NCBI GenBank assembly: GCA_009785335.1 | Contig: WQWM01000015.1 | Location: forward strand, 1 to 52,249 | DNA length: 52,249 bases | Direction: 5' to 3' | Origin: Oscillospiraceae bacterium | Lineage (GTDB): Bacteria; Bacillota; Clostridia; Oscillospirales; Acutalibacteraceae | Shown: positions 1 through 52,249 of the stretch, one piece after another | How the letters are laid out: each line of letters begins with the position of its first letter | Position numbering within the stretch: the stretch's first letter is position 1 | Position numbers and translations under genes: made by a program | The notes under the pieces: generated by a model | Databases searched by the model: none | The model's input: the letters and a program-made list of their open reading frames with translations, nothing else | What the model was told of the DNA's origin: nothing

Positions 1-30
1 AAAATTTCCGCACGATTTCGCTAAAATCAA

Positions 31-59
31 TTGACAAGCACCTCCCTTTCTGTTACACT
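31..59 (+). promoter_or_regulatory. Sigma-A promoter of the SCP2/aminotransferase cluster
   Basis: TTGACA at 31-36 and TACACT at 54-59 are separated by 17 bases. The start of the first gene lies about 30 bases downstream behind an AGGAGG site, so this is the likely promoter for the operon. Confidence 0.7.
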
Positions 60-90
60 ATATATAACAAGAAAATTAGGAGGATATCCC

Positions 91-861
91 ATGGACCAGA
101 AAACGTTGGCGTATATTAACATGCATGCCGTTATCGGCGCACTGGAGAATCTCTGCGAGCTCGACCCCGAAGCAGGCAAACTAATGACCAACCAAAAACC
201 GGTGGTTGTTGCCTGGGATGTGGCGGGCGGCCCGAAGGCTACCCTCACCTTTGCAAACGGCCGCATGCGGCAAGACACCGGCATTTTGCCCAAGCATCAC
301 CTGAAGATGAAATGCAATAGCTGTGCGCAATTTAACCAAGTGGTGGCAGGCACTGCCAACCCCGTGCCTGTGCCCAAAGGCGGTGGCGTTGCTGCGCTGA
401 AGTTTATGCTCAACGACTTCAAGTCCCTTACTGATCGACTGGAAACCTATCTGCGTGCCACACCCGAAGCATTGGCAGATCCCGCATTTTCAACCATCAG
501 CACCAAATTGATGCTTAACGTGATTGGCGTGGCCATCAGCCAAATTGGTGACTATGATCCGGTTGGCAAATTCAGTGCAAAATATATCACCGACGGCGAC
601 GTGCAAATTTCAATTAAAGATGACCTAGGTGTCACGATTCGTGTGAAGAATCACTTCCTCACCACCATTAAACAGCGCCCCGAAACCCCCAGCGCAATCA
701 TGGAATTTGAATCCCTTGAACTGGCCCGTGCATTGTTTGATGGCAAAGTGAACGCCATGAGCTGCATTGGTCAAGGCCAAATTGTGATGGGCGGCAAAAT
801 CAACATGCTCGATAACGTCAACCGTATTCTTGACCGCGTGCCGTTGTACTTAGCTTCCTAA
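91..861 (+). CDS. SCP2-like lipid/sterol-carrier domain protein (first of two paralogues)
   Basis: Predicted 256-residue cytosolic protein with no signal peptide or membrane segment. The ATG at 91 is chosen because an AGGAGG site sits 8 bases upstream; the frame is open further upstream but lies in the promoter. The C-terminal half (approximately residues 150-250) has the alternating strand and helix pattern of SCP2-type lipid-binding folds, with an IKDDLGVTIRVKN strand pair and a GQGQIVMGGKINM strand near the end. It resembles the product of the gene at 6166 in layout (MDQxTL start, similar length), and the two bracket the aminotransferase/transketolase cluster. Such domains bind hydrophobic ligands or act as carriers; ligand and reaction are unknown here. 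Assignment to SCP2 is from pattern memory, not a search. Confidence 0.65.
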   Translation: MDQKTLAYINMHAVIGALENLCELDPEAGKLMTNQKPVVVAWDVAGGPKATLTFANGRMRQDTGILPKHHLKMKCNSCAQFNQVVAGTANPVPVPKGGGVAALKFMLNDFKSLTDRLETYLRATPEALADPAFSTISTKLMLNVIGVAISQIGDYDPVGKFSAKYITDGDVQISIKDDLGVTIRVKNHFLTTIKQRPETPSAIMEFESLELARALFDGKVNAMSCIGQGQIVMGGKINMLDNVNRILDRVPLYLAS

Positions 862-873
862 GGAGATTTTGAA

Positions 874-1164
874 ATGATGATTCGCCCCGTAGAAGACTTA
901 CAGAAGAACTTTAGCGACCTCAGACAATATTGCAAAGAATTTAACAAGCCTGTTTTCCTCACGGAAGACGGGAAAGGCGAGTTTGTGCTAATGAGCCACG
1001 AACACTACGAAGCGATGCAAGAGGAGCTGGATTTAACTGTAGCATTATTCGAGTCACAGCTGGAGTTTGCTGAAGACGGTAAGTCGTATAGCATGGATGA
1101 AGTTGACCTAATGTTACGGGAGGTTATCGATGAGCCTGCAAAGTACAGAGAACAAGCCGCTTGA
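874..1164 (+). CDS. Phd/YefM-family antitoxin
   Basis: A 96-residue protein of the size and layout of Phd/YefM antitoxins: an N-terminal DNA-binding part (RPVEDLQKNFSDLRQYCKE, then PVFLTEDGKGEFVLMSHEHYE, where the usual family pattern is a strand-turn-strand followed by a Y-E helix) and an acidic, extendable C-terminus expected to wrap the toxin. It follows the SCP2 gene by 12 bases with its own AAGGAG site and overlaps the toxin gene by 35 bases, which suggests translational coupling. Antitoxins of this type usually repress their own operon; no separate promoter is evident here, so it may be read from the upstream promoter. Family call is confident, specificity is unknown. Confidence 0.85.
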   Translation: MMIRPVEDLQKNFSDLRQYCKEFNKPVFLTEDGKGEFVLMSHEHYEAMQEELDLTVALFESQLEFAEDGKSYSMDEVDLMLREVIDEPAKYREQAA

Positions 1165-1459
1165 GATAGTGTGGAGAGCGAAGGCGATAGCAGATGTTAA
1201 GAGCATAGTTCACTATATTAGCCAATATAGCACAACGGCTGCGCACAATCAACGCCAGCGCATTCGCTCGCGCATCGAAAGCGTGAGCGAAGCACCGGGT
1301 ATCGGAAAGCCAGCACAAAGCAACGCACATGCCGCGCGCGGCGTGCGCTATACCACCGAAGGTCGGTATTACATTTACTACGAAGTTGTTGGCACACAGT
1401 TGAGAATTTTGCGTGTCCGCCATACATCGCGTGACATACTTGAAAACAACATTGATTAA
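1130..1459 (+). CDS. RelE/ParE-superfamily toxin
   Basis: A 109-residue basic protein with the ParE/RelE fold signature: an N-terminal helix pair (IVWRAKAIADVKSIVHYISQYS), a middle strand segment ending in GVRYTTEGRYYIYYEV and the closing strand LRILRVRHTSRDI, where the final R-x-R-H pattern is typical of the family. ParE-like members poison gyrase and RelE-like members cleave ribosome-bound mRNA; the sequence does not tell which. The start at 1130 has a GGGAGGT site inside the antitoxin gene. The pair interrupts an otherwise metabolic operon, placed between the SCP2-like gene and the aminotransferase, which points to insertion after the operon formed. Confidence 0.85.
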   Translation: MSLQSTENKPLEIVWRAKAIADVKSIVHYISQYSTTAAHNQRQRIRSRIESVSEAPGIGKPAQSNAHAARGVRYTTEGRYYIYYEVVGTQLRILRVRHTSRDILENNID

Positions 1460-1471
1460 AGGAGAAACACC

Positions 1472-2737
1472 ATGCAAACATACACCTACCCAAAATCACA
1501 AGAATGGTTCCAACGTGCGCTGAAAGTCATTCCCTCGGGCATCTATGGACACAAAGGCCCCGCGCACGGCAACTTCATTCCCGTTGAAAATTGGCCTCTC
1601 GTTAGCGCAAAAGCCAAAGGCACCTATATGTGGGACGTGGACGGCAACAAGTTCATCGACTACATGTGCGGCTTTGGCGTGAACATTCTGGGCTATTGCG
1701 ATGAAGACGTGAACAACGCTGCCATCAAGCAAATGAGCGTGGGCGACTGCCTGACCACCCCCACGCATAAAATTATTGAATACGCCGAACTGCTGACCGA
1801 CACCGTGAAAAGTGCGGACTGGGCATTCTTTTGCAAAAACGGCGGCGACGCCACCACCGGCGCGATTCTCACAGCACGCCACCACACCCGCAAGTCCAAA
1901 GTGATTTTCGTCAACGGCTTTTATCATGGCGTGGGCATGTGGACACAAAAAATCGACTATCCCGGTATTCAACCCGGCGATGTGGCTGGCAACTTGTATA
2001 TTCCCTTCAACGACATCCCCGCGCTGGAAAAAGTCCTTGCGGAAAACGAAGGCGAAATCGCTGCGTTCATCGGCACACCTTATATGCACGGCATCTTTAA
2101 AGACAACGTGCTGCCGGAAGATGGTTATTGGCAAAAAGTGCGCGAACTGTGCACCAAGCACGGCGTTGTGCTGATTCTCGATGATGTGCGCTGCGGTTTC
2201 CGCCTTGACATGGCCGGCAGCGACCATTACTACGGCTTTGAAGCAGACATCATTTGCTTCTGCAAAGCATTGGCCAACGGCTGGCCGGTGAGCGCCGTTT
2301 GCGGCAAAGAAGAATTTAAGCCTGCCATCAGCAGCTTGAGCTTTACGGGCAGCTATTGGCAAAGCTCGGTGCCCTTTGCAGCGGGCATTGCAGCCATTGA
2401 AAAAATGAAGAAAATCGACATCTGCAAGGTGCTGAAAGATAACAGCACCAAGTTGTGCAACGCCTTTGCTGCTGCCGCCGAAAACAACGGCTTTGATTTA
2501 GTCATCAGCGGTGAGCCGCAATTGTTCTACTTCCGCATTGCCAACGACCCCAACATGTTCGCGCACCAACAATGGATTGCTGAAATGATGGTTCGCGGCG
2601 TGTTCCTCACCGGGCACCACAACCACTTCACCTGTGCAGCGCTGAGTGATGACGACATCAAAGTCACCGCCGAAGTGGCCGATGAAGCCTTCAAAATTGT
2701 GCGCAAGAATAATCCGCAACTGCAATATAGCAATTAA
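1472..2737 (+). CDS. Class III PLP-dependent aminotransferase (glutamate-1-semialdehyde aminomutase-like)
   Basis: A 421-residue protein of full family length. It shows the class III aminotransferase landmarks: the WDVDGNKFIDY entry strand, a phosphate-binding region around KNGGDATTGAIL (approximately residues 117-128), the DDVRCGFR segment carrying the PLP-contacting aspartate, and the Schiff-base lysine in CFCKALANGWPVSAVCG. It resembles glutamate-1-semialdehyde aminomutase and related amino-sugar or keto-acid aminotransferases rather than ornithine or acetylornithine enzymes. No haem genes are nearby, so a role in the local transketolase/SCP2 cluster is more likely than tetrapyrrole synthesis. 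Starts with ATG behind AAAGGAGAAACACC. Substrate unknown. Confidence 0.85.
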   Translation: MQTYTYPKSQEWFQRALKVIPSGIYGHKGPAHGNFIPVENWPLVSAKAKGTYMWDVDGNKFIDYMCGFGVNILGYCDEDVNNAAIKQMSVGDCLTTPTHKIIEYAELLTDTVKSADWAFFCKNGGDATTGAILTARHHTRKSKVIFVNGFYHGVGMWTQKIDYPGIQPGDVAGNLYIPFNDIPALEKVLAENEGEIAAFIGTPYMHGIFKDNVLPEDGYWQKVRELCTKHGVVLILDDVRCGFRLDMAGSDHYYGFEADIICFCKALANGWPVSAVCGKEEFKPAISSLSFTGSYWQSSVPFAAGIAAIEKMKKIDICKVLKDNSTKLCNAFAAAAENNGFDLVISGEPQLFYFRIANDPNMFAHQQWIAEMMVRGVFLTGHHNHFTCAALSDDDIKVTAEVADEAFKIVRKNNPQLQYSN

Positions 2738-2749
2738 GAACAAGATTAT

Positions 2750-2776
2750 GGGGGTTGGGCACCGGCCTAACCCCCG
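2750..2776 (+). other. Stable intercistronic hairpin
   Basis: GGGGGTTGGGC and GGCCTAACCCCC form a nearly perfect stem with a four-base loop between the aminotransferase and hydrolase genes. No T tract follows, so it is more likely an mRNA-stabilising or processing element than an intrinsic terminator. Confidence 0.5.
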
Positions 2777-2794
2777 TCACGAAAGAGGAAACTC

Positions 2795-3877
2795 ATGTTG
2801 AGCGTTTTGGGCAGCATTGTGATGGCGTTGGCGGTGTGGCTAACCACATTCAACGGTTGGTTTTTTGCGCAGCCACCGCTGGTGAATAATCTGCCCGATT
2901 GGGTGAACCTCACCGAAATTCGTGCCAAACATAACATCGTTAGCACGGCGGTGTTTGGAAGCAGCGAAACCAGCATGCTGGTTTACTATGCCGGCGCAGG
3001 CGCTGTGGTCTATGAAGAATATCGCCGTGGTTTTAATGCCGAAAGCGTTCACTCGCTCAATAGCGCAACCAAGTCGTTTTTGTCCACCATGGTGGGTATG
3101 CTCATTTATGATGGCTATCTTGATGGAGTACATCAACTGGTATATCCGTTTTTTCCTGAGGCTGACCTGCCCGACGACTGCAGCAAACGCAGCATGACCT
3201 TGCACCATTTGCTCACCATGCGCGGCGGCCTGCCGTGGATTGGCCAGCGACCATCGCTGGATTTTATGCTGTGTGAAGAAGACAGCGGGCTAGCTGCATT
3301 TCTCACACCACAGCGGCACGAGCCCGGCGCACGGTTTGTATATGACGGCGGGGCGGGCATGCAAATTCTGCTGGCGGTGATGGAACGCGCCACGGGGCAA
3401 TATTATCACGAACTGCTGCAAGCGCGCATCTTTGACCCAATGGGGATGACCAGCGCGCACCAAGGCATTTGGACGGCTGACGGCCGTGCCAAGGGTGGCG
3501 CAGGGCTCTATATGACGACGCGCGATTTGATGGCGTTCGGTCTGATTTATCTTTATGACGGCGTGATTGACGGTGTGCGCGTGTTGCCCGAAGGTTGGGT
3601 GGAAGAAACTCTACTTAACAACGATACCTATCATGCGCTGTGGGTGTTGCCTTATAATCTGCTGTTTTGGGGCAATAACTATGTGCCCGGCTTGGGGCGC
3701 AGTGCGCGTGCGCAGGGCTTTGCGGGGCAGTTGGTTTCCATCTATCCCGACAGCGGGCTAGTGGTTGCACGCACTGGTGGCGTGGGACTAATTGGCGATG
3801 GCACTGGTGCATGGCCGCTCATTCGTCGTAATGGTAGCTTTTTGTACTTACTGCCCACTTGGTTGTGGTTTATCTAG
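2795..3877 (+). CDS. Membrane-anchored class C beta-lactamase-fold serine hydrolase
   Basis: A 360-residue protein with an N-terminal hydrophobic segment (residues 1-25) that is a signal anchor or signal peptide, then a serine beta-lactamase/D-alanyl-D-alanine carboxypeptidase fold. The SxxK catalytic motif is SATK at residues 90-93, followed by a LHHLLTMRGG segment typical of class C/esterase members. The second motif is YDG (in RFVYDGGAGMQ) in place of Y-x-N, and the third region is RTGG near the C-terminus in place of KTG. These substitutions fit esterase or transpeptidase-like relatives (EstB/AmpH type) more than true beta-lactamases. Its place in a metabolic operon suggests hydrolysis of a product at the cell surface. 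Start is ATG after GAGG. Confidence 0.8.
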   Translation: MLSVLGSIVMALAVWLTTFNGWFFAQPPLVNNLPDWVNLTEIRAKHNIVSTAVFGSSETSMLVYYAGAGAVVYEEYRRGFNAESVHSLNSATKSFLSTMVGMLIYDGYLDGVHQLVYPFFPEADLPDDCSKRSMTLHHLLTMRGGLPWIGQRPSLDFMLCEEDSGLAAFLTPQRHEPGARFVYDGGAGMQILLAVMERATGQYYHELLQARIFDPMGMTSAHQGIWTADGRAKGGAGLYMTTRDLMAFGLIYLYDGVIDGVRVLPEGWVEETLLNNDTYHALWVLPYNLLFWGNNYVPGLGRSARAQGFAGQLVSIYPDSGLVVARTGGVGLIGDGTGAWPLIRRNGSFLYLLPTWLWFI

Positions 3878-3903
3878 GGCATAAAAAGTGAAGGGGAGAG
3901 ATT

Positions 3904-4122
3904 ATGTCTGACGTGTTGCAATATTTTGTGGGGAAGCATTGTATTCTCACGCTAGGCAATGGCTTAAACTCAAACCAAATTGTTGGTGTGATAAAAGCAG
4001 TGGATGACCATTACATCAGCTTGGGTGAACCAGGCAATTTTAGTGTTGTGCAGCTCAATGCAGTTGTGCAAATTCGCGAACATCCAACCAACAAGAACGG
4101 CAAGAAAAAACTTGTTGTTTAA
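3904..4122 (+). CDS. Small Sm-like beta-barrel protein (DUF6897-like)
   Basis: A 72-residue protein with an N-terminal helix (DVLQYFVGKHCIL), then short beta strands (GVIKAVDDHYISL, FSVVQLNAVVQIRE) and a lysine-rich tail (NKNGKKKLVV). The arrangement matches small Sm-like barrels in Firmicutes that I associate with DUF6897; the function of that group is not known to me. It starts at ATG behind GGGGAG and sits between the hydrolase and the transketolase genes, co-directional with both. It could bind RNA or serve as a small scaffold; both are speculative. Confidence 0.6.
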   Translation: MSDVLQYFVGKHCILTLGNGLNSNQIVGVIKAVDDHYISLGEPGNFSVVQLNAVVQIREHPTNKNGKKKLVV

Positions 4123-4168
4123 GTTATACATACTTGTAATCTAAAACTATAAATCTAGGAGGACCAAC

Positions 4169-5038
4169 ATGGCACTAACCAAACAGGAATGGGTAGCTCT
4201 TGAGAAAAAAGCACATGAGCTGCGCACACTGTGTCTGGACACCACCAATTGGGCGGGGAGCGGACACATCGGCGGAGGCCTGAGTTGCATGGACATTCTC
4301 ACCATGCTGTATCACAAACACCTCAATCTCAGCGACGACCCCAACTGGGAAGATCGCGACCGCTTCATCCTCAGCAAAGGGCATGCAGGCATTGCCTATG
4401 CTCCTGCGCTCATCAGCCGCGGCTACAACGATGTTGAACAGCTGAAAACCTTCAACCTCACTAATTCTAAGATGGGTATTCACCTCGACAGCAACAAGGT
4501 TGACGGCGTGGACGCCAGCACCGGCAGTCTGGGACATGGGATTTCCATCGCGGTGGGCACCGCATTGGCCGCACGTGTGCAAAAGAAAAGTTGGCTGACC
4601 TATTGCATCACCGGCGACGGCGAGCTCAACGAAGGCCAAGTGTGGGAAGCCGCCATGGCTGCCGCACACTTTGGCTGCACCAACCTCATCACCTTTGTGG
4701 ACCGCAACAATTGCATGATTGACGGCCGCACGGAAGATATTATGGCGCTTGAACCCCTGGCCGACAAATGGGCGGCGTTTGGCTTCATCGTGAAAGAAAT
4801 TGATGGCCAAAACCTCAACGAAATTGACGATGCCATTGAATTTGCCAAAGCCAACACGACCAATCAACCCGTGTTGATTTTGTGCAACACCAAAAAAGGC
4901 GCAGGCATCGCCAACATTGAAGATAACTATCTGTGGCACTACGGCGCGATGGACGAAGCGATGTATGAAAAATCCAAAGCAGAGCTGGCAGCATATCATC
5001 AAGCGCGTTTGGTGCGTGCAGAAAGGGAGGGTAGCTGA
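4169..5038 (+). CDS. Transketolase, N-terminal (thiamine diphosphate-binding) subunit
   Basis: A 289-residue protein equal to the PP domain of transketolase. It carries the H-x-GG substrate/ThDP region (SGHIGGGLSCMD), the conserved SKGHAG segment, and the ThDP-magnesium motif GDGELNEGQVWEAA followed about 30 residues later by DRNNCMIDG. The split form (N- and C-terminal subunits as separate genes) is common in Firmicutes and archaea and also in specialised transketolases, for example those acting on apulose phosphate. The start is ATG behind AGGAGG. The product must pair with the subunit encoded at 5109 to be active. Whether it serves the pentose phosphate pathway or a pathway-specific step is open. 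Confidence 0.93.
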   Translation: MALTKQEWVALEKKAHELRTLCLDTTNWAGSGHIGGGLSCMDILTMLYHKHLNLSDDPNWEDRDRFILSKGHAGIAYAPALISRGYNDVEQLKTFNLTNSKMGIHLDSNKVDGVDASTGSLGHGISIAVGTALAARVQKKSWLTYCITGDGELNEGQVWEAAMAAAHFGCTNLITFVDRNNCMIDGRTEDIMALEPLADKWAAFGFIVKEIDGQNLNEIDDAIEFAKANTTNQPVLILCNTKKGAGIANIEDNYLWHYGAMDEAMYEKSKAELAAYHQARLVRAEREGS

Positions 5039-5108
5039 GTTGAACGTGATCAAAAATTTCTGTCGGGCTACCCAAGTTAAAATTACAGCAATAGGAGGAG
5101 CGAGCTAA

Positions 5109-6119
5109 ATGGCTGGTGGATTGACTTTTACGGCAGCGGATTCGACCAAATTGGCAACCGCTGAATATTACGGCAAAGCCCTATGTGAACTGGGCGAACA
5201 ACATCCCGAAATCGTGGCACTGACCGCGGACCTAGCGAAATCAACCAAAATTGGCATGTTCGGCGATAAATTCCCCGAGCGTTTCTTCAACGTGGGCATT
5301 GCCGAGCAAAACCTGATGAGCATGGCAGCGGGCATGGCCAAAGCTGGCCTAGTGCCCTTTGTGAGCGCGTTTAGCGTGTTCACCTCGCTGCGTGCGGCAG
5401 ACCAAGTGCACGCCAACATTTGCTATCAAAACGCAAACGTGAAGATCATCGCCACCCATGGCGGCACTTCGTTTGGTCAAGCGGGCAGCACGCACCACGC
5501 CATCGTGGATTTCGCGATTCAACGTGCGTTCCCCAACATGACCCTCGTTTGCCCCGCCGACGGCATGGAAACCGTGAACGCTGTGCGTGCGGCCTATGAA
5601 ACTCCCGGCCCGTTCTACATCCGCATTAACCGCGGCTTTGACAGGGTGGTGTATGACAGCACCGACTATGGCTTCCAGCTGGGCAAAGCGCAAACCATGC
5701 GCGACGGCACCGACATCACCATCATTGCTTGCGGCAGCTGTGTGTTCACGGCAACTCAGGCCGCAGATTTCCTGAAAAACGCCGATGGTTTGAGCGTGCG
5801 CGTGCTGAACATGCACACCATTAAGCCTTTGGATGTGGAAGCAATTCGCAAGGCCGTGGATGACACGCGCCGCATTATCGTGGCCGAAGACCACACCGTT
5901 AACGGTGGTTTGGGCAGCGCGGTGTGCGAAGTGGTGGCTGAATACGGCAAAGGTTGCGCGGTCAAACGTCTTGGCTGGCAAGATAGCTTCAGCACCATCG
6001 GTCTGCACGAAGACCTGATGAACATCGCTGGCATTGACCAAAATGGCCTTGCTTCCGCTGTGCGTGAAGTGATGAACAAAGATTTCGAGGCCGACGACAA
6101 CTGGGACGACGAGGTATAA
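5109..6119 (+). CDS. Transketolase, C-terminal (Pyr plus C) subunit
   Basis: A 336-residue protein that matches the pyrimidine-binding and C-terminal domains of transketolase. The catalytic glutamate lies in FNVGIAEQNLMSMAAGMA, and the THGG and ADGMET segments follow as in the family. A GGAGGAG site precedes the ATG, and the gap of 70 bases to the N-terminal subunit gene has no other convincing gene. An R3-type repeat (GTCGCTTCGCTGTG) begins directly after the TAA stop. Together with the upstream gene it forms a complete two-subunit enzyme transferring two-carbon ketol units. Confidence 0.93.
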   Translation: MAGGLTFTAADSTKLATAEYYGKALCELGEQHPEIVALTADLAKSTKIGMFGDKFPERFFNVGIAEQNLMSMAAGMAKAGLVPFVSAFSVFTSLRAADQVHANICYQNANVKIIATHGGTSFGQAGSTHHAIVDFAIQRAFPNMTLVCPADGMETVNAVRAAYETPGPFYIRINRGFDRVVYDSTDYGFQLGKAQTMRDGTDITIIACGSCVFTATQAADFLKNADGLSVRVLNMHTIKPLDVEAIRKAVDDTRRIIVAEDHTVNGGLGSAVCEVVAEYGKGCAVKRLGWQDSFSTIGLHEDLMNIAGIDQNGLASAVREVMNKDFEADDNWDDEV

Positions 6120-6165
6120 TGTCGCTTCGCTGTGCATTATTATAGCGATATAAAGGAGAGAATGA

Positions 6166-6963
6166 ATGGATCAAAATACTCTATTCGCGTATAAGATATT
6201 TCTTAACGCAGCGCTGCCGTTGGTGAAAGTCATTGCCACTGACGTGCCCAGCCTTGCGCAAAAATTCAAGAAAGCACACTGCGTGTTTCAAGTGAGCGCG
6301 CTGTGCCCGCAAGCGCCCGAGGGCAAAGTGGCCACGCACTTCACCGTGAACAACGGCGAATGGCTGGTGTGTGCCGACAAAGTTTGCACCAATGCCATGG
6401 TGGAACTGGAATTTAGCTCCGTTGAAAAGTTCGTGGATTTCTTCAAAGGCAACATGATGGCGCTGCCGAAAATCAAAGGCGCGATGAAACATTTTGGCAT
6501 GTTCACGGCGTTCATGGGCGTACTGATGAAAATGAGCGGGCTGCTGGGTGCAAAAGAACCGCCCAAAGATGAGGAAACGAAAGTCCTGCTCGTTAAGGCG
6601 TTTTTCTATTTGCTGAGCAGCGGCATCAGCGCGCTGAACAAAAATGGCCACGAGGAAATCAAAGACTGGACCAGCAAAAGTCCCGACCGTGTGTATAGTT
6701 GGGCCGTGAATGGTCACCCTGAGGTGTCGGCTTATTTGCGCATCAAGGCGGGCAACAGCCGCGCCGGCCGCGGTGAATACAAGCGCGCCATGCCCTTTTT
6801 CACCTTGCGCTTTGATAGCTTGGACAGCGCACTGGGCATTCTCATGGCGACTGACGACATGATGGATGCCACCAAAGCTGGCCGTCTCATCATGGATGGC
6901 GCACCTGAATTCGGCGCACAACTTGGCGCGTTCATGCTCGTGGTTGGTGGTTTCGCGAAGTAG
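6166..6963 (+). CDS. SCP2-like protein (second paralogue)
   Basis: A 265-residue soluble protein, starting MDQNTL after AAAGGAGAG, that parallels the first gene of the cluster. A strand-rich SCP2-type core lies in the N-terminal half (THFTVNNGEWLVC, AMVELEFSSVEKFVDFFKG), followed by a helical segment rich in methionine and glycine (approximately residues 100-130) and a second mixed region. The FSSVEKFVDFFKGN helix is typical for the lid of SCP2 domains. It closes the operon; a T-rich hairpin repeat follows. A carrier or ligand-sequestering role for the transketolase/aminotransferase product is an inference from position only. Confidence 0.6.
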   Translation: MDQNTLFAYKIFLNAALPLVKVIATDVPSLAQKFKKAHCVFQVSALCPQAPEGKVATHFTVNNGEWLVCADKVCTNAMVELEFSSVEKFVDFFKGNMMALPKIKGAMKHFGMFTAFMGVLMKMSGLLGAKEPPKDEETKVLLVKAFFYLLSSGISALNKNGHEEIKDWTSKSPDRVYSWAVNGHPEVSAYLRIKAGNSRAGRGEYKRAMPFFTLRFDSLDSALGILMATDDMMDATKAGRLIMDGAPEFGAQLGAFMLVVGGFAK

Positions 6964-6984
6964 TTTTGCGCTCGCCGCGCAGGC

Positions 6985-7067
6985 GTTACTTTTCTTTAAA
7001 GAAAAGTAACCAAAAGAACTTTAGCCGCTTCGCGGTGGATCATTTATGAGAGCGTAAGAAGAAAGTC
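6985..7067. repeat. R3-type repeat with T-rich hairpin between convergent genes
   Basis: GTTACTTTTC and GAAAAGTAAC form a hairpin at 6985-7010, followed by CAAAAGAACTTTAG and CCGCTTCGCGGTGGA. The same order recurs at 37139 and, inverted, at 36030-36125. It lies between the convergent SCP2-like and truB genes and may act as a bidirectional terminator. Confidence 0.7.
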
Positions 7068-7973
7068 CTATTCCCCTCCGTGGAGGGGTGCCCTCGCAAG
7101 AGCGGGGTGGTTAACGAGTAAGCGGGCAATTGCAAGCTCTTCGCCCTGCACACGCCCTAGGCCTAAGAAAATATCTTCATGGAAGACCCGGTAGAGCTCA
7201 CCCTCTATCGGGTCGAAGTTTTCTTTAATAGGACACAGCGAAGCGACGAAGCTGCACCGCAGGTGCCCGCCGTTTGCAAAGCGTACTGCCTGCGCTGCAC
7301 TCACCTGCACTTTCGGGTAGCTCGCAAGCGCATCCTCAATCGCTAAAATCGGCGCATCAGCGATGTCTTCAAGGGGCGTGCATTGCGCGATGTCAAAGCC
7401 GTTGGCCGCCACGCGCCGCAAGGTAGTCATGCATGCACCGCAGCCCAGCGCACGGCCTAGGTCGTCAATCAAACTGCGCACATAAGTGCCCGCTGAGCAC
7501 TCCACATAAAGCGCATCGCCCACAAGTTCCAGCGCGAAAATCTCCACGGGGCGGGGTTCGCGTTCGATTTCAATGCCTTGCCGTGCGAGTTCATATAGCC
7601 GCTTTCCATCACGTTTTAGTGCGCTGACCATCGGTGGCACCTGCATGATGTTGCCGCGAAATGGTGCAAGCGCAGCGGCAATTTGCTCGTGTGAGACACT
7701 AACGGGCTGCTGCGTGAGCACCTCGCCGGTGATGTCAAGCGTGGTGGTGGTGGTGCCAAGCTTGAAGCCCGCAAGATAGGCCTTGCGATGGCTGGGCAAG
7801 AACTGGGCAAAACGCGTCGCGCCCCCAAGCAAAATCGGCAAAACGCCGGTGGCAAGGGGGTCTAGCGTGCCGGTATGCCCGGCTTTTTTGCAGTTTAGCG
7901 CGCGCCGCACACGGTTAACGGCGGTGAACGACGTGATATCTTCGGGCTTGTCCAGCAGAATTAGTCCGCACAT
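7068..7973 (-). CDS. truB: tRNA pseudouridine(55) synthase TruB
   Basis: A 301-residue enzyme that makes pseudouridine 55 in the T loop of tRNAs. The catalytic aspartate is D38 in GHTGTLDPLATGVLP, and the KxY and RLYELAR motifs follow as usual. It overlaps nrnA by 13 bases at the end of the nusA-infB operon. Two parts are unusual. Residues of approximately 236-249 (LRCSFVASLCPI) are encoded by a copy of the R3 repeat placed between the catalytic domain and the PUA-like C-terminal strand EGELYRVF. The final residues (LVNHPALARAPLHGGE) and stop are encoded by the R2 repeat. The conserved core is intact, so the enzyme is likely active. Confidence 0.95.
   Translation of the reverse strand: MCGLILLDKPEDITSFTAVNRVRRALNCKKAGHTGTLDPLATGVLPILLGGATRFAQFLPSHRKAYLAGFKLGTTTTTLDITGEVLTQQPVSVSHEQIAAALAPFRGNIMQVPPMVSALKRDGKRLYELARQGIEIEREPRPVEIFALELVGDALYVECSAGTYVRSLIDDLGRALGCGACMTTLRRVAANGFDIAQCTPLEDIADAPILAIEDALASYPKVQVSAAQAVRFANGGHLRCSFVASLCPIKENFDPIEGELYRVFHEDIFLGLGRVQGEELAIARLLVNHPALARAPLHGGE
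7071..7114. repeat. R2 repeat forming the 3' end of truB
   Basis: TTCCCCTCCGTGGAGGGGTG and the following CTCGCAAGAGCGGGGTGGTT match copies at 13637, 35755 (inverted) and 37214. On the minus strand it encodes the last residues of TruB and abuts its stop codon. Confidence 0.8.
7227..7265. repeat. R3 repeat copy inside truB
   Basis: TAGGACACAGCGAAGCGACG followed by a CACCGCAGGTG palindrome half. The same pair of segments occurs between genes at 25131-25175 and inverted at 38790-38814. Here it is translated within TruB in frame. Confidence 0.8.
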
Positions 7974-8947
7974 GCAAGCTCTTCCTCAATGCATTTGATT
8001 AGTGTGGCGATGGTTTCTTTCAGGGGAAGGTCGCTGGCATAGGCCGCTGCCAGCACGTGTCCGCCGCCGCCCAGCTGTGTTGCAATGGCCGAAACATTGG
8101 CCGGAGCATGGCTGCGCAGCGAAATTTTGTATGTACCATCGGGGCGCTCGCGGATGGCCACGCCAACCTGCACGCCTTCGATTTGCCGCATGCGTGCGAC
8201 CAACTGCACATATTCATCTTCGTTGCTGCCGCTTTGCCGAAAGATTCTCTGCGTCACCGCAACCAGTGCCACGCGACCGTTGCAGTAGTACTTTAAGTTG
8301 CGAAACGCCAAGCGTTCCATTTCCAAATAAGCCTTGCTTTGTGTTTCGAAAAACGCACGGTTAAGCGGCGCAACCTCCACGCCCAGATCGATGTAACGCG
8401 CCACACAACGATGGCTGCGCGCGGTGATGTTGGCGTTGCGAAAGCCGCCGGTGTCGGTGCTCACCCCGGCATATAGGCAGGCGGCGATGCTGGTGGTCAT
8501 GGGCACACCCATGGCGTCAATCACGTCGCTGATGATTTCTGCGCAAGCTGCCGCAGTGGTATCAAGCAGGGTTTCGGCGGCAAAAAAATCGTTGGTGGGG
8601 TGATGGTCGATGCAAAGGTCAATGCGGCTGCCAAAGCGTGCGTTTAGCGCTTCACCCAACAGATGCGTCACGGCAACATCAACGGTCACCAGCAGGCAAT
8701 CATCGGGCAGTTCGGCATCCGCGCCGTGCAGCACAAAACCGTCACGCATGAACGCGAACATGGCAGGCATGGGGTCTTTGCACAGCAAAAAGACTTCCTT
8801 ACCCAAGCTGCGCAGCGCGTGCGCCAACGCGAAGCCACTGCCCAGGCAGTCGCCGTCGGGGTGGCTGTGCATAAAAATGGCGGCTGCGCGGCAATCGCGC
8901 AACTTTGCTGCGGCTTGGCTAATGTCAACTTGCTTGCTCATCTTCAT
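7961..8947 (-). CDS. nrnA: Bifunctional oligoribonuclease/PAP phosphatase NrnA (DHH-DHHA1)
   Basis: A 328-residue DHH-family phosphoesterase. The metal-binding N-terminal motifs are HSHPDGDCLGSG (approximately residues 27-38) and DHHPTND, and the DHHA1 substrate-binding domain ends in LGGGGHVLAAA. NrnA degrades short RNA oligonucleotides and dephosphorylates 3'-phosphoadenosine 5'-phosphate. It overlaps rbfA by 23 bases and truB by 13, so the three are translated together; this gene order is standard for Firmicutes. Confidence 0.93.
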   Translation of the reverse strand: MKMSKQVDISQAAAKLRDCRAAAIFMHSHPDGDCLGSGFALAHALRSLGKEVFLLCKDPMPAMFAFMRDGFVLHGADAELPDDCLLVTVDVAVTHLLGEALNARFGSRIDLCIDHHPTNDFFAAETLLDTTAAACAEIISDVIDAMGVPMTTSIAACLYAGVSTDTGGFRNANITARSHRCVARYIDLGVEVAPLNRAFFETQSKAYLEMERLAFRNLKYYCNGRVALVAVTQRIFRQSGSNEDEYVQLVARMRQIEGVQVGVAIRERPDGTYKISLRSHAPANVSAIATQLGGGGHVLAAAYASDLPLKETIATLIKCIEEELACAD

Positions 8948-9296
8948 TACCCTTCACATCTAGCTCGTCTAGCTTCTGCAAAATCGCAGTACCTTCTTCA
9001 ATGGAGTTATCGGCCACAAAGCGCAGCTCGGGCGATTTACGCAGCCCAAGGCGACGTCCCAGCTCACCGCGCAGGAATCCCGCGGCACTTTTCAGGCCCT
9101 TCACCGCCTCTTGTGCGGCAGCAAAGCCCTCCATGGCCGAAACATAAATCTTCGCTGTGGAGCCATCGCCCGAAAGCTGCACCCGCATGATGGTGAGCAA
9201 CTTGCCGGCCACGCGGGGGTCTTTCAGGTCGCGCAGCAGCGCGCTGAGTTCACGTTTGATGTCCTCGGCGTTGCGGTTGATGTGGTGGCTTGGCAT
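8925..9296 (-). CDS. rbfA: 30S ribosome-binding factor RbfA
   Basis: A 123-residue KH-like protein that assists 16S rRNA 5'-end maturation and cold-adapted 30S assembly. It shows the typical RINRNAEDIKRELSALL-like opening (HHINRNAEDIKRELSALL) and the LRGELGRRLGLRKSPELRF segment with the conserved R-x-P-x-L-x-F pattern. The ribosome binding site (TAAGGAG) overlaps the stop codon of the upstream Fic gene, so rbfA translation now follows the inserted gene instead of infB. Confidence 0.95.
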   Translation of the reverse strand: MPSHHINRNAEDIKRELSALLRDLKDPRVAGKLLTIMRVQLSGDGSTAKIYVSAMEGFAAAQEAVKGLKSAAGFLRGELGRRLGLRKSPELRFVADNSIEEGTAILQKLDELDVKGNEDEQAS

Positions 9297-9306
9297 GGGC
9301 TACTCC

Positions 9307-10572
9307 TTATATAAGACGTTGGATGCGGTCGAGTGCTTCTGCAATTGATTTTTGCATAAAATCTTGTACGATTTTTTCGTAATTGCTATCATTCAAACGT
9401 TCAAAATCACAAACAAACAAAGTCTTTTTTCTTGATAAAGTGAGGTATATGCTTTCGGGTTCGCATAACAATTCTGAATAAAATGCTTTCTCCGTTAATG
9501 TAAATTGAATGCGGAAACTTGAGTGTTCAAATTCAATTTTCAAATTTTGTGCATATTCATTTGTTTGATGTTTCTTGACAGCATTTCTTGAAATTGTAGC
9601 GGTGTGGGGTAATATTTTCGTAAGGTTTGTTTCATGTGTAAATAGAGTACGTTTCAACAGAGTTAGAATTGCGCTACGAAACTCCATTTTGCTTGCGAGC
9701 AATTTTTGTGAAATAGCAAGCTTGATGTCATAAATATTATCAAACTGGTCATCGATGAACAAGTCAACCAATGCTCGATAAGTGCCATTATCCGCTTGCT
9801 CTAATGCATCAATATAGCGTTCACGATTTGTGCTATCAATTGTCAACGGGAATAAGTTTGCCTGAATGAGCACCAAGCTAGCCAGTAGGCGTGCAACACG
9901 CCCATTGCCATCTTGGAATGGATGGATAATGGAAAACGCATGATGCAGCCAAGCAGCTTTCACCACGGGGTTGACATCATCAAGCGAATGATAAACTTCG
10001 ATGAGTTTATCCATTTCCGCGGCGGTTTGTAGCACTGGGCAATACAAAAATCGCTTGCCGTTACGCACAGGGTAATTTTCTTGTCGCTTAAATTCACCCT
10101 TAAGCAGGAGAATGGAGTGACGATTTTCAAATTGGTCAATCGCTTCAGTATGCGATTGACTTTGCGTGAGCAATTGGTGCAGCTGCTTGATAAAGCTTAC
10201 TGACAGAGGACGATCCTGCTTGACTAATGCAAAAATCATTTCAAGTGCTTGTAGCTGACATGTCAAGTAGCTCATCAACTCATGTTTAGGCATGGTACTG
10301 CGTTCATGCGCGATGTAATCTGCGACAAAACCATCTTTGATAAGGGTTTCAGTTGTGCCACGGTCAAGGGCATAAAGGCCCTCCAGCATACCGGTTTCTA
10401 GCGCGTGCTTACGCTTGACTTGTTCCAAAAAAGCAGCGTATACAGCATCATTTTCAGAAAAACTTTCACGTTGTTGTAACCATGTGGGCAAGATTTCATC
10501 AAGGCGAGAAGTATCAACTTCTAACCATACAGGATTAAATTCAATGGGTTTCCAAATTTGAATTTCGTCCAT
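9307..10572 (-). CDS. Class II Fic-domain AMP transferase inserted between infB and rbfA
   Basis: A 421-residue Fic protein starting at MDEIQIWKP; the longer frame overlaps infB and is not used. The catalytic motif HPFQDGNGRVAR begins near residue 217 and is canonical, predicting nucleotide transfer (usually AMP) to a target hydroxyl. A class II autoinhibitory motif, TGMLEG (T-x-x-x-E-G, approximately residues 60-65), lies in the N-terminal helix region, and the C-terminus (approximately residues 300-421) is a separate region of unknown fold. The gene starts 1 base after the infB stop and ends in the rbfA ribosome binding site. It is visibly richer in A and T than its neighbours, pointing to horizontal gain. 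Target unknown. Confidence 0.92.
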   Translation of the reverse strand: MDEIQIWKPIEFNPVWLEVDTSRLDEILPTWLQQRESFSENDAVYAAFLEQVKRKHALETGMLEGLYALDRGTTETLIKDGFVADYIAHERSTMPKHELMSYLTCQLQALEMIFALVKQDRPLSVSFIKQLHQLLTQSQSHTEAIDQFENRHSILLLKGEFKRQENYPVRNGKRFLYCPVLQTAAEMDKLIEVYHSLDDVNPVVKAAWLHHAFSIIHPFQDGNGRVARLLASLVLIQANLFPLTIDSTNRERYIDALEQADNGTYRALVDLFIDDQFDNIYDIKLAISQKLLASKMEFRSAILTLLKRTLFTHETNLTKILPHTATISRNAVKKHQTNEYAQNLKIEFEHSSFRIQFTLTEKAFYSELLCEPESIYLTLSRKKTLFVCDFERLNDSNYEKIVQDFMQKSIAEALDRIQRLI

Positions 10573-10573
10573 A

Positions 10574-12973
10574 TTAATCCCTGTATTCTTCCATGACATA
10601 CACTTCCAGAATATCGCCATCCTTGGCATCGGCGAATTTTTCAAGCGTGATGCCGCACTCGTAGTTGCGTGCGACTTCCTTCACGTCATCTTTAAAGCGG
10701 CGCAATGAAGCAATGGTGTCCTCGGCAACCACAACACCGTCACGGGTCACACGACACAACGCGCCGCGCTGCACTTTGCCCTCTTGCACATAGCTGCCGC
10801 AGACTGTTGCGCTGCTGAATTTCATCACTTGGCGTACTTCCACGCGGCCCATGGCAACTTCGCGGAACTTCGGCGCGAGCATACCTTTCACGGCTTGCTC
10901 CACGTCGTTCATCATGTCGTAGATAATGCTGTAGCGGCGCAGTTGCACGCCTTCGCGGTCAGCATTGTTGGCGGCAATTGGGTCGGCGGTGACGTTAAAC
11001 GCCACAACGAGTGCACCACTTGCGCTGGCCAGCATCACATCGCTTTCGCTCACCGCGCCCACGCCCGCATGAATCACACGCACGCGCACTTCCTCGTTGC
11101 TGAGCTTGAGCAGGTTTTGCTTCACGGCTTCGGCGGTGCCTTGCACGTCAGCTTTCACGATAATATTCAGGTCTTTCAGCTCGCCCTCTTTCAGGGTATC
11201 AAACAGGGTTTCGAGCGTCACTTGTTGGTTAAGATTAAAGATTTCTTCGCGCGCGTGATACTTACGCTGCTCCACCAGCTCGCGTGCCAAACGTTCGTCG
11301 CTCACGGCGTCAAAGCTTTCGCCTGCGGCAGGTGCCTCGGCCAAGCCCATGATTTCCACTGGCACGCTTGGGCCGGCTTGCTCAAGTGCCACGCCATTGT
11401 GATCGGTCATCACGCGCACGCGGCCAACCGCTTGCCCGGCCACGATGACATCGCCGCTTTTCAGCGTACCGTTTTGCACCAGCACAGTGGCGATTGGGCC
11501 GCGGGTTTTGTCAAGCCGTGCTTCAATCACCACGCCTTTGGCGGCACGGTTGGGGTTGGCACGCAGCTGTTGCATGTCGGCCACCAACAGCAGGCTTTCA
11601 AGCAGATTATCCATGCCTTGCCCGGTTTTGGCAGACACCGGCACGCAGATGGTGTCGCCGCCCCATTCTTCGGGCACCAGCTCATGTTCAGTGAGTTGCT
11701 GCATGATTTTATCCACATTGGTGTCGTGCAGGTCAATTTTATTGATGGCCACCACGATGTTCACCTCTGCCGCTTTGGCGTGGGCGATGGCTTCAATCGT
11801 TTGCGGCATAATGCCGTCGTTGGCGGCGACCACAAGGATGGCAATGTCGGTGGCTTTGGCACCCCGCGCGCGCATGGCGGTGAAGGCCGCATGGCCAGGG
11901 GTGTCTAGGAAAGTGACATGGCGGTCTTGCACTTCAACGCGATATGCGCCGATGTGTTGGGTGATGCCGCCGGCCTCGGTTTCCGTCACTGCGGTGGATC
12001 GAATGGCATCGAGCAACGAGGTTTTGCCGTGGTCAACGTGACCCATCACGACAACAACCGGGTCACGCGCAACGAGTTCGTCGTCGCTGTCTTGGCGGTC
12101 GTCAATGATGCGTTCTTCAATGGTCACCACCACTTCGCGCTGCACTTTTACGCCAAGTTCTGCCGAAATCAACTCAGCAGTGTCATAGTCAATCATATCA
12201 TTGATGGTGCTCATTTGCCCCATCTTAAATAGTTCTTTGATGACCTCGGCGGCTGTGCGTTTGAGACGCATGGCCAGCTCGCCAATTTGGATTTCTTCAC
12301 CCACTTTAATGATCAACTGGGGTTTTTTCGCGCGGTCGGCGGCGATGCGTTGCAGACGCTGGGCTTCGGTTTCGCGGCGCGATGAACGCATGCCCTGCTT
12401 GCGATATTGCTTGCTGCGTTGGTTGAGTTTTTGCTTGTTGGTTTGGGTATCCGCACGGCGGTTGTTCTGCGCCGCATGGGTAGCCGGCGCAATGGTTTCA
12501 TAACGCTCGTTGTATTTATCCAGGTTCACGCTGCCGCTGCGGGTGTCGATGGTTTTCGCCTCGGCTTTGGTGCGTGCCTGCGGTGCTGCCCCCTCTTTCT
12601 TGGGCTTGTTGACCTTAGGTGGCGCGGTGGGTGCGCTGGATTTATGCTGCGCAGCCGCCTTGGCCAGGGTTTCGCTGGCGGCGCGTTCTTCTTTGGTGGG
12701 CGGTTTTTTGGGCGCAGTAGAGGGCTTTTTCACCTCGACTGGCTTTTTCGCCGGTGCCTTGGGTTTGAGCTCTGCCAGCTTGTAGAACTCCTCAAAGTTC
12801 TCCACGCCGCGTGCAATGGTGTAATGTTCGAAGATTACATCCAGCTCGGTTTCGCCCAGCACTGAATTGAGCGTTTTGGTCTCGGGAAAATGCGCAGCAA
12901 GCAGCTGCACAATTTCCTTGTTGGCCACGCCAAGTGCTGCGGAAATGTCCTTAATTCTGATTTTTTCTAGCAT
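10574..12973 (-). CDS. infB: Translation initiation factor IF-2
   Basis: A 799-residue GTPase that brings initiator tRNA to the ribosome. The N-terminal IF2N domain ([20 protein letters not shown]) is followed by a long lysine/alanine/proline-rich linker (approximately residues 75-200), a second IF2N-like region, then the G domain with [23 protein letters not shown] and NKIDL, and the beta-barrel and C-terminal fMet-tRNA-binding domains. Start is ATG with GGAGG, 6 bases upstream. Immediately upstream is an R1 paired-hairpin repeat separating it from ylxQ. Confidence 0.97.
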
Positions 12974-12992
12974 GTAATCCTCCGGTAGTGGT

Positions 12993-13067
12993 TGTAGGGG
13001 CGACCGTCCTCGGTCGCCCGATAGGGCTTATCTATCTGCGCGGGCGACCGAGACGGTCGCCCCTACA
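12993..13067. repeat. R1 paired-hairpin repeat between ylxQ and infB
   Basis: TGTAGGGGCGACCG/CGGTCGCCCG hairpin, a 20-base spacer, then the mirrored CGGGCGACCG/CGGTCGCCCCTACA hairpin. Its TGTAGGGG end supplies the TAG stop codon of ylxQ. Within the operon the RNA would form two stable stem-loops just upstream of the infB ribosome binding site. Confidence 0.85.
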
Positions 13068-13368
13068 TTAATGCTGCGATTTTTTCGGCAAAGCCTTTGT
13101 CGTTTACGGTGATGACTGCGGCTTTGTATTGCGTGGCGGCCTTGATGTCTTGCGCGGTGAGGCTTAGACGGTGCAACGGCACGCGCGCTTGCTCGGCCAG
13201 ATAGATGAACTCCTCCGCCAGACGCGGTGAGGCATCTTCGCACAGCAGGCACAGGCGAGCCTTGCCGCTGCGCAGTGATGATTTCGCGGCATCATGCCCA
13301 AATGAGCATAAACTTGCCGCTCTGCACAGGCCTAAATACGATAATAATTGTCCATTGTCAACTGTCAA
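13063..13368 (-). CDS. ylxQ: L7Ae-family ribosomal/RNA-binding protein YlxQ
   Basis: A 101-residue L7Ae/L30e-like protein expected to bind kink-turn RNA; in Firmicutes it sits between ylxR and infB. The core LGLCRAASLCSFGHDA, GKARLCLLCEDAS and a final KAAVITVNDKGFAEKI region is recognisable. Both ends are shaped by repeats: the first codons (MTVDNGQ) lie in the R4 TTGACAATTG-type repeat shared with the end of ylxR, and the last Met codon and TAG stop come from the TGTAGGGG end of the R1 repeat. Confidence 0.85.
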   Translation of the reverse strand: MTVDNGQLLSYLGLCRAASLCSFGHDAAKSSLRSGKARLCLLCEDASPRLAEEFIYLAEQARVPLHRLSLTAQDIKAATQYKAAVITVNDKGFAEKIAALM

Positions 13369-13383
13369 TTGTCAATTGTCCTT
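13349..13383. repeat. R4 TTGACAATTG-type minisatellite at the ylxR/ylxQ overlap
   Basis: About five imperfect heptamer-like units of the form TTGTCAA/TTGTCC. It encodes the C-terminus of YlxR and the N-terminus of YlxQ in two frames. Related copies lie in recG (31078), thiN (37208) and tsaD (41862). Confidence 0.8.
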
Positions 13384-13624
13384 CCAAGGCATCGTAAACT
13401 TCTGCGGGAACACTGCATTTGAACGAGCGATCCAGCCCGCGTTTTTTGCGCAACGCTTGCAGGCATGCGGCATCTTGGCATAGATATGCGCCGCGACCAT
13501 TTTGCTTGCCGGTTTTATCCAGCGAAAAAACACCTTCGGGGCTGCGCACGATGCGAATTAACTCGCGCTTGGGTTTCATGTTGTAGCAACCGCAACAGCG
13601 GCGGGTGAGGGGAGCGTTAGACAT
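13358..13624 (-). CDS. ylxR: YlxR (DUF448) RNA-binding protein
   Basis: An 88-residue small protein of the nusA-infB operon with the family motifs PLTRRCCGC, KRELIRIVR and GRGAYLCQDAACL. The start at 13624 is preferred because GAGG lies 6 bases upstream; the longer frame is encoded by the R2 repeat between nusA and ylxR. The C-terminal residues (EGQLTIDS) are encoded by the R4 minisatellite, and the gene overlaps ylxQ by 11 bases. In Bacillus-type relatives the protein is nucleoid-associated or regulates RNase P; not tested here. Confidence 0.9.
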   Translation of the reverse strand: MSNAPLTRRCCGCYNMKPKRELIRIVRSPEGVFSLDKTGKQNGRGAYLCQDAACLQALRKKRGLDRSFKCSVPAEVYDALEGQLTIDS

Positions 13625-13636
13625 GGTGTTCCTCAA

Positions 13637-13682
13637 TTCCCCTCCGTGGAGGGGTGGCACGCGAGAGCGTGACGGGGTGGTT
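13637..13682. repeat. R2 repeat between nusA and ylxR
   Basis: TTCCCCTCCGTGGAGGGGTGG followed by CACGCGAGAGCGTG and ACGGGGTGG. It abuts the nusA stop codon and the ylxR leader. Confidence 0.85.
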
Positions 13683-14752
13683 TATTCAATCACAATCGCT
13701 TCATCGTCGTCGCCGGCAGCGTCGCTCTTGATGTCAATCTTCCAGGTGGTGAGTTTGGCGGCTAGGCGAGCGTTTTGCCCTTTGTTTCCGATGGCTAGGC
13801 TCAATTTGCTTTCGGGCACGGTGATGTGGCAGATGTGTTCGTCGTTGTCTACCACTTGCACGTGCAGCACTTCGGCGGGGGCAAGGGCTGCGGCCACGAA
13901 CTCGGCCACGTCGTCGCTGTAGCGCACGACATCGATTTTCTCGCCGCCCAGCATATCCACAATGCGCTCAATGCGTGCGCCGCGGCTGCCAATGCAGGTG
14001 CCCACGGGGTCGATGTCTGGGTCACGGCTGAACACAGCAACTTTGCTGCGGTTGCCGGCTTCGCGCGCAACGGCTTTCACCTCAACCAGGCCGTCTTTCA
14101 CTTCGGGAATCTCCAGCTCAAACAGGCGCTTAACTAAGCCTGCATGTGCGCGTGACAGCGTGGCGTGCGGGTGGCGGCGGTCAAGCCCGCTGATGTCTAC
14201 CACGTATACTTTAATTAAATCGCCGGGGCCAAAACTTTCGCCGGGCACTTGCTCGCTCACCGGCACAATTTCTGTTACGCGGCCGATTTCCACAACGAGG
14301 TCACCGTTGGGTTCAACGCGCTGCACTTTCACCGTCACGATTTCTTGCTCACGGCTTTGGAATTCTTCACGCAGGCGGCCATGCTCGGCCTCGCGGATGC
14401 CCTGACGCAGCACGTGCTTGCCTTTTTCGGCGGCAATGCGGCTCACGGCTTTGGTGTCCAGCTGAATTTCAATGATGTCGCCGGGTTGTGCGCCGGGTTT
14501 ATATTGTGCGGCTTGCTCGGGCAGCAAGTCGGTGTCTTCGTCTAAAATTTCGCTCACCACTTGTTTGCGCACATACACTTTCATTTCTTCGGTGTCGGGC
14601 AAAATCTCGCAATAGGCGATGTCTTTGTTGTTGTAGTCGCTTTTGATGGCTGTGACAATTGCGCGTTGAATGCCATCGCACAGGGCTTCCAATTCCACAC
14701 CTTTGTCTTTGGCCAGCATGCGCAGCACGGTGAAAAATTCGGGATTATGCAT
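13682..14752 (-). CDS. nusA: Transcription termination/antitermination factor NusA
   Basis: A 356-residue NusA with an N-terminal RNA polymerase-binding domain (FTVLRMLAKDKGVELEAL), an S1 domain (approximately residues 130-200), and two KH domains including DPVGTCIGSRGARIERI and LAIGNKGQNARLAAKLTTW. The ATG at 14752 has GGAG 11 bases upstream; the GTG 12 bases earlier directly abuts that site and is less likely. It lacks the acidic repeats of proteobacterial NusA, as expected for Firmicutes. It sits between rimP and ylxR; the stop codon touches an R2 repeat. Confidence 0.95.
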   Translation of the reverse strand: MHNPEFFTVLRMLAKDKGVELEALCDGIQRAIVTAIKSDYNNKDIAYCEILPDTEEMKVYVRKQVVSEILDEDTDLLPEQAAQYKPGAQPGDIIEIQLDTKAVSRIAAEKGKHVLRQGIREAEHGRLREEFQSREQEIVTVKVQRVEPNGDLVVEIGRVTEIVPVSEQVPGESFGPGDLIKVYVVDISGLDRRHPHATLSRAHAGLVKRLFELEIPEVKDGLVEVKAVAREAGNRSKVAVFSRDPDIDPVGTCIGSRGARIERIVDMLGGEKIDVVRYSDDVAEFVAAALAPAEVLHVQVVDNDEHICHITVPESKLSLAIGNKGQNARLAAKLTTWKIDIKSDAAGDDDEAIVIE

Positions 14753-14782
14753 GTCGGGAATCACTCCATTCTCAATTTATAA

Positions 14783-15235
14783 TTATGCTTCATCAAAGTC
14801 GTCATAAAGCTTCACCCACGCGGCGGATTTCAGCGTGATTTCGTGGGTTTCGTCATCGCAGGCAAGGGTGAGGGTTTTGGCCACATAGCCTGTGAGCTCG
14901 CCCACCAGTTCTTGCGGAGGGTGCTTCATTTTTACGCGAATTTTGCTGCCGATATATTGCGCAAAGTGTTCGTCGCGCGTGAGCTCACGTTCAATGCCGG
15001 GCGAGCAAACCTCAAGGCTATATTGCTGCTGAATGAAGTTTGCGTCGTCAAGCGGCTGGTCAATGGCGCGGCTGAGCGCTTCGCAGTCGTCCAGGCCAAT
15101 GCCATCTGGCTTGTCAATCCAAAAGCGCAAATACCAGTGCGCGCCTTCCTTTAAAAAGCGCACATCCCACAGCGTCAGGCCGAGTTGTTCGGCGTGGGGT
15201 TGCGCAAGCTGTTTTGCGCGCGCGGCGATGTCCAT
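14783..15235 (-). CDS. rimP: Ribosome maturation factor RimP
   Basis: A 150-residue protein needed for 30S subunit maturation, first gene of the nusA-infB operon. The conserved LRFWIDKPDGIGLDDCEALSRA segment and SLEVCSPGIERELTRDEHF motif are intact, followed by the C-terminal Sm-like barrel. Starts with ATG behind AAAGGAG. A consensus promoter lies about 120 bases upstream. Confidence 0.95.
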   Translation of the reverse strand: MDIAARAKQLAQPHAEQLGLTLWDVRFLKEGAHWYLRFWIDKPDGIGLDDCEALSRAIDQPLDDANFIQQQYSLEVCSPGIERELTRDEHFAQYIGSKIRVKMKHPPQELVGELTGYVAKTLTLACDDETHEITLKSAAWVKLYDDFDEA

Positions 15236-15353
15236 GGCAACGTTGCTCCTTTATGAAAGCTGAAAATTACACAGGGTAATCCTTCGTGTAAGAAAGACAG
15301 CGAGCCACGGCTCACTGTCAAGTCTTCATATCAAATCAAATCTCATTGCATTT

Positions 15354-15382
15354 ATTATACCACATCTTGGCGGTTATGTCAA
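15354..15382 (-). promoter_or_regulatory. Promoter of the rimP-nusA-infB operon
   Basis: On the minus strand TTGACA (15377-15382) and TATAAT (15354-15359) are 17 bases apart. The TTGACA is part of the last two codons of the upstream regulator gene. Confidence 0.85.
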
Positions 15383-16195
15383 GTGTTCCGCAAATAAAAT
15401 TTTCGCTGCTTGTTGCAGTGTCTCATCGCTGCTGTTGATTGTTTCGCGGCGAATGCGTCGCCAATCTTCGCCAAGAAAATCGAAGAAATATTCTGCGCGG
15501 GGATGGTGATATAGCGCATGCAGCAGCAGCCACAACACTTCGTTGATAAGCTGTTGATGGCGCTCAGGCTGCGACGAAACCATCACGGCGATGTGCTCGC
15601 GGCCGGCACGCATGCGCGGCATTTCGGCCAGAATTTGCTCGCATTCTTCCTGTCTTACGGGGTTGCCGAGCGGCCCGCCCGGTTCAAGCGGCTGCGCAAG
15701 GCTATGCAGATACATCACAAACACCCGCTTTGCCCACATGCGCACGCTGTCATCCGTGCAGTGTTCTATGATATTTTCGTAGATTTCGCGCACTTGCTTT
15801 TCAACTGCAAGTGCTTCATCAAGCCCGCTTGTGTTCATCAGCAAGCACTCCATGTAGCGCATCCACAGGCGGTAATCTAGGGGATAATCCGCCACAGCAG
15901 CCTTTAGCGCAGGCAAAAATGTTTGCGATTGCGGCTTTTGTGACTTATCGTAGGCTGTGATAATTTCCTGCACACGCCGCTCATTTTTGGCTTGGTTGAT
16001 GCCCAGCAAATCGTCAACCTTCACGCCAAACAAGCCCGCCAGCACGGGCAGCATGGTGATGTCGGGGTAGCTTTCGTTGCGTTCCCAATTGCTGATGGTT
16101 TGGAAGGACACATGCAGGCGTTGGGCGAGTTGCTCCTGCGTTAGCCCTGCGGCCAGACGCAGGCGGCGCACGGTTTCGCCAAAGTAAAGTTTCAT
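15374..16195 (-). CDS. XRE-family transcriptional regulator with C-terminal sensor region
   Basis: A 273-residue protein. Residues 1-65 form a Cro/CI-type helix-turn-helix (LRLAAGLTQEQLAQRLHVSF, then QTISNWERNESYPDITMLP, the typical recognition region). The remaining 200 residues are helical and may be TPR-like; no enzymatic motif is seen. A promoter (TTGCTT-17-TATACT) lies upstream. It has a relative at 18007 with the same domain order. The target operon is unknown; proximity to the rimP promoter does not show regulation. Confidence 0.85.
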   Translation of the reverse strand: MKLYFGETVRRLRLAAGLTQEQLAQRLHVSFQTISNWERNESYPDITMLPVLAGLFGVKVDDLLGINQAKNERRVQEIITAYDKSQKPQSQTFLPALKAAVADYPLDYRLWMRYMECLLMNTSGLDEALAVEKQVREIYENIIEHCTDDSVRMWAKRVFVMYLHSLAQPLEPGGPLGNPVRQEECEQILAEMPRMRAGREHIAVMVSSQPERHQQLINEVLWLLLHALYHHPRAEYFFDFLGEDWRRIRRETINSSDETLQQAAKILFAEHLT

Positions 16196-16232
16196 GGGGT
16201 TACCTCGTTCGTTTATTCAGCGCTGTAACCCT

Positions 16233-16261
16233 AGTATACACCATCGCGCGAGCAAAAGCAA
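16233..16261 (-). promoter_or_regulatory. Promoter of the XRE regulator gene
   Basis: TTGCTT (16256-16261) and TATACT (16233-16238) on the minus strand with a 17-base spacer, about 35 bases upstream of the start codon. Confidence 0.65.
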
Positions 16262-16345
16262 TATCGCGTGCTGGGAGAAAAATTCAAACAGCGTGGGAGT
16301 CGGTTGTGTAGAGCACGTCTTCAAATGAACAAGTTATCGTCAACA

Positions 16346-16427
16346 TGTAGGGGCGGCAGTGATGCCGCCCGAAAGCTTAATGCTGCCATAATTTTATAGT
16401 CCGGGCGGATTTGCATCCGCCCCTACA
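16346..16427. repeat. R1 paired-hairpin repeat
   Basis: TGTAGGGGCGGCA/TGCCGCCCG, a 30-base spacer, and CGGGCGGAT/ATCCGCCCCTACA. Each half is a hairpin and the two halves are inverted. It ends about 35 bases before the GNAT gene. Confidence 0.85.
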
Positions 16428-16461
16428 TGCTGATTTTTGACACTTCGTATATTTTGAAGAC

Positions 16462-16932
16462 ATGTTCGGCATGCGTTGTTACGCCGGGCAGGGCAAGCTT
16501 CACGAGAGCGAATTTTATATGGAGAGCTTGCTTGCTGAATATGGCTACGTCAAGGAACACGAAAACGTATATTACACAAAGCTCCTGCAACAAACAAACA
16601 CTTCTGATGTTGCAGAAATCAAGTTTATTTACGAGGACGATGGGAAGCGCATATCGTTCAAGCGAGGCAGCAAAAGAATCGGCGGCTGTGCGTTGAATTT
16701 CTTGCCGCACGATGCAATTTGCTTTTTGAAGTGGGTTTATATTGACGAAAAATATTCGCACCAAGGGCTGGGAACCAAGTGCATGCACAAACTGTTCCAT
16801 GAATTGAAACACAAGGGCGTTGTGCGCTTGGATACCGATACCCCGGACAGCAATGTTCGCGCACAAGGATACTATCTGAAAACAGGGTTTGCGGATATGG
16901 GCAGAATGCGAAGTTATTTCACGGTTGAGTAG
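16462..16932 (+). CDS. GNAT-family N-acetyltransferase, possibly 5'-truncated
   Basis: A 156-residue protein with a GNAT C-terminal half: the acetyl-CoA-binding segment around GLGTKCMHKLFHEL (approximately residues 108-121) and the closing GYYLKTGFADMGRM. The N-terminal part (residues 1-70) is not typical, and no ribosome binding site is visible before the ATG. An R1 repeat ends just upstream, so the original 5' end and promoter may have been displaced. Substrate unknown. Alternative start at residue 20 has no better site. Confidence 0.7.
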   Translation: MFGMRCYAGQGKLHESEFYMESLLAEYGYVKEHENVYYTKLLQQTNTSDVAEIKFIYEDDGKRISFKRGSKRIGGCALNFLPHDAICFLKWVYIDEKYSHQGLGTKCMHKLFHELKHKGVVRLDTDTPDSNVRAQGYYLKTGFADMGRMRSYFTVE

Positions 16933-16935
16933 CGG

Positions 16936-17043
16936 CGCAGCAAAGCTACGCCCTGTAGGAATTTGCGCCAAAGGCGCTGGCTATTCACTGCGTTGGTCGG
17001 CCTTTGGCCGTGTGCCTGTAGGGCGTGCCTTTGGCGCGCCGTG
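16936..17043. repeat. R1-related hairpin-rich repeat (CCTGTAGGGCG variant)
   Basis: Three nested palindromes (GCGCCAAAGGCGC, GGCCTTTGGCC and a GGCGTGCC/GGCGCGCC arm) with two CCTGTAGG motifs. A shorter relative is at 20953. It lies directly upstream of the ksgA promoter. Confidence 0.65.
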
Positions 17044-17079
17044 AACTTTAATATGACTCACTGGATATTAAAAACACTC

Positions 17080-17108
17080 TTGCGCGTACTCGCAAATTGT
17101 GCTATACT
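17080..17108 (+). promoter_or_regulatory. ksgA promoter predicting a leaderless transcript
   Basis: TTGCGC (17080-17085) and TATACT (17103-17108) with a 17-base spacer. Only six bases separate the -10 box from the ATG at 17115, so transcription would start on or next to the start codon. Confidence 0.7.
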
Positions 17109-17114
17109 ATACCC

Positions 17115-17957
17115 ATGAACAACATTGACGAACGCGCCGTGCTGCGCCGCCACGGCTTCACCTTCAGCAAAGCCATGGGGCAGAATTTTCTCATCAACCC
17201 AGCTGTGTGCCCGCGCATGGCCGCGCTTTGCGGTGCCAATGCGCACACCGGCGTGCTGGAAATCGGCCCCGGGGCGGGCACGCTCACGCGCGAGCTAGCG
17301 CAAGTGGCGGCGAAAGTCGTAGCCGTGGAGCTAGACGAGCGCTTGCTGCCCGTGCTGGAAGAAACCCTTGCCGGGCTGGATAACGTGACCGTGGTGCAGG
17401 GCGATGTGTTGCAGCTTGACTTGCCTGCTCTGCTGCGCGAACACTTCGGTGACATGCCCGTGGTGGTGTGCGCGAATTTGCCGTATTATATCACCTCGCC
17501 CGTGGTGATGCACCTGCTGGAAAGCAGGCTGTTCACGCGGCTCACCATCATGGTGCAACTGGAGGCCGCGCAACGGCTGTGTGCGCCCATGGGCAGCCGA
17601 GCCTGCGGCGCAATCACTGCGGCGGTGGAGTTTTTTTGCAGCGAGGCAAAGTTGCTGTTCAAGGTGAGTCGTGGCAGCTTTTTGCCGCCGCCGAATGTAG
17701 ATAGCGCGGTGCTGCAGCTTGTCCCACGTGAGGAAATCACTATGGATGTGCGAGTGCTGAAGCTGGTGCGGGCAGCGTTTGGTCAGCGGCGCAAAACCGC
17801 AGTGAATGCTATTTCCGCGGGACTTGGGCTGGAGAAATCTCGCGTGGTGGCGGCGATGACGCAAGCAGGCATTGCTGAGAATGCGCGGGCGGAGAACATC
17901 ACCCTGGAGCAATACGCGCAACTGTGGGTTGAGCTGCAATCACGCAATACGCCCTAG
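17115..17957 (+). CDS. rsmA: 16S rRNA (adenine1518/1519-N6) dimethyltransferase KsgA/RsmA
   Basis: A 280-residue SAM-dependent methyltransferase that dimethylates A1518 and A1519 in 16S rRNA helix 45. It shows the SAM-binding EIGPGAGTLTREL motif, the acidic VAVELDERL loop and the catalytic NLPYYITSPV motif. The N-terminal KAMGQNFLINP is intact. The ATG at 17115 is the family start; there is no ribosome binding site and the -10 box is 6 bases away, so translation is probably leaderless. The Met 18 bases upstream would fall inside the promoter. Confidence 0.95.
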   Translation: MNNIDERAVLRRHGFTFSKAMGQNFLINPAVCPRMAALCGANAHTGVLEIGPGAGTLTRELAQVAAKVVAVELDERLLPVLEETLAGLDNVTVVQGDVLQLDLPALLREHFGDMPVVVCANLPYYITSPVVMHLLESRLFTRLTIMVQLEAAQRLCAPMGSRACGAITAAVEFFCSEAKLLFKVSRGSFLPPPNVDSAVLQLVPREEITMDVRVLKLVRAAFGQRRKTAVNAISAGLGLEKSRVVAAMTQAGIAENARAENITLEQYAQLWVELQSRNTP

Positions 17958-18006
17958 CAAATCAGCGCGAGGCATGCTATACTGGATAAAAAACAGGGGG
18001 TATACC

Positions 18007-18609
18007 ATGCAAGCACTGGCCAAAAATATCCGTCAATTTCGCCTGCAACAGAACCTCACGCAAGAGGAACTCGCGCTGCCGTTGGGTGTCACCGCGCAAG
18101 CCGTTAGCCGCTGGGAGCGCGGCGAATGCTGCCCCGATATTTCGCTGCTGCCAGGTTTAGCGGGCTTGTTTGCTTGCACGGTTGATCAGCTTCTGGGTGT
18201 TGATGAACTGCGCAGCCGTGCAAGGCTTAATGAAGTCTTTATGCAAGAGCAACAGCTGGCTCGGCAGGGGAAATATGCCCAAGCCGCGCAAGTGCTGGAA
18301 CATGCACTTACGCTGTGGCCGGGGGAGCTGGGTTTGATGAGCGAACTGGCGATGGTGCTTGCCTTGCAGGGCGAACTCACACGGGCCATTGCGCTGTGTG
18401 AACAAGTGCTTGCACAAAGCACCAGCGTAAAACTGTGCGGCACCACGCGGGCAGCGTTGTGTTTTATTTATCACATGAATGGGCAGCCCGAGCGGGCGCG
18501 GGAGCTTGCAAAAACGCTCCCCCACGCGCGGGAAAGCCGCGAGGAAGTGTTGCGGGCGTTGCAAGGGGATGCGCAACACGTGCTGCAAAACATTTACCTT
18601 GGCGAATGA
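18007..18609 (+). CDS. XRE-family regulator with TPR-like C-terminal region
   Basis: A 200-residue protein. The N-terminal helix-turn-helix (FRLQQNLTQEELALPLGVTA, then QAVSRWERGECCPDISLLP) is followed by TPR-like helices (RLARQGKYAQAAQVLEHAL, GELTRAIALCEQVL). The start at 18007 has a GGGGG site 6 bases upstream. It is the smaller relative of the regulator at 15374. A TATACT box lies about 25 bases upstream without a good -35. Ligand and targets unknown. Confidence 0.85.
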   Translation: MQALAKNIRQFRLQQNLTQEELALPLGVTAQAVSRWERGECCPDISLLPGLAGLFACTVDQLLGVDELRSRARLNEVFMQEQQLARQGKYAQAAQVLEHALTLWPGELGLMSELAMVLALQGELTRAIALCEQVLAQSTSVKLCGTTRAALCFIYHMNGQPERARELAKTLPHARESREEVLRALQGDAQHVLQNIYLGE

Positions 18610-18628
18610 AGGTTGGGATAAAAATTTG

Positions 18629-18657
18629 TTGACAATTCGTTGATTTTACTATATAAT
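18629..18657 (+). promoter_or_regulatory. Promoter of type I toxin module 1
   Basis: TTGACA (18629-18634), 17 bases, TATAAT (18652-18657). The transcript would start near 18664 and carry a leader of about 75 bases before the toxin start. Confidence 0.85.
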
Positions 18658-18737
18658 GGTTGCAACCTGCTAAGTGGCGGTGCACGCTCTTTCCCTTTTT
18701 CGAACTCGGAACGAAAAAAGAAAGGAGTGGTGCCTTT

Positions 18738-18872
18738 ATGAATTGGTCTCAATGGTTGTATATCGTGGCAGATATGGTCACAGCGGTGGCGGCAGACATA
18801 ACATACGTCATCGTGCTTGCGCAAGCAGCTATGCAATTTGTTCAAGTTATGCTTGAACGCATAAAGAAGTAA
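18738..18872 (+). CDS. Small hydrophobic type I toxin-like peptide, module 1
   Basis: A 44-residue peptide beginning MNWSQWLYIV, with one long hydrophobic helix (residues 6-38) and a basic tail (ERIKK). GGAG lies 10 bases before the ATG. The stop codon runs straight into a hairpin (TAACCGCCCC...GGGCGGTT) that serves as terminator on both strands. A convergent consensus promoter reads an antisense RNA across the stop codon. This is the arrangement of TxpA/RatA and Fst-like type I toxins, which damage the membrane when over-produced. Toxicity is inferred, not shown. Confidence 0.8.
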   Translation: MNWSQWLYIVADMVTAVAADITYVIVLAQAAMQFVQVMLERIKK

Positions 18873-18953
18873 CCGCCCCAAAAGTCTTCCAGGACTGGGC
18901 GGTTGCTTCTTTTCATTAACGGAAAGGGCTTACCGTGCTTGGCAGGCCACCTT
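18861..18953 (-). ncRNA. Antisense antitoxin RNA, module 1
   Basis: Predicted from a consensus promoter on the minus strand (TTGACA at 18983-18988, TAGAAT at 18960-18965, 17-base spacer) to the hairpin and T-rich stretch at 18861-18904. The RNA of roughly 90 bases would pair with the 3' end of the toxin mRNA, including its last codons. Confidence 0.75.
18871..18904. terminator. Shared bidirectional terminator of module 1
   Basis: AACCGCCC and GGGCGGTT arms with an inner GTCTTCCAGGAC palindrome; T-rich on the plus side and A/G-T rich on the other. Both convergent transcripts can stop here. Confidence 0.75.
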
Positions 18954-18959
18954 TATTTC

Positions 18960-18988
18960 ATTCTAACATAAATTGACGAAAATGTCAA
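18960..18988 (-). promoter_or_regulatory. Antitoxin RNA promoter, module 1
   Basis: TTGACA-17-TAGAAT on the minus strand. The -35 box contains the TGA stop codon of the neighbouring gene at 18985. Confidence 0.8.
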
Positions 18989-20076
18989 CCCCTGTGGGCG
19001 ATTTTTTCGCTCAGCAAAGCCTTCGCCATATTCTCCACGGCCCCGGGAATTAACGCATTCGCGTAAATCGCATCGATTTCGCCGCGCAGCAAGTCGGCGG
19101 CGGCCTGTGCTTCATAGGCCTCAGCAAGCAGCTCGCGCATGGCACGGCGACAGAATCGCAAGCGGTTTTTGTGCGCTTGCAACGCAGATTTTTCAATGAA
19201 CCGCGTGGCTGAGATATGCTGCGCGTTTTCCAATTTGATGGGATGGCGTAGGTTGTTCGTGATGCATGCGAGTCCCAGTTGCGGAAAAATCAAGTGCTCG
19301 GGCGCGGCGGCAGGGTCAAGCAGGCATGGGCAGCTGATGCAATCCACGCCGTTGCCCAACGCATAACTGCGCACAAGCTCCCACAGCAGGGGAGCGGCCA
19401 CGCCGTTTTCGTCATCAAGAATCACCGCCTGGCTGCAAGTTTCGGCCAGCACGCTGCTGCGCAACAGCAAACCTTTTCCTGTTACTGCGGTGAGAAAGCG
19501 GCGTTGCTCCAAGCCCACTTTTCCGCTGGGTGGTGTAAAATGTTTTTGTGCAAAACGGCTGGCATAGCGTTCAATCTTGCTCAGGTTGAGCGTTTCGCTG
19601 GCTACGTGGGTCATGTCGCGCTTGATAGCCTGCGCCGAACGCATAAACTGTGCCACGCGGGCAAGTTGGTGCTGCCATTGGGTGGAAAGTTGCAGCAGTT
19701 CGTCGCGTTGTTCGCGCAGCTTGGTGTTGTCGCGGCAGCTATCTAGCGATAGCAATTCTTCGCCTGCGCCGGGCAACTTGGGTTCAAGCGGCCAAGGCAC
19801 TTCGGCGTCAATCACCGCAAGATTAAGCTCGGGCAGCAGCACCGCGCAACGGCGTTCGCGCCCTGGGGCATCCCAAAAGGGTTGCGCGGATGTGCCTTTT
19901 TCTTTTGCCAATTCTTCTAGCGCGGCCAGCAGTGCGGCTGCTGCTCCGCCGTGTCCGCCTTTGATGTAAAGTGTGCGCAGGTTATCACGCGCGGCCAGCT
20001 GAGCCAGCTGGGTTACGCCACCCTGCGCTGTGTTGGTGCGCAAAAAACAACAATGTTCTGCCTGGGCGATAGCCAT
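18985..20076 (-). CDS. PRK06851-like two-domain ATPase homologue lacking both P-loops
   Basis: A 363-residue protein that follows the outline of Firmicutes PRK06851-type NTPases: an opening RTNTAQGG, a LYIKGG strand-turn, PELNLAVIDAEVPWPLEPKLPGA, and a second copy of the fold from approximately residue 190. At the first Walker A site (residues 40-48) the sequence is GGHGGAAAA instead of G-x-G-x-GKST, and at the second (residues 219-232) VILDDENGVAAPLL, again without GK[ST]. Nucleotide hydrolysis is therefore unlikely. The reading frame is intact and unbroken, suggesting a kept non-catalytic role. Family recognition is from memory of conserved segments. Confidence 0.6.
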   Translation of the reverse strand: MAIAQAEHCCFLRTNTAQGGVTQLAQLAARDNLRTLYIKGGHGGAAAALLAALEELAKEKGTSAQPFWDAPGRERRCAVLLPELNLAVIDAEVPWPLEPKLPGAGEELLSLDSCRDNTKLREQRDELLQLSTQWQHQLARVAQFMRSAQAIKRDMTHVASETLNLSKIERYASRFAQKHFTPPSGKVGLEQRRFLTAVTGKGLLLRSSVLAETCSQAVILDDENGVAAPLLWELVRSYALGNGVDCISCPCLLDPAAAPEHLIFPQLGLACITNNLRHPIKLENAQHISATRFIEKSALQAHKNRLRFCRRAMRELLAEAYEAQAAADLLRGEIDAIYANALIPGAVENMAKALLSEKIAHRG

Positions 20077-20198
20077 ATGATACTCCCCCTTTGGTGCATC
20101 ATATGCGCGGGCGGCTTGGCAACGTGCGTAAGAATGATTATACGGACTGAGAGAATAATCGACAGTAGAATCTATATACTAACCTTGAGGTGATAGCA

Positions 20199-20351
20199 AT
20201 GGCGAAAGCTGGAATGAGGCGACCTGATCCACAGGAGCCACATGGCACGCAAAGCAACCGTAAGGCGCGTTTCCCCAAAAATGAAGTGCCTCCGGTGCCT
20301 GAACTGCAAGGCAAGGCCAAGAAAAGCAAGGGCAAAGCGAAACCCAATTAG
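20199..20351 (+). CDS. Small basic conserved Clostridial protein
   Basis: A 50-residue, highly charged protein rich in Lys, Pro and Arg (AKAGMRRPDPQEPHGT, then NEVPPVPELQGKAKK). GAGGTG stands 6 bases before the ATG. Similar short proteins with the RRPDPxEPHGT and NEVPPVPE patterns are found in Clostridia; none has a known function to me. No domain or membrane segment is visible. It lies between a minus-strand gene and the tmRNA. Confidence 0.65.
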   Translation: MAKAGMRRPDPQEPHGTQSNRKARFPKNEVPPVPELQGKAKKSKGKAKPN

Positions 20352-20424
20352 CGCAACGCATGGCATCCGTTCCCATGTGGAGGGGTGCCTTTTGCGCTTG
20401 CCGTAATCAATGTTGAAAAATTAC

Positions 20425-20474
20425 AAACCCCCTTATATATCAACGAAAACCGTGATATACAAGGGGTTGCTTTT
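20425..20474 (-). terminator. tmRNA intrinsic terminator
   Basis: On the minus strand AACCCCTTGTATATCA and TGATATATAAGGGGGTT form a long stem followed by a T-rich run (TTTGTAATTTTT), directly downstream of the encoded CCA. Confidence 0.8.
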
Positions 20475-20834
20475 TGGTGGAGATGGTGGTAATCGAAACC
20501 ACGTCCGAAAATCCATTCCCATGGGTTTCTACGAGCGTATGCGGTCTACGGGATTCCCCTCACGCGCCGCCGGCCGTCAGGCTGCGCGCTACGGTAGCCG
20601 TGTTTGTTCATGATCAGCGGCAAGGCGTCCGACTGATGCACGTGCCCTGCTGATGACGCCGCGTACCGGGTCGCAGGCTTCCCGGGGCGACGGCTGCTAA
20701 CCCGTTAGGGGTTAAGCAGCTTGGAGTTGATAATTGTTGTTGTTTAATTTATAAACGTGCGGCGGATTAAAGTGGTGCCACCCCACTGCTCGCTTGCCAT
20801 GGTGCAAAATCCCCGTCGAAATCCTTTCATCCCC
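20475..20834 (-). ncRNA. ssrA: tmRNA (SsrA)
   Basis: A 360-base tmRNA. The 5' end GGGGATG pairs with CATCTCC before the encoded ACCA 3' end, with the characteristic G-U pair at position 3. GGATTTCGACGGGG at the 5' side and a T arm of GTGGT-TTCGATT-ACCAC are diagnostic. The tag frame ends ...NNNNYQLQAA followed by TAA (stop at 20712-20714). Together with SmpB it rescues stalled ribosomes. The tag ending QAA instead of the usual LAA or ALAA is unusual. The resume codon is not certain because no GCA is present in frame. Confidence 0.93.
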
Positions 20835-20865
20835 ATGAAGGGGCGAGGGTTGTGCTCCACTATTT

Positions 20866-20894
20866 AGTATAGCCGAAATTACGTGAAATGTCAA
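20866..20894 (-). promoter_or_regulatory. tmRNA promoter
   Basis: TTGACA (20889-20894), 17 bases, TATACT (20866-20871) on the minus strand. It predicts a 5' extension of about 25 bases that RNase P would remove. Confidence 0.85.
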
Positions 20895-20952
20895 GAAAAA
20901 ATTTGGGAAGGAGTGGCTACTTCACATTGAGATTAATCAGGCTGAAGTGTCT

Positions 20953-20999
20953 AGTGCCTTTGGCGCATTCCCTGTAGGGCGTTGCTTTGCAGCGCCGTT
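20953..20999. repeat. R1-related single-arm repeat
   Basis: GTGCCTTTGGCGCA followed by CCTGTAGGGCG and a GCTTTGCAGC hairpin; similar to the repeat upstream of ksgA. Confidence 0.55.
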
Positions 21000-21049
21000 A
21001 CACAAAAAATCAATGCGAAAAACCACAATCTGAAAGCTACTAGCCAGGC

Positions 21050-21151
21050 TTATTCTTCTTTGGTAGCCTCTTCTTTTTTGCAACGCACAGTGGTAATGAA
21101 TCCCACAGCCACCATGGCCAGCAACACAGGTTTCCACACTTTTTTCATCAT
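21050..21151 (-). CDS. Small single-pass membrane peptide (33 residues)
   Basis: MMKKVWKP, then a hydrophobic helix (VLLAMVAVGFITTV), a Cys-Lys boundary (RCKKEE) and an acidic/basic tail. A GGAGG site lies 8 bases upstream. It has the look of a short membrane protein or prelipoprotein-like peptide, although the Cys is not in a good lipobox. The gene is too short for standard prediction. No clear partner gene; function unknown. Confidence 0.6.
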   Translation of the reverse strand: MMKKVWKPVLLAMVAVGFITTVRCKKEEATKEE

Positions 21152-21223
21152 GATTATATCCTCCGATTTCTGTCTTTACTGTTTTGTCGCACCAGGCAGG
21201 CAAATTCCTCAGTAAATTGGCGA

Positions 21224-21259
21224 AAAAAATTCACGCCCCTGCACATGGCAAGGGCGTTT
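21224..21259 (-). terminator. Terminator of the TM2-like gene
   Basis: ACGCCCTTGC and GCAGGGGCGT form a 10-pair stem (with one G-U pair) followed on the minus strand by GAATTTTTTTC. Confidence 0.8.
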
Positions 21260-21266
21260 TGGCCGG

Positions 21267-21962
21267 TTAGTTTTCAGTTTCGCTTTCGATAACCACTTCG
21301 TTTTCGCTTGCCGGTTGTTGTTTGGGCTTGCGCGTGAAGATGACGATGGCCGAAATGCCAAGCGCCAGCAGGATTGCGGCGCCGATGGCAGGCTGGATGT
21401 TCCACCAGTTCCATGCGACCAAGTGATGGGCATAGTGCTGGAGCACGACCTGCAGTGCTGCCAGAATTAGCAGCACGCCGCTGAGTGCGCAAAGTTTGCG
21501 GGCAATGGGTTTCCATGGCACCGTGGCTTGTTGCACAAACAGGAAGTCATCGCGCTGGGCGGCTTTTTCCTCGGCTGTCATGCGCGTGTAGCGCCACATG
21601 TCAAAGAACGCAGCAAACCAAACAATGGGAATCGCCATGATAAAGACATACATGATTGGATTGAGTCTGAGGCTGTTGCTCATCATCGATGCGGCGATTG
21701 TTGCGAAGAACAGAATCATCAGCGACAAGCCACGTTTCATCAGACCAAGGTACATATGCCCAGTACCGGGCAACATCGAAAACAGAAATGCCAAAAACTT
21801 GCTAGGATTGGGATGCATGTGTGAATCCTCCAAAAAATTATTTTTGGGCGGACACGCAAGACATATTTTGTTTTCATCTATGAAGCGTGCCCGGCCTTGT
21901 TTCACGAGCCCACGGGCTCGTTTTGGGTAGGTAGCCTCATATTCTGTGCCGTGTTTATCCAC
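21267..21962 (-). CDS. TM2-like multipass membrane protein with an N-terminal YPKRARGLVK module
   Basis: A 231-residue reading frame with two parts. Residues 1-47 form a soluble basic module (MDKHGTEYEATYPKRARGLV, then KQGRARFIDENKICLACPP) that I recognise as a recurrent N-terminal element in Clostridia. From MHPNPSKF the rest has four membrane segments (near residues 57-90, 100-120, 155-175, 190-215); FSMLPGTGHMYLGLMKRG is typical of TM2-type proteins. TGGAGG precedes the internal Met, so the membrane part may also be translated alone. The start of the long form is uncertain: GTG at 21962, or an ATC at 21983 better spaced from AAGGGGG. Function unknown. Confidence 0.7.
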   Translation of the reverse strand: MDKHGTEYEATYPKRARGLVKQGRARFIDENKICLACPPKNNFLEDSHMHPNPSKFLAFLFSMLPGTGHMYLGLMKRGLSLMILFFATIAASMMSNSLRLNPIMYVFIMAIPIVWFAAFFDMWRYTRMTAEEKAAQRDDFLFVQQATVPWKPIARKLCALSGVLLILAALQVVLQHYAHHLVAWNWWNIQPAIGAAILLALGISAIVIFTRKPKQQPASENEVVIESETEN

Positions 21963-22018
21963 AACAGTTACGTTTTTTGTGATGGGTGTCGTCCCCCTTG
22001 CTATGCATTAACCTAATT

Positions 22019-22047
22019 ATTATAGCATGGTTTTGGTGGGATGTCAA
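22019..22047 (-). promoter_or_regulatory. Promoter of the TM2-like gene
   Basis: TTGACA (22042-22047), 17 bases, TATAAT (22019-22024) on the minus strand; a start near 22012 gives a short leader with AAGGGGG. Confidence 0.85.
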
Positions 22048-22052
22048 GCATA

Positions 22053-22304
22053 TTATTCAACAAGAATACCATTTTGCCACAACTCGCCTTCTGATGCATC
22101 CAGTTCAGAATTCCATGCAACGCCATAGCCGCCTGGCTCCACTTGCACAGCGTTAAACAAAGCCTCATCCTCCAACGCCTTGTAGTTGGGATAGGCAGGA
22201 ATGATTTGTCGCACATCAAATATTTTCTTTTTGCCGTTATTAAAATGCACCAAGAGGCGCATATTCGGCAGTGGAAATACGGCGGAAACTTTGACTCGTT
22301 CCAA
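22053..22304 (-). CDS. DUF2442-family protein
   Basis: An 83-residue protein whose body (VSAVFPLPNMRLLVHFNNGK, then KKIFDVR, and a closing GGYGVAWNSELDASEGELWQNG) fits DUF2442. The TTG at 22304 with AGGTG just upstream is preferred because it gives the family N-terminus; a GTG at 22355 would overlap the upstream gene by 43 bases without a ribosome binding site. DUF2442 genes often pair with DUF4160 genes, as here, and the pair is thought of as a toxin-antitoxin-like unit; activity is unproven. Confidence 0.8.
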   Translation of the reverse strand: MERVKVSAVFPLPNMRLLVHFNNGKKKIFDVRQIIPAYPNYKALEDEALFNAVQVEPGGYGVAWNSELDASEGELWQNGILVE

Positions 22305-22312
22305 AATATCAC

Positions 22313-22564
22313 CTACTCTAAAGGGGGTAATTTTTTCAACTGTTTGGTGTCCCACATGCGCTGCAGATCGTCTTTATACTGCTCGCCCCATTCTTTCACT
22401 AAGCGTTGAATGCGTGGGGATAAATCGCCTTCAATCATTTCCATCGTGGCGATTTCAAACAGACCATTGTATTCGCCATATACTACATGAATGTGTGGCG
22501 GATTGTGCTCTCCGCGAAAGAAAATTTTCACAACAACACCTAAAAATCGACTTACCTCAGGCAA
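22313..22564 (-). CDS. DUF4160-family protein
   Basis: An 83-residue protein with the DUF4160 pattern: LPEVSRFLGVVVKIFF, the HNPPHIHVVYGEY motif and a C-terminal LSPRIQRLVKEWGEQYKDDL helix. The TTG at 22564 is chosen because GGGAG lies 7 bases upstream and the family starts at this point; the GTG three codons earlier touches that site. It forms a two-gene operon with the DUF2442 gene 8 bases downstream and has its own promoter. Possible toxin-antitoxin-like pair. Confidence 0.85.
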   Translation of the reverse strand: MPEVSRFLGVVVKIFFRGEHNPPHIHVVYGEYNGLFEIATMEMIEGDLSPRIQRLVKEWGEQYKDDLQRMWDTKQLKKLPPLE

Positions 22565-22593
22565 AGCTAACACTCCCTTATATAGTTTTGTTT

Positions 22594-22622
22594 AGTATAG
22601 CAAAAAAAATGCGTGTTGTCAA
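22594..22622 (-). promoter_or_regulatory. Promoter of the DUF4160/DUF2442 pair
   Basis: TTGACA (22617-22622), 17 bases, TATACT (22594-22599) on the minus strand, divergent from the promoter at 22659. Confidence 0.85.
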
Positions 22623-22658
22623 CTATTCTCTCAATCAATTGGTTACAACATTGTAACT

Positions 22659-22687
22659 TTACAATTTTATATAAGTGTGATATACTA
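22659..22687 (+). promoter_or_regulatory. Promoter of the zinc-ribbon/SH3 gene pair
   Basis: TTTACA, a 17-base spacer and TATACT upstream of the gene at 22716; only about 20 bases of leader follow the predicted start. Confidence 0.7.
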
Positions 22688-22715
22688 TACGTATCAATGT
22701 AGTGGAGGTATGATG

Positions 22716-23660
22716 ATGCAATGCAATCGCTGCGACGCCACGTTGCGCAATGACCAAACCTTTTGCACCACCTGCGGTGCGAGTGTTGACCATGCTGCGC
22801 CCGAACCTCAGCCCAAAAGCAAGAAAACCAAGGTGATTTTGGCGGTGATTGCCGGGATAACCGTGTTAGCCTTGGCGGTTCTTTTCTTTCTGCTGGGTCA
22901 ACATTTCCCATTCACACCGAATCAACCTGCGGTTGACCTCAACAGCGAAGTTGAATGGACAACCACCACGGAAGATCCCACCCCGTGGTGGCAGCTTGGG
23001 TTGCCCGCCACGCCCGCATCGTTTCACGTCACAGCCAACGCGTACATGCGTGCACAGGCCGATGCAGAAGCAGAATCTCTTGCGCAGGTTGGCATTGCCA
23101 CGCATGTGCTCGTGCTGGAGTACTACAGCGAAGATTGGTTTCGTGTGCAATATGACGACGTTGTGGGCTACATCGCTGCTGAATATTTAAGTCAATTTCG
23201 GCGTGTGAACATTGGCTTGCCGGAGGTTCTTAATGCCGACCGTGCCACGCTTGACCGCCTGTTTGGCCGCGGTGCGGTGACTGCGCCGCGTGACAACGAC
23301 GACGGCACAAGCACACACGATATACTTTATGATAACGGTGTAACGGTTACCGTGGTCACTTGGCGCGAGGGCGGACAAGATAGGTTCCGCGTGCATAGCA
23401 TTAGCGTGAATTATAGAAATAACTTCAATAATCAACGCTTTCATTTGCACGGCGTGGATGGTAATACCAGACGCGATGGCATTTTAGACGCACTAGGCGA
23501 AACAGCTGACGCATCGCACGGCCGATTTGATTTCCGTGACGGCGACATACACATGCGGGTGCATTTTTCTGACAGTGTGAGCAACCTGGTCATTCGCGTT
23601 GACTTTGCCGAGCACCACTTTAGACCACCGCCCGCACCTCAGCATCACTACTACTGGTAA
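22716..23660 (+). CDS. Zinc-ribbon, single-pass, SH3b-domain protein (paralogue 1)
   Basis: A 314-residue protein. Residues 1-25 form a zinc ribbon (CNRC...CTTC), followed by a basic linker, a transmembrane helix (VILAVIAGITVLALAVLFFLL) and an extracellular part with a bacterial SH3-like domain (FHVTANAYMRAQADAEAESL... VVGYIAAEYL) and a C-terminal domain. The third of three consecutive ATGs is chosen because it is best spaced (7 bases) from TGGAGG and gives the same MQC start as the second copy. SH3b domains often bind cell-wall or peptide ligands. Probably a surface sensor or wall-associated protein. Tandem with the next gene. Confidence 0.8.
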   Translation: MQCNRCDATLRNDQTFCTTCGASVDHAAPEPQPKSKKTKVILAVIAGITVLALAVLFFLLGQHFPFTPNQPAVDLNSEVEWTTTTEDPTPWWQLGLPATPASFHVTANAYMRAQADAEAESLAQVGIATHVLVLEYYSEDWFRVQYDDVVGYIAAEYLSQFRRVNIGLPEVLNADRATLDRLFGRGAVTAPRDNDDGTSTHDILYDNGVTVTVVTWREGGQDRFRVHSISVNYRNNFNNQRFHLHGVDGNTRRDGILDALGETADASHGRFDFRDGDIHMRVHFSDSVSNLVIRVDFAEHHFRPPPAPQHHYYW

Positions 23661-23690
23661 GATATTATTACATAACTGGGAGGAATTTTT

Positions 23691-24692
23691 ATGCAATGCT
23701 CAAGCTGCGGCGCAATGCTGCAAGACGACCACACCTTTTGCCGCGCCTGCGGTGCCGGTGTTGACCACGCCATTCCCATGCCCGAACCCCAGCCAGAAAT
23801 CCTGCCCGAACCTGAGTTCGCTCCGCCGCCTGCCGCGCCGCCTGCCAAAAGCAAAAGCACCACATTGCTGATTGTGGGCATTGCGGTGCTTGCCACCCTC
23901 GTGTTGGTGGTTGGCTTTTTGCTGCTGGAGCAACAACTGGGCTTCATCGGCTTGTTTGGCGAACGCCAGCCCGGCATTACGCAGGAAAACGGCAATGACG
24001 AAGCCGCCGTGCCTGATGCAACGCAACCCGATGACGGTGCGTTGCAAAACCAGCTCGGTCTGCCCGCCACGCCCGCACAGTTTTACACCACCGCTAACCT
24101 GCACCTGCGTGCCGCGCCCTCTTCCAACGCTGAATCATTGGTGGTGGTTGGCATTGGCACGCGCGTGAACGTCATTCACTACCACAGTGCAGACTGGTTT
24201 CGTGTGCAGCGCGGCGAGCAAGTGGGCTACATGAGCAGCGAGTTTTTGAGTGAAGAATATCGCATTAACATCGCCTCGCCAGCCCTGTGGAACGCAGATC
24301 GTGCCACCCTTGAGCGTGTGTTTGGGCGTGGGCTTTCCGGTGGTTCATGGGAGGCCGGCGACGACACGCGTAGCGAGCAACTGGTGTTTGACCAAGGCGT
24401 AGTCATTACGGTGGTCACATGGCGCGAAGCTGGGCGAGACCACATGCGTGTGCATCGCATTAGCGTGGAGTTTGATGACAGCAATCGCACACGCTTTCAC
24501 CTCAATGGGGTAGACGGCGAAACCATACGCAATGGCATTCTTGATGCCTTGGGTGAGCCGACCCAAGCGTGGCAAGGCGGGTTTCATTATCAAGTGGATG
24601 ACCACACGGTGATGCACGTGAATTTTCAAAACAACCAAGTCACCAGTTTTAGTCGTCACGTTAATTTTGCAGACCACCATTTTTGGAACTAA
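23691..24692 (+). CDS. Zinc-ribbon, single-pass, SH3b-domain protein (paralogue 2)
   Basis: A 333-residue tandem copy of the upstream gene, 30 bases downstream. The order is the same: zinc ribbon (CSSC...CRAC), proline-rich linker (PMPEPQPEILPEPEFAPP), transmembrane helix (LLIVGIAVLATLVLVVGFLL), SH3b domain and a shared C-terminal domain (LNADRATLDRLFGRG in copy 1, WNADRATLERVFGRG here). The linker has diverged most, the C-terminal domain least. A terminator hairpin follows. The zinc ribbon is cytosolic and the SH3b domain external, if the helix spans once. Confidence 0.8.
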   Translation: MQCSSCGAMLQDDHTFCRACGAGVDHAIPMPEPQPEILPEPEFAPPPAAPPAKSKSTTLLIVGIAVLATLVLVVGFLLLEQQLGFIGLFGERQPGITQENGNDEAAVPDATQPDDGALQNQLGLPATPAQFYTTANLHLRAAPSSNAESLVVVGIGTRVNVIHYHSADWFRVQRGEQVGYMSSEFLSEEYRINIASPALWNADRATLERVFGRGLSGGSWEAGDDTRSEQLVFDQGVVITVVTWREAGRDHMRVHRISVEFDDSNRTRFHLNGVDGETIRNGILDALGEPTQAWQGGFHYQVDDHTVMHVNFQNNQVTSFSRHVNFADHHFWN

Positions 24693-24706
24693 CTTAACCC
24701 GAATTT

Positions 24707-24737
24707 ACGCGCCGAGCCACCCTCGGTGCGTTTTTTC
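24707..24737 (+). terminator. Terminator of the zinc-ribbon/SH3 pair
   Basis: GCGCCGAG and CTCGGTGC form an eight-pair stem with one G-U pair, followed by TTTTTT. Confidence 0.8.
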
Positions 24738-24755
24738 ATGTTCATGTTTCGTACA

Positions 24756-24784
24756 TTGACAAGCCCCGCAGAACATGGTATAAT
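24756..24784 (+). promoter_or_regulatory. Promoter of type I toxin module 2
   Basis: TTGACA (24756-24761), 17 bases, TATAAT (24779-24784); the leader to the toxin start is about 95 bases and can fold. Confidence 0.85.
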
Positions 24785-24884
24785 ATTTGTGGTGGTGCTA
24801 TCGATACGGTAGGCGGCGAATCCTGCCCCCTGAAAACCACCCAGCAAAGCGAGCTTTGCCGGGGTTCGGAAAGGGGGGATAGCT

Positions 24885-24953
24885 ATGGAATACTTAATTG
24901 TCTTAATCATCATTTTGATCTTGATAAGAGAGCCCCGCAGCGAAAAGAAATAA
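24885..24953 (+). CDS. Small hydrophobic type I toxin-like peptide, module 2
   Basis: A 22-residue peptide, MEYLIVLIIILILIREPRSE plus KK: one short hydrophobic helix and a charged tail. AAGGGGGG lies just upstream. The stop codon leads straight into TAACCGCCCC, as in modules 1 and 3, and the peptide matches the module 3 peptide in its MEYL start and basic end. A convergent consensus promoter reads an antisense RNA over the 3' end. Predicted membrane-active toxin of the TxpA/Fst kind. Confidence 0.8.
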   Translation: MEYLIVLIIILILIREPRSEKK

Positions 24954-25038
24954 CCGCCCCAGGTCCAAACTGAGCGGTTAGATCTTTTTTCTAGTCATCT
25001 CTAATGGGGGCAGCCGTCTATCCGATGGCACTGCCATT
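24942..25038 (-). ncRNA. Antisense antitoxin RNA, module 2
   Basis: Predicted from the minus-strand promoter at 25045-25073 to the hairpin at 24952-24979 and the following T-rich stretch; roughly 95 bases and complementary to the last toxin codons and terminator. Confidence 0.75.
24952..24979. terminator. Shared bidirectional terminator of module 2
   Basis: AACCGCCCC and GAGCGGTT arms, followed on the plus strand by AGATCTTTTTTC and on the minus strand by ATTTCTTTTC. Confidence 0.75.
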
Positions 25039-25044
25039 AATTTT

Positions 25045-25073
25045 ATTATAGCAGAAAAGTTCCGTCTTGTCAA
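25045..25073 (-). promoter_or_regulatory. Antitoxin RNA promoter, module 2
   Basis: TTGACA (25068-25073), 17 bases, TATAAT (25045-25050). Its -35 box overlaps the -35 box of the divergent ABC-operon promoter. Confidence 0.85.
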
Positions 25074-25095
25074 CCCCCGCTTTTTATGATATAAT
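25067..25095 (+). promoter_or_regulatory. Divergent promoter toward the ABC exporter operon
   Basis: TTGTCA (25067-25072), 17 bases, TATAAT (25090-25095). Two further TGATATAATAGA/GGTATAATAGA boxes follow at about 25170 and 25247 without clear -35 boxes; the last is close to the start of the ATPase gene. Confidence 0.7.
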
Positions 25096-25279
25096 AGACA
25101 TTGGAATTAGATTTTTGATGACAGATGAAAAGGACACAGCGAAGCGATGTGCTCACCGCAGGTGTGATATAATAGACACAGAGTGTTGTGCCTTAGTGTA
25201 ACGCGATTAACGCACTGCGAAACGACGAGCTTGCCGCAGGCGTGGTATAATAGAAATCAGTAGTAAAAAGGAGAACGCT

Positions 25280-26197
25280 ATGTCACTTATCGTTGAAAAT
25301 CTGACCAAGCGGTTTGGCCCCAAAACAGCAGTGGACCAACTGAGCTTCGACATCACCCAGCCGGGGGTGTATGGGCTCATCGGCACCAACGGCGCGGGCA
25401 AAACCACCACCATTCGCATGATATTGGACATGCTGCCCATTGACCACGGCAGCGCACTGTGGAACGGCAAAACCGTGAAGAAAAGCGGCTTGCGCTATGG
25501 CTACATGCCCGAGGAGCGCGGTATTTATGCCAAAACCCGCGTGATTGATCAATTGGTGTATTTCGGCTGTTTGCGTGGGCTAAGCAAAAGCGAAAGCATC
25601 GCGGCTGCCAAGCAGTGGATGCAACGCCTTGCCGTGACGGAATATGAACGCATGCCTGCGGAAAAACTCAGCAAGGGCAACCAGCAAAAAATTCAGCTGA
25701 TCAGCACGCTCATTCACGACCCGCAATTGATATTTTTGGATGAACCATTCAGCGGACTTGACCCGCTGAACTCGCAGCTGTTCCACGAGCTCATTAGCGA
25801 CATGGCTGCCAATGGCAAAACCATCATCATGAGCTCGCACCAAATGGCCACTGTGGAGCAATATTGCCGCGAAATCACGCTATTGCATCGTGGGCACGCG
25901 CTGGTGCAAGGCAACTTGGCTGAAATCAAGCGCGGCTATGGCCACACCAAGCTGGTGCTGGGTGCGTCTGTGGATGCCTACAACATGGCGCACAAAGCCG
26001 GGTTAACGCTGCTGGAACAACTGCCAGCCGAGTGCGTGTTTGGTTTGCCGGAGCACGACGCCGATGCCATCTGCGCGCAGTTGCTGCGCGATTTGCTGGC
26101 GGCGGATATCATTCCCGAGAAATTCGTGCTGAGTGAGCCCACCCTGCATGAGATTTTCATTGACAAAGTGAGCAAAGTGGAAGGAGGCGTTGCATAA
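25280..26197 (+). CDS. ABC exporter ATP-binding protein (NatA/YhaQ-like)
   Basis: A 305-residue ATPase with Walker A GTNGAGKTTT, signature LSKGNQQKIQ, Walker B LIFLDEP followed by the D-loop SGLDP, and an H-switch SSH. The C-terminal extension after the nucleotide-binding domain (approximately residues 225-305) is as in NatA/YhaQ-type exporters. Starts with ATG after AAAGGAG. It overlaps the permease gene by one base (ends at 26197 within TAATGA). Substrate unknown; related systems export sodium or peptides. Confidence 0.92.
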   Translation: MSLIVENLTKRFGPKTAVDQLSFDITQPGVYGLIGTNGAGKTTTIRMILDMLPIDHGSALWNGKTVKKSGLRYGYMPEERGIYAKTRVIDQLVYFGCLRGLSKSESIAAAKQWMQRLAVTEYERMPAEKLSKGNQQKIQLISTLIHDPQLIFLDEPFSGLDPLNSQLFHELISDMAANGKTIIMSSHQMATVEQYCREITLLHRGHALVQGNLAEIKRGYGHTKLVLGASVDAYNMAHKAGLTLLEQLPAECVFGLPEHDADAICAQLLRDLLAADIIPEKFVLSEPTLHEIFIDKVSKVEGGVA

Positions 26198-27447
26198 TGA
26201 GACAATCTTGGTTAGTGGCACGCTTCACCTTTCGTGAGGCCGTGCGCAAACGCGCGTTTTGGATTACCAACATCATTTATCTCATCATGCTGCTGGGTAT
26301 GATGATTGTGATGCCGCTGGTGGGCGGCATGGACGGCGACATGAATTTGAACTTTGGCGAAGGCGGCTTCGGCAATGCAACGGCCTATCTGCTGGACGAA
26401 AGTAGTAGTCATTATCTTGAGCCTGTGCGCCATAGCCTGCAAGAGCAGGGCATGACGGTTGTGGTAATCACACCCGCACAGTTGGATGAAAGCCTCGCTG
26501 CGATCACTGAAGATTCTGGGGCGGCAGTGGTGCACATCACCGTCAGCGAACATGGCGCATTGCACGCGGAAATCATCATGCGTGACATGATGAGCCGCTT
26601 TCCCGCAAACGGCGTGGGTGCGTTAATCAACTTGGAGTTTCGCCATGCGCAGCTCATTGAAGCAGGCGTGGAACATGAAGTGTCCACGAGAATTTTACAA
26701 TCTGAAGTCATTGTTGAACCCACTTGGCAGGCAGGGTTTGCAGCCATGGGCGCGTCGCTTGTGCTGATGATGATCATGTTCATGTCGGTGCACAGCTACG
26801 GCACATCGGTTGCCATGAGCGTAGCGACAGAAAAATCCACCCGCGTGATGGAAACGCTGATTGTGAGTGCCAAACCGCCGCGCATTTTGGTCGGCAAGGT
26901 CATTGGTATGGGCTCGGTTGGTCTGGTGCAGATGCTGGGGTTGATTACCATTGCCGGGTTGCTGGGCGGCTTAACGTCAAGCGCCGATGCGCCCATCGAA
27001 ATGAGCATGGGTGACATCAACCTGTGGGTGGCACCGTTGTTGCTGCTGTATTTCTTGGCTGGTTATGCGCTGTATGCACTCATCAACGCCATGCTCGGCG
27101 CAATGGTGAGCAAGCTGGAGGATCTGAACTCCGCACTTGCGCCTGCTGCCATTGTTACCATGATTTCGTTTTATGCCGGCGGTCTTGGTCCCATGATCAC
27201 TGGAGGCGGGCAAGTTGGCCGCGCAGTGATGTTTATACCTTTCACCGCACCGTTTGCCGCGCCCACTGTGCTGCTTAGTGGTGATTTAGACACAAGCGTA
27301 GTGCTTCCGTCAATGCTCATTTTGGTTGGCAGTGTGATTTTCTTAAGCTGGATTGCGGGCAAGGTTTACTCGGCGTCGGTGCTGCACTACGGCAGCCGCT
27401 TAAAATATAAAGACGTGGGCAAACTGGTTAAGGGGAACAAAAAGTGA
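26197..27447 (+). CDS. ABC-2-type permease (NatB/YhaP-like)
   Basis: A 416-residue membrane protein: an N-terminal helix, a large extracytoplasmic domain (approximately residues 50-175) and five or so further helices in the C-terminal half, the classic ABC-2 export permease plan. Markers include SVATEKSTRVMETLIVSAKP, a typical NatB/CcmB-like coupling region. It overlaps the ATPase gene and its stop overlaps the GTG start of the following lipoprotein gene (GTGA), so the three are translationally coupled. Confidence 0.9.
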   Translation: MRQSWLVARFTFREAVRKRAFWITNIIYLIMLLGMMIVMPLVGGMDGDMNLNFGEGGFGNATAYLLDESSSHYLEPVRHSLQEQGMTVVVITPAQLDESLAAITEDSGAAVVHITVSEHGALHAEIIMRDMMSRFPANGVGALINLEFRHAQLIEAGVEHEVSTRILQSEVIVEPTWQAGFAAMGASLVLMMIMFMSVHSYGTSVAMSVATEKSTRVMETLIVSAKPPRILVGKVIGMGSVGLVQMLGLITIAGLLGGLTSSADAPIEMSMGDINLWVAPLLLLYFLAGYALYALINAMLGAMVSKLEDLNSALAPAAIVTMISFYAGGLGPMITGGGQVGRAVMFIPFTAPFAAPTVLLSGDLDTSVVLPSMLILVGSVIFLSWIAGKVYSASVLHYGSRLKYKDVGKLVKGNKK

Positions 27448-29063
27448 GAAAATTTTGTCGTTCGGGTGGCGTAATCGCCACCCCTACAGATGCAGATTAC
27501 CCGCAATGTTGTAAAAAAACGCAACCTGTAGGGGCGGCGATTACGCCGCCCGGGCTACGCATTTTCGCTTGCCTGATTATCATTGCATTGGTGCTGGCAG
27601 CCTGCGGCACGCCAAGCATTGACGATGTTGAACCCACCGAGCCTTATTTCACGCCGCCTGCGCATGAGCAGCTTGATCATCTTGTGCTGCCTTTTGCGCA
27701 GCGTGATGTGCTCAACCCGTTTTTCGCCAGCACCGAGGTTAATCTCCTGCTGGCGCCGCTGATGTGGGAAGCTCTCTTCGCCGCAGACGAAACGCACTAC
27801 CCGCAGCCGGTACTGGCCGAATCCTTTGAACAACCCACGCCCACACAATTGCTCATCACCTTGCGTGAACGCGAGTTCCACAACGGCAATGCAGTCACGG
27901 CGGCAGATGTGGTGTATTCCTTTGGGCGGGCGCAAGCAAGCACGAATTTTTCCGCACGCTTGAGCAACGTGACCGCCATGCGTGTGCGCGATGATTTGGT
28001 GGAAGTTAACCTGCGGCATGGCGATGTGTTTGCCGCCGCGAACTTGGATTTCCCCATTGTTCCTGCCAACAGCGCAGGCACTGCACCGTTGCGGCAATCC
28101 GTTGGTGGTTATCATTTCACGCTAGAGAACACCCCTGTTGGCACTGGATTATACTATCTTGCGCAGGACGACGATGGCGCGTTTACTCTGGCACACCACA
28201 CAGGGCATCCCGCTGCCGCGCCAGCGCTGACGACCATCCATTTGCATGGTGTGAGTCAAGCAGCCGCTTTGCTGCATGGCGTGGAAGTCGGCAGCTATCA
28301 TTTCGCCTATGACGATTTAACCAGCGGCGACCTACCTGCCGTGGCCGCGGCTTCGCACCGTGTGAGCACGACGAATCTCGTGTTTCTCGGCATGAATTCC
28401 CGCCGTGGTGCGCTGCAACAGGCAGATGCTCGCGCGGCAATCGCTGGTGCGCTGGATATCACGCGTGTGATGCATGATGGCTTTGCCGCCTTTGCGCAAC
28501 CAACCCATTCGCCCTTCCCGCGCAGCTGGCATGCCATGCAGGGCGAGGAATTTACGCGCGGGTTCAATGCCACGCAAGCGCGCCAAGCCATTGACGCTGC
28601 CGGGTTGGTGAACCCAAGTTTTGACTTGGTGGTATATCGCTACAACCCTGCCATGGTCAATGCGGCGGGCAGTTTGCGCGCACAGTTGCAGGCCGTTGGC
28701 GTGGAGATTAATCTTGTTGTGCTTGACCGCGCAGCCTACGAAACTGCGGTGCGTAACGGCAACTTTGATTTATATCTGGGGCAAATTCGCCTCACGCCCG
28801 GGTTTTCGCTGGCACCGCTGCTGAGCTATGGCGGTGCGGCCACGGTGGGCATCAACGTTTGGGGTGATGCTGCCAATGCTTACACGCAACTGCGTTTGGG
28901 TGAACTCACTCCTGCTGAATTTTACGACGCTTTCTGGGATGATGTACCCTTTGTGCCGCTGGGTTATCGCATGGGCATGGTTGCTGCGGCGCGTGGGCTG
29001 AATATGCCTGCTGCCTTGCAGCGCGGCAACTTATTTGCAGATATTAGCGCATGGTTGTTCTAG
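27444..29063 (+). CDS. Family 5 extracellular solute-binding lipoprotein with a repeat-encoded signal-peptide n-region
   Basis: A 539-residue OppA/DppA-type (SBP family 5) lipoprotein: lipobox LVLAAC with the acylated Cys near residue 53, then the family fold (FHNGNAVTAADVVYSFGR, ADARAAIAGALDI, GLNMPAALQ). The first 42 residues are odd: after MRKF the sequence SGGVIATPTD...GAAITPPG is encoded by an R1 paired-hairpin repeat inserted into the signal-peptide region, leaving a very long n-region. The frame is kept. Such proteins deliver peptides to importers, yet the operon holds a NatAB-like exporter, so it may instead sense or scavenge a ligand. Confidence 0.85.
   Translation: MRKFCRSGGVIATPTDADYPQCCKKTQPVGAAITPPGLRIFACLIIIALVLAACGTPSIDDVEPTEPYFTPPAHEQLDHLVLPFAQRDVLNPFFASTEVNLLLAPLMWEALFAADETHYPQPVLAESFEQPTPTQLLITLREREFHNGNAVTAADVVYSFGRAQASTNFSARLSNVTAMRVRDDLVEVNLRHGDVFAAANLDFPIVPANSAGTAPLRQSVGGYHFTLENTPVGTGLYYLAQDDDGAFTLAHHTGHPAAAPALTTIHLHGVSQAAALLHGVEVGSYHFAYDDLTSGDLPAVAAASHRVSTTNLVFLGMNSRRGALQQADARAAIAGALDITRVMHDGFAAFAQPTHSPFPRSWHAMQGEEFTRGFNATQARQAIDAAGLVNPSFDLVVYRYNPAMVNAAGSLRAQLQAVGVEINLVVLDRAAYETAVRNGNFDLYLGQIRLTPGFSLAPLLSYGGAATVGINVWGDAANAYTQLRLGELTPAEFYDAFWDDVPFVPLGYRMGMVAAARGLNMPAALQRGNLFADISAWLF
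27463..27554. repeat. R1 paired-hairpin repeat inside the lipoprotein gene
   Basis: CGGGTGGCG/CGCCACCCCTACA, a 38-base spacer, TGTAGGGGCGGCG/CGCCGCCCGGG. The arms differ at the second stem base pair but keep pairing within each hairpin. The spacer resembles that of the copy at 32252. Confidence 0.88.
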
Positions 29064-29083
29064 CGCGTGCATAAGTATGCCCC

Positions 29084-29926
29084 ATGAAAACTTGTATTTT
29101 AGCCTCAAACTGGGGCGCGTATTTCTTCCCGTGGGCGCAAAGCCCGAGCATCAGCATCATGCCGCCAACCGTGCTTGATGAACCTGCTACTCTGGCGCGA
29201 TTTGACAAAATCATCGCGCTCAACGGCATTGGTGACCATTGGTTGCTGCATCCAAACCTAGCTGCACACAACAGCTTTTTCTTTCTGTGGGATATGGCAC
29301 GTTGCCCGCATTATGCGCCAAAGCCAATATTGTTGCAGCACCTGAAAACGCTGCATAAATGCTACAGCTTTCAACATGACGACTGCCGCGACTTTGGCCT
29401 GCAATTCAATTCCACGATGTATGCGCCATCGCCGAAATTGCTCCCTAAGCAAGATAACTTTGACATTCTTTTTCTCGGTGTGCCCAAGGATAGATTGTCG
29501 CTGCTGCGTCACTTGCATGCGCAAATGCAGACCATGGGTTTGCGCACACATTTACGCGTGAGCATTACGCAGGATAATCCGGCACAACCCGAGGAGAAAC
29601 CCGGCTGGCTGCTCACCCGTGACTGGCTGGCATATCCTGACTATCTCAAGCTGGTGCAGCAAAGCCGCTGCCTGCTGGATGTATATCAAGCTGGGCAAAC
29701 GGGCTTTTCGCTGCGCGTGATGGAGCACATCTTTTTCGGCTGCAAGCTCATCACCAACAATGCGGCAATCAAGCTTGCCGAGTTCTATCACCCGCATAAT
29801 ATCTTCCTGTTGGGCGAAGATGATCTCACGGCACTACCCAAATGGCTCAACTTGCCGTTTGTGCCAATTGACGCCGAAATCAAGCGATATTATCACATTG
29901 AGGAATGGGCAAAACGTTTTATATGA
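29084..29926 (+). CDS. GT-B-like glycosyltransferase family protein
   Basis: A 280-residue protein that looks like a short GT-B-type glycosyltransferase of the capsule/LPS-core kind: an N-terminal Rossmann-like half and a C-terminal segment FSLRVMEHIFFGCKLITNN, reminiscent of the donor-binding region. No transmembrane segment. No convincing ribosome binding site precedes the ATG. The stop overlaps the recG start (ATGA). Family and substrate are uncertain; it may decorate surface glycans. Confidence 0.6.
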   Translation: MKTCILASNWGAYFFPWAQSPSISIMPPTVLDEPATLARFDKIIALNGIGDHWLLHPNLAAHNSFFFLWDMARCPHYAPKPILLQHLKTLHKCYSFQHDDCRDFGLQFNSTMYAPSPKLLPKQDNFDILFLGVPKDRLSLLRHLHAQMQTMGLRTHLRVSITQDNPAQPEEKPGWLLTRDWLAYPDYLKLVQQSRCLLDVYQAGQTGFSLRVMEHIFFGCKLITNNAAIKLAEFYHPHNIFLLGEDDLTALPKWLNLPFVPIDAEIKRYYHIEEWAKRFI

Positions 29927-31953
29927 ACCTAGCCACCTCCATCCAATATCTCAAAGGCGTGGGCGAAAAACGTGCCGCCACGCTGCGCCGTCTGGGTATC
30001 ACGACCCTGGGCGAACTGTTGGCACACCTGCCCCGTACCTATGAAGATTGGCAGACCATCACCCCGATTGCCGCTGCGCAACCGGGGCAGCTTTGTTGCG
30101 TGCGTGCCATTGTTGACCACGCGCCCAGCGAGCACCGCATCCGAGGCGGGCTGATTTTATATAAAACCCGCGTGACGGATGGCAGCGGCGTGTTGGGCAT
30201 CACGATGTTCAACACGGGCTACTTGGCTGGGCAGCTGAAAGAGGGGCAGGAGTATCTGTTTTATGGGCGATTGAGTGATAACCTGCTCGCCTGCGAAATG
30301 AACAGCCCGCAAATCGCGCCCAGCGATGAAGCGCGCCTGCGTCCGGTTTATCCGCTGACGGAAGGCATGAGTTCGCGCGTGCTGGAGGGTTTGGTGGCCA
30401 CGGCACTGGCACAAGTTGGCGCACAGGTGAAGGAATTTTTGCCTGAGCAATTGCTAGGCGAGCATGATTTAATGCCGCGCTTGGCGGCGTTGCAGGCCAT
30501 TCACCGCCCGCAAACGCTTGAGCAAGCACAGCAAGCGCGCCAACGCCTTGCCTTCAACGAGTTATTTACGCTGCAACTGGGCTTGCGATTGCTCAAGCTT
30601 GGCCGCACACAAACGCAGGCCATTGCTCTGCCGCCCACAGATTTTCTGTCCACACTGCCGTTTACGCCAACGGGAGCGCAGTCTAAGGCAGTGCAAGAAG
30701 CAGCACGTGATATGGCCACCACACAGCCCATGCACAGGTTGTTGCAAGGCGATGTGGGCAGCGGCAAAACGGCAGTCGCCGCGGCGTTGATGCACCAAGC
30801 GGCACAGGCAGGCGCACAGGCCGCCATGCTCGCGCCCACAGAATTGCTCGCCCGCCAGCACCATGCCACCCTGCAAAAACTGGGCTTAGATTGCACGTTG
30901 TTAATAGGCAGCACTCCCGCAGCACAGAAAAAAAAGTTGAAAAGCGCACTCGAGGACGGCTCGCAGTTGCTCGTCGTTGGCACGCATGCGCTGCTGCAGC
31001 ACGACGTGAACTTCGCCAAGTTAGCCCTGCTGGTGGTAGACGAACAGCACCGCTTTGGTGTGGATCAACGCAATAGATTGTCAACTGTCAACTGTCCACT
31101 GTCCACTGTTCCGCACACCTTAGTCATGTCGGCTACGCCTATCCCACGCAGCTTGGCCATGATGATTTTTGGTGACATGGACATTACAGTGCTGGACGAA
31201 TTGCCGCCGGGACGAACTGCAATCGAAACTTACGCTGTGCATGAGGGCTTGCGTGAGCGGGCATATCATTACGTGAAGAAGCACCTTGATGCCGGGCAGC
31301 AGGGTTACATTGTTTGCCCGCGTGTGGAAGAAAATGAATCGCGCGATCTTGCCAGTGCTAAAAAATTCTATGAGCAACTGGCGCAGGGGCAGTTCGCGGG
31401 ATATCGGCTGGGATTGCTGCATGGCAAGTTGCCCGCCAAGCAAAAAGACGCAGTGATGCGCGACTTCGCAGCGGGGGATATCCAGCTGCTGATTGCGACA
31501 ACGGTGGTTGAAGTGGGCATTGACGTGCCCAACGCAGTGATCATGGTCATCGAAAACGCTGAGCGATTCGGGCTTTCGCAGTTGCATCAGTTGCGCGGGC
31601 GCGTGGGTCGCGGGGGCGGCAAAAGCACCTGCATCCTGATCTCCAACGCCGAAAATGAAGAAGCTCAAGCTCGCTTTGCCATCATGAAGGAGAGCGGTGA
31701 CGGCTTTGCCATCGCTCGCCGTGATCTCGAACTTCGCGGCCCTGGGGAGTTTTTTGGGCAGCGACAGCATGGTTTGCCTCCCTTTAAAATTGCCGACATC
31801 GTTGCCGACCACGACCTGCTTGCGCAAACACGCGCTGCAGCCGAGGGCATCTTCGCCAAAGATCCCACGCTTACGCTGGAGGAACACCAGCCCATGCGCC
31901 GTGCATGTGAGCGTTTTTTTGATAAAGCAGATGAGGACATAGCGAAGCGATGA
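29923..31953 (+). CDS. recG: ATP-dependent DNA helicase RecG
   Basis: A 676-residue RecG with the wedge/OB domain, Walker A GDVGSGKTAVAAALM, the DEQHRFG box, SATPIPRS and the C-terminal helicase motifs (VEVGIDVPNA, QLRGRVGRG). The start is MNLATSIQYLKGVGEKRA at 29923, overlapping the upstream stop codon. Two repeats intrude: approximately residues 386-395 (RLSTVNCPLSTV), between DEQHRFG and the TATP-type motif, are encoded by an R4 minisatellite, and the last residues (DEDIAKR) by an R3 repeat. Remodels stalled forks and Holliday junctions. Confidence 0.95.
   Translation: MNLATSIQYLKGVGEKRAATLRRLGITTLGELLAHLPRTYEDWQTITPIAAAQPGQLCCVRAIVDHAPSEHRIRGGLILYKTRVTDGSGVLGITMFNTGYLAGQLKEGQEYLFYGRLSDNLLACEMNSPQIAPSDEARLRPVYPLTEGMSSRVLEGLVATALAQVGAQVKEFLPEQLLGEHDLMPRLAALQAIHRPQTLEQAQQARQRLAFNELFTLQLGLRLLKLGRTQTQAIALPPTDFLSTLPFTPTGAQSKAVQEAARDMATTQPMHRLLQGDVGSGKTAVAAALMHQAAQAGAQAAMLAPTELLARQHHATLQKLGLDCTLLIGSTPAAQKKKLKSALEDGSQLLVVGTHALLQHDVNFAKLALLVVDEQHRFGVDQRNRLSTVNCPLSTVPHTLVMSATPIPRSLAMMIFGDMDITVLDELPPGRTAIETYAVHEGLRERAYHYVKKHLDAGQQGYIVCPRVEENESRDLASAKKFYEQLAQGQFAGYRLGLLHGKLPAKQKDAVMRDFAAGDIQLLIATTVVEVGIDVPNAVIMVIENAERFGLSQLHQLRGRVGRGGGKSTCILISNAENEEAQARFAIMKESGDGFAIARRDLELRGPGEFFGQRQHGLPPFKIADIVADHDLLAQTRAAAEGIFAKDPTLTLEEHQPMRRACERFFDKADEDIAKR
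31078..31110. repeat. R4 minisatellite inside recG
   Basis: Four tandem TTGTCAACTG/CTGTCCACTG-like units translated in frame within the helicase core loop. Confidence 0.8.
31933..31951. repeat. R3 motif at the recG 3' end
   Basis: GAGGACATAGCGAAGCGATG contains the R3 core AGCGAAGCGA and encodes the last RecG residues. Confidence 0.7.
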
Positions 31954-31964
31954 AAAAATCCCCC

Positions 31965-31993
31965 TTGACAAATCCTCATTAGTGTGGTATAAT
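31965..31993 (+). promoter_or_regulatory. Antitoxin RNA promoter, module 3
   Basis: TTGACA (31965-31970), 17 bases, TATAAT (31988-31993); a perfect sigma-A site just after recG. Confidence 0.88.
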
Positions 31994-31999
31994 AAGGTT

Positions 32000-32091
32000 A
32001 TCAAGGGGGCTTTAGCGCTGCGGCGCGGCTGTTCCTCTATGACGATTTACTAACCGCTAACCATTGCTACGTGGGCGGTTAGTTCTTTTTA
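32000..32091 (+). ncRNA. Antisense antitoxin RNA, module 3
   Basis: Predicted RNA from about 32000 to the hairpin AACCGC...GGCGGTT and TTCTTTTT at about 32091. It overlaps the 3' end of the small peptide gene on the opposite strand. Confidence 0.78.
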
Positions 32092-32092
32092 T
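32054..32092. terminator. Shared terminator of module 3
   Basis: AACCGC and GGCGGTT arms with an inner partial palindrome, followed on the plus strand by AGTTCTTTTTATC. On the minus strand the stop codon of the toxin leads into it. Confidence 0.7.
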
Positions 32093-32153
32093 CGGTTCTT
32101 TTCAACTCAGCAAGCATGTACAAAATCAGCACAAGCATCACCAAATATTCCAT
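32079..32153 (-). CDS. Small hydrophobic type I toxin-like peptide, module 3
   Basis: A 24-residue peptide, MEYLVMLVLILYMLAELKRT plus DKKN, clearly related to the module 2 peptide (MEYL start, hydrophobic helix, basic end, TAACCGCC after the last codon). AAGGAGGTGAGGT precedes the ATG, a very strong site. In modules 1 and 2 the toxin promoter lies 80-100 bases upstream; here that position is next to an R1 repeat (32252) and no -10/-35 pair remains visible, so the toxin gene may be poorly transcribed. Confidence 0.8.
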   Translation of the reverse strand: MEYLVMLVLILYMLAELKRTDKKN

Positions 32154-32251
32154 AGACCTCACCTCCTTCCGCCGGCTTTTCGCCAACGTCCGGAGGAACT
32201 AACCGCGCCACAGCGCACAGCACCAAGTACATCGTTTATTTCTTTAATCCC

Positions 32252-32342
32252 CGGGCGGATTTGCATCCGCCCCTACAGGTGGATATTTCCCACAAGGTTG
32301 CATAAAGCCGCAACATGTAGGGGCGGATGCAAATCCGCCCGC
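32252..32342. repeat. R1 paired-hairpin repeat upstream of the module 3 toxin
   Basis: CGGGCGGAT/ATCCGCCCCTACA, a 38-base spacer like that at 27463, and TGTAGGGGCGGAT/ATCCGCCCG. Both hairpins have identical stems. Confidence 0.88.
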
Positions 32343-32397
32343 GACCTTGGTTCTTGAACTATTCTCAAGTTAATGCACTATAGAACAATTTTCAAAA

Positions 32398-32425
32398 AAT
32401 AAACCCCGCATGCTAGCGGGGTGTT
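32398..32425 (-). terminator. Terminator of the nahK-like gene
   Basis: ACCCCGC TAGCAT GCGGGGT followed by TTATTTTTT on the minus strand. Confidence 0.85.
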
Positions 32426-32437
32426 TTTTCTTTGTTG

Positions 32438-33532
32438 TTAAGCTAAACTTGCCACAAACGCTTCCATCTCACCTAACCGTGCCTCTATTTCGCGCACGAG
32501 CTTGAACTGCGTGCGGCAGCGCACCAAGTTGTGGTCGGGGTAGTGAATGCGGAAATAAGTGTCGCCGTTGAGATAATCCGTCAAAAAGCGCATGCCGCAT
32601 TCCAGGGTCATCAGCTTGATGGAGAAGGGCAGCATGGCAAGTTCCGTGGGTGTCAGAGCATCGCGGGCAGCAGCGAGATAGCCTTTGGTGTAGGCCTCGA
32701 ACAAGGGCATGGAAAACTGCACGCTGTCGATGTCGCGTGCGTCTTCACGTGCAGTGTTGCCCAAAAAGCGCAGCGCATCGCCGTAGTCATACAACGCTAG
32801 CCCTGGCATGATGGTATCTAGATCGATGACGCATTTTGCTTGCTGCGTGGTTTTGTCAAACAGCACATTGTTCAGCTTGGTGTCGTTGTGCGTCACACGA
32901 GTAGGAATTTCCCCTGCAGCACACAGGTTAAGTAAGCGGCTGCAATCTTCTTGGCGTGCTTGCGCAAAGGCGATTTCCTCAGTCACTTCAGCCAAGCGTC
33001 CCGCTGCGTTGTTGTCAATGGCTTGCTGCAAATGTCCATAACGCGCGGCGGTGTTGTGAAAGCCTGGAATGGTTTCATGCAGCTGTTCAGCGGGGAAATC
33101 ATCCAGCAGGCTCATGAAGGTGCCAAAGGCATGCCCGGCGCGGTAAGCATCGGTCTCGGTGGGCTCTTGCGGCGAATAGCTGTTTTCCACATACTGATAG
33201 CAGCGCCAGTAGCCGCCTTCATCGTCGATGTGATAATCCAGTCCGTCGTGCGTGGGATATACGGTGAGTGTGGTTTGTCCGGGTGCTGCGCCTTCGTCGA
33301 GCTTGACGCGCACGAAAGCCGTCACCCGGCGGATGTTTTCCATCAGCTGCACAGGCTGTTTGAACACGTTGACATTGATGCGCTGCAGCACGTAGCGCCG
33401 CACTTGGTCGCCCTGTTGTGTTTCCAGTTGATAGGTGTTGTTGATGTGGCCGCCGAGCAGCTCTTGCTGCGCAATAAACTGCCAGTTGTTGTCTTCAAGG
33501 TTGAACTGCTTTAAGATGTGTTGATGATTCAT
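32438..33532 (-). CDS. N-acetylhexosamine 1-kinase-like sugar kinase (NahK/APH family)
   Basis: A 364-residue aminoglycoside-phosphotransferase-fold kinase of NahK length. The catalytic loop is THNDTKLNNVLFD and the metal-binding segment is CVIDLDTIMPG, both matching NahK more than antibiotic kinases. NahK phosphorylates N-acetylglucosamine or N-acetylgalactosamine at C1 in pathways that salvage host glycan disaccharides. It lies 11 bases after a DUF5696-like lipoprotein gene and near a Gfo/Idh dehydrogenase, fitting a glycan-use locus. The terminator follows directly. Confidence 0.75.
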   Translation of the reverse strand: MNHQHILKQFNLEDNNWQFIAQQELLGGHINNTYQLETQQGDQVRRYVLQRINVNVFKQPVQLMENIRRVTAFVRVKLDEGAAPGQTTLTVYPTHDGLDYHIDDEGGYWRCYQYVENSYSPQEPTETDAYRAGHAFGTFMSLLDDFPAEQLHETIPGFHNTAARYGHLQQAIDNNAAGRLAEVTEEIAFAQARQEDCSRLLNLCAAGEIPTRVTHNDTKLNNVLFDKTTQQAKCVIDLDTIMPGLALYDYGDALRFLGNTAREDARDIDSVQFSMPLFEAYTKGYLAAARDALTPTELAMLPFSIKLMTLECGMRFLTDYLNGDTYFRIHYPDHNLVRCRTQFKLVREIEARLGEMEAFVASLA

Positions 33533-33543
33533 GGGGAACCTCT

Positions 33544-35736
33544 CTATCTGCGAATAAAATCTCGTGCGGGAATGGAAAACTCATGCATAGCAACGTCGCG
33601 GTTGCTAAAGTTGACGTAAATGACTGCGCCGTTGCTGAACCGCGTGGTGGAAACCTGCGACTCGCTGTCGAACTCATAAAACACAATGCGGTGTTGGCGC
33701 AAGTTGCCCAGCACAGCGTTGGCACGGGTGTAATACTCCACCGCAAGTTCAATTTGCTCTTCAAAGCGGTAGCGCTCTTGCCCGTCGGCAGCCCACGTGA
33801 ATGCCGGTGACGCCCCAAAAGCCACGCTGCGCAGGAAGTGCTCTTCTTCGTTGCTTTGCAGATTGATGGACGGAAAGCTATAGTCCACGCTGTCACCCAG
33901 CAGCATCGCCAGCAGCGGCACGCTTTGATAGCGTGGGTCGGCTTCGCGGCGGGGACTGGTGCGCAATTGCGGTGTCATGGGCAAATTAACCACCACATTG
34001 GCGGCACTGATGGCATAGAAAAAACCGGTGTTCACCATCACTTGTGCGCCTTGCGCGGCAAGGGAAGGCAAGATATCTGTCAGGTGCGTGGCAACGTCGC
34101 AGCGGGAGTAGCCATTGGCATGGTCGGCATAAAGCATGCCTGCACCATCACCGAGCGAAAAGCCCGCGCTGCGGCCACCCAAGCGGTTGATGAATCCCCG
34201 CACGGACTGCGTCATACCATCGGTGTTGCGCAGCGGCAAGGCATTGCTTGCAAGGTCAATGGCACCACTGCCGGGCAGCATGTTGGCATCTAAAAACAGC
34301 GAAAAATTTGTCGCCAAGCAATAGGCTTGCAGGGCAGCAAGATCGCTTTGCCCACCCAGGCGATATAACGGTCGCATGCGCTGCGGATTTGTGGTTAGCG
34401 CGCCAACATAGCGCACATTCACATTGCCAACGCCGCGCGCCTGCAGGCGAGTGAGCATATCCAGCGCTTGATCAAACGTGGTGAGCGTTTGACGCCCGCG
34501 TCCTTGCGGTTGTGTGCCCAAAATGGTGAGATTCAACGGCAGCGGCCAAGTGGGGTTAGGCACTGTTTTGATGATGGATGGCAGTATGCCGGCATTGACA
34601 AGCTGGTTGCGCATGGCGGTGGCCATGTCGCTGAATTGCGCGGTTGCGCCGAAGAAAAAACGGTAACTGATGCGCATGGGGAAGGTTTCGCTGCCTTGGC
34701 CGCCCAAACTGTTGGCCGCACGATACACCGTGTTGCCGCTCACTAGGGTTGGCGTGATCGTAAACTGTGCACCCACGCTGCTTTGCCGCACATTGGCTTC
34801 GCCGGGAATATTCTGCCGTGCGATGATGGTGGCCGCAGCCGCGCCGCGCTCGATGACAGCCGCAAAGCTCTGTGCACCTTGCCGTGCGCCAAACACGCCA
34901 ACGTTGGCGGCAAGCACATTGCTGCGATGGTCAACGGTGATGCGTTGCTCATCGTGCTGGCGAAAGATAGGGTTGGCGAGATCTTCACCAAACACGCTAA
35001 AAACCAGATCTGCGCCATCATAAAAATCGTTCTCATGCGTTGCCCGCGCGGGGAAGAGCAACGCCCCTCCACCGTCCGGCAGCAGCAAAAAGTCATCAGC
35101 GCCGGGGTTGCGCAACGTGCCAAAACGGTCCATCAGGCTTAGGGTTTGAATGAACGCGTTGGGGTTACCGCTGGTGTTTTCCCAGTCTGCCTCCACAAAA
35201 AACACACCGTTTTGCAAAAAGTAGCGCACCATCACGGTGAAGGCTACGTCATCTTCGGTCAACTCATCCGCACGATTGGCGGTTTCGGCATTGGGTGTGA
35301 TGAGATAATTCACCTGCATGCCGCCGGGGATTTCCTCAGTGGTTGCATTGCCCCAATATACCGCATGATCCTGCGAATTGAGGGTCATTGGTCTGCCGTT
35401 CACAATCAAGTGAAGCGTAACAGCTGCTGCGCCCAGGTTTGCGCGCGGGGTGGCACTCACCTGCGGCAGAGTGAACCATTCGGCTTCGGCAAAGCCACGA
35501 ATGTTTGCCGTCATGCTGCGTTCGTCCAGAAACAGCTCTAGAAAACCGGATTGCGCAAGCACTTCGCTTTCGGCTGTCAGGGGAGCAGAAAAATGCGGGC
35601 CGCGGTCGGCACTTGCTGCGTCGGGCATGTCACCCTGCACGCGCAGGCTAATGATGGCCGCACCGCCTGTGCTGCATGCCGAAAGCACCAGCGCAAGCAC
35701 CAGCAGCAATGTTATTATCATATGACGTTTTTTCAT
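33544..35736 (-). CDS. Large DUF5696-like lipoprotein
   Basis: A 730-residue lipoprotein. Signal peptide MKKRHMIITLLLVLALVLSA ends in a lipobox with Cys near residue 21. The mature part begins with a beta-rich domain and has a later segment (QALDMLTRLQARGVGNVNVRY) that fits the DUF5696/TIM-barrel-like region found in Clostridial glycan loci. No catalytic pair is certain. It is translated with the downstream NahK-like kinase (11 bases), so it probably binds or processes a glycan at the cell surface. DUF assignment is from memory of the motif. Confidence 0.65.
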   Translation of the reverse strand: MKKRHMIITLLLVLALVLSACSTGGAAIISLRVQGDMPDAASADRGPHFSAPLTAESEVLAQSGFLELFLDERSMTANIRGFAEAEWFTLPQVSATPRANLGAAAVTLHLIVNGRPMTLNSQDHAVYWGNATTEEIPGGMQVNYLITPNAETANRADELTEDDVAFTVMVRYFLQNGVFFVEADWENTSGNPNAFIQTLSLMDRFGTLRNPGADDFLLLPDGGGALLFPARATHENDFYDGADLVFSVFGEDLANPIFRQHDEQRITVDHRSNVLAANVGVFGARQGAQSFAAVIERGAAAATIIARQNIPGEANVRQSSVGAQFTITPTLVSGNTVYRAANSLGGQGSETFPMRISYRFFFGATAQFSDMATAMRNQLVNAGILPSIIKTVPNPTWPLPLNLTILGTQPQGRGRQTLTTFDQALDMLTRLQARGVGNVNVRYVGALTTNPQRMRPLYRLGGQSDLAALQAYCLATNFSLFLDANMLPGSGAIDLASNALPLRNTDGMTQSVRGFINRLGGRSAGFSLGDGAGMLYADHANGYSRCDVATHLTDILPSLAAQGAQVMVNTGFFYAISAANVVVNLPMTPQLRTSPRREADPRYQSVPLLAMLLGDSVDYSFPSINLQSNEEEHFLRSVAFGASPAFTWAADGQERYRFEEQIELAVEYYTRANAVLGNLRQHRIVFYEFDSESQVSTTRFSNGAVIYVNFSNRDVAMHEFSIPARDFIRR

Positions 35737-35754
35737 ATTGAGTACCTCTCGCGA

Positions 35755-36125
35755 AAACCACCCCGCCCCTGCAGGGGCATCCCTCCACGGAGGGGAATTA
35801 AGGCTTGTTTCTTCAGCTTATCATCAACTACCTGCGGTGGAGCTCTACTTTGTGCACGCTAAGGCGCGCAAAAGTCGCTTCGCTGTGTCCTATTATCGCC
35901 CCATAAATCATCCACCGCGAAGCGGCTAGGTTTTTTTGCTCCGCACCCCCTGTCCTGCGGGGCATCCCCCCTCTAAAGAGTGGGACTGGGGCTTGTTTCT
36001 TCGACTTATCATAAACCACCTGCGGTGGGGCTCCGCCGCTTCGCTGTGTTCTATTATCGCCCCATAAACAGTCCACCGCGAAGCGGCTAGGTTTTTTTGG
36101 TTACTTTTTTTGCAAAAAAAGTAAC
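35755..36125. repeat. Composite repeat block (R2 plus two R3 copies and a T-rich hairpin)
   Basis: No gene is seen. It holds an inverted R2 copy (35755-35800), two copies of a GCTTGTTTCTTC...TATCAT...ACCTGCGGTGG...CGCTTCGCTGTGT unit (from 35810 and 35990) and the hairpin GTTACTTTTTTTGCAAAAAAAGTAAC (36100-36125). Confidence 0.8.
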
Positions 36126-36135
36126 ACACTTCGCG

Positions 36136-37119
36136 TCACGCATCTGCATACGCAGCCAGAATGATAGCCAGAGCGCGCATGCCCTCTTCAGCGTTGATGA
36201 GGGGTTGTGTGCCGTTGGCGATGGCTTGCAGCACATCGGCATAGTGCAAGGTGTGGCCGTCGCCGTAAACATGTGCGGGATTTTCTCCATATTCCCGGCA
36301 AATGCGGGGTTCTTCATCGGGTGCGTTGTCATCAAATCGCCAGACTTCAATCACCTGTGCGCAGTTGCCGCCCAGACGTACAAAGCCGTGTTCGCCATTG
36401 ATTTCAAGAATTTGTTCTTCTGCTGCATGGTAGCGCAGGGTGGTGCACTGCAGGCTGGCAAGGGCGCCGCAGGGGTAATGCAGCAGGGCCATGCCCAGGT
36501 CTTCCGCCTCAATGTTGCGGGCAAGTGTGCTGCGAAACGCCTTCACTTGCATAGGGTCTGCGCCCATCATCCAGTTGAGCAAGTCAATGCCGTGGATAGA
36601 CTGGTTCATCATCACGCCGCCGTCTTGTTCGTGCGTGCCGCGCCATGCAGCCGAGTTGTAGTAGCCATCATCGCGATACCATTGCAGTTGCATGCTCGCG
36701 TTAGTGATTCGTCCAAAGCGGCCTGCATCTACGGCGGCTTTCAGCACTTGCGCGGCGGGATTAAACCGGTTTTGCAGGTTCACGCCAACCACTAAACCCG
36801 TTGCGCGCGCTTTTTCGACAATCTTTGCAGCATCGGCGAGAGTCATCGCCATGGGTTTTTCGATAATCACATGCGTACCCGCGTCAAGGCAGTCGAGCAC
36901 CATTTGTGCATGCAAACCGCTGGGTGTGGCGATGGCCACCAGCTCGGGTTTTACCTCGCTCAGCATGTCCTGATAGCTTGTATACAGCGGCACGGTATCG
37001 AGCTGCAGGTGAGGCTGTGGGTCAATGTCGCACAGCGCGGCGATATTAAGCTTATTGTTACGTGCTGCGGTGATGTGGCTAGGTGCCACGCGGCCGCAGC
37101 CGATTAACGCGTACTGCAT
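36136..37119 (-). CDS. Gfo/Idh/MocA-family oxidoreductase
   Basis: A 327-residue NAD(P)-dependent sugar or inositol dehydrogenase-like enzyme. The Rossmann motif is YALIGCGRVAPSHI and the family catalytic EKP motif lies in VIIEKPMA. The start at 37119 is chosen for the Rossmann motif and AAAGG 9 bases upstream; the longer frame reads through R2/R3 repeats into the thiN tail and is an artefact. Co-directional with the DUF5696-like and NahK-like genes, with an approximately 400-base repeat block in between. Substrate unknown. Confidence 0.85.
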   Translation of the reverse strand: MQYALIGCGRVAPSHITAARNNKLNIAALCDIDPQPHLQLDTVPLYTSYQDMLSEVKPELVAIATPSGLHAQMVLDCLDAGTHVIIEKPMAMTLADAAKIVEKARATGLVVGVNLQNRFNPAAQVLKAAVDAGRFGRITNASMQLQWYRDDGYYNSAAWRGTHEQDGGVMMNQSIHGIDLLNWMMGADPMQVKAFRSTLARNIEAEDLGMALLHYPCGALASLQCTTLRYHAAEEQILEINGEHGFVRLGGNCAQVIEVWRFDDNAPDEEPRICREYGENPAHVYGDGHTLHYADVLQAIANGTQPLINAEEGMRALAIILAAYADA

Positions 37120-37138
37120 AAGAAAATGCCTTTCTTGT

Positions 37139-37199
37139 GTTACTTTTCTTGAAAGAAAAGTAACCAAAAGAACTTTAGTCGCCTTCGGCGGGGGATGTT
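37139..37199. repeat. R3-type hairpin repeat between thiN and the oxidoreductase
   Basis: GTTACTTTTCTT/GAAAGAAAAGTAAC hairpin (37139-37164), then CAAAAGAACTTTAG and CGCCTTCGGCGG. Confidence 0.75.
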
Positions 37200-37862
37200 T
37201 TACGAGAGTTGACAATTCCTCACCGTAGAGGGGTGGCACGCATAGCGTGACGGGGTGGTTTTCATTTGATAAACCAACAACACCCCACGCTCCACCGCAA
37301 CCGTGCCTGTGCCATCCAGCTCATTCGAGATACCGCGCGGCACATCACCATAAAGCGTTTCATTCGCAATTTCGTATTTCATGCCAGTGATGGTCACGCC
37401 CTCGGCGCGCTCGCCATAGGCAAACACAGACACCGTGCCGTGGCTTTGCAGGGTGAGTTCGCCCGGGCCCACAAGCGCTGTTAATGTGTAATCTTCGTCT
37501 AGCATCACAGCTTGCACGCCGCGTTTGGCGGCCTGCACCAACAATTGCAGATTCGCAAAGGTGTGGTCGGCTCGCCCACCTGTGCAGCCGGTGAGCACAA
37601 CACGTGTGTAGCCGCGCCGCAGGGCTTCTTCAAGCGCAAGTGCTAAATCTGTGTCATCTTTTTCAGCAGGATATTTTACATGCGATATACCGGATGGCAG
37701 CTCACTTTGCAAGCTGTCCATGTCGCCTATCAAGTAGTCTGGCTCAACGCCCCAAGCTTGCAGGTGGTGCAGTCCGCCGTCGGCAGCAATGGTGAAATCG
37801 CCCGCCTGCGGTGCAATGCGCACAGCTTGCGGTGCCGCACCAACGATGTAGCATGTGTGCAT
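37200..37862 (-). CDS. thiN: Thiamine pyrophosphokinase with a repeat-encoded C-terminal tail
   Basis: A 220-residue TPK that makes thiamine diphosphate from thiamine and ATP. Markers are AADGG, LIGDMDS, DDTDLALALEEAL and CTGGRADHTFANL. The ATG at 37862 has GGGGG 7 bases upstream. After the last family strand (AVERGVLLVYQ) the remaining residues (KTTPSRYACHPSTVRNCQLS) are encoded by an R2 repeat and an R4 unit, which also gives the stop. The transketolase at 4169 needs the product. A promoter lies upstream. Confidence 0.93.
   Translation of the reverse strand: MHTCYIVGAAPQAVRIAPQAGDFTIAADGGLHHLQAWGVEPDYLIGDMDSLQSELPSGISHVKYPAEKDDTDLALALEEALRRGYTRVVLTGCTGGRADHTFANLQLLVQAAKRGVQAVMLDEDYTLTALVGPGELTLQSHGTVSVFAYGERAEGVTITGMKYEIANETLYGDVPRGISNELDGTGTVAVERGVLLVYQMKTTPSRYACHPSTVRNCQLS
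37208..37262. repeat. R4 unit plus R2 repeat forming the thiN 3' end
   Basis: GTTGACAATT followed by CCTCACCGTAGAGGGGTGG and CACGCATAGCGTGACGGGG; translated in antisense as the ThiN tail. Confidence 0.8.
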
Positions 37863-37889
37863 GTGCTTGCCCCCTTTTGTATACACTTT

Positions 37890-37918
37890 ATTTTACCACA
37901 ATGGGGCATGAAAGTCAA
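37890..37918 (-). promoter_or_regulatory. thiN promoter
   Basis: TTGACT (37913-37918), 17 bases, TAAAAT (37890-37895) on the minus strand. Confidence 0.75.
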
Positions 37919-37995
37919 GCGAAAAGTTATAACCAACCGCCCACCAGCGGCCAAGCTGTGAGCGGTCGATTGTATCGTTGAAGAGGGGGAAGAAA

Positions 37996-38619
37996 TCAAT
38001 AGTAGCGCGGGGGTGGGGGAGGATAGTGCATCGCCGGTGCTGGTGCCATGGGCGCGGGTGGCGCATAGGCAGGTTGCGGCGGTGCGGGTGCAGGCGCAGG
38101 TGCGGACACTGGCGCAGGTACGCCAAGTTCACGGCACAGATCACCCAGTTGTTCTTGCAGGCGATCCACTAACCCTAAGGTTTCGTAGTCCCCGTAGGGT
38201 GAGTTGTAGTTATCATAGGCAGTTTGCTGCAACCGTGCACGCAGTTGTTCAACGCACTGCACAACGCGTTGGCAGTTTGCTGCGGCTTGCGGGGAATATG
38301 CTGGTGCAGCCGGTGCCGATGCAGCAGCAGGGGCGTAACGATTGCCATAGCTGCCGTAAGTGGTGGCGGGTTGGGGTGCCGGTGCGGGCGCAGGCGGCTG
38401 TGCAAAGTGCTGCATTTGATAGGACGGCTGCGGCGCGGGCATATCCATGCGGAAACTGGGCGCAGGTTGATTGAATTCGTTAGCGCGTTGCTCGGTTCTC
38501 AGGCGTTCAATTTCCATTTCCAGTTCCTCATTTCTGCGTTTTTCTTCTTCATAATAGGTGACAAGCGCTTGCACTTTCGAGCGCAGTTGCTCTTTTTTTT
38601 CTTTTTTCTCGTCAGACAT
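37996..38619 (-). CDS. Coiled-coil and proline-rich protein of unknown function
   Basis: A 207-residue protein in two parts. Residues 1-50 are a strongly charged coiled coil (KKEKKEQLRSKVQALVTYYE, then EEKRRNEELEMEIERLR). The rest is low complexity, rich in Pro, Ala and Tyr, with one more helical segment (CQRVVQCVEQLRARLQQTA, approximately residues 115-150). The start at MSDEKK has GGGAGAG upstream, and a promoter lies near 38660. It resembles structural or scaffold proteins more than an enzyme. No family recognised. Confidence 0.75.
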   Translation of the reverse strand: MSDEKKEKKEQLRSKVQALVTYYEEEKRRNEELEMEIERLRTEQRANEFNQPAPSFRMDMPAPQPSYQMQHFAQPPAPAPAPQPATTYGSYGNRYAPAAASAPAAPAYSPQAAANCQRVVQCVEQLRARLQQTAYDNYNSPYGDYETLGLVDRLQEQLGDLCRELGVPAPVSAPAPAPAPPQPAYAPPAPMAPAPAMHYPPPPPRYY

Positions 38620-38650
38620 TGGCGACGCTCTCCCTTCAAAGGTGTTTGCT

Positions 38651-38692
38651 ATATCACTATGATACACCAAACACTTTCGCTTGTCAACGCAG
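38651..38692 (-). promoter_or_regulatory. Promoter of the coiled-coil protein gene
   Basis: TTGACA, 17 bases, TATCAT on the minus strand, about 40 bases before the start codon. Confidence 0.75.
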
Positions 38693-38789
38693 GAAAGCGA
38701 TAAAGTGCGCAATTTTACAGACTAAACCAATCGGCTTCCATTATGAGGGAAAAATAAGGGACAAGTTAGTTAAATCTTGGCACCTGCGG

Positions 38790-38814
38790 TGAGCAAGTCG
38801 CTTCGCTGTGCCTA
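38790..38814. repeat. R3 repeat supplying the pdaA stop codon
   Basis: CACCTGCGGTG and GTCGCTTCGCTGTGCCTATT on the plus strand. Read on the minus strand the AATAGGCACAGCGAAGCGAC core gives the TAG stop of the deacetylase gene. Confidence 0.75.
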
Positions 38815-39669
38815 TTGAGAAACTGTAGAAATGGGCAAATTAGTTAAATCTCTAAATACATAACCCTGTGCGCGTGCTTGGTCGATGATCTCCGCCATGG
38901 CAGCAGCGTTATCAGCACTCACGCTGTGCAGCAAGATAATCGCGCCCGGGTGCAGACGGCTGAGCATGGTGTCACGCGCAAATGCGCCGCCTTTCTGGGT
39001 GTTCACGTTCCAGTCGGCATAGCTGGATGACCAGAACACGTTGGCAAAGCCCAAGTCGGCCACGGTGCGCAGCGCGGTTTCGTTGTATTCCCCCGAGGGA
39101 TAGCGGAAAAACGGCGCGGTGTAGCCAAATGTTTCGCGCAGATAGTTGTCGGCAGTCAACACTTCTTCTGCCATGCGTTCTGGCGTGAGCGTGGCAAACG
39201 AGGCGTGCGTGGTGCTATGGTTGCCCACAATGTGGCCTTCATCAATCATGCGCTCCACGATTTCCGGCGCGGTTTTGAAGTGGTCAAGCGTGCAGAAAAA
39301 CGCCGCAGGCACCTCTTTTTCACGCAGCACATCGAGGATTTTTGCCGTATAACCATTTTCGTAGCCGCAGTCGAAGGTAAGATATAGCGACTTTTCGGCA
39401 TTGGGCTGCATCGCGCGGCTATCGAACGCCACGGCATTATATTCGGGGTGTTGGTCGAAAAAACGCTGATTATCCATGGAGATCTGGTGCGGGTTTCCAT
39501 CTTTTGGCACGCCGTAGGCATGCTCGATTTTCTTGGTGGACAAGCCATGCTTGCCGGGAGATTCAATGCTGCGCTTGGGCAGCGGCGGACGTTCGGCTTT
39601 TGCGCCCGCAGGCACGGTCAATGCAAGCGCGGCCAACCCGGCCACGCCGATTTTTGCTAAATTTTTCAT
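38812..39669 (-). CDS. PdaA-type polysaccharide deacetylase
   Basis: A 285-residue secreted NodB-family deacetylase with signal peptide (MKNLAKIGVAGLAALALTVP) and the metal and catalytic motifs TFDCGYENG (first Asp pair; DCG in place of DDG), GNHSTTHAS, RYPSGEY and IILLHS. PdaA removes acetyl groups from N-acetylmuramic acid to make the muramic delta-lactam of the spore cortex, suggesting a sporulating host or a descendant. AGGAGG precedes the ATG. The TAG stop is supplied by an R3 repeat. Confidence 0.9.
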   Translation of the reverse strand: MKNLAKIGVAGLAALALTVPAGAKAERPPLPKRSIESPGKHGLSTKKIEHAYGVPKDGNPHQISMDNQRFFDQHPEYNAVAFDSRAMQPNAEKSLYLTFDCGYENGYTAKILDVLREKEVPAAFFCTLDHFKTAPEIVERMIDEGHIVGNHSTTHASFATLTPERMAEEVLTADNYLRETFGYTAPFFRYPSGEYNETALRTVADLGFANVFWSSSYADWNVNTQKGGAFARDTMLSRLHPGAIILLHSVSADNAAAMAEIIDQARAQGYVFRDLTNLPISTVSQ

Positions 39670-39740
39670 GAAAAAAACTACCTCCTGATGTGTGTTTCAA
39701 GAGGTAGTGTTTGCAGTTTGGTCCGGTTTAGTTGTGGTAA

Positions 39741-40358
39741 TTACAGGCCCACAGCGCGCAACAGCATCAGTGTCACGCCCACAACCATATCCCACACGCC
39801 AAGGGTGTTGCGGGTGGTGTTGTCGTGCATAAAAATCTGTGCCCAAAAATAGGTGCCGCTGGCCGCATGGAAATATACCCCATGCCCCACATGCGTGTGA
39901 TTGCCCAGCAGTGCGTCGCGGTGTGCAGGGGAGTTCATCCAGCTGGTCACTGCACGGGCAGCATCTGCGGGGTTGGCACCGCCGCTGATGCGTGCGAGGT
40001 TTTCGCTGGCGTGCGCAAAGCCGGTGACACCATGCGGTGCCAGCACGCTGTGCCAGATTTGTCCATTGGGGCGTGTGTGGCTCCAATTTTGTGCGGCCTC
40101 ACGTGCACGCACGGCAGCGGCAGCGTTGAGTGCCGCATGCTCGCGCACGGCTGGACGGAAGTTCATGCGGCGTTGATTGTTGGTTAGGCGAAGCACATCG
40201 CGGATTTGTCTGTTCGTGCTGGTGGCAGAAGTTGCTGACGGCATCACGCGCCCAGCTGCATGCACCATATCACGGGTGACTGCAATGCTGGCGGTGGCCG
40301 GCAGCGCAAAGGTCATCAACAAGCCAACAGTTAGGAATAGGGCAAAAATCTTCTTCAT
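39741..40358 (-). CDS. Secreted CAP-domain (SCP/PR-1-like) protein
   Basis: A 205-residue exported protein with signal peptide (residues 1-23) and a CAP domain: the NNQRRMNFRPA strand, SHTRPNG, HASENLARISGG, MNSPAHRDALLG and GHGVYFHAASGTYFWAQIF. These carry the conserved His and Glu residues of the CAP cavity. A possible C-terminal helix (VVGVTLMLLRAVGL) could anchor it. Bacterial CAP proteins act at the surface or in spore coats; here it follows another CAP gene by 20 bases. Confidence 0.9.
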   Translation of the reverse strand: MKKIFALFLTVGLLMTFALPATASIAVTRDMVHAAGRVMPSATSATSTNRQIRDVLRLTNNQRRMNFRPAVREHAALNAAAAVRAREAAQNWSHTRPNGQIWHSVLAPHGVTGFAHASENLARISGGANPADAARAVTSWMNSPAHRDALLGNHTHVGHGVYFHAASGTYFWAQIFMHDNTTRNTLGVWDMVVGVTLMLLRAVGL

Positions 40359-40377
40359 GCAAAGCCTCCTTCAAGGG

Positions 40378-41505
40378 CTATAGTCTGAGTAAATTCAAGT
40401 TGAAAATAGCAGAAAACACAATGGAAAGCAGCGACAGGAAAAAGTCTGCAGTGCGCCCAAGCGGGGTGTTGTTTGCCGGCGGTTGGGGCGTGGCGATTGT
40501 TGTGCTGGTTGCTGCTTGCGTGGTGGTTGTTGCGCCGGTGGCCATGGTCAAGTTGGTCGATGTGGTGGTGGCCGTAGTGGTTGCGCCGGGTATGGTAGTG
40601 ACCGTGGTCGCGCCCGCTGCCGTGGTAGTTGGCATGGTGGTTGAAGTCGTTGCACCAGGCGCAGTTGTGGTAGTTGCCGCAGTGGTCGTTGTTGTCGCAC
40701 CAGGCAAGGTAGTAGTTGGCATGGTGGTTGTCGTGGTGGTCGCACCCGGTGCCGTGGTTGTTGTTGGCGCGGTGGTTGTTGTCGTCGCACCAGGCAAGGT
40801 TGTGGTGGGTAGTGTTGTTGTGTCGTGAACACCGGTCGTGAGCGTTGTTGTGGTGGTTGGCGCAGTGGTCGTTGTTGTCACACCGGGCGCAGTTGTGGTA
40901 GTCGGCGTGGTGGTAGTAGTTGGTGCGGTGGTTGTGGTTGGTGCAGTTGACGTTGTGGTAGTCGTGGTGGTTGTGCCGCCTGGCGCAGTGGTCGGGGGGA
41001 AGTTTTCCGGCGCAAAGGTGAGGAAAACTTGCACCCAATAGAAGCGCCCGTTGTGTTCATACACACCAACGGCGAGGTGATTATACCTGCCGCTGCGTTC
41101 AATGGTGTTGCGGTGCATCGTTGAGTTAAGGAATCTACTCAAGGCAGCAGAGGGCTGCGCAGAAATTTGGCTGGGCAGCAGGTTTTCATTGGCAAGGGCA
41201 GTAGGAAGCCCGTATTCGAACAGCAAAAATTCAAAGATGTCGCCATCGGGGCGCAGGTGATTGTCAATTTGATACCGTGTGAGCAAGTGCATCTCGGCAG
41301 CGCGAGTGTTTGCTGCGGCTTGTGCATCGGCACCGCCATGCAACAACGCAGGCAGTCCCATGTTCACGCGGTGAGCGTTGGTGAGTGCGAACAGTTCGGC
41401 GGCAAGATCGGGTTGCTGTTGGGCTTGGGCAGGCATGGCAATTAGGGCAATGGCGGCGGTGCAAGTGAAAATGAGCATGCTGGCTAACGCGATAAATTTT
41501 TTCAT
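40378..41505 (-). CDS. CAP-domain protein with a long threonine-rich tail
   Basis: A 375-residue protein: signal peptide (residues 1-28), CAP domain (LTNAHRVNMGLPALL, RYQIDNHLRPDGD, STMHRNTIERSG, AVGVYEHNGRFYWVQVF, approximately residues 35-165) and then a low-complexity tail of Thr with Pro, Ala and Gly (approximately residues 170-325), ending in a hydrophobic helix (ADFFLSLLSIVFSAIFNL). The tail is mucin-like and would be a stalk, possibly glycosylated, with the end helix as anchor. Repetitive DNA codes the tail, so length is probably variable. Confidence 0.88.
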   Translation of the reverse strand: MKKFIALASMLIFTCTAAIALIAMPAQAQQQPDLAAELFALTNAHRVNMGLPALLHGGADAQAAANTRAAEMHLLTRYQIDNHLRPDGDIFEFLLFEYGLPTALANENLLPSQISAQPSAALSRFLNSTMHRNTIERSGRYNHLAVGVYEHNGRFYWVQVFLTFAPENFPPTTAPGGTTTTTTTTSTAPTTTTAPTTTTTPTTTTAPGVTTTTTAPTTTTTLTTGVHDTTTLPTTTLPGATTTTTAPTTTTAPGATTTTTTMPTTTLPGATTTTTAATTTTAPGATTSTTMPTTTAAGATTVTTIPGATTTATTTSTNLTMATGATTTTQAATSTTIATPQPPANNTPLGRTADFFLSLLSIVFSAIFNLNLLRL

Positions 41506-41556
41506 GGGTATTCTCCTTTTGTTTTTACGTTCCTGTTTTTTATTCCCACCAATGGT

Positions 41557-42543
41557 TTACATTGGATGATTGGGCAGTGCGTTTAACGTCTCGCTGGCCA
41601 CGTTGCCGGCGCGGTGTTCATAGAAAGCCTGTGCGCCCACCATGGCGGCGTTGTCGCCGCACCAGCGCAGTTCGGGCATGAATAAATCAATTTGCTGTGC
41701 AGCGCAGCGATGTTGCATTTCGGCGCGCAGCACGCTGTTGGCGCACACTCCACCTGCGAGAGCAATGGTGCTGCAATGGAGTTCGGCTGCGGCACGCAGG
41801 GTGTTGTCACAAAGATAGTTGGCCACAGCCAGCTGAAAACTTGCCGCGAAGTCTGCATTGCGCATTGACAATTGCGCATTGACAATTGCATTGCGTGCTG
41901 CGGTTTTCAGGCCGCTAAAGCTAAAGTCAACGCCATCCACTTTGGGGCGGGGAAAGGTGTAAGCTTCAGGGTTGCCGCCTTGGCCGAGCTTATCTAAATG
42001 CATGCCGCCGGGATAAGGCAAGCCGAGCATGCGGGCGGTTTTGTCTAGCGCTTCGCCTGCGGCGTCGTCGCGGGTTTTGCCGATGACGGTGAAGGTCGTA
42101 TAGTCTGTTACATGCACAATGTGCGTGTGTCCGCCGCTGGCAATCAGGCACAGGAAGGGTGGCTCAAGTTTGCTGTGTGTGAGATAATTCGCCGCCACAT
42201 GTGCACGCAGGTGATGCACGGCAATCAGCGGCTTGTCGGTAGCATAAGCAAGGCCCTTGGCGAAGTTCAGCCCCACCAGCAGCGCGCCAACTAGGCCCGG
42301 CGCGTGGGTAACGGCAATGGAATCAATGTCGTTGAGCGTGAGGTTTGCTTGTGCAAGGGTTTCTTGATAGATCTGCGCGATGCACTGCATGTGCATGCGC
42401 CCGGCAATTTCGGGCACCACGCCGCCGAACACCGCGTGGGCATCAATCTGGCTGGCCACCACGCTGCTGAGCACCTTGCGACCGTTTTGCACAATGGCGG
42501 CGGCAGTTTCGTCGCAGCTGGTTTCGAATGAAAGAATGGTCAT
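41557..42543 (-). CDS. tsaD: tRNA N6-adenosine threonylcarbamoyltransferase TsaD
   Basis: A 328-residue TsaD that transfers the threonylcarbamoyl group to A37 of ANN-decoding tRNAs. The iron-binding HHLRAH motif, the ATP-binding SFSGLKTAARNA and CGDNAAMVG motifs are intact. Approximately residues 217-227 (AIVNAQLSMRNA), in a loop between SGLKT and DFAASFQ, are encoded by an R4 minisatellite. The upstream neighbour is a RimI-domain fusion, as often seen for tsa operons. Confidence 0.95.
   Translation of the reverse strand: MTILSFETSCDETAAAIVQNGRKVLSSVVASQIDAHAVFGGVVPEIAGRMHMQCIAQIYQETLAQANLTLNDIDSIAVTHAPGLVGALLVGLNFAKGLAYATDKPLIAVHHLRAHVAANYLTHSKLEPPFLCLIASGGHTHIVHVTDYTTFTVIGKTRDDAAGEALDKTARMLGLPYPGGMHLDKLGQGGNPEAYTFPRPKVDGVDFSFSGLKTAARNAIVNAQLSMRNADFAASFQLAVANYLCDNTLRAAAELHCSTIALAGGVCANSVLRAEMQHRCAAQQIDLFMPELRWCGDNAAMVGAQAFYEHRAGNVASETLNALPNHPM
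41862..41893. repeat. R4 minisatellite inside tsaD
   Basis: GCATTGACAATTGC units repeated two to three times, translated in frame. Confidence 0.78.
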
Positions 42544-42559
42544 GGTATTCCTTATAGCA

Positions 42560-42585
42560 CGGGCGGATTTGCATCCGCCCCTACA
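42560..42585. repeat. R1 single arm between tsaD and the phosphatase-RimI gene
   Basis: CGGGCGGAT TTGC ATCCGCCCCTACA; only one hairpin of the R1 pair is present. Confidence 0.8.
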
Positions 42586-42588
42586 GGC

Positions 42589-43344
42589 TTATCTAATCTC
42601 CAGTGTCATTAAAATACTATCTTCTGTAGGCTTGCTGTAGTAGCTCGGGCGGCTGCCCACAACTTGATAGCCTCGCTTTTCATATAAAGCGCGTGCGGCG
42701 GTGTTGCTTGGGCGCACTTCTAAGTGCACTTTGGTGCAGCCGCGCAGCACTGCATTTAGCTCAGCTTGTGCCAGCAGTTTGTTGGCAATGCCGCGGCGCC
42801 GATAATCAGCCGCGACATCAATATCAACAATGTCGGCCTCATCAACAACTTCGTTCACGCTAATGCAGCCAGCAACGTTATCGTCTACCAGTGCAGTGAG
42901 CGCGTGACTGGCATGCCCGATGCAAGCGGCAGGCACAATTTGCGCCGTGCAGTGTAAGTCTCGCAGCAGCGCGGGCATGGCAGCCTGCATTTGTGCAGCA
43001 CAGGCGCGGTAGTCCTCTAGCGTGCCGCCAAAGGGGTCGGCAATTCCGCCGCCCAGCAATCGCAATTTCGCATGCGGCACATGGTCGGCGATGGTGAGCG
43101 CGTGGTTGCGCGCAAGGCAGATGATGGCATCAGCCCAATCCAGCAACGCTTGCGTAAGTTGCTGCGCCGCGTGCGACGAAATATCGCAGCCAAGTTCGGC
43201 TGCTGCAGCAATGCTGTGCGCACTGGCAGGGCTGCCTGGCCACGCTGCAATGCCCGCAGATTGCACGCAAAATGCCTTGTGAAATAGCGCAGCAGCAAGC
43301 GGGCTGCGGCAGGTGTTGCCGGTGCACAAAAACAGCACATTCAT
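42589..43344 (-). CDS. Low-molecular-weight protein phosphatase fused to a RimI acetyltransferase domain
   Basis: A 251-residue fusion. Residues 1-125 match LMW protein phosphatases (YwlE/Wzb type): the Cx5R loop CTGNTCRS at residues 7-14 and the DPFGG acid segment near 103-107. Residues 130-251 match RimI-type GNATs (DIDVAADYRRRGIANKLL, then RALYEKRGYQVVGSRPSYY). RimI acetylates the N-terminus of ribosomal protein S18 and is usually beside tsaD, as here; the phosphatase part is normally a separate gene. GAGG precedes the ATG by 9 bases; a longer frame has no such site. Confidence 0.88.
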   Translation of the reverse strand: MNVLFLCTGNTCRSPLAAALFHKAFCVQSAGIAAWPGSPASAHSIAAAAELGCDISSHAAQQLTQALLDWADAIICLARNHALTIADHVPHAKLRLLGGGIADPFGGTLEDYRACAAQMQAAMPALLRDLHCTAQIVPAACIGHASHALTALVDDNVAGCISVNEVVDEADIVDIDVAADYRRRGIANKLLAQAELNAVLRGCTKVHLEVRPSNTAARALYEKRGYQVVGSRPSYYSKPTEDSILMTLEIR

Positions 43345-43521
43345 CAGAGCATACCTCATCGTATAGGATAACACAAATCGCACAAAAATGCAAGCTATTT
43401 TTTTTGGAAAATCGAGAAAAAACCGAATTTTCGAGGGAATTTTTCCAAAAACGGCAATTTCGCGCAAAAAAGTGCGCAGAAATTGGGGTTTTGTTGGATT
43501 ATATGGAGGGGGTGATTACGA
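43345..43521. other. AT-rich leader region with weak promoters
   Basis: Toward the minus strand TTGCAT-17-TATCCT upstream of the phosphatase-RimI gene. The remaining 130 bases before the phage module are A/T rich and contain GGAAAATCG...CGAATTTTC and similar imperfect inverted repeats; no gene seen. Confidence 0.5.
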
Positions 43522-43827
43522 GTGGCGGAAAAAAATCAGCTGGAAGACGTGCTAAAAGGCTACCGAAAATTGGCGTTTGGCGAGAGCAATGATGCCCTGA
43601 AATTGCTGTTTATGGGCGAAGATGTGAGCTGGAGTGAACTGGAAGATTTGGATGTGTTTAACATCAGTGAAATTACCCGTGCCAAGCAGGGCGGCAACAT
43701 GGTGATCAAATTCTACAACCGCTTTGAGGCCATGCGCCATTTGGTGGAAGTGGGCGGCCTGGCACAGGTGCCGCAAGGGGTGAAGATGTTCTACGATGCC
43801 ATTGAGCGGAGCATTGATAGCAACTAG
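43522..43827 (+). CDS. Putative small terminase subunit lacking the DNA-binding domain
   Basis: A 101-residue protein with GTG start behind GGAGGGGGTG. The segment LEDVLKGYRKLAFGESNDAL, then FNISEITRAKQGGNMVIKFY and NRFEAMRHLVE, resembles the C-terminal oligomerisation part of XtmA/PBSX-type small terminases (IxxIKExKxGxxxVKFxDKxxAL). The N-terminal helix-turn-helix expected for sequence-specific packaging is absent. It precedes the large terminase, as TerS genes do. Alternatively it is an unrelated phage accessory gene. Homology is inferred from pattern only. Confidence 0.55.
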   Translation: MAEKNQLEDVLKGYRKLAFGESNDALKLLFMGEDVSWSELEDLDVFNISEITRAKQGGNMVIKFYNRFEAMRHLVEVGGLAQVPQGVKMFYDAIERSIDSN

Positions 43828-43834
43828 AGCCTCG

Positions 43835-43911
43835 TGTAGGGGCGACAATCTGTCGCCCGTGGGTTTTCCGCCTGCCATCAACAGGCCGGGCGGCTAATAG
43901 CCGCCCCTACA
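43835..43911. repeat. R1 paired-hairpin repeat between small and large terminase
   Basis: TGTAGGGGCGACA/TGTCGCCCG, spacer, CGGGCGGCTA/TAGCCGCCCCTACA. Confidence 0.85.
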
Positions 43912-43983
43912 CGAGAATTAACGAAAAATCAAGGAGGAGATTTTGTAAAATTCGTCAGTTTTTCGAAAAACCAAGCAACAGCA

Positions 43984-45201
43984 ATGAACTGGTGGCACAG
44001 GCGCAGTCCGCATGCCGGGCGTGACGCACTCGTTTGTGATGGCGCGGTGCGCTCGGGCAAAACGCTGAGCATGTGCGTGGGGTTCTTTGGCTGGCTTTCG
44101 CATGAATTCGACGGGCAGGCGTTCGCAATTTGCGGCAAAACGATGACCTCATTGAGAAGAAATATCGTTTCGCCCATGCTGCCAACGCTGCGCGGGTTGG
44201 GTTTTGACTGCGAGGAGAAAATTAGCAAAAACTATCTGGATATCAAATTTGGACACAGGCAAAATCGGGTGTACTTATTCGGCGGCAAAGACGAAGGCTC
44301 GGCCGCGCTCATCCAAGGCATGACTCTGGCAGGTGTGCTGTTTGACGAAGTGGCACTAATGCCGCGCAGCTTTGTGGAGCAAGCCATTGCACGCTGCTCA
44401 GTCACCGGCAGCAGGTTGTGGTTCAACTGCAACCCAGAATATCCGCAGCACTGGTTCTATCGCGAGTGGGTGCTGAAGGCGCAGGAAAAAAACACGTTGC
44501 ACATGCACTTTACCATGGATGACAACCCAAGCCTGGACCCTGCTATTCGCAATCGCTACAAAGTGCTGTATTCCGGTGCGTTCTACAAACGCTTTGTTGA
44601 GGGCATTTGGGCGGGCAGCGAAGGCGTGGTTTACCCGATGTTCGAACCCGGTACGCATGTGATTCACGAGCAGCCCAACTGCGGCAAGCATGTGATTAGC
44701 TGCGACTACGGCACGGTGAATCCAAGCAGCTTTGGTCTGTGGGGCGAGGCCGACGACGGCACTTGGGTTCGCTTGGCGGAGTATTACTGGGATTCTCGCG
44801 CCAATGCCATGCAACGTACAGATGAAGAACACTATCGCGCGCTGGAGCAACTGGCGGGTGAGCGGCAAATCAGCTATGTGGTGTGCGACCCCAGCGCGGC
44901 AAGTTTTATCGAGTGCATTCGGCGGCATGGGCGGTTCACGGTGATTGCCGGCAAAAACGATGTGGTGTCAGGCATTCGCCAAGTTGCCGATGCGCTACGC
45001 GAGGACAAGCTGAAATTTCACGCAAGCTGCAAAGACTGCATTCGCGAGTTTGGGGCTTACACTTGGGAAAGCGGCGGTGGTCGCGACGCACCGCGCAAAG
45101 AGCACGATCATGCCATGGATGATGTGCGCTACTTTGTGGCTACGGAGTTTGGCTTGCGCGGCGGCGAGGATGGATTTTTTGCGGGAGCGATAAAAAGATG
45201 A
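43984..45201 (+). CDS. Large terminase subunit (PBSX/XtmB type)
   Basis: A 405-residue TerL from the first ATG, missing a short N-terminus. Walker A GAVRSGKT, Walker B GVLFDEVALM, and the RNase-H-like nuclease acidic sites SCDYGTVNPSS, VCDPSAASF and HAMDDVRYF are all intact. The frame continues upstream without a stop and encodes VSFSKNQATA, which matches the conserved family opening. GGAGGAG at 43933-43939 is followed 5 bases later by GTA in frame, not by a start codon. The GTA could be a mutated GTG or a sequencing error; otherwise the ATG at 43984 has no ribosome binding site. Confidence 0.9.
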   Translation: MNWWHRRSPHAGRDALVCDGAVRSGKTLSMCVGFFGWLSHEFDGQAFAICGKTMTSLRRNIVSPMLPTLRGLGFDCEEKISKNYLDIKFGHRQNRVYLFGGKDEGSAALIQGMTLAGVLFDEVALMPRSFVEQAIARCSVTGSRLWFNCNPEYPQHWFYREWVLKAQEKNTLHMHFTMDDNPSLDPAIRNRYKVLYSGAFYKRFVEGIWAGSEGVVYPMFEPGTHVIHEQPNCGKHVISCDYGTVNPSSFGLWGEADDGTWVRLAEYYWDSRANAMQRTDEEHYRALEQLAGERQISYVVCDPSAASFIECIRRHGRFTVIAGKNDVVSGIRQVADALREDKLKFHASCKDCIREFGAYTWESGGGRDAPRKEHDHAMDDVRYFVATEFGLRGGEDGFFAGAIKR

Positions 45202-45210
45202 GGGCACGCG

Positions 45211-45273
45211 TGTAGGGGCGGATATCATCCGCCCGTGCCTCTTCATCTCGTTATCAAAATCCCGGGCGGCACA
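45211..45273. repeat. R1 repeat (right arm degenerate) after the large terminase
   Basis: TGTAGGGGCGGATAT/ATCCGCCCG hairpin and a truncated CCCGGGCGGCAC end. Confidence 0.75.
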
Positions 45274-45300
45274 GAGAAAGATTTTAGTCAGGAGGAATTT

Positions 45301-45360
45301 ATGGCGAGAGAAACACAGGCGCGTCGCAGGGCCGTGGATAGGACACAGCGAAGCGACTAA
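45301..45360 (+). pseudogene. Remnant of a short phage gene cut by an R3 repeat
   Basis: AGGAGGAATTT precedes an ATG; the frame reads MARETQARRRAVD and then RTQRSD, where the last part and the TAA are the R3 core GGACACAGCGAAGCGACTAA. It resembles the first codons of the portal gene (MARKKDK). Probably a gene fragment truncated by repeat insertion. Confidence 0.5.
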
Positions 45361-45713
45361 AGTTTTTTTCGCCACCCCCTCAGACACGCCTTTCGGCGTG
45401 CCAGCTCCCCCGCAAGCGGTGGAGCCTTTGGCAACACCTACGCATCCCTATAAAAATCCCCCGCGAAGCGCGAGCTCAAACGCAGTGCCCAGAATAGGAC
45501 ACAGCGAAGCGACTTAAAAGTTTTTTGGTTCTTTTTTCGCCCCCCTCAGACACGCCTTTCGGCGTGCCAGCTCCCCCGCAAGCGGTGGAGCCTTTGGCAA
45601 CACCTACGCATCTCTATAAAAATCCCCCGCGAAGCGCGAGTTCAAACGCAGTGCCTAGAATAGGACACCGCGAAGCGACTAAAGTTTTTTGGTTCTTTTT
45701 TTCAAAAAAGAAC
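45337..45713. repeat. R3 repeat block (two and a half copies) upstream of the portal gene
   Basis: No gene. Units of CAGACACGCCTTTCGGCGTG, GCGGTGGAGCCTTTGGCAAC, TATAAAAATCCCCCGCGAAG and CACAGCGAAGCGAC are repeated at 45371, 45541 and end in the hairpin GTTCTTTTTTTCAAAAAAGAAC (45692-45713), 17 bases before the portal start. Confidence 0.85.
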
Positions 45714-45730
45714 AGAAAAAGGAGGTAGAC

Positions 45731-46933
45731 ATGGCGAGAAAAAAAGACAAGCCTTTGGACGAAGGCAAATGGGCCAGAGGCGCAACACGTCCGCTGCGCA
45801 AGGCCTATGATGGGCTGATGGGCGGGTTGGCGCGCAGCAGTGTGGATGGCGGTTTTGGCAGCGAACAAGCCGTGTGGGCAGGCGAAACCCGCATGCCGGC
45901 TGCGCAGGCTGCGTTGTATCGCGGGCTGCGTGAATCGGTGCCGATTATCGATGCGGCAATCATGCGGCTGGTACGACTGGTGGGCGGTTTCACGGTGACT
46001 TGCGAGGACGAAGCCGTGCAGCAGCGGCTCAACGACACCTTGGAGATGATCAGCGTGGGCGGCACACAACGCGGCATTGCGGCGTTTATCAGCAGCTATT
46101 TTGAGCAGCTGCTGACCTACGGCACGGCAATCGGTGAGCTGGTGCTGCGCGAAGACGGCGAACCAGCCGCCCTGTGGAATGTGCCGCTTGAAGGCATCAC
46201 GTTTCGGCGGGCAAAAGACGGCATCACCGTGGAAATCTGCACGGGCGAACAGGGCAAGCTGCGCGCCGCGCCGCACCCCGAGCTGCTGTGTTGCAGCGTG
46301 CTTAACCCCGCGCCGGGTGCGCTCACGGGCAATTCGCTGCTGAAAGGGCTGCCGTTTGTGGCCGGTGTGCTGCTGCAAATTATGGACACCATTGGGCTGA
46401 ACTGGGAGCGCTTGGGCAACGTGCGTTTTGCGGTGACTTATCATCCCGGCAACGACCCAACCGAACAAGCACGAGCGGGCGAACGCACGAAAATCATCGC
46501 AGAGGAATGGGAAAAAGCCATGCGTGAGGGCGCGGCCGTGCGAGATTTCATTGCCGCGGGGGATGTGCGCATTTCGGTCATCGGCGGTGATGTGCCGCTG
46601 CCCGACAGCCAAACGCCCGTGCGACAACTGCTGGAGCAAGTGGTGGCGAAAACCGGGCTGCCGCCGTTTTTGCTGGGGCTAACGTGGAGTTCTACCGAGC
46701 GCATGAGCAGCGTGCAGGCAGACCTGCTCACCAGCGAACTGGAAAGTTATCGTCGCACATTGACGCCGGTGATTGTGCAGTTGTGTAAGACGATTCTGCG
46801 GCTGTGGGGCGAAAGCGCGCACTGCACCTTAGCGTGGAATGACATCACCCTAGCGGATGAAATTGACCTTTCACGCGCACGGCTGGCGCGGGCGCAGGCG
46901 GCGCGCATTGAGGCTGAGGTTGCGGGGGAGTAG
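45731..46933 (+). CDS. Phage portal protein
   Basis: A 400-residue protein that fits HK97/SPP1-type portals: an N-terminal basic region (MARKKDKPLDEGK), a central fold with PIIDAAIMRLVRLVGGF, YGTAIGELVL, the long stem/crown helices (LLKGLPFVAGVLLQIMDTIGL, approximately residues 200-220) and the clip-wing end ERMSSVQADLLTSELESYRR. It forms the 12-subunit channel for DNA packaging and binds the large terminase. Start is ATG at 45731 with AGGAGG 5 bases before; the earlier ATG is inside the hairpin. Confidence 0.9.
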   Translation: MARKKDKPLDEGKWARGATRPLRKAYDGLMGGLARSSVDGGFGSEQAVWAGETRMPAAQAALYRGLRESVPIIDAAIMRLVRLVGGFTVTCEDEAVQQRLNDTLEMISVGGTQRGIAAFISSYFEQLLTYGTAIGELVLREDGEPAALWNVPLEGITFRRAKDGITVEICTGEQGKLRAAPHPELLCCSVLNPAPGALTGNSLLKGLPFVAGVLLQIMDTIGLNWERLGNVRFAVTYHPGNDPTEQARAGERTKIIAEEWEKAMREGAAVRDFIAAGDVRISVIGGDVPLPDSQTPVRQLLEQVVAKTGLPPFLLGLTWSSTERMSSVQADLLTSELESYRRTLTPVIVQLCKTILRLWGESAHCTLAWNDITLADEIDLSRARLARAQAARIEAEVAGE

Positions 46934-46946
46934 CTTGCTTGCGGAC

Positions 46947-47390
46947 GCGAAGTTTTTGCTACTTTTTTTGGAAAAAAGTAGCGCAAAAAAACTGACCTTG
47001 GCAAATATACGCCCTATAAAATCTATCACGAAGCGCGCGCCCAAATGCAGTGCCCGATAATAGGATACAGCGAAGCGACCTAACGCGAAGTTTTTGCTAC
47101 TTTTTTTGGAAAAAAGTAGCGCAAGAAAACTGACCTTGGCAAATATACGCCCTATAAAATTTATCACGAAGCGCGAGCCAAAATGCAGCCCCATAATAGG
47201 ACACAGCGAAGCGACCTAACGCGAAGTTTTTGCTACTTTTTTTGGAAAAAAAGTAGCGCAAAAAAACTGACCTTGGCAAATATACGTCCTATAAAATTTA
47301 TCACGAAGCGCGAGCCAAAATGCAGTGCCCATAATAGGACACAGCGAAGCGACTAAAGTTTTTTGTGCTACTTTTTTTCAAAAAAGTAGC
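46947..47390. repeat. Tandem array of a 136-138-base R3-derived unit (three copies)
   Basis: No gene. Units start at 46947, 47085 and 47221, each GCGAAGTTTTTGCTACTTTT, a TTGG-loop hairpin with AAAAAGTAGC, ACTGACCTTGGCAAATATAC, TATAAAAT and a CACAGCGAAGCGAC-like core. The last copy ends in GCTACTTTTTTTCAAAAAAGTAGC (47367-47390), 16 bases before the protease start. Confidence 0.88.
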
Positions 47391-47406
47391 AAGAGAGGAG
47401 AATAAC

Positions 47407-48273
47407 ATGGACATGTTGAAATCAGGCAAACAGGCAACACAGGCGGTGGGCACACCCACCGCAGAAGACTTGGCACTCATCCACAAGCACACACGCAAAA
47501 ACTTGCCGGCAGATGAACTTTATGTATTCAATGTCACATTGTGTGACAACCGTGTGGACCGCGACGGCGAGCGGTTTACTACGCAGTGCCTGCACGCCCT
47601 TGCGCCGATGTTCGTGGGCAAAACCGGCATGTTTGATCACAGCGGCAAAAGCGGCGACCAAACCATGCGTATCTACGACACCTTTGTGGAGGAGCAGGGG
47701 GATTACACCGCGCTTTGCGCCAAGGTGTATTTGCCGCGCAACGCCGACAATGCCGCGCTGATTGCCGACATCGATGCGGGCATCAAAAAAGAAGTGAGCG
47801 TGGCCTGTGCGGTGCAGAAAATCACATGCAGCGTGTGCGGCAAGGGCATGCGCGAGTGCACGCACAAACGCGGGCAGAGTTATGGCGGCGCAGCCTGCCA
47901 TGCCGTGTTGGACGAGCCCACAGATGCTTATGAATTTTCTTTTGTGGCGGTGCCCGCACAACCAGCTGCGGGCGTGCGCAAAAAAGCCGCCAAACGTGAG
48001 ACTGCATTCATCGCTGAGCTGGAGAAGCTTGCGGAAGACGGTCGGGTCTATCGTGCAGAACTGCTGGAGAAAACATTGCGTGCGGGCACAGCAGCCATGC
48101 CGGAAATGGATCGGGCACTGCTAGCAGCGATGGTGCAGGCACTGCCCACGCAACAGCTGAAGATGGCTTGTGATACACTGCGGGCAAAGGCCAAAGCAGC
48201 ACTGCCGTTGTGCGGCCAGCTGGTGAATCGCGAGCGTGCGGATTGCGGAGATAATGAAGGGTTTCGGGTTTAG
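47407..48273 (+). CDS. Phage prohead protease-like head maturation protein
   Basis: A 288-residue protein between portal and capsid genes, where HK97-type phages keep the protease. The N-terminal half has VFNVTLCDNRVDRDGERFT and GKTGMFDHSGKSGDQ, and the centre holds the typical CSVCGKGMRECTHKRGQ and AYEFSFVAVPAQPAAGV segment with two CxxC-like pairs. The C-terminal region (approximately residues 220-288) is helical. It most likely cleaves the capsid delta domain; the catalytic residues are not identified with certainty. ATG with GAGGAG 7 bases upstream. Confidence 0.75.
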   Translation: MDMLKSGKQATQAVGTPTAEDLALIHKHTRKNLPADELYVFNVTLCDNRVDRDGERFTTQCLHALAPMFVGKTGMFDHSGKSGDQTMRIYDTFVEEQGDYTALCAKVYLPRNADNAALIADIDAGIKKEVSVACAVQKITCSVCGKGMRECTHKRGQSYGGAACHAVLDEPTDAYEFSFVAVPAQPAAGVRKKAAKRETAFIAELEKLAEDGRVYRAELLEKTLRAGTAAMPEMDRALLAAMVQALPTQQLKMACDTLRAKAKAALPLCGQLVNRERADCGDNEGFRV

Positions 48274-48284
48274 AAGGCGCCTCC

Positions 48285-48618
48285 CTCACCCGACCCGAGG
48301 TCGGGAGCTCCCTCCAGAGGAGAGGAGCTGGGGCTTGCTTTTTCAACTCACATAAACAATCCCCCGCGAAGCGCAAGTCTAAACGCAGTGTCTTGGATAG
48401 GGCACAGCGAAGCGACGAAAAAGTTTTTTGGTTCTTTTTTACGCAACCCCCACCTGCACGTCTACGACGCGCTTTCCTCCCCCCAAGGGGGAGGCCTTGG
48501 CAACACCTACACATGCCTATAAAAATCAATCGCGAAGCGCAAGTCTAAACGCAGTGCCTTGGATAGGGCACAGCGAAGCGACGAAAAAGTTTTTTGGTTC
48601 TTTTTTTCAAAAAAGAAC
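48285..48618. repeat. Composite R2/R3 repeat block upstream of the capsid gene
   Basis: No gene. It contains CCTCACCCGACCCGAGGTCG-type and CTCCAGAGGAGAGGAGCTG units (also at 52050), two CGCGAAGCGCAAGTCTAAACGCAG copies, two CACAGCGAAGCGACG cores and the hairpin GTTCTTTTTTTCAAAAAAGAAC (48597-48618). Confidence 0.85.
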
Positions 48619-48648
48619 AAGAAATAAATCAAAAGGAGAAATAACACT

Positions 48649-49638
48649 ATGGCATTCGACAACATCAAACTGGACAAAGGGCTTTATTGCGTGGGCAAGA
48701 GCTTCACGCAGGCACTGGAGGAACTGGACCCCAGCGAAAACTACCACGGCACAGCATTGGAAGGCTTGGATTCTTATGAACGCCAACTGAAGCGCTTTGG
48801 CATTCGTGTGAGCGGTGCAAGCAGCGATCGTGTGGAAAAATTCTTCCAAAACGCGAACACAGCCACGCTTTTCCCTGAATTTGTTTCGCGCACGGTGAAA
48901 AAAGGCCTGACTGAATCTAGCCAGCTGGAACACATTGTGGCGGCAACCACGCAAATTGACGGCAATGACTACCGCAGTGTGCGTGTGGCGGGTGACGGCG
49001 CAATGATTACCGCAGAAGGCGAAGAAATGGCATCGACCACCATGCGCAGCAAAGAGGACCTGGTGGACATGAACAAGTTTGGCAGCGTGCTCAACGTGAC
49101 CTATGAAACACTGCGCCTGCACCGCATTGAACTGCTTGCGGTGATGCTGCGCAAAATCGGTGTGAGTTTTGCTTACAACGTGATGGAACGTGCCATTCAA
49201 GCGTTGCTGCATGGTGACGGCTCTGCCGCTGAACAGGCACCCGTGATTAGCCGCGGTGGTGCAACACTGACATATGCTGACTTGGTGGCGTTGTGGGGTT
49301 CGTTCGCAGGTTTCAGGATGGGGGCGATGGTCACCAACCACACCACCGCGCAGGAAATTCTTGCATTGCCCGAACTGCGCGACGGTGCTGCCGGTCTGGA
49401 TTTCCACGGCAGCGGAAATCTGGTGACTCCTCTGGGTGCGGTGCTGGTGGTGAACCCTGCCGTGAGCGGCAACCAAATCATCGGTGTGGACAACCAGAGT
49501 GCACTTGAGATGGTGCAAGCCGGCGGCATCATCACTGACTATGATCGCTTGATCGACCGCCAATTCCATCGCGCGGGCATCAGCACCACGGTGGGCTTTG
49601 CGAAGATCTTCCCGGATGCAGTGCGTGTGCTGGCGTAG
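48649..49638 (+). CDS. HK97-fold phage major capsid protein
   Basis: A 329-residue protein with an N-terminal helical part (residues 1-50, possible delta-domain remnant), then the HK97 pattern: FFQNANTATLFPEFVSRTVK (N-arm to E-loop entry), IVAATTQIDGNDYRSV, the spine helix SVLNVTYETLRLHRIELLAV and an A-domain end GVDNQSALEMVQAGGI. It builds the head shell. ATG with AAAGGAG, following the T-rich hairpin by 30 bases. The frame is intact and long, arguing against simple decay. Confidence 0.88.
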   Translation: MAFDNIKLDKGLYCVGKSFTQALEELDPSENYHGTALEGLDSYERQLKRFGIRVSGASSDRVEKFFQNANTATLFPEFVSRTVKKGLTESSQLEHIVAATTQIDGNDYRSVRVAGDGAMITAEGEEMASTTMRSKEDLVDMNKFGSVLNVTYETLRLHRIELLAVMLRKIGVSFAYNVMERAIQALLHGDGSAAEQAPVISRGGATLTYADLVALWGSFAGFRMGAMVTNHTTAQEILALPELRDGAAGLDFHGSGNLVTPLGAVLVVNPAVSGNQIIGVDNQSALEMVQAGGIITDYDRLIDRQFHRAGISTTVGFAKIFPDAVRVLA

Positions 49639-49652
49639 AGCTGGGAATCTCG

Positions 49653-49730
49653 TGTAGGGGCGGCAACCTGCCGCCCGGGGATTTTCCGGTTATCGTGAAG
49701 ACGAGCGGGCGGCTAATAGCCGCCCCTACA
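49653..49730. repeat. R1 paired-hairpin repeat after the capsid gene
   Basis: TGTAGGGGCGGCA/TGCCGCCCG, spacer, CGGGCGGCTA/TAGCCGCCCCTACA; nearly identical to the copy at 50164. Confidence 0.88.
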
Positions 49731-49757
49731 CAAGGGAAGAGAAAGAGGAGAGATAAC

Positions 49758-50153
49758 ATGAACCAACACACGGTGTTAGGGCAGCTGCGGCTGCTGGTGG
49801 AAATGACCGACAGTGAGGCGCACGAGAGCTTGCCGTTTTGCGCGGCTGCGGCTGAACAACTATTGTTGCAACTAAAGCGAAATGAAGAGGGCGAGTTGCT
49901 CAATCGCACTGACCCGCGTTTGAGCCGCGCGGCGGCATGTGCTGCGCTGGTGATGCTGCTGAATCGCCGCGAAAACAGTGAGGGCGATGGCGTGGAAAGC
50001 TTCAAGGCGGGGGATATTACTGTGAACAAGCGTGGGCAGGCCTCGCGTGATCGCTTGCGCATTGCCATTGCAGAACGTGATGCTGCCATGGCGGATATTA
50101 GCGAGCTGCTGCAGGATAATCGCTGGGGGTTTAAGGCGACAAGGGTGAAGTGA
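49758..50153 (+). CDS. Phage head-tail connector-like protein
   Basis: A 131-residue soluble, mostly helical protein (LGQLRLLVEMTDSEAHESLP, AAAEQLLLQLKRNEEGEL, RAAACAALVMLLNRR) placed directly after the capsid gene, where gp6-like adaptors are coded. The segment FKAGDITVNKRG is reminiscent of the adaptor family. ATG with AGGAGAG upstream; the longer frame enters the R1 repeat. Family assignment is by position and size. Confidence 0.6.
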   Translation: MNQHTVLGQLRLLVEMTDSEAHESLPFCAAAAEQLLLQLKRNEEGELLNRTDPRLSRAAACAALVMLLNRRENSEGDGVESFKAGDITVNKRGQASRDRLRIAIAERDAAMADISELLQDNRWGFKATRVK

Positions 50154-50163
50154 TGTGGGCGCG

Positions 50164-50241
50164 TGTAGGGGCGGCAACCTGCCGCCCGAGGATTTTCCGG
50201 TTATCGTTAAGATGAGCGGGCGGCTAATATCCGCCCCTACA
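50164..50241. repeat. R1 paired-hairpin repeat between two connector genes
   Basis: Near-identical to the copy at 49653, with one change (CTAATAT in place of CTAATAG) that weakens the stem of the right arm. Confidence 0.88.
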
Positions 50242-50267
50242 CAAGGGCAAAGAAAGAGGGAAATAGT

Positions 50268-50618
50268 ATGAACAACATGAACGTAACGCGCGATATTAAG
50301 CACATGATGGAGCGGTTTGGGCTGCAAGTGCGCGTGTGCTTGCCCGACGGCTGGCAAAGCGAAAACTTCGGCGCGTTTATTCAGCCGTTGCGCCACCGCA
50401 ACCGCATGTATCTGGGTGGTATCAACACGCGCATTGGCTTTAATCGTGAGGGGCACTACCTATATCTTGGGCCACCCGAGCACGATTTGACTCAGCTGGG
50501 GCGTGAAGCGTGGATTCAAAGCGGGGACGATAAATTCACCATTGACCGTGCAGAGATGGTGCACTTTGGCAACAAACCCAGCCACATTTGGGCGGTGGTG
50601 CGCAGCATTGTGGAGTGA
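50268..50618 (+). CDS. Phage head-closure or tail adaptor-like protein
   Basis: A 116-residue protein, strand-rich: a helix (DIKHMMERFGLQVRVCLPDG), beta strands (GAFIQPLRHRNRMYLGGINT, YLYLGPPEHDLTQ) and a final WAVVRSIVE. By size and place it is a head-closure (stopper) or similar protein. ATG behind AGAGGGAAATAGT, a weak site. Two methionines compete (MNNMNVTR). Confidence 0.55.
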   Translation: MNNMNVTRDIKHMMERFGLQVRVCLPDGWQSENFGAFIQPLRHRNRMYLGGINTRIGFNREGHYLYLGPPEHDLTQLGREAWIQSGDDKFTIDRAEMVHFGNKPSHIWAVVRSIVE

Positions 50619-51051
50619 TTTAATGCTTAATTCTTAATGCTTAGTGCTTAATGGTTCTTTTTCGCACCCCCTGTCACTGTGGTGAGGGGGATAGGGCTTG
50701 CTTTTTCAACTTATCATAAAAAATTCATCGCGAAGCAGAAGTAAAAGTTTTTTGGTTCTTTATTCGCCCGCCCCCTCAGACACGCCTTTCGGCGTGCCAG
50801 CTCCCCCGCACGCGGTGGAGCCTTTGGCAACACCTACACATCCCATAAAAAACAACTCAATCGCAGTGCCCGGAATAGGACACAGCGAAGCGACTAAAAA
50901 GTTTTTTGTGTGTTAGCAACCCCCACCTGCACGCCTGCAACGTGCTTTCCTCCCCCTGAGGGGGAGGCCTTGGCAACACCTACGCATCCCTATAAAAATC
51001 CATCGCGAAGCGACTAAAGTTTTTTGTGCTACTTTTTTTCAAAAAAGTAGC
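50619..51051. repeat. R3 repeat block upstream of the tail gene
   Basis: No gene. It starts with TTAATGCTTAA-like tandem units (50620-50652), then two R3-type units (GACACGCCTTTCGGCGTG, TTGGCAACACCTACAC, CACAGCGAAGCGAC) and the hairpin GCTACTTTTTTTCAAAAAAGTAGC (51028-51051), 17 bases before the next start. Confidence 0.85.
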
Positions 51052-51068
51052 GAAAAAAGGAGAATAGA

Positions 51069-51908
51069 ATGAACAGTGCAATCAGTGCGCTGCCGGGGGC
51101 GGTTTGCCAATGGCTGAGCGAACAAGATCACCTGGTGGCGATGGGGCTGGAGTTTTTAACGGAATTTCCGGCACGAAACAAAGCCGTGCCGTTGCGCCGC
51201 CCGATTGTGGCGGTGGGCATGAGTTCGGTGAACATTACCGACAAGTTTGAGGAAAACGACAATGGCGTGCTGGAACGTCAGGAATATTGCCGCACGGCTA
51301 GCCTGCGTCTGCGGCTGGATATTCACGTGCCGTTTAGCGAAGGTGGCGAACGCTGCCATGAAATTTTTACCCGCGTGCTGGACGTGATGACATTTTCCAG
51401 CGACTTGGAGATTCGCGCCAGCGGCTGCCGGGAAATTCGCAGCCAGCGCGACACCGATGCCTTTGTGCTGGAATCCTGGGCAGATGTGCACGCGCAATTT
51501 TGCCCGGCCGAAAGCACAGGCATTGACTTCAAGTCGTTCATGTACAAAGAGCTGCTGTGCGGCAGTCACATTAACAACCGCGCCCTGCATTTGGATGAAG
51601 CTGATCGCGCGTGGATGGATAATCCCACCCGCACGGGCACCTATCTGGGCAATGGCGCAACCAGCCGAGTAATCAACCTGGGGTTTCGCCCGAGGGCTGT
51701 GTTTGCTAGCAGCATTGAGTCTGCGGCGGTGCAGGTGAATACGCTGCAATCGTGGTTTGGTTTTGCGGCGGGCAACTTTGGCAGCATGGGCGTGGAGATT
51801 TCGGCCAGCGGGTTTTTGGTGCGCAGCGGCGGGGGCTTCGCGAGCGGCAACATGATTCCGTCGATGAACGAGGACGGGCGGATGTATATGTATTTGGCGT
51901 TTGCGTAG
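51069..51908 (+). CDS. Phage tail-completion-like protein with a C-terminal beta domain
   Basis: A 279-residue protein. The N-terminal 150 residues (LTEFPARNKAVPLRRPIVAVG, SLRLRLDIHVPFSEGGERCHE) look like tail-terminator or minor tail proteins. The C-terminal part (residues 185-279) opens with TGTYLGNGATSRVINLGFRP, a pattern I associate with beta domains of phage tail and fibre proteins. ATG with AAAGGAG. Function by position only. Confidence 0.55.
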   Translation: MNSAISALPGAVCQWLSEQDHLVAMGLEFLTEFPARNKAVPLRRPIVAVGMSSVNITDKFEENDNGVLERQEYCRTASLRLRLDIHVPFSEGGERCHEIFTRVLDVMTFSSDLEIRASGCREIRSQRDTDAFVLESWADVHAQFCPAESTGIDFKSFMYKELLCGSHINNRALHLDEADRAWMDNPTRTGTYLGNGATSRVINLGFRPRAVFASSIESAAVQVNTLQSWFGFAAGNFGSMGVEISASGFLVRSGGGFASGNMIPSMNEDGRMYMYLAFA

Positions 51909-51919
51909 CATCCCTACCC

Positions 51920-52249
51920 CCACCGTCACGCTAACGCGCGCCACCTCTCCCAATGACCCACCCCAAAAATGCAAGCATTTCCGGGGACCCTGGCAGAGAG
52001 GAATTGGGGCTTAGGCGGATAACGATAGCGGAATTATCGCTCCGCGAGCCTCCCTCACCCGCCCCGAGGCCGGGAGCTCCCTCCAGAGGAGAGGAGCTGA
52101 GGCTTGCTTTTTCAACTTGTTATAAAAAATTCACAGCGAAGCGACGAAAAGTTTTTTGGTTCTTTATTCGCCCGCCCCCTCAGACACGCCTTTCGGCGTG
52201 CCAGCTCCCCCGCACGCGGTGGAGCCTTTGGCAACACCTACACATCCCA
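51920..52249. repeat. Composite repeat block at the window end
   Basis: CCTCACCCGCCCCGAGGCCG-type unit (from 52050), CTCCAGAGGAGAGGAGCTG, GCGAAGCGACGAAAAG and CAGACACGCCTTTCGGCGTG units as in the other blocks. It runs off the window; no gene seen. Confidence 0.8.

Follow-up and report, generated by a model that had tools for sequence, protein, structure and literature searches.

A vertically inherited phage head module in a family of Clostridia, possibly a gene transfer agent with its tail reduced to the neck

The gene transfer agent (GTA) of Rhodobacter capsulatus, RcGTA, has a tail and a baseplate. PBSX of Bacillus subtilis is a domesticated head with contractile-type tail parts, in which sheath, tube and baseplate have been kept, while the satellites known as cf-PICIs carry their own head and packaging genes but no tail, integrate and excise, and borrow the tails of helper phages. 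The closest described system is FpGTA of Faecalibacterium, which was reported in Nature Communications in 2026 (PMC12946183). The particles are ~40 nm in size, have no tails identified, and contain 8.4-8.9 kb of host DNA. They are encoded by a chromosomal operon that specifies, in the order listed, a small terminase (TerS) without an obvious DNA-binding domain, a large terminase (TerL), portal, scaffold and capsid. Operon I comprises ten frames, and a separate operon II, with genes for baseplate, fibre, receptor-binding protein and lysis, is present in five strains and was undetected in seven (PMC12946183). We found no paper on the module described below in the open PMC literature, outside which bioRxiv and most subscription journals lie, and PMC12946183 was the nearest report.

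The window analysed here is the whole of contig C15 (52,249 nucleotides) of a 2.25-Mb draft genome that is 90% complete, and eight genes running in the same direction occupy positions 43522-51908 (Table 1). All eight frames are present and open, as a sequence-only reading of this DNA had stated for head genes in classic order. We interpret these genes, with a probability of roughly 60%, as a domesticated, vertically inherited phage head module working as a gene transfer agent in which only a neck remains of the tail. A DNA-packaging head is still encoded, with portal, putative protease, capsid and a terminase that has retained its catalytic motifs, the ATPase and nuclease motifs of TerL having been recognized by reading. 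TerL is single-copy in the window's genome, and its true start probably lies upstream of position 43984 because the frame stays open there, offering no ATG, GTG or TTG and including a conserved FSKNQ stretch. The putative protease matches phrog_16951 (7e-78), a family of unknown function, and weakly phrog_4523 (1e-6), a head/protease family; the portal also weakly matches a Microcystis phage (28% identity). The starts of portal (45734), protease (47410) and g6 (49755) were picked by comparison with relatives. Searches of PHROGs and Pfam gave no family match for g6, g7 or g8, and PADLOC gave none for six of the module proteins. In addition, promoter- and terminator-like sites are about as frequent in the module as in shuffled sequences.

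Table 1. Positions of the module genes and of the repeat-bearing gaps in the window
Feature	Position	Strand	Basis
TerS-like small terminase, 101 aa	43522..43827	+	weak Terminase_2 match and comparison with relatives
TerL, large terminase	43984..45201	+	phrog_2 8e-50; Terminase_6N 4e-13
Portal	45734..46933	+	phrog_30703 4e-111; first possible start 45689
Putative head maturation protease / scaffold	47410..48273	+	phrog_16951, phrog_4523, position; first possible start 47365
Major capsid protein	48649..49638	+	phrog_3922 4e-74; PF25209 3e-12
g6, neck adaptor-like by position only	49755..50153	+	conserved in relatives; first possible start 49695
g7, neck stopper-like by position only	50268..50618	+	conserved in relatives
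g8, 279 aa, fused: N-half predicted tail terminator, C-half probably fibre-like domain	51069..51908	+	
Seven gaps, with 16 cores of the host repeats R1 and R3	43828..51068	.	

The contig ends at position 52249, only 341 bases past the module, and this cut in the downstream flank would suit an active prophage that has its remaining genes on another contig, as would two relatives on viral contigs that lie near a recombinase. In the sister genome, however, tsaD precedes the module, and immediately after g8 come the YbeY gene, one with a weak 4Fe-4S match, and the PhoH gene; among the sister ORFs, four of those downstream were scanned against Pfam and the rest were read by eye. The sequence-only reading had proposed extending the contig in search of tail genes; the sister module stops at g8, which is itself the terminator-fibre fusion. 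This continuation into YbeY and PhoH genes, the absence of any Baseplate_J match from the window's genome (90% complete), and the pattern of vertical inheritance described below make an active prophage exceedingly unlikely.

All 36 window ORFs outside the module with a length of 120 aa or more were scanned with Pfam and none is an integrase, as had been claimed for the window from its letters, and neither integrase nor replication genes accompany the module among the window ORFs and the sister flanks. The companion claim that no repressor is visible is not strictly true, since the window contains an Xre/Cro-type regulator at 15374-16195; this gene lies ~28 kb from the module and nothing was seen that ties the two together. 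A capsid-forming satellite similar to the cf-PICIs, building its own heads and borrowing tails from helper phages, would account for head genes present without tail genes, and such satellites carry a similar head set. Nevertheless, we consider a satellite very improbable given the 0 integrases among 36 ORFs, the housekeeping genes that neighbour the sister module, a single copy per genome that co-diverges with rpoB across many genera, and a terminator that bears a fibre at the place where a borrowed tail would dock.

Gene neighbourhoods vary more widely across the relatives. Although tsaD lies upstream of the module in G000, G001, G003 (the sister genome), L006 and L011, it was rejected as a constant neighbour because G006 and G011 carry it on a different contig and in G115 it lies at a distance of 1.5 Mb. 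In other clades the recurrent neighbours within 6 kb, as named by reading, are hflX-like (13 genomes), argG-like (8) and argH-like (8) genes. Mobile relatives are possible, since in two IMG/VR relatives, L029 and L074, TerL is preceded at a distance of ~2 to 7 kb by a serine-recombinase-like gene; a crude motif placed such a gene at 2 of 80 viral-contig loci and at 0 of 78 family loci. The capsid was matched in 5 of 50,697 phage records, all five being unannotated faecal contigs. Two of the five were read, and a ribosomal-protein operon stands beside the module in one (L318) while host-like genes precede it in the other (L319).

Within the genus, the capsid gene is present in 11 of 14 genomes, and in all nine of those of high quality. 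The GTA-like module can be traced through the whole family, since 112 of 200 genomes, from 79 of the 135 genera, contain the capsid gene, each as a single match and with no internal stops among the matches listed; no capsid match was found in the other 88 of the 200, including 58 of 158 of high quality. Across the order, the gene was found in 71 of 394 genomes. Faecalibacterium and the organism of the window belong to this same order. No Faecalibacterium genome was recognized in the collections: a 16S primer matched 24 of the 394 genomes with at most one mismatch, none of the matches listed being exact, and a primer for butyryl-CoA transferase matched 0 of 157.

The phylogeny of the module is one of long vertical descent. 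For 53 genomes, a module tree built on TerL, portal, protease and capsid was set against an rpoB tree, rpoB having been sought in 60 of which seven were excluded (three without a match and four with partial pieces). Module and rpoB distances are correlated, with a Mantel r of 0.78 that 0 of 2000 permutations reach, and 24 of 50 splits are common to the two trees, where 500 shuffles yielded 2 at most. In both trees the genus is monophyletic with support of 1.0; in the module tree, the outgroup fails to group as a single clade. For one species pair, the window and its sister, dN/dS is 0.054-0.128 across the eight genes (0.066 for TerL and 0.071 for the capsid) compared to 0.140 in the adjacent tsaD, at dS values of 0.6-1.1 over the module genes. 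The module is chromosomally fixed and vertically inherited, and its genes are under purifying selection. Both the vertical conservation and the low dN/dS that the sequence-only reading had proposed to look for are therefore present.

A decaying prophage remnant, with frames that are open by chance, would explain why tail genes are absent to varying degrees, why G008, G007 and some of the reduced loci look degraded, and why the capsid gene is missing from 88 of 200 family genomes. It is difficult to reconcile with dN/dS values of 0.05-0.13 in all eight genes at the dS given above, with the open frames of the family matches, and with the retention of a gene fusion in 8 genera, and we regard decay as very unlikely. 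Broken frames and relaxed selection, by which a defective prophage might be recognized, were not seen, the exceptions in the genus being the same two genomes. The portal of G007 is split over two frames, perhaps because of an assembly error. G008, a congener that is 93% complete, is fast-evolving and sits on a long branch; it has no TerS at the locus and no TerL match anywhere in the genome, and yet keeps the genes from portal to g8.

The gene content of G008 gives some support to another idea, which is that the domesticated capsid has a different job as a protein container or an antagonistic particle and does not shuttle DNA. Moreover, many lineages have lost tail parts, and PBSX is described in the FpGTA report as packaging DNA without injecting it (PMC12946183). 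On the other hand, TerL is as constrained as the capsid and is present in 11 of the 14 genus genomes. We therefore think such a role unlikely, if less so than a prophage or a satellite, and prefer the gene transfer agent.

The protein encoded by g8 has two parts. In a predicted model, the N-terminal half adopts a tail terminator fold with moderate Foldseek TM-scores of 0.27 to 0.58, and the model of the full-length protein is poor (pLDDT 47.8). The C-terminal half is probably fibre-like, as judged from its position and weak matches. When compared with PDB sequences, a terminator profile gave no match and a fibre profile gave one weak match over 26 positions, these profiles drawing on 14 of the 20 and 15 of the 21 sequences available, respectively. 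The fibre domain is single per genome in 9 of 14 genus genomes, always on the contig that carries the module, and no second copy was found in the window's genome (90% complete). Among 78 loci in 77 family genomes, which were hand-picked mainly to spread over genera, the fusion is found at 19 loci in 8 genera, with the assignment at one of these (G012) having been made by reading. On the rpoB tree (48 tips) the distribution of the fusion needs one change, as opposed to at least 8 in 1000 shuffles, and on the module tree (71 tips) it needs two, as opposed to at least 10. A single origin of the terminator-fibre fusion is well supported by these counts.

The remaining family loci show how much of a tail can be encoded beside the same head genes. 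Sheath, tube and baseplate are found together at 4 of the 78 loci, tube and baseplate at 18, and a baseplate but no hit to sheath or tube at 21, many of which have 400-900 bases with room for a diverged tube. Nine loci are reduced further and seven are cut by contig ends. One longer relative (L011) encodes a baseplate hub as well as Baseplate_J; the notion that the longer form lacks tube and sheath was wrong in part, given the 4 loci with both and the 18 with a tube. On other contigs, the sister genome also carries a Baseplate_J gene (C13) and, at 40% identity, a second TerL (C16). In other families of the order, 10 of the 20 loci analysed (out of 36) have a sheath. L303 matches the sheath profile by construction, having contributed to it. 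The four sheath-bearing loci of the family are scattered, requiring 4 changes on the module tree compared to a shuffle mean of 4.9. These values do not support a simple one-way loss and imply that sheaths were lost repeatedly or regained, and an order of loss for the other tail parts is not well supported.

The TerS-like protein matches Pfam Terminase_2 at 0.003, which is below the cut-off, and over profile positions 64-128 of 141. An N-terminal segment that is present in many relatives, and that we take to be the DNA-binding part, as in its family, is absent in both the window and the sister genome. The proposal that TerS lacks a DNA-binding domain, as in GTAs, holds in this species but does not extend to the family, in which the segment is retained at 45 of 74 loci (43 identified by a crude pattern, with G010 and G013 added by eye). 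Its loss is thus recurrent, and the module can persist without that loss.

With starts chosen by comparison, the gaps between the window genes measure 156, 532, 476, 375, 116, 114 and 450 bases, and three of them shrink if the first possible starts (45689, 47365 and 49695) are used. The claim that R1 or R3 repeats occur in every gap between the head genes is borne out, with at least one core in each of the seven gaps and 16 in total. None lies inside a gene at the chosen starts, but the R1 core at 49720 falls within g6 if the longest frame is taken. R3 occurs in 188 copies (at most 2 mismatches) in the 2.25-Mb genome as opposed to 19 for the reversed pattern, a control for host-repeat status that was run on R3. 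At that density ~0.7 copies would be expected in 8.4 kb, whereas nine are seen in the module, all on the + strand. The repeat-filled spacing had been read as a mark of domestication. In the sister (L003, which we take to be G003) the gaps are only 72, 22, -1, 120, 80, 93 and -4 bases. We therefore reject this interpretation in favour of a later invasion by host repeats in the window's lineage.

Taken together, the module combines a terminase motor with a head, a closed neck and a probable receptor-binding part and shows no visible means to move, an architecture that fits a gene transfer agent. The initial suggestion of a domesticated particle or GTA is strengthened by vertical inheritance, low dN/dS, the lack of an integrase and a TerS without its N-terminal segment, and has lost the repeats as a sign. 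We envisage that an ancestor of this Clostridia family captured a prophage long ago and that the captured genes were then inherited vertically, serving the host. Baseplate genes are missing and the terminator is fused to the distal part of the fibre in eight genera, that of the window among them. A small head would be built and loaded by TerL with host DNA, perhaps with little choice of sequence in this species because TerS lacks the presumed DNA-binding segment. That the particles carry random host DNA, and hence merit the name GTA, we infer from these genes. Tail terminators form hexamers; g6 and g7 may close the portal, and a g8 ring may cap the neck and display the fibres. Lysis would then free the particles, which might bind related cells, deliver their DNA and so bring a benefit. 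We give about even odds to the further proposal that this is a new body plan, in which there is no tail, the terminator ring bears receptor-binding fibres and the neck binds cells, and which arose with one fusion, was inherited through at least 8 genera and stands at one end of a range of tail reduction, from sheath, tube and baseplate through tube and baseplate to the terminator-fibre fusion and the bare head, in a vertically inherited Clostridia GTA. If tail-less particles deliver DNA, the requirements for a transducing particle change. The natural series of progressively simpler tails indicates which components are open to testing, and the module may also bear on the packaging of host DNA in gut viromes.

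Comparison with the described systems places the module closest to FpGTA. We call it GTA-like; its gene order agrees with the one listed in the available portions of the FpGTA report. The window differs in having a terminator-fibre fusion, which those portions do not mention (PMC12946183). Unlike RcGTA, the module encodes neither tail nor baseplate. Longer relatives such as L011 resemble PBSX in encoding Baseplate_J together with a hub, whereas the window keeps no sheath, tube or baseplate. It also differs from the cf-PICIs in showing no sign of mobility, with no integrase beside the capsid in the window or the sister flanks. We therefore rate the module as known in kind; what is new is the fibre carried on the neck, together with the spread of the module and its vertical descent.

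The open TerL frame of the module continues 5' of its first ATG through window positions 43885-43984 and includes there a conserved FSKNQ stretch. ATG, GTG and TTG are all absent from this upstream segment, and translation of TerL from a rare start codon is possible. Copies of the dispersed host repeat R3 are more than 10-fold enriched in the gaps between module genes (window 45202-51068), where every one of them is oriented along transcription. Further upstream in the window, the CAP-domain protein is adjoined by a longer protein that looks like it on reading (the pair spans window 39741-41505); this neighbor carries an extended threonine-rich repeat and gave no match in a Pfam search.

Features outside the module and in related genomes and loci
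Feature	Position	Remark
CAP-domain protein	window 39741-40358	
Low-molecular-weight tyrosine phosphatase and GNAT acetyltransferase in a single protein	window 42589-43467	adjoins tsaD
Baseplate_J gene	G003:C13:35252-36607	sister genome, contig other than the module's
Second TerL, 40% identity	G003:C16:17040-18137	sister genome, contig other than the module's
Serine-recombinase-like gene	L029:1930-3369	viral contig, ~7 kb upstream of TerL
Serine-recombinase-like gene	L074:6521-8059	viral contig, ~2 kb upstream of TerL

Locus L156 of G008, a member of the window's genus, retains portal, protease, capsid, g6 and g7 together with the fusion gene, but TerS is absent from this locus and no TerL was found in the genome, perhaps implying that the capsid no longer packages DNA or that decay is at an early stage. 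A further short form of the module, in family f26 (L298-L302 and L306), combines head genes with g6 and a baseplate-hub-like gene, and is followed by host-like genes in the three loci read (L298, L300 and L306); it possibly represents an independent tail reduction. In the sister genome, the Baseplate_J gene and second TerL perhaps belong to another phage element.

The serine-recombinase-like genes on the two viral contigs may be a sign of mobile relatives or of an unrelated adjoining element. In two records filed as phage, MT835508.1 and MT835952.1 (L318 and L319), a module of this type is adjoined by host-like genes, and the former contains a ribosomal-protein operon.
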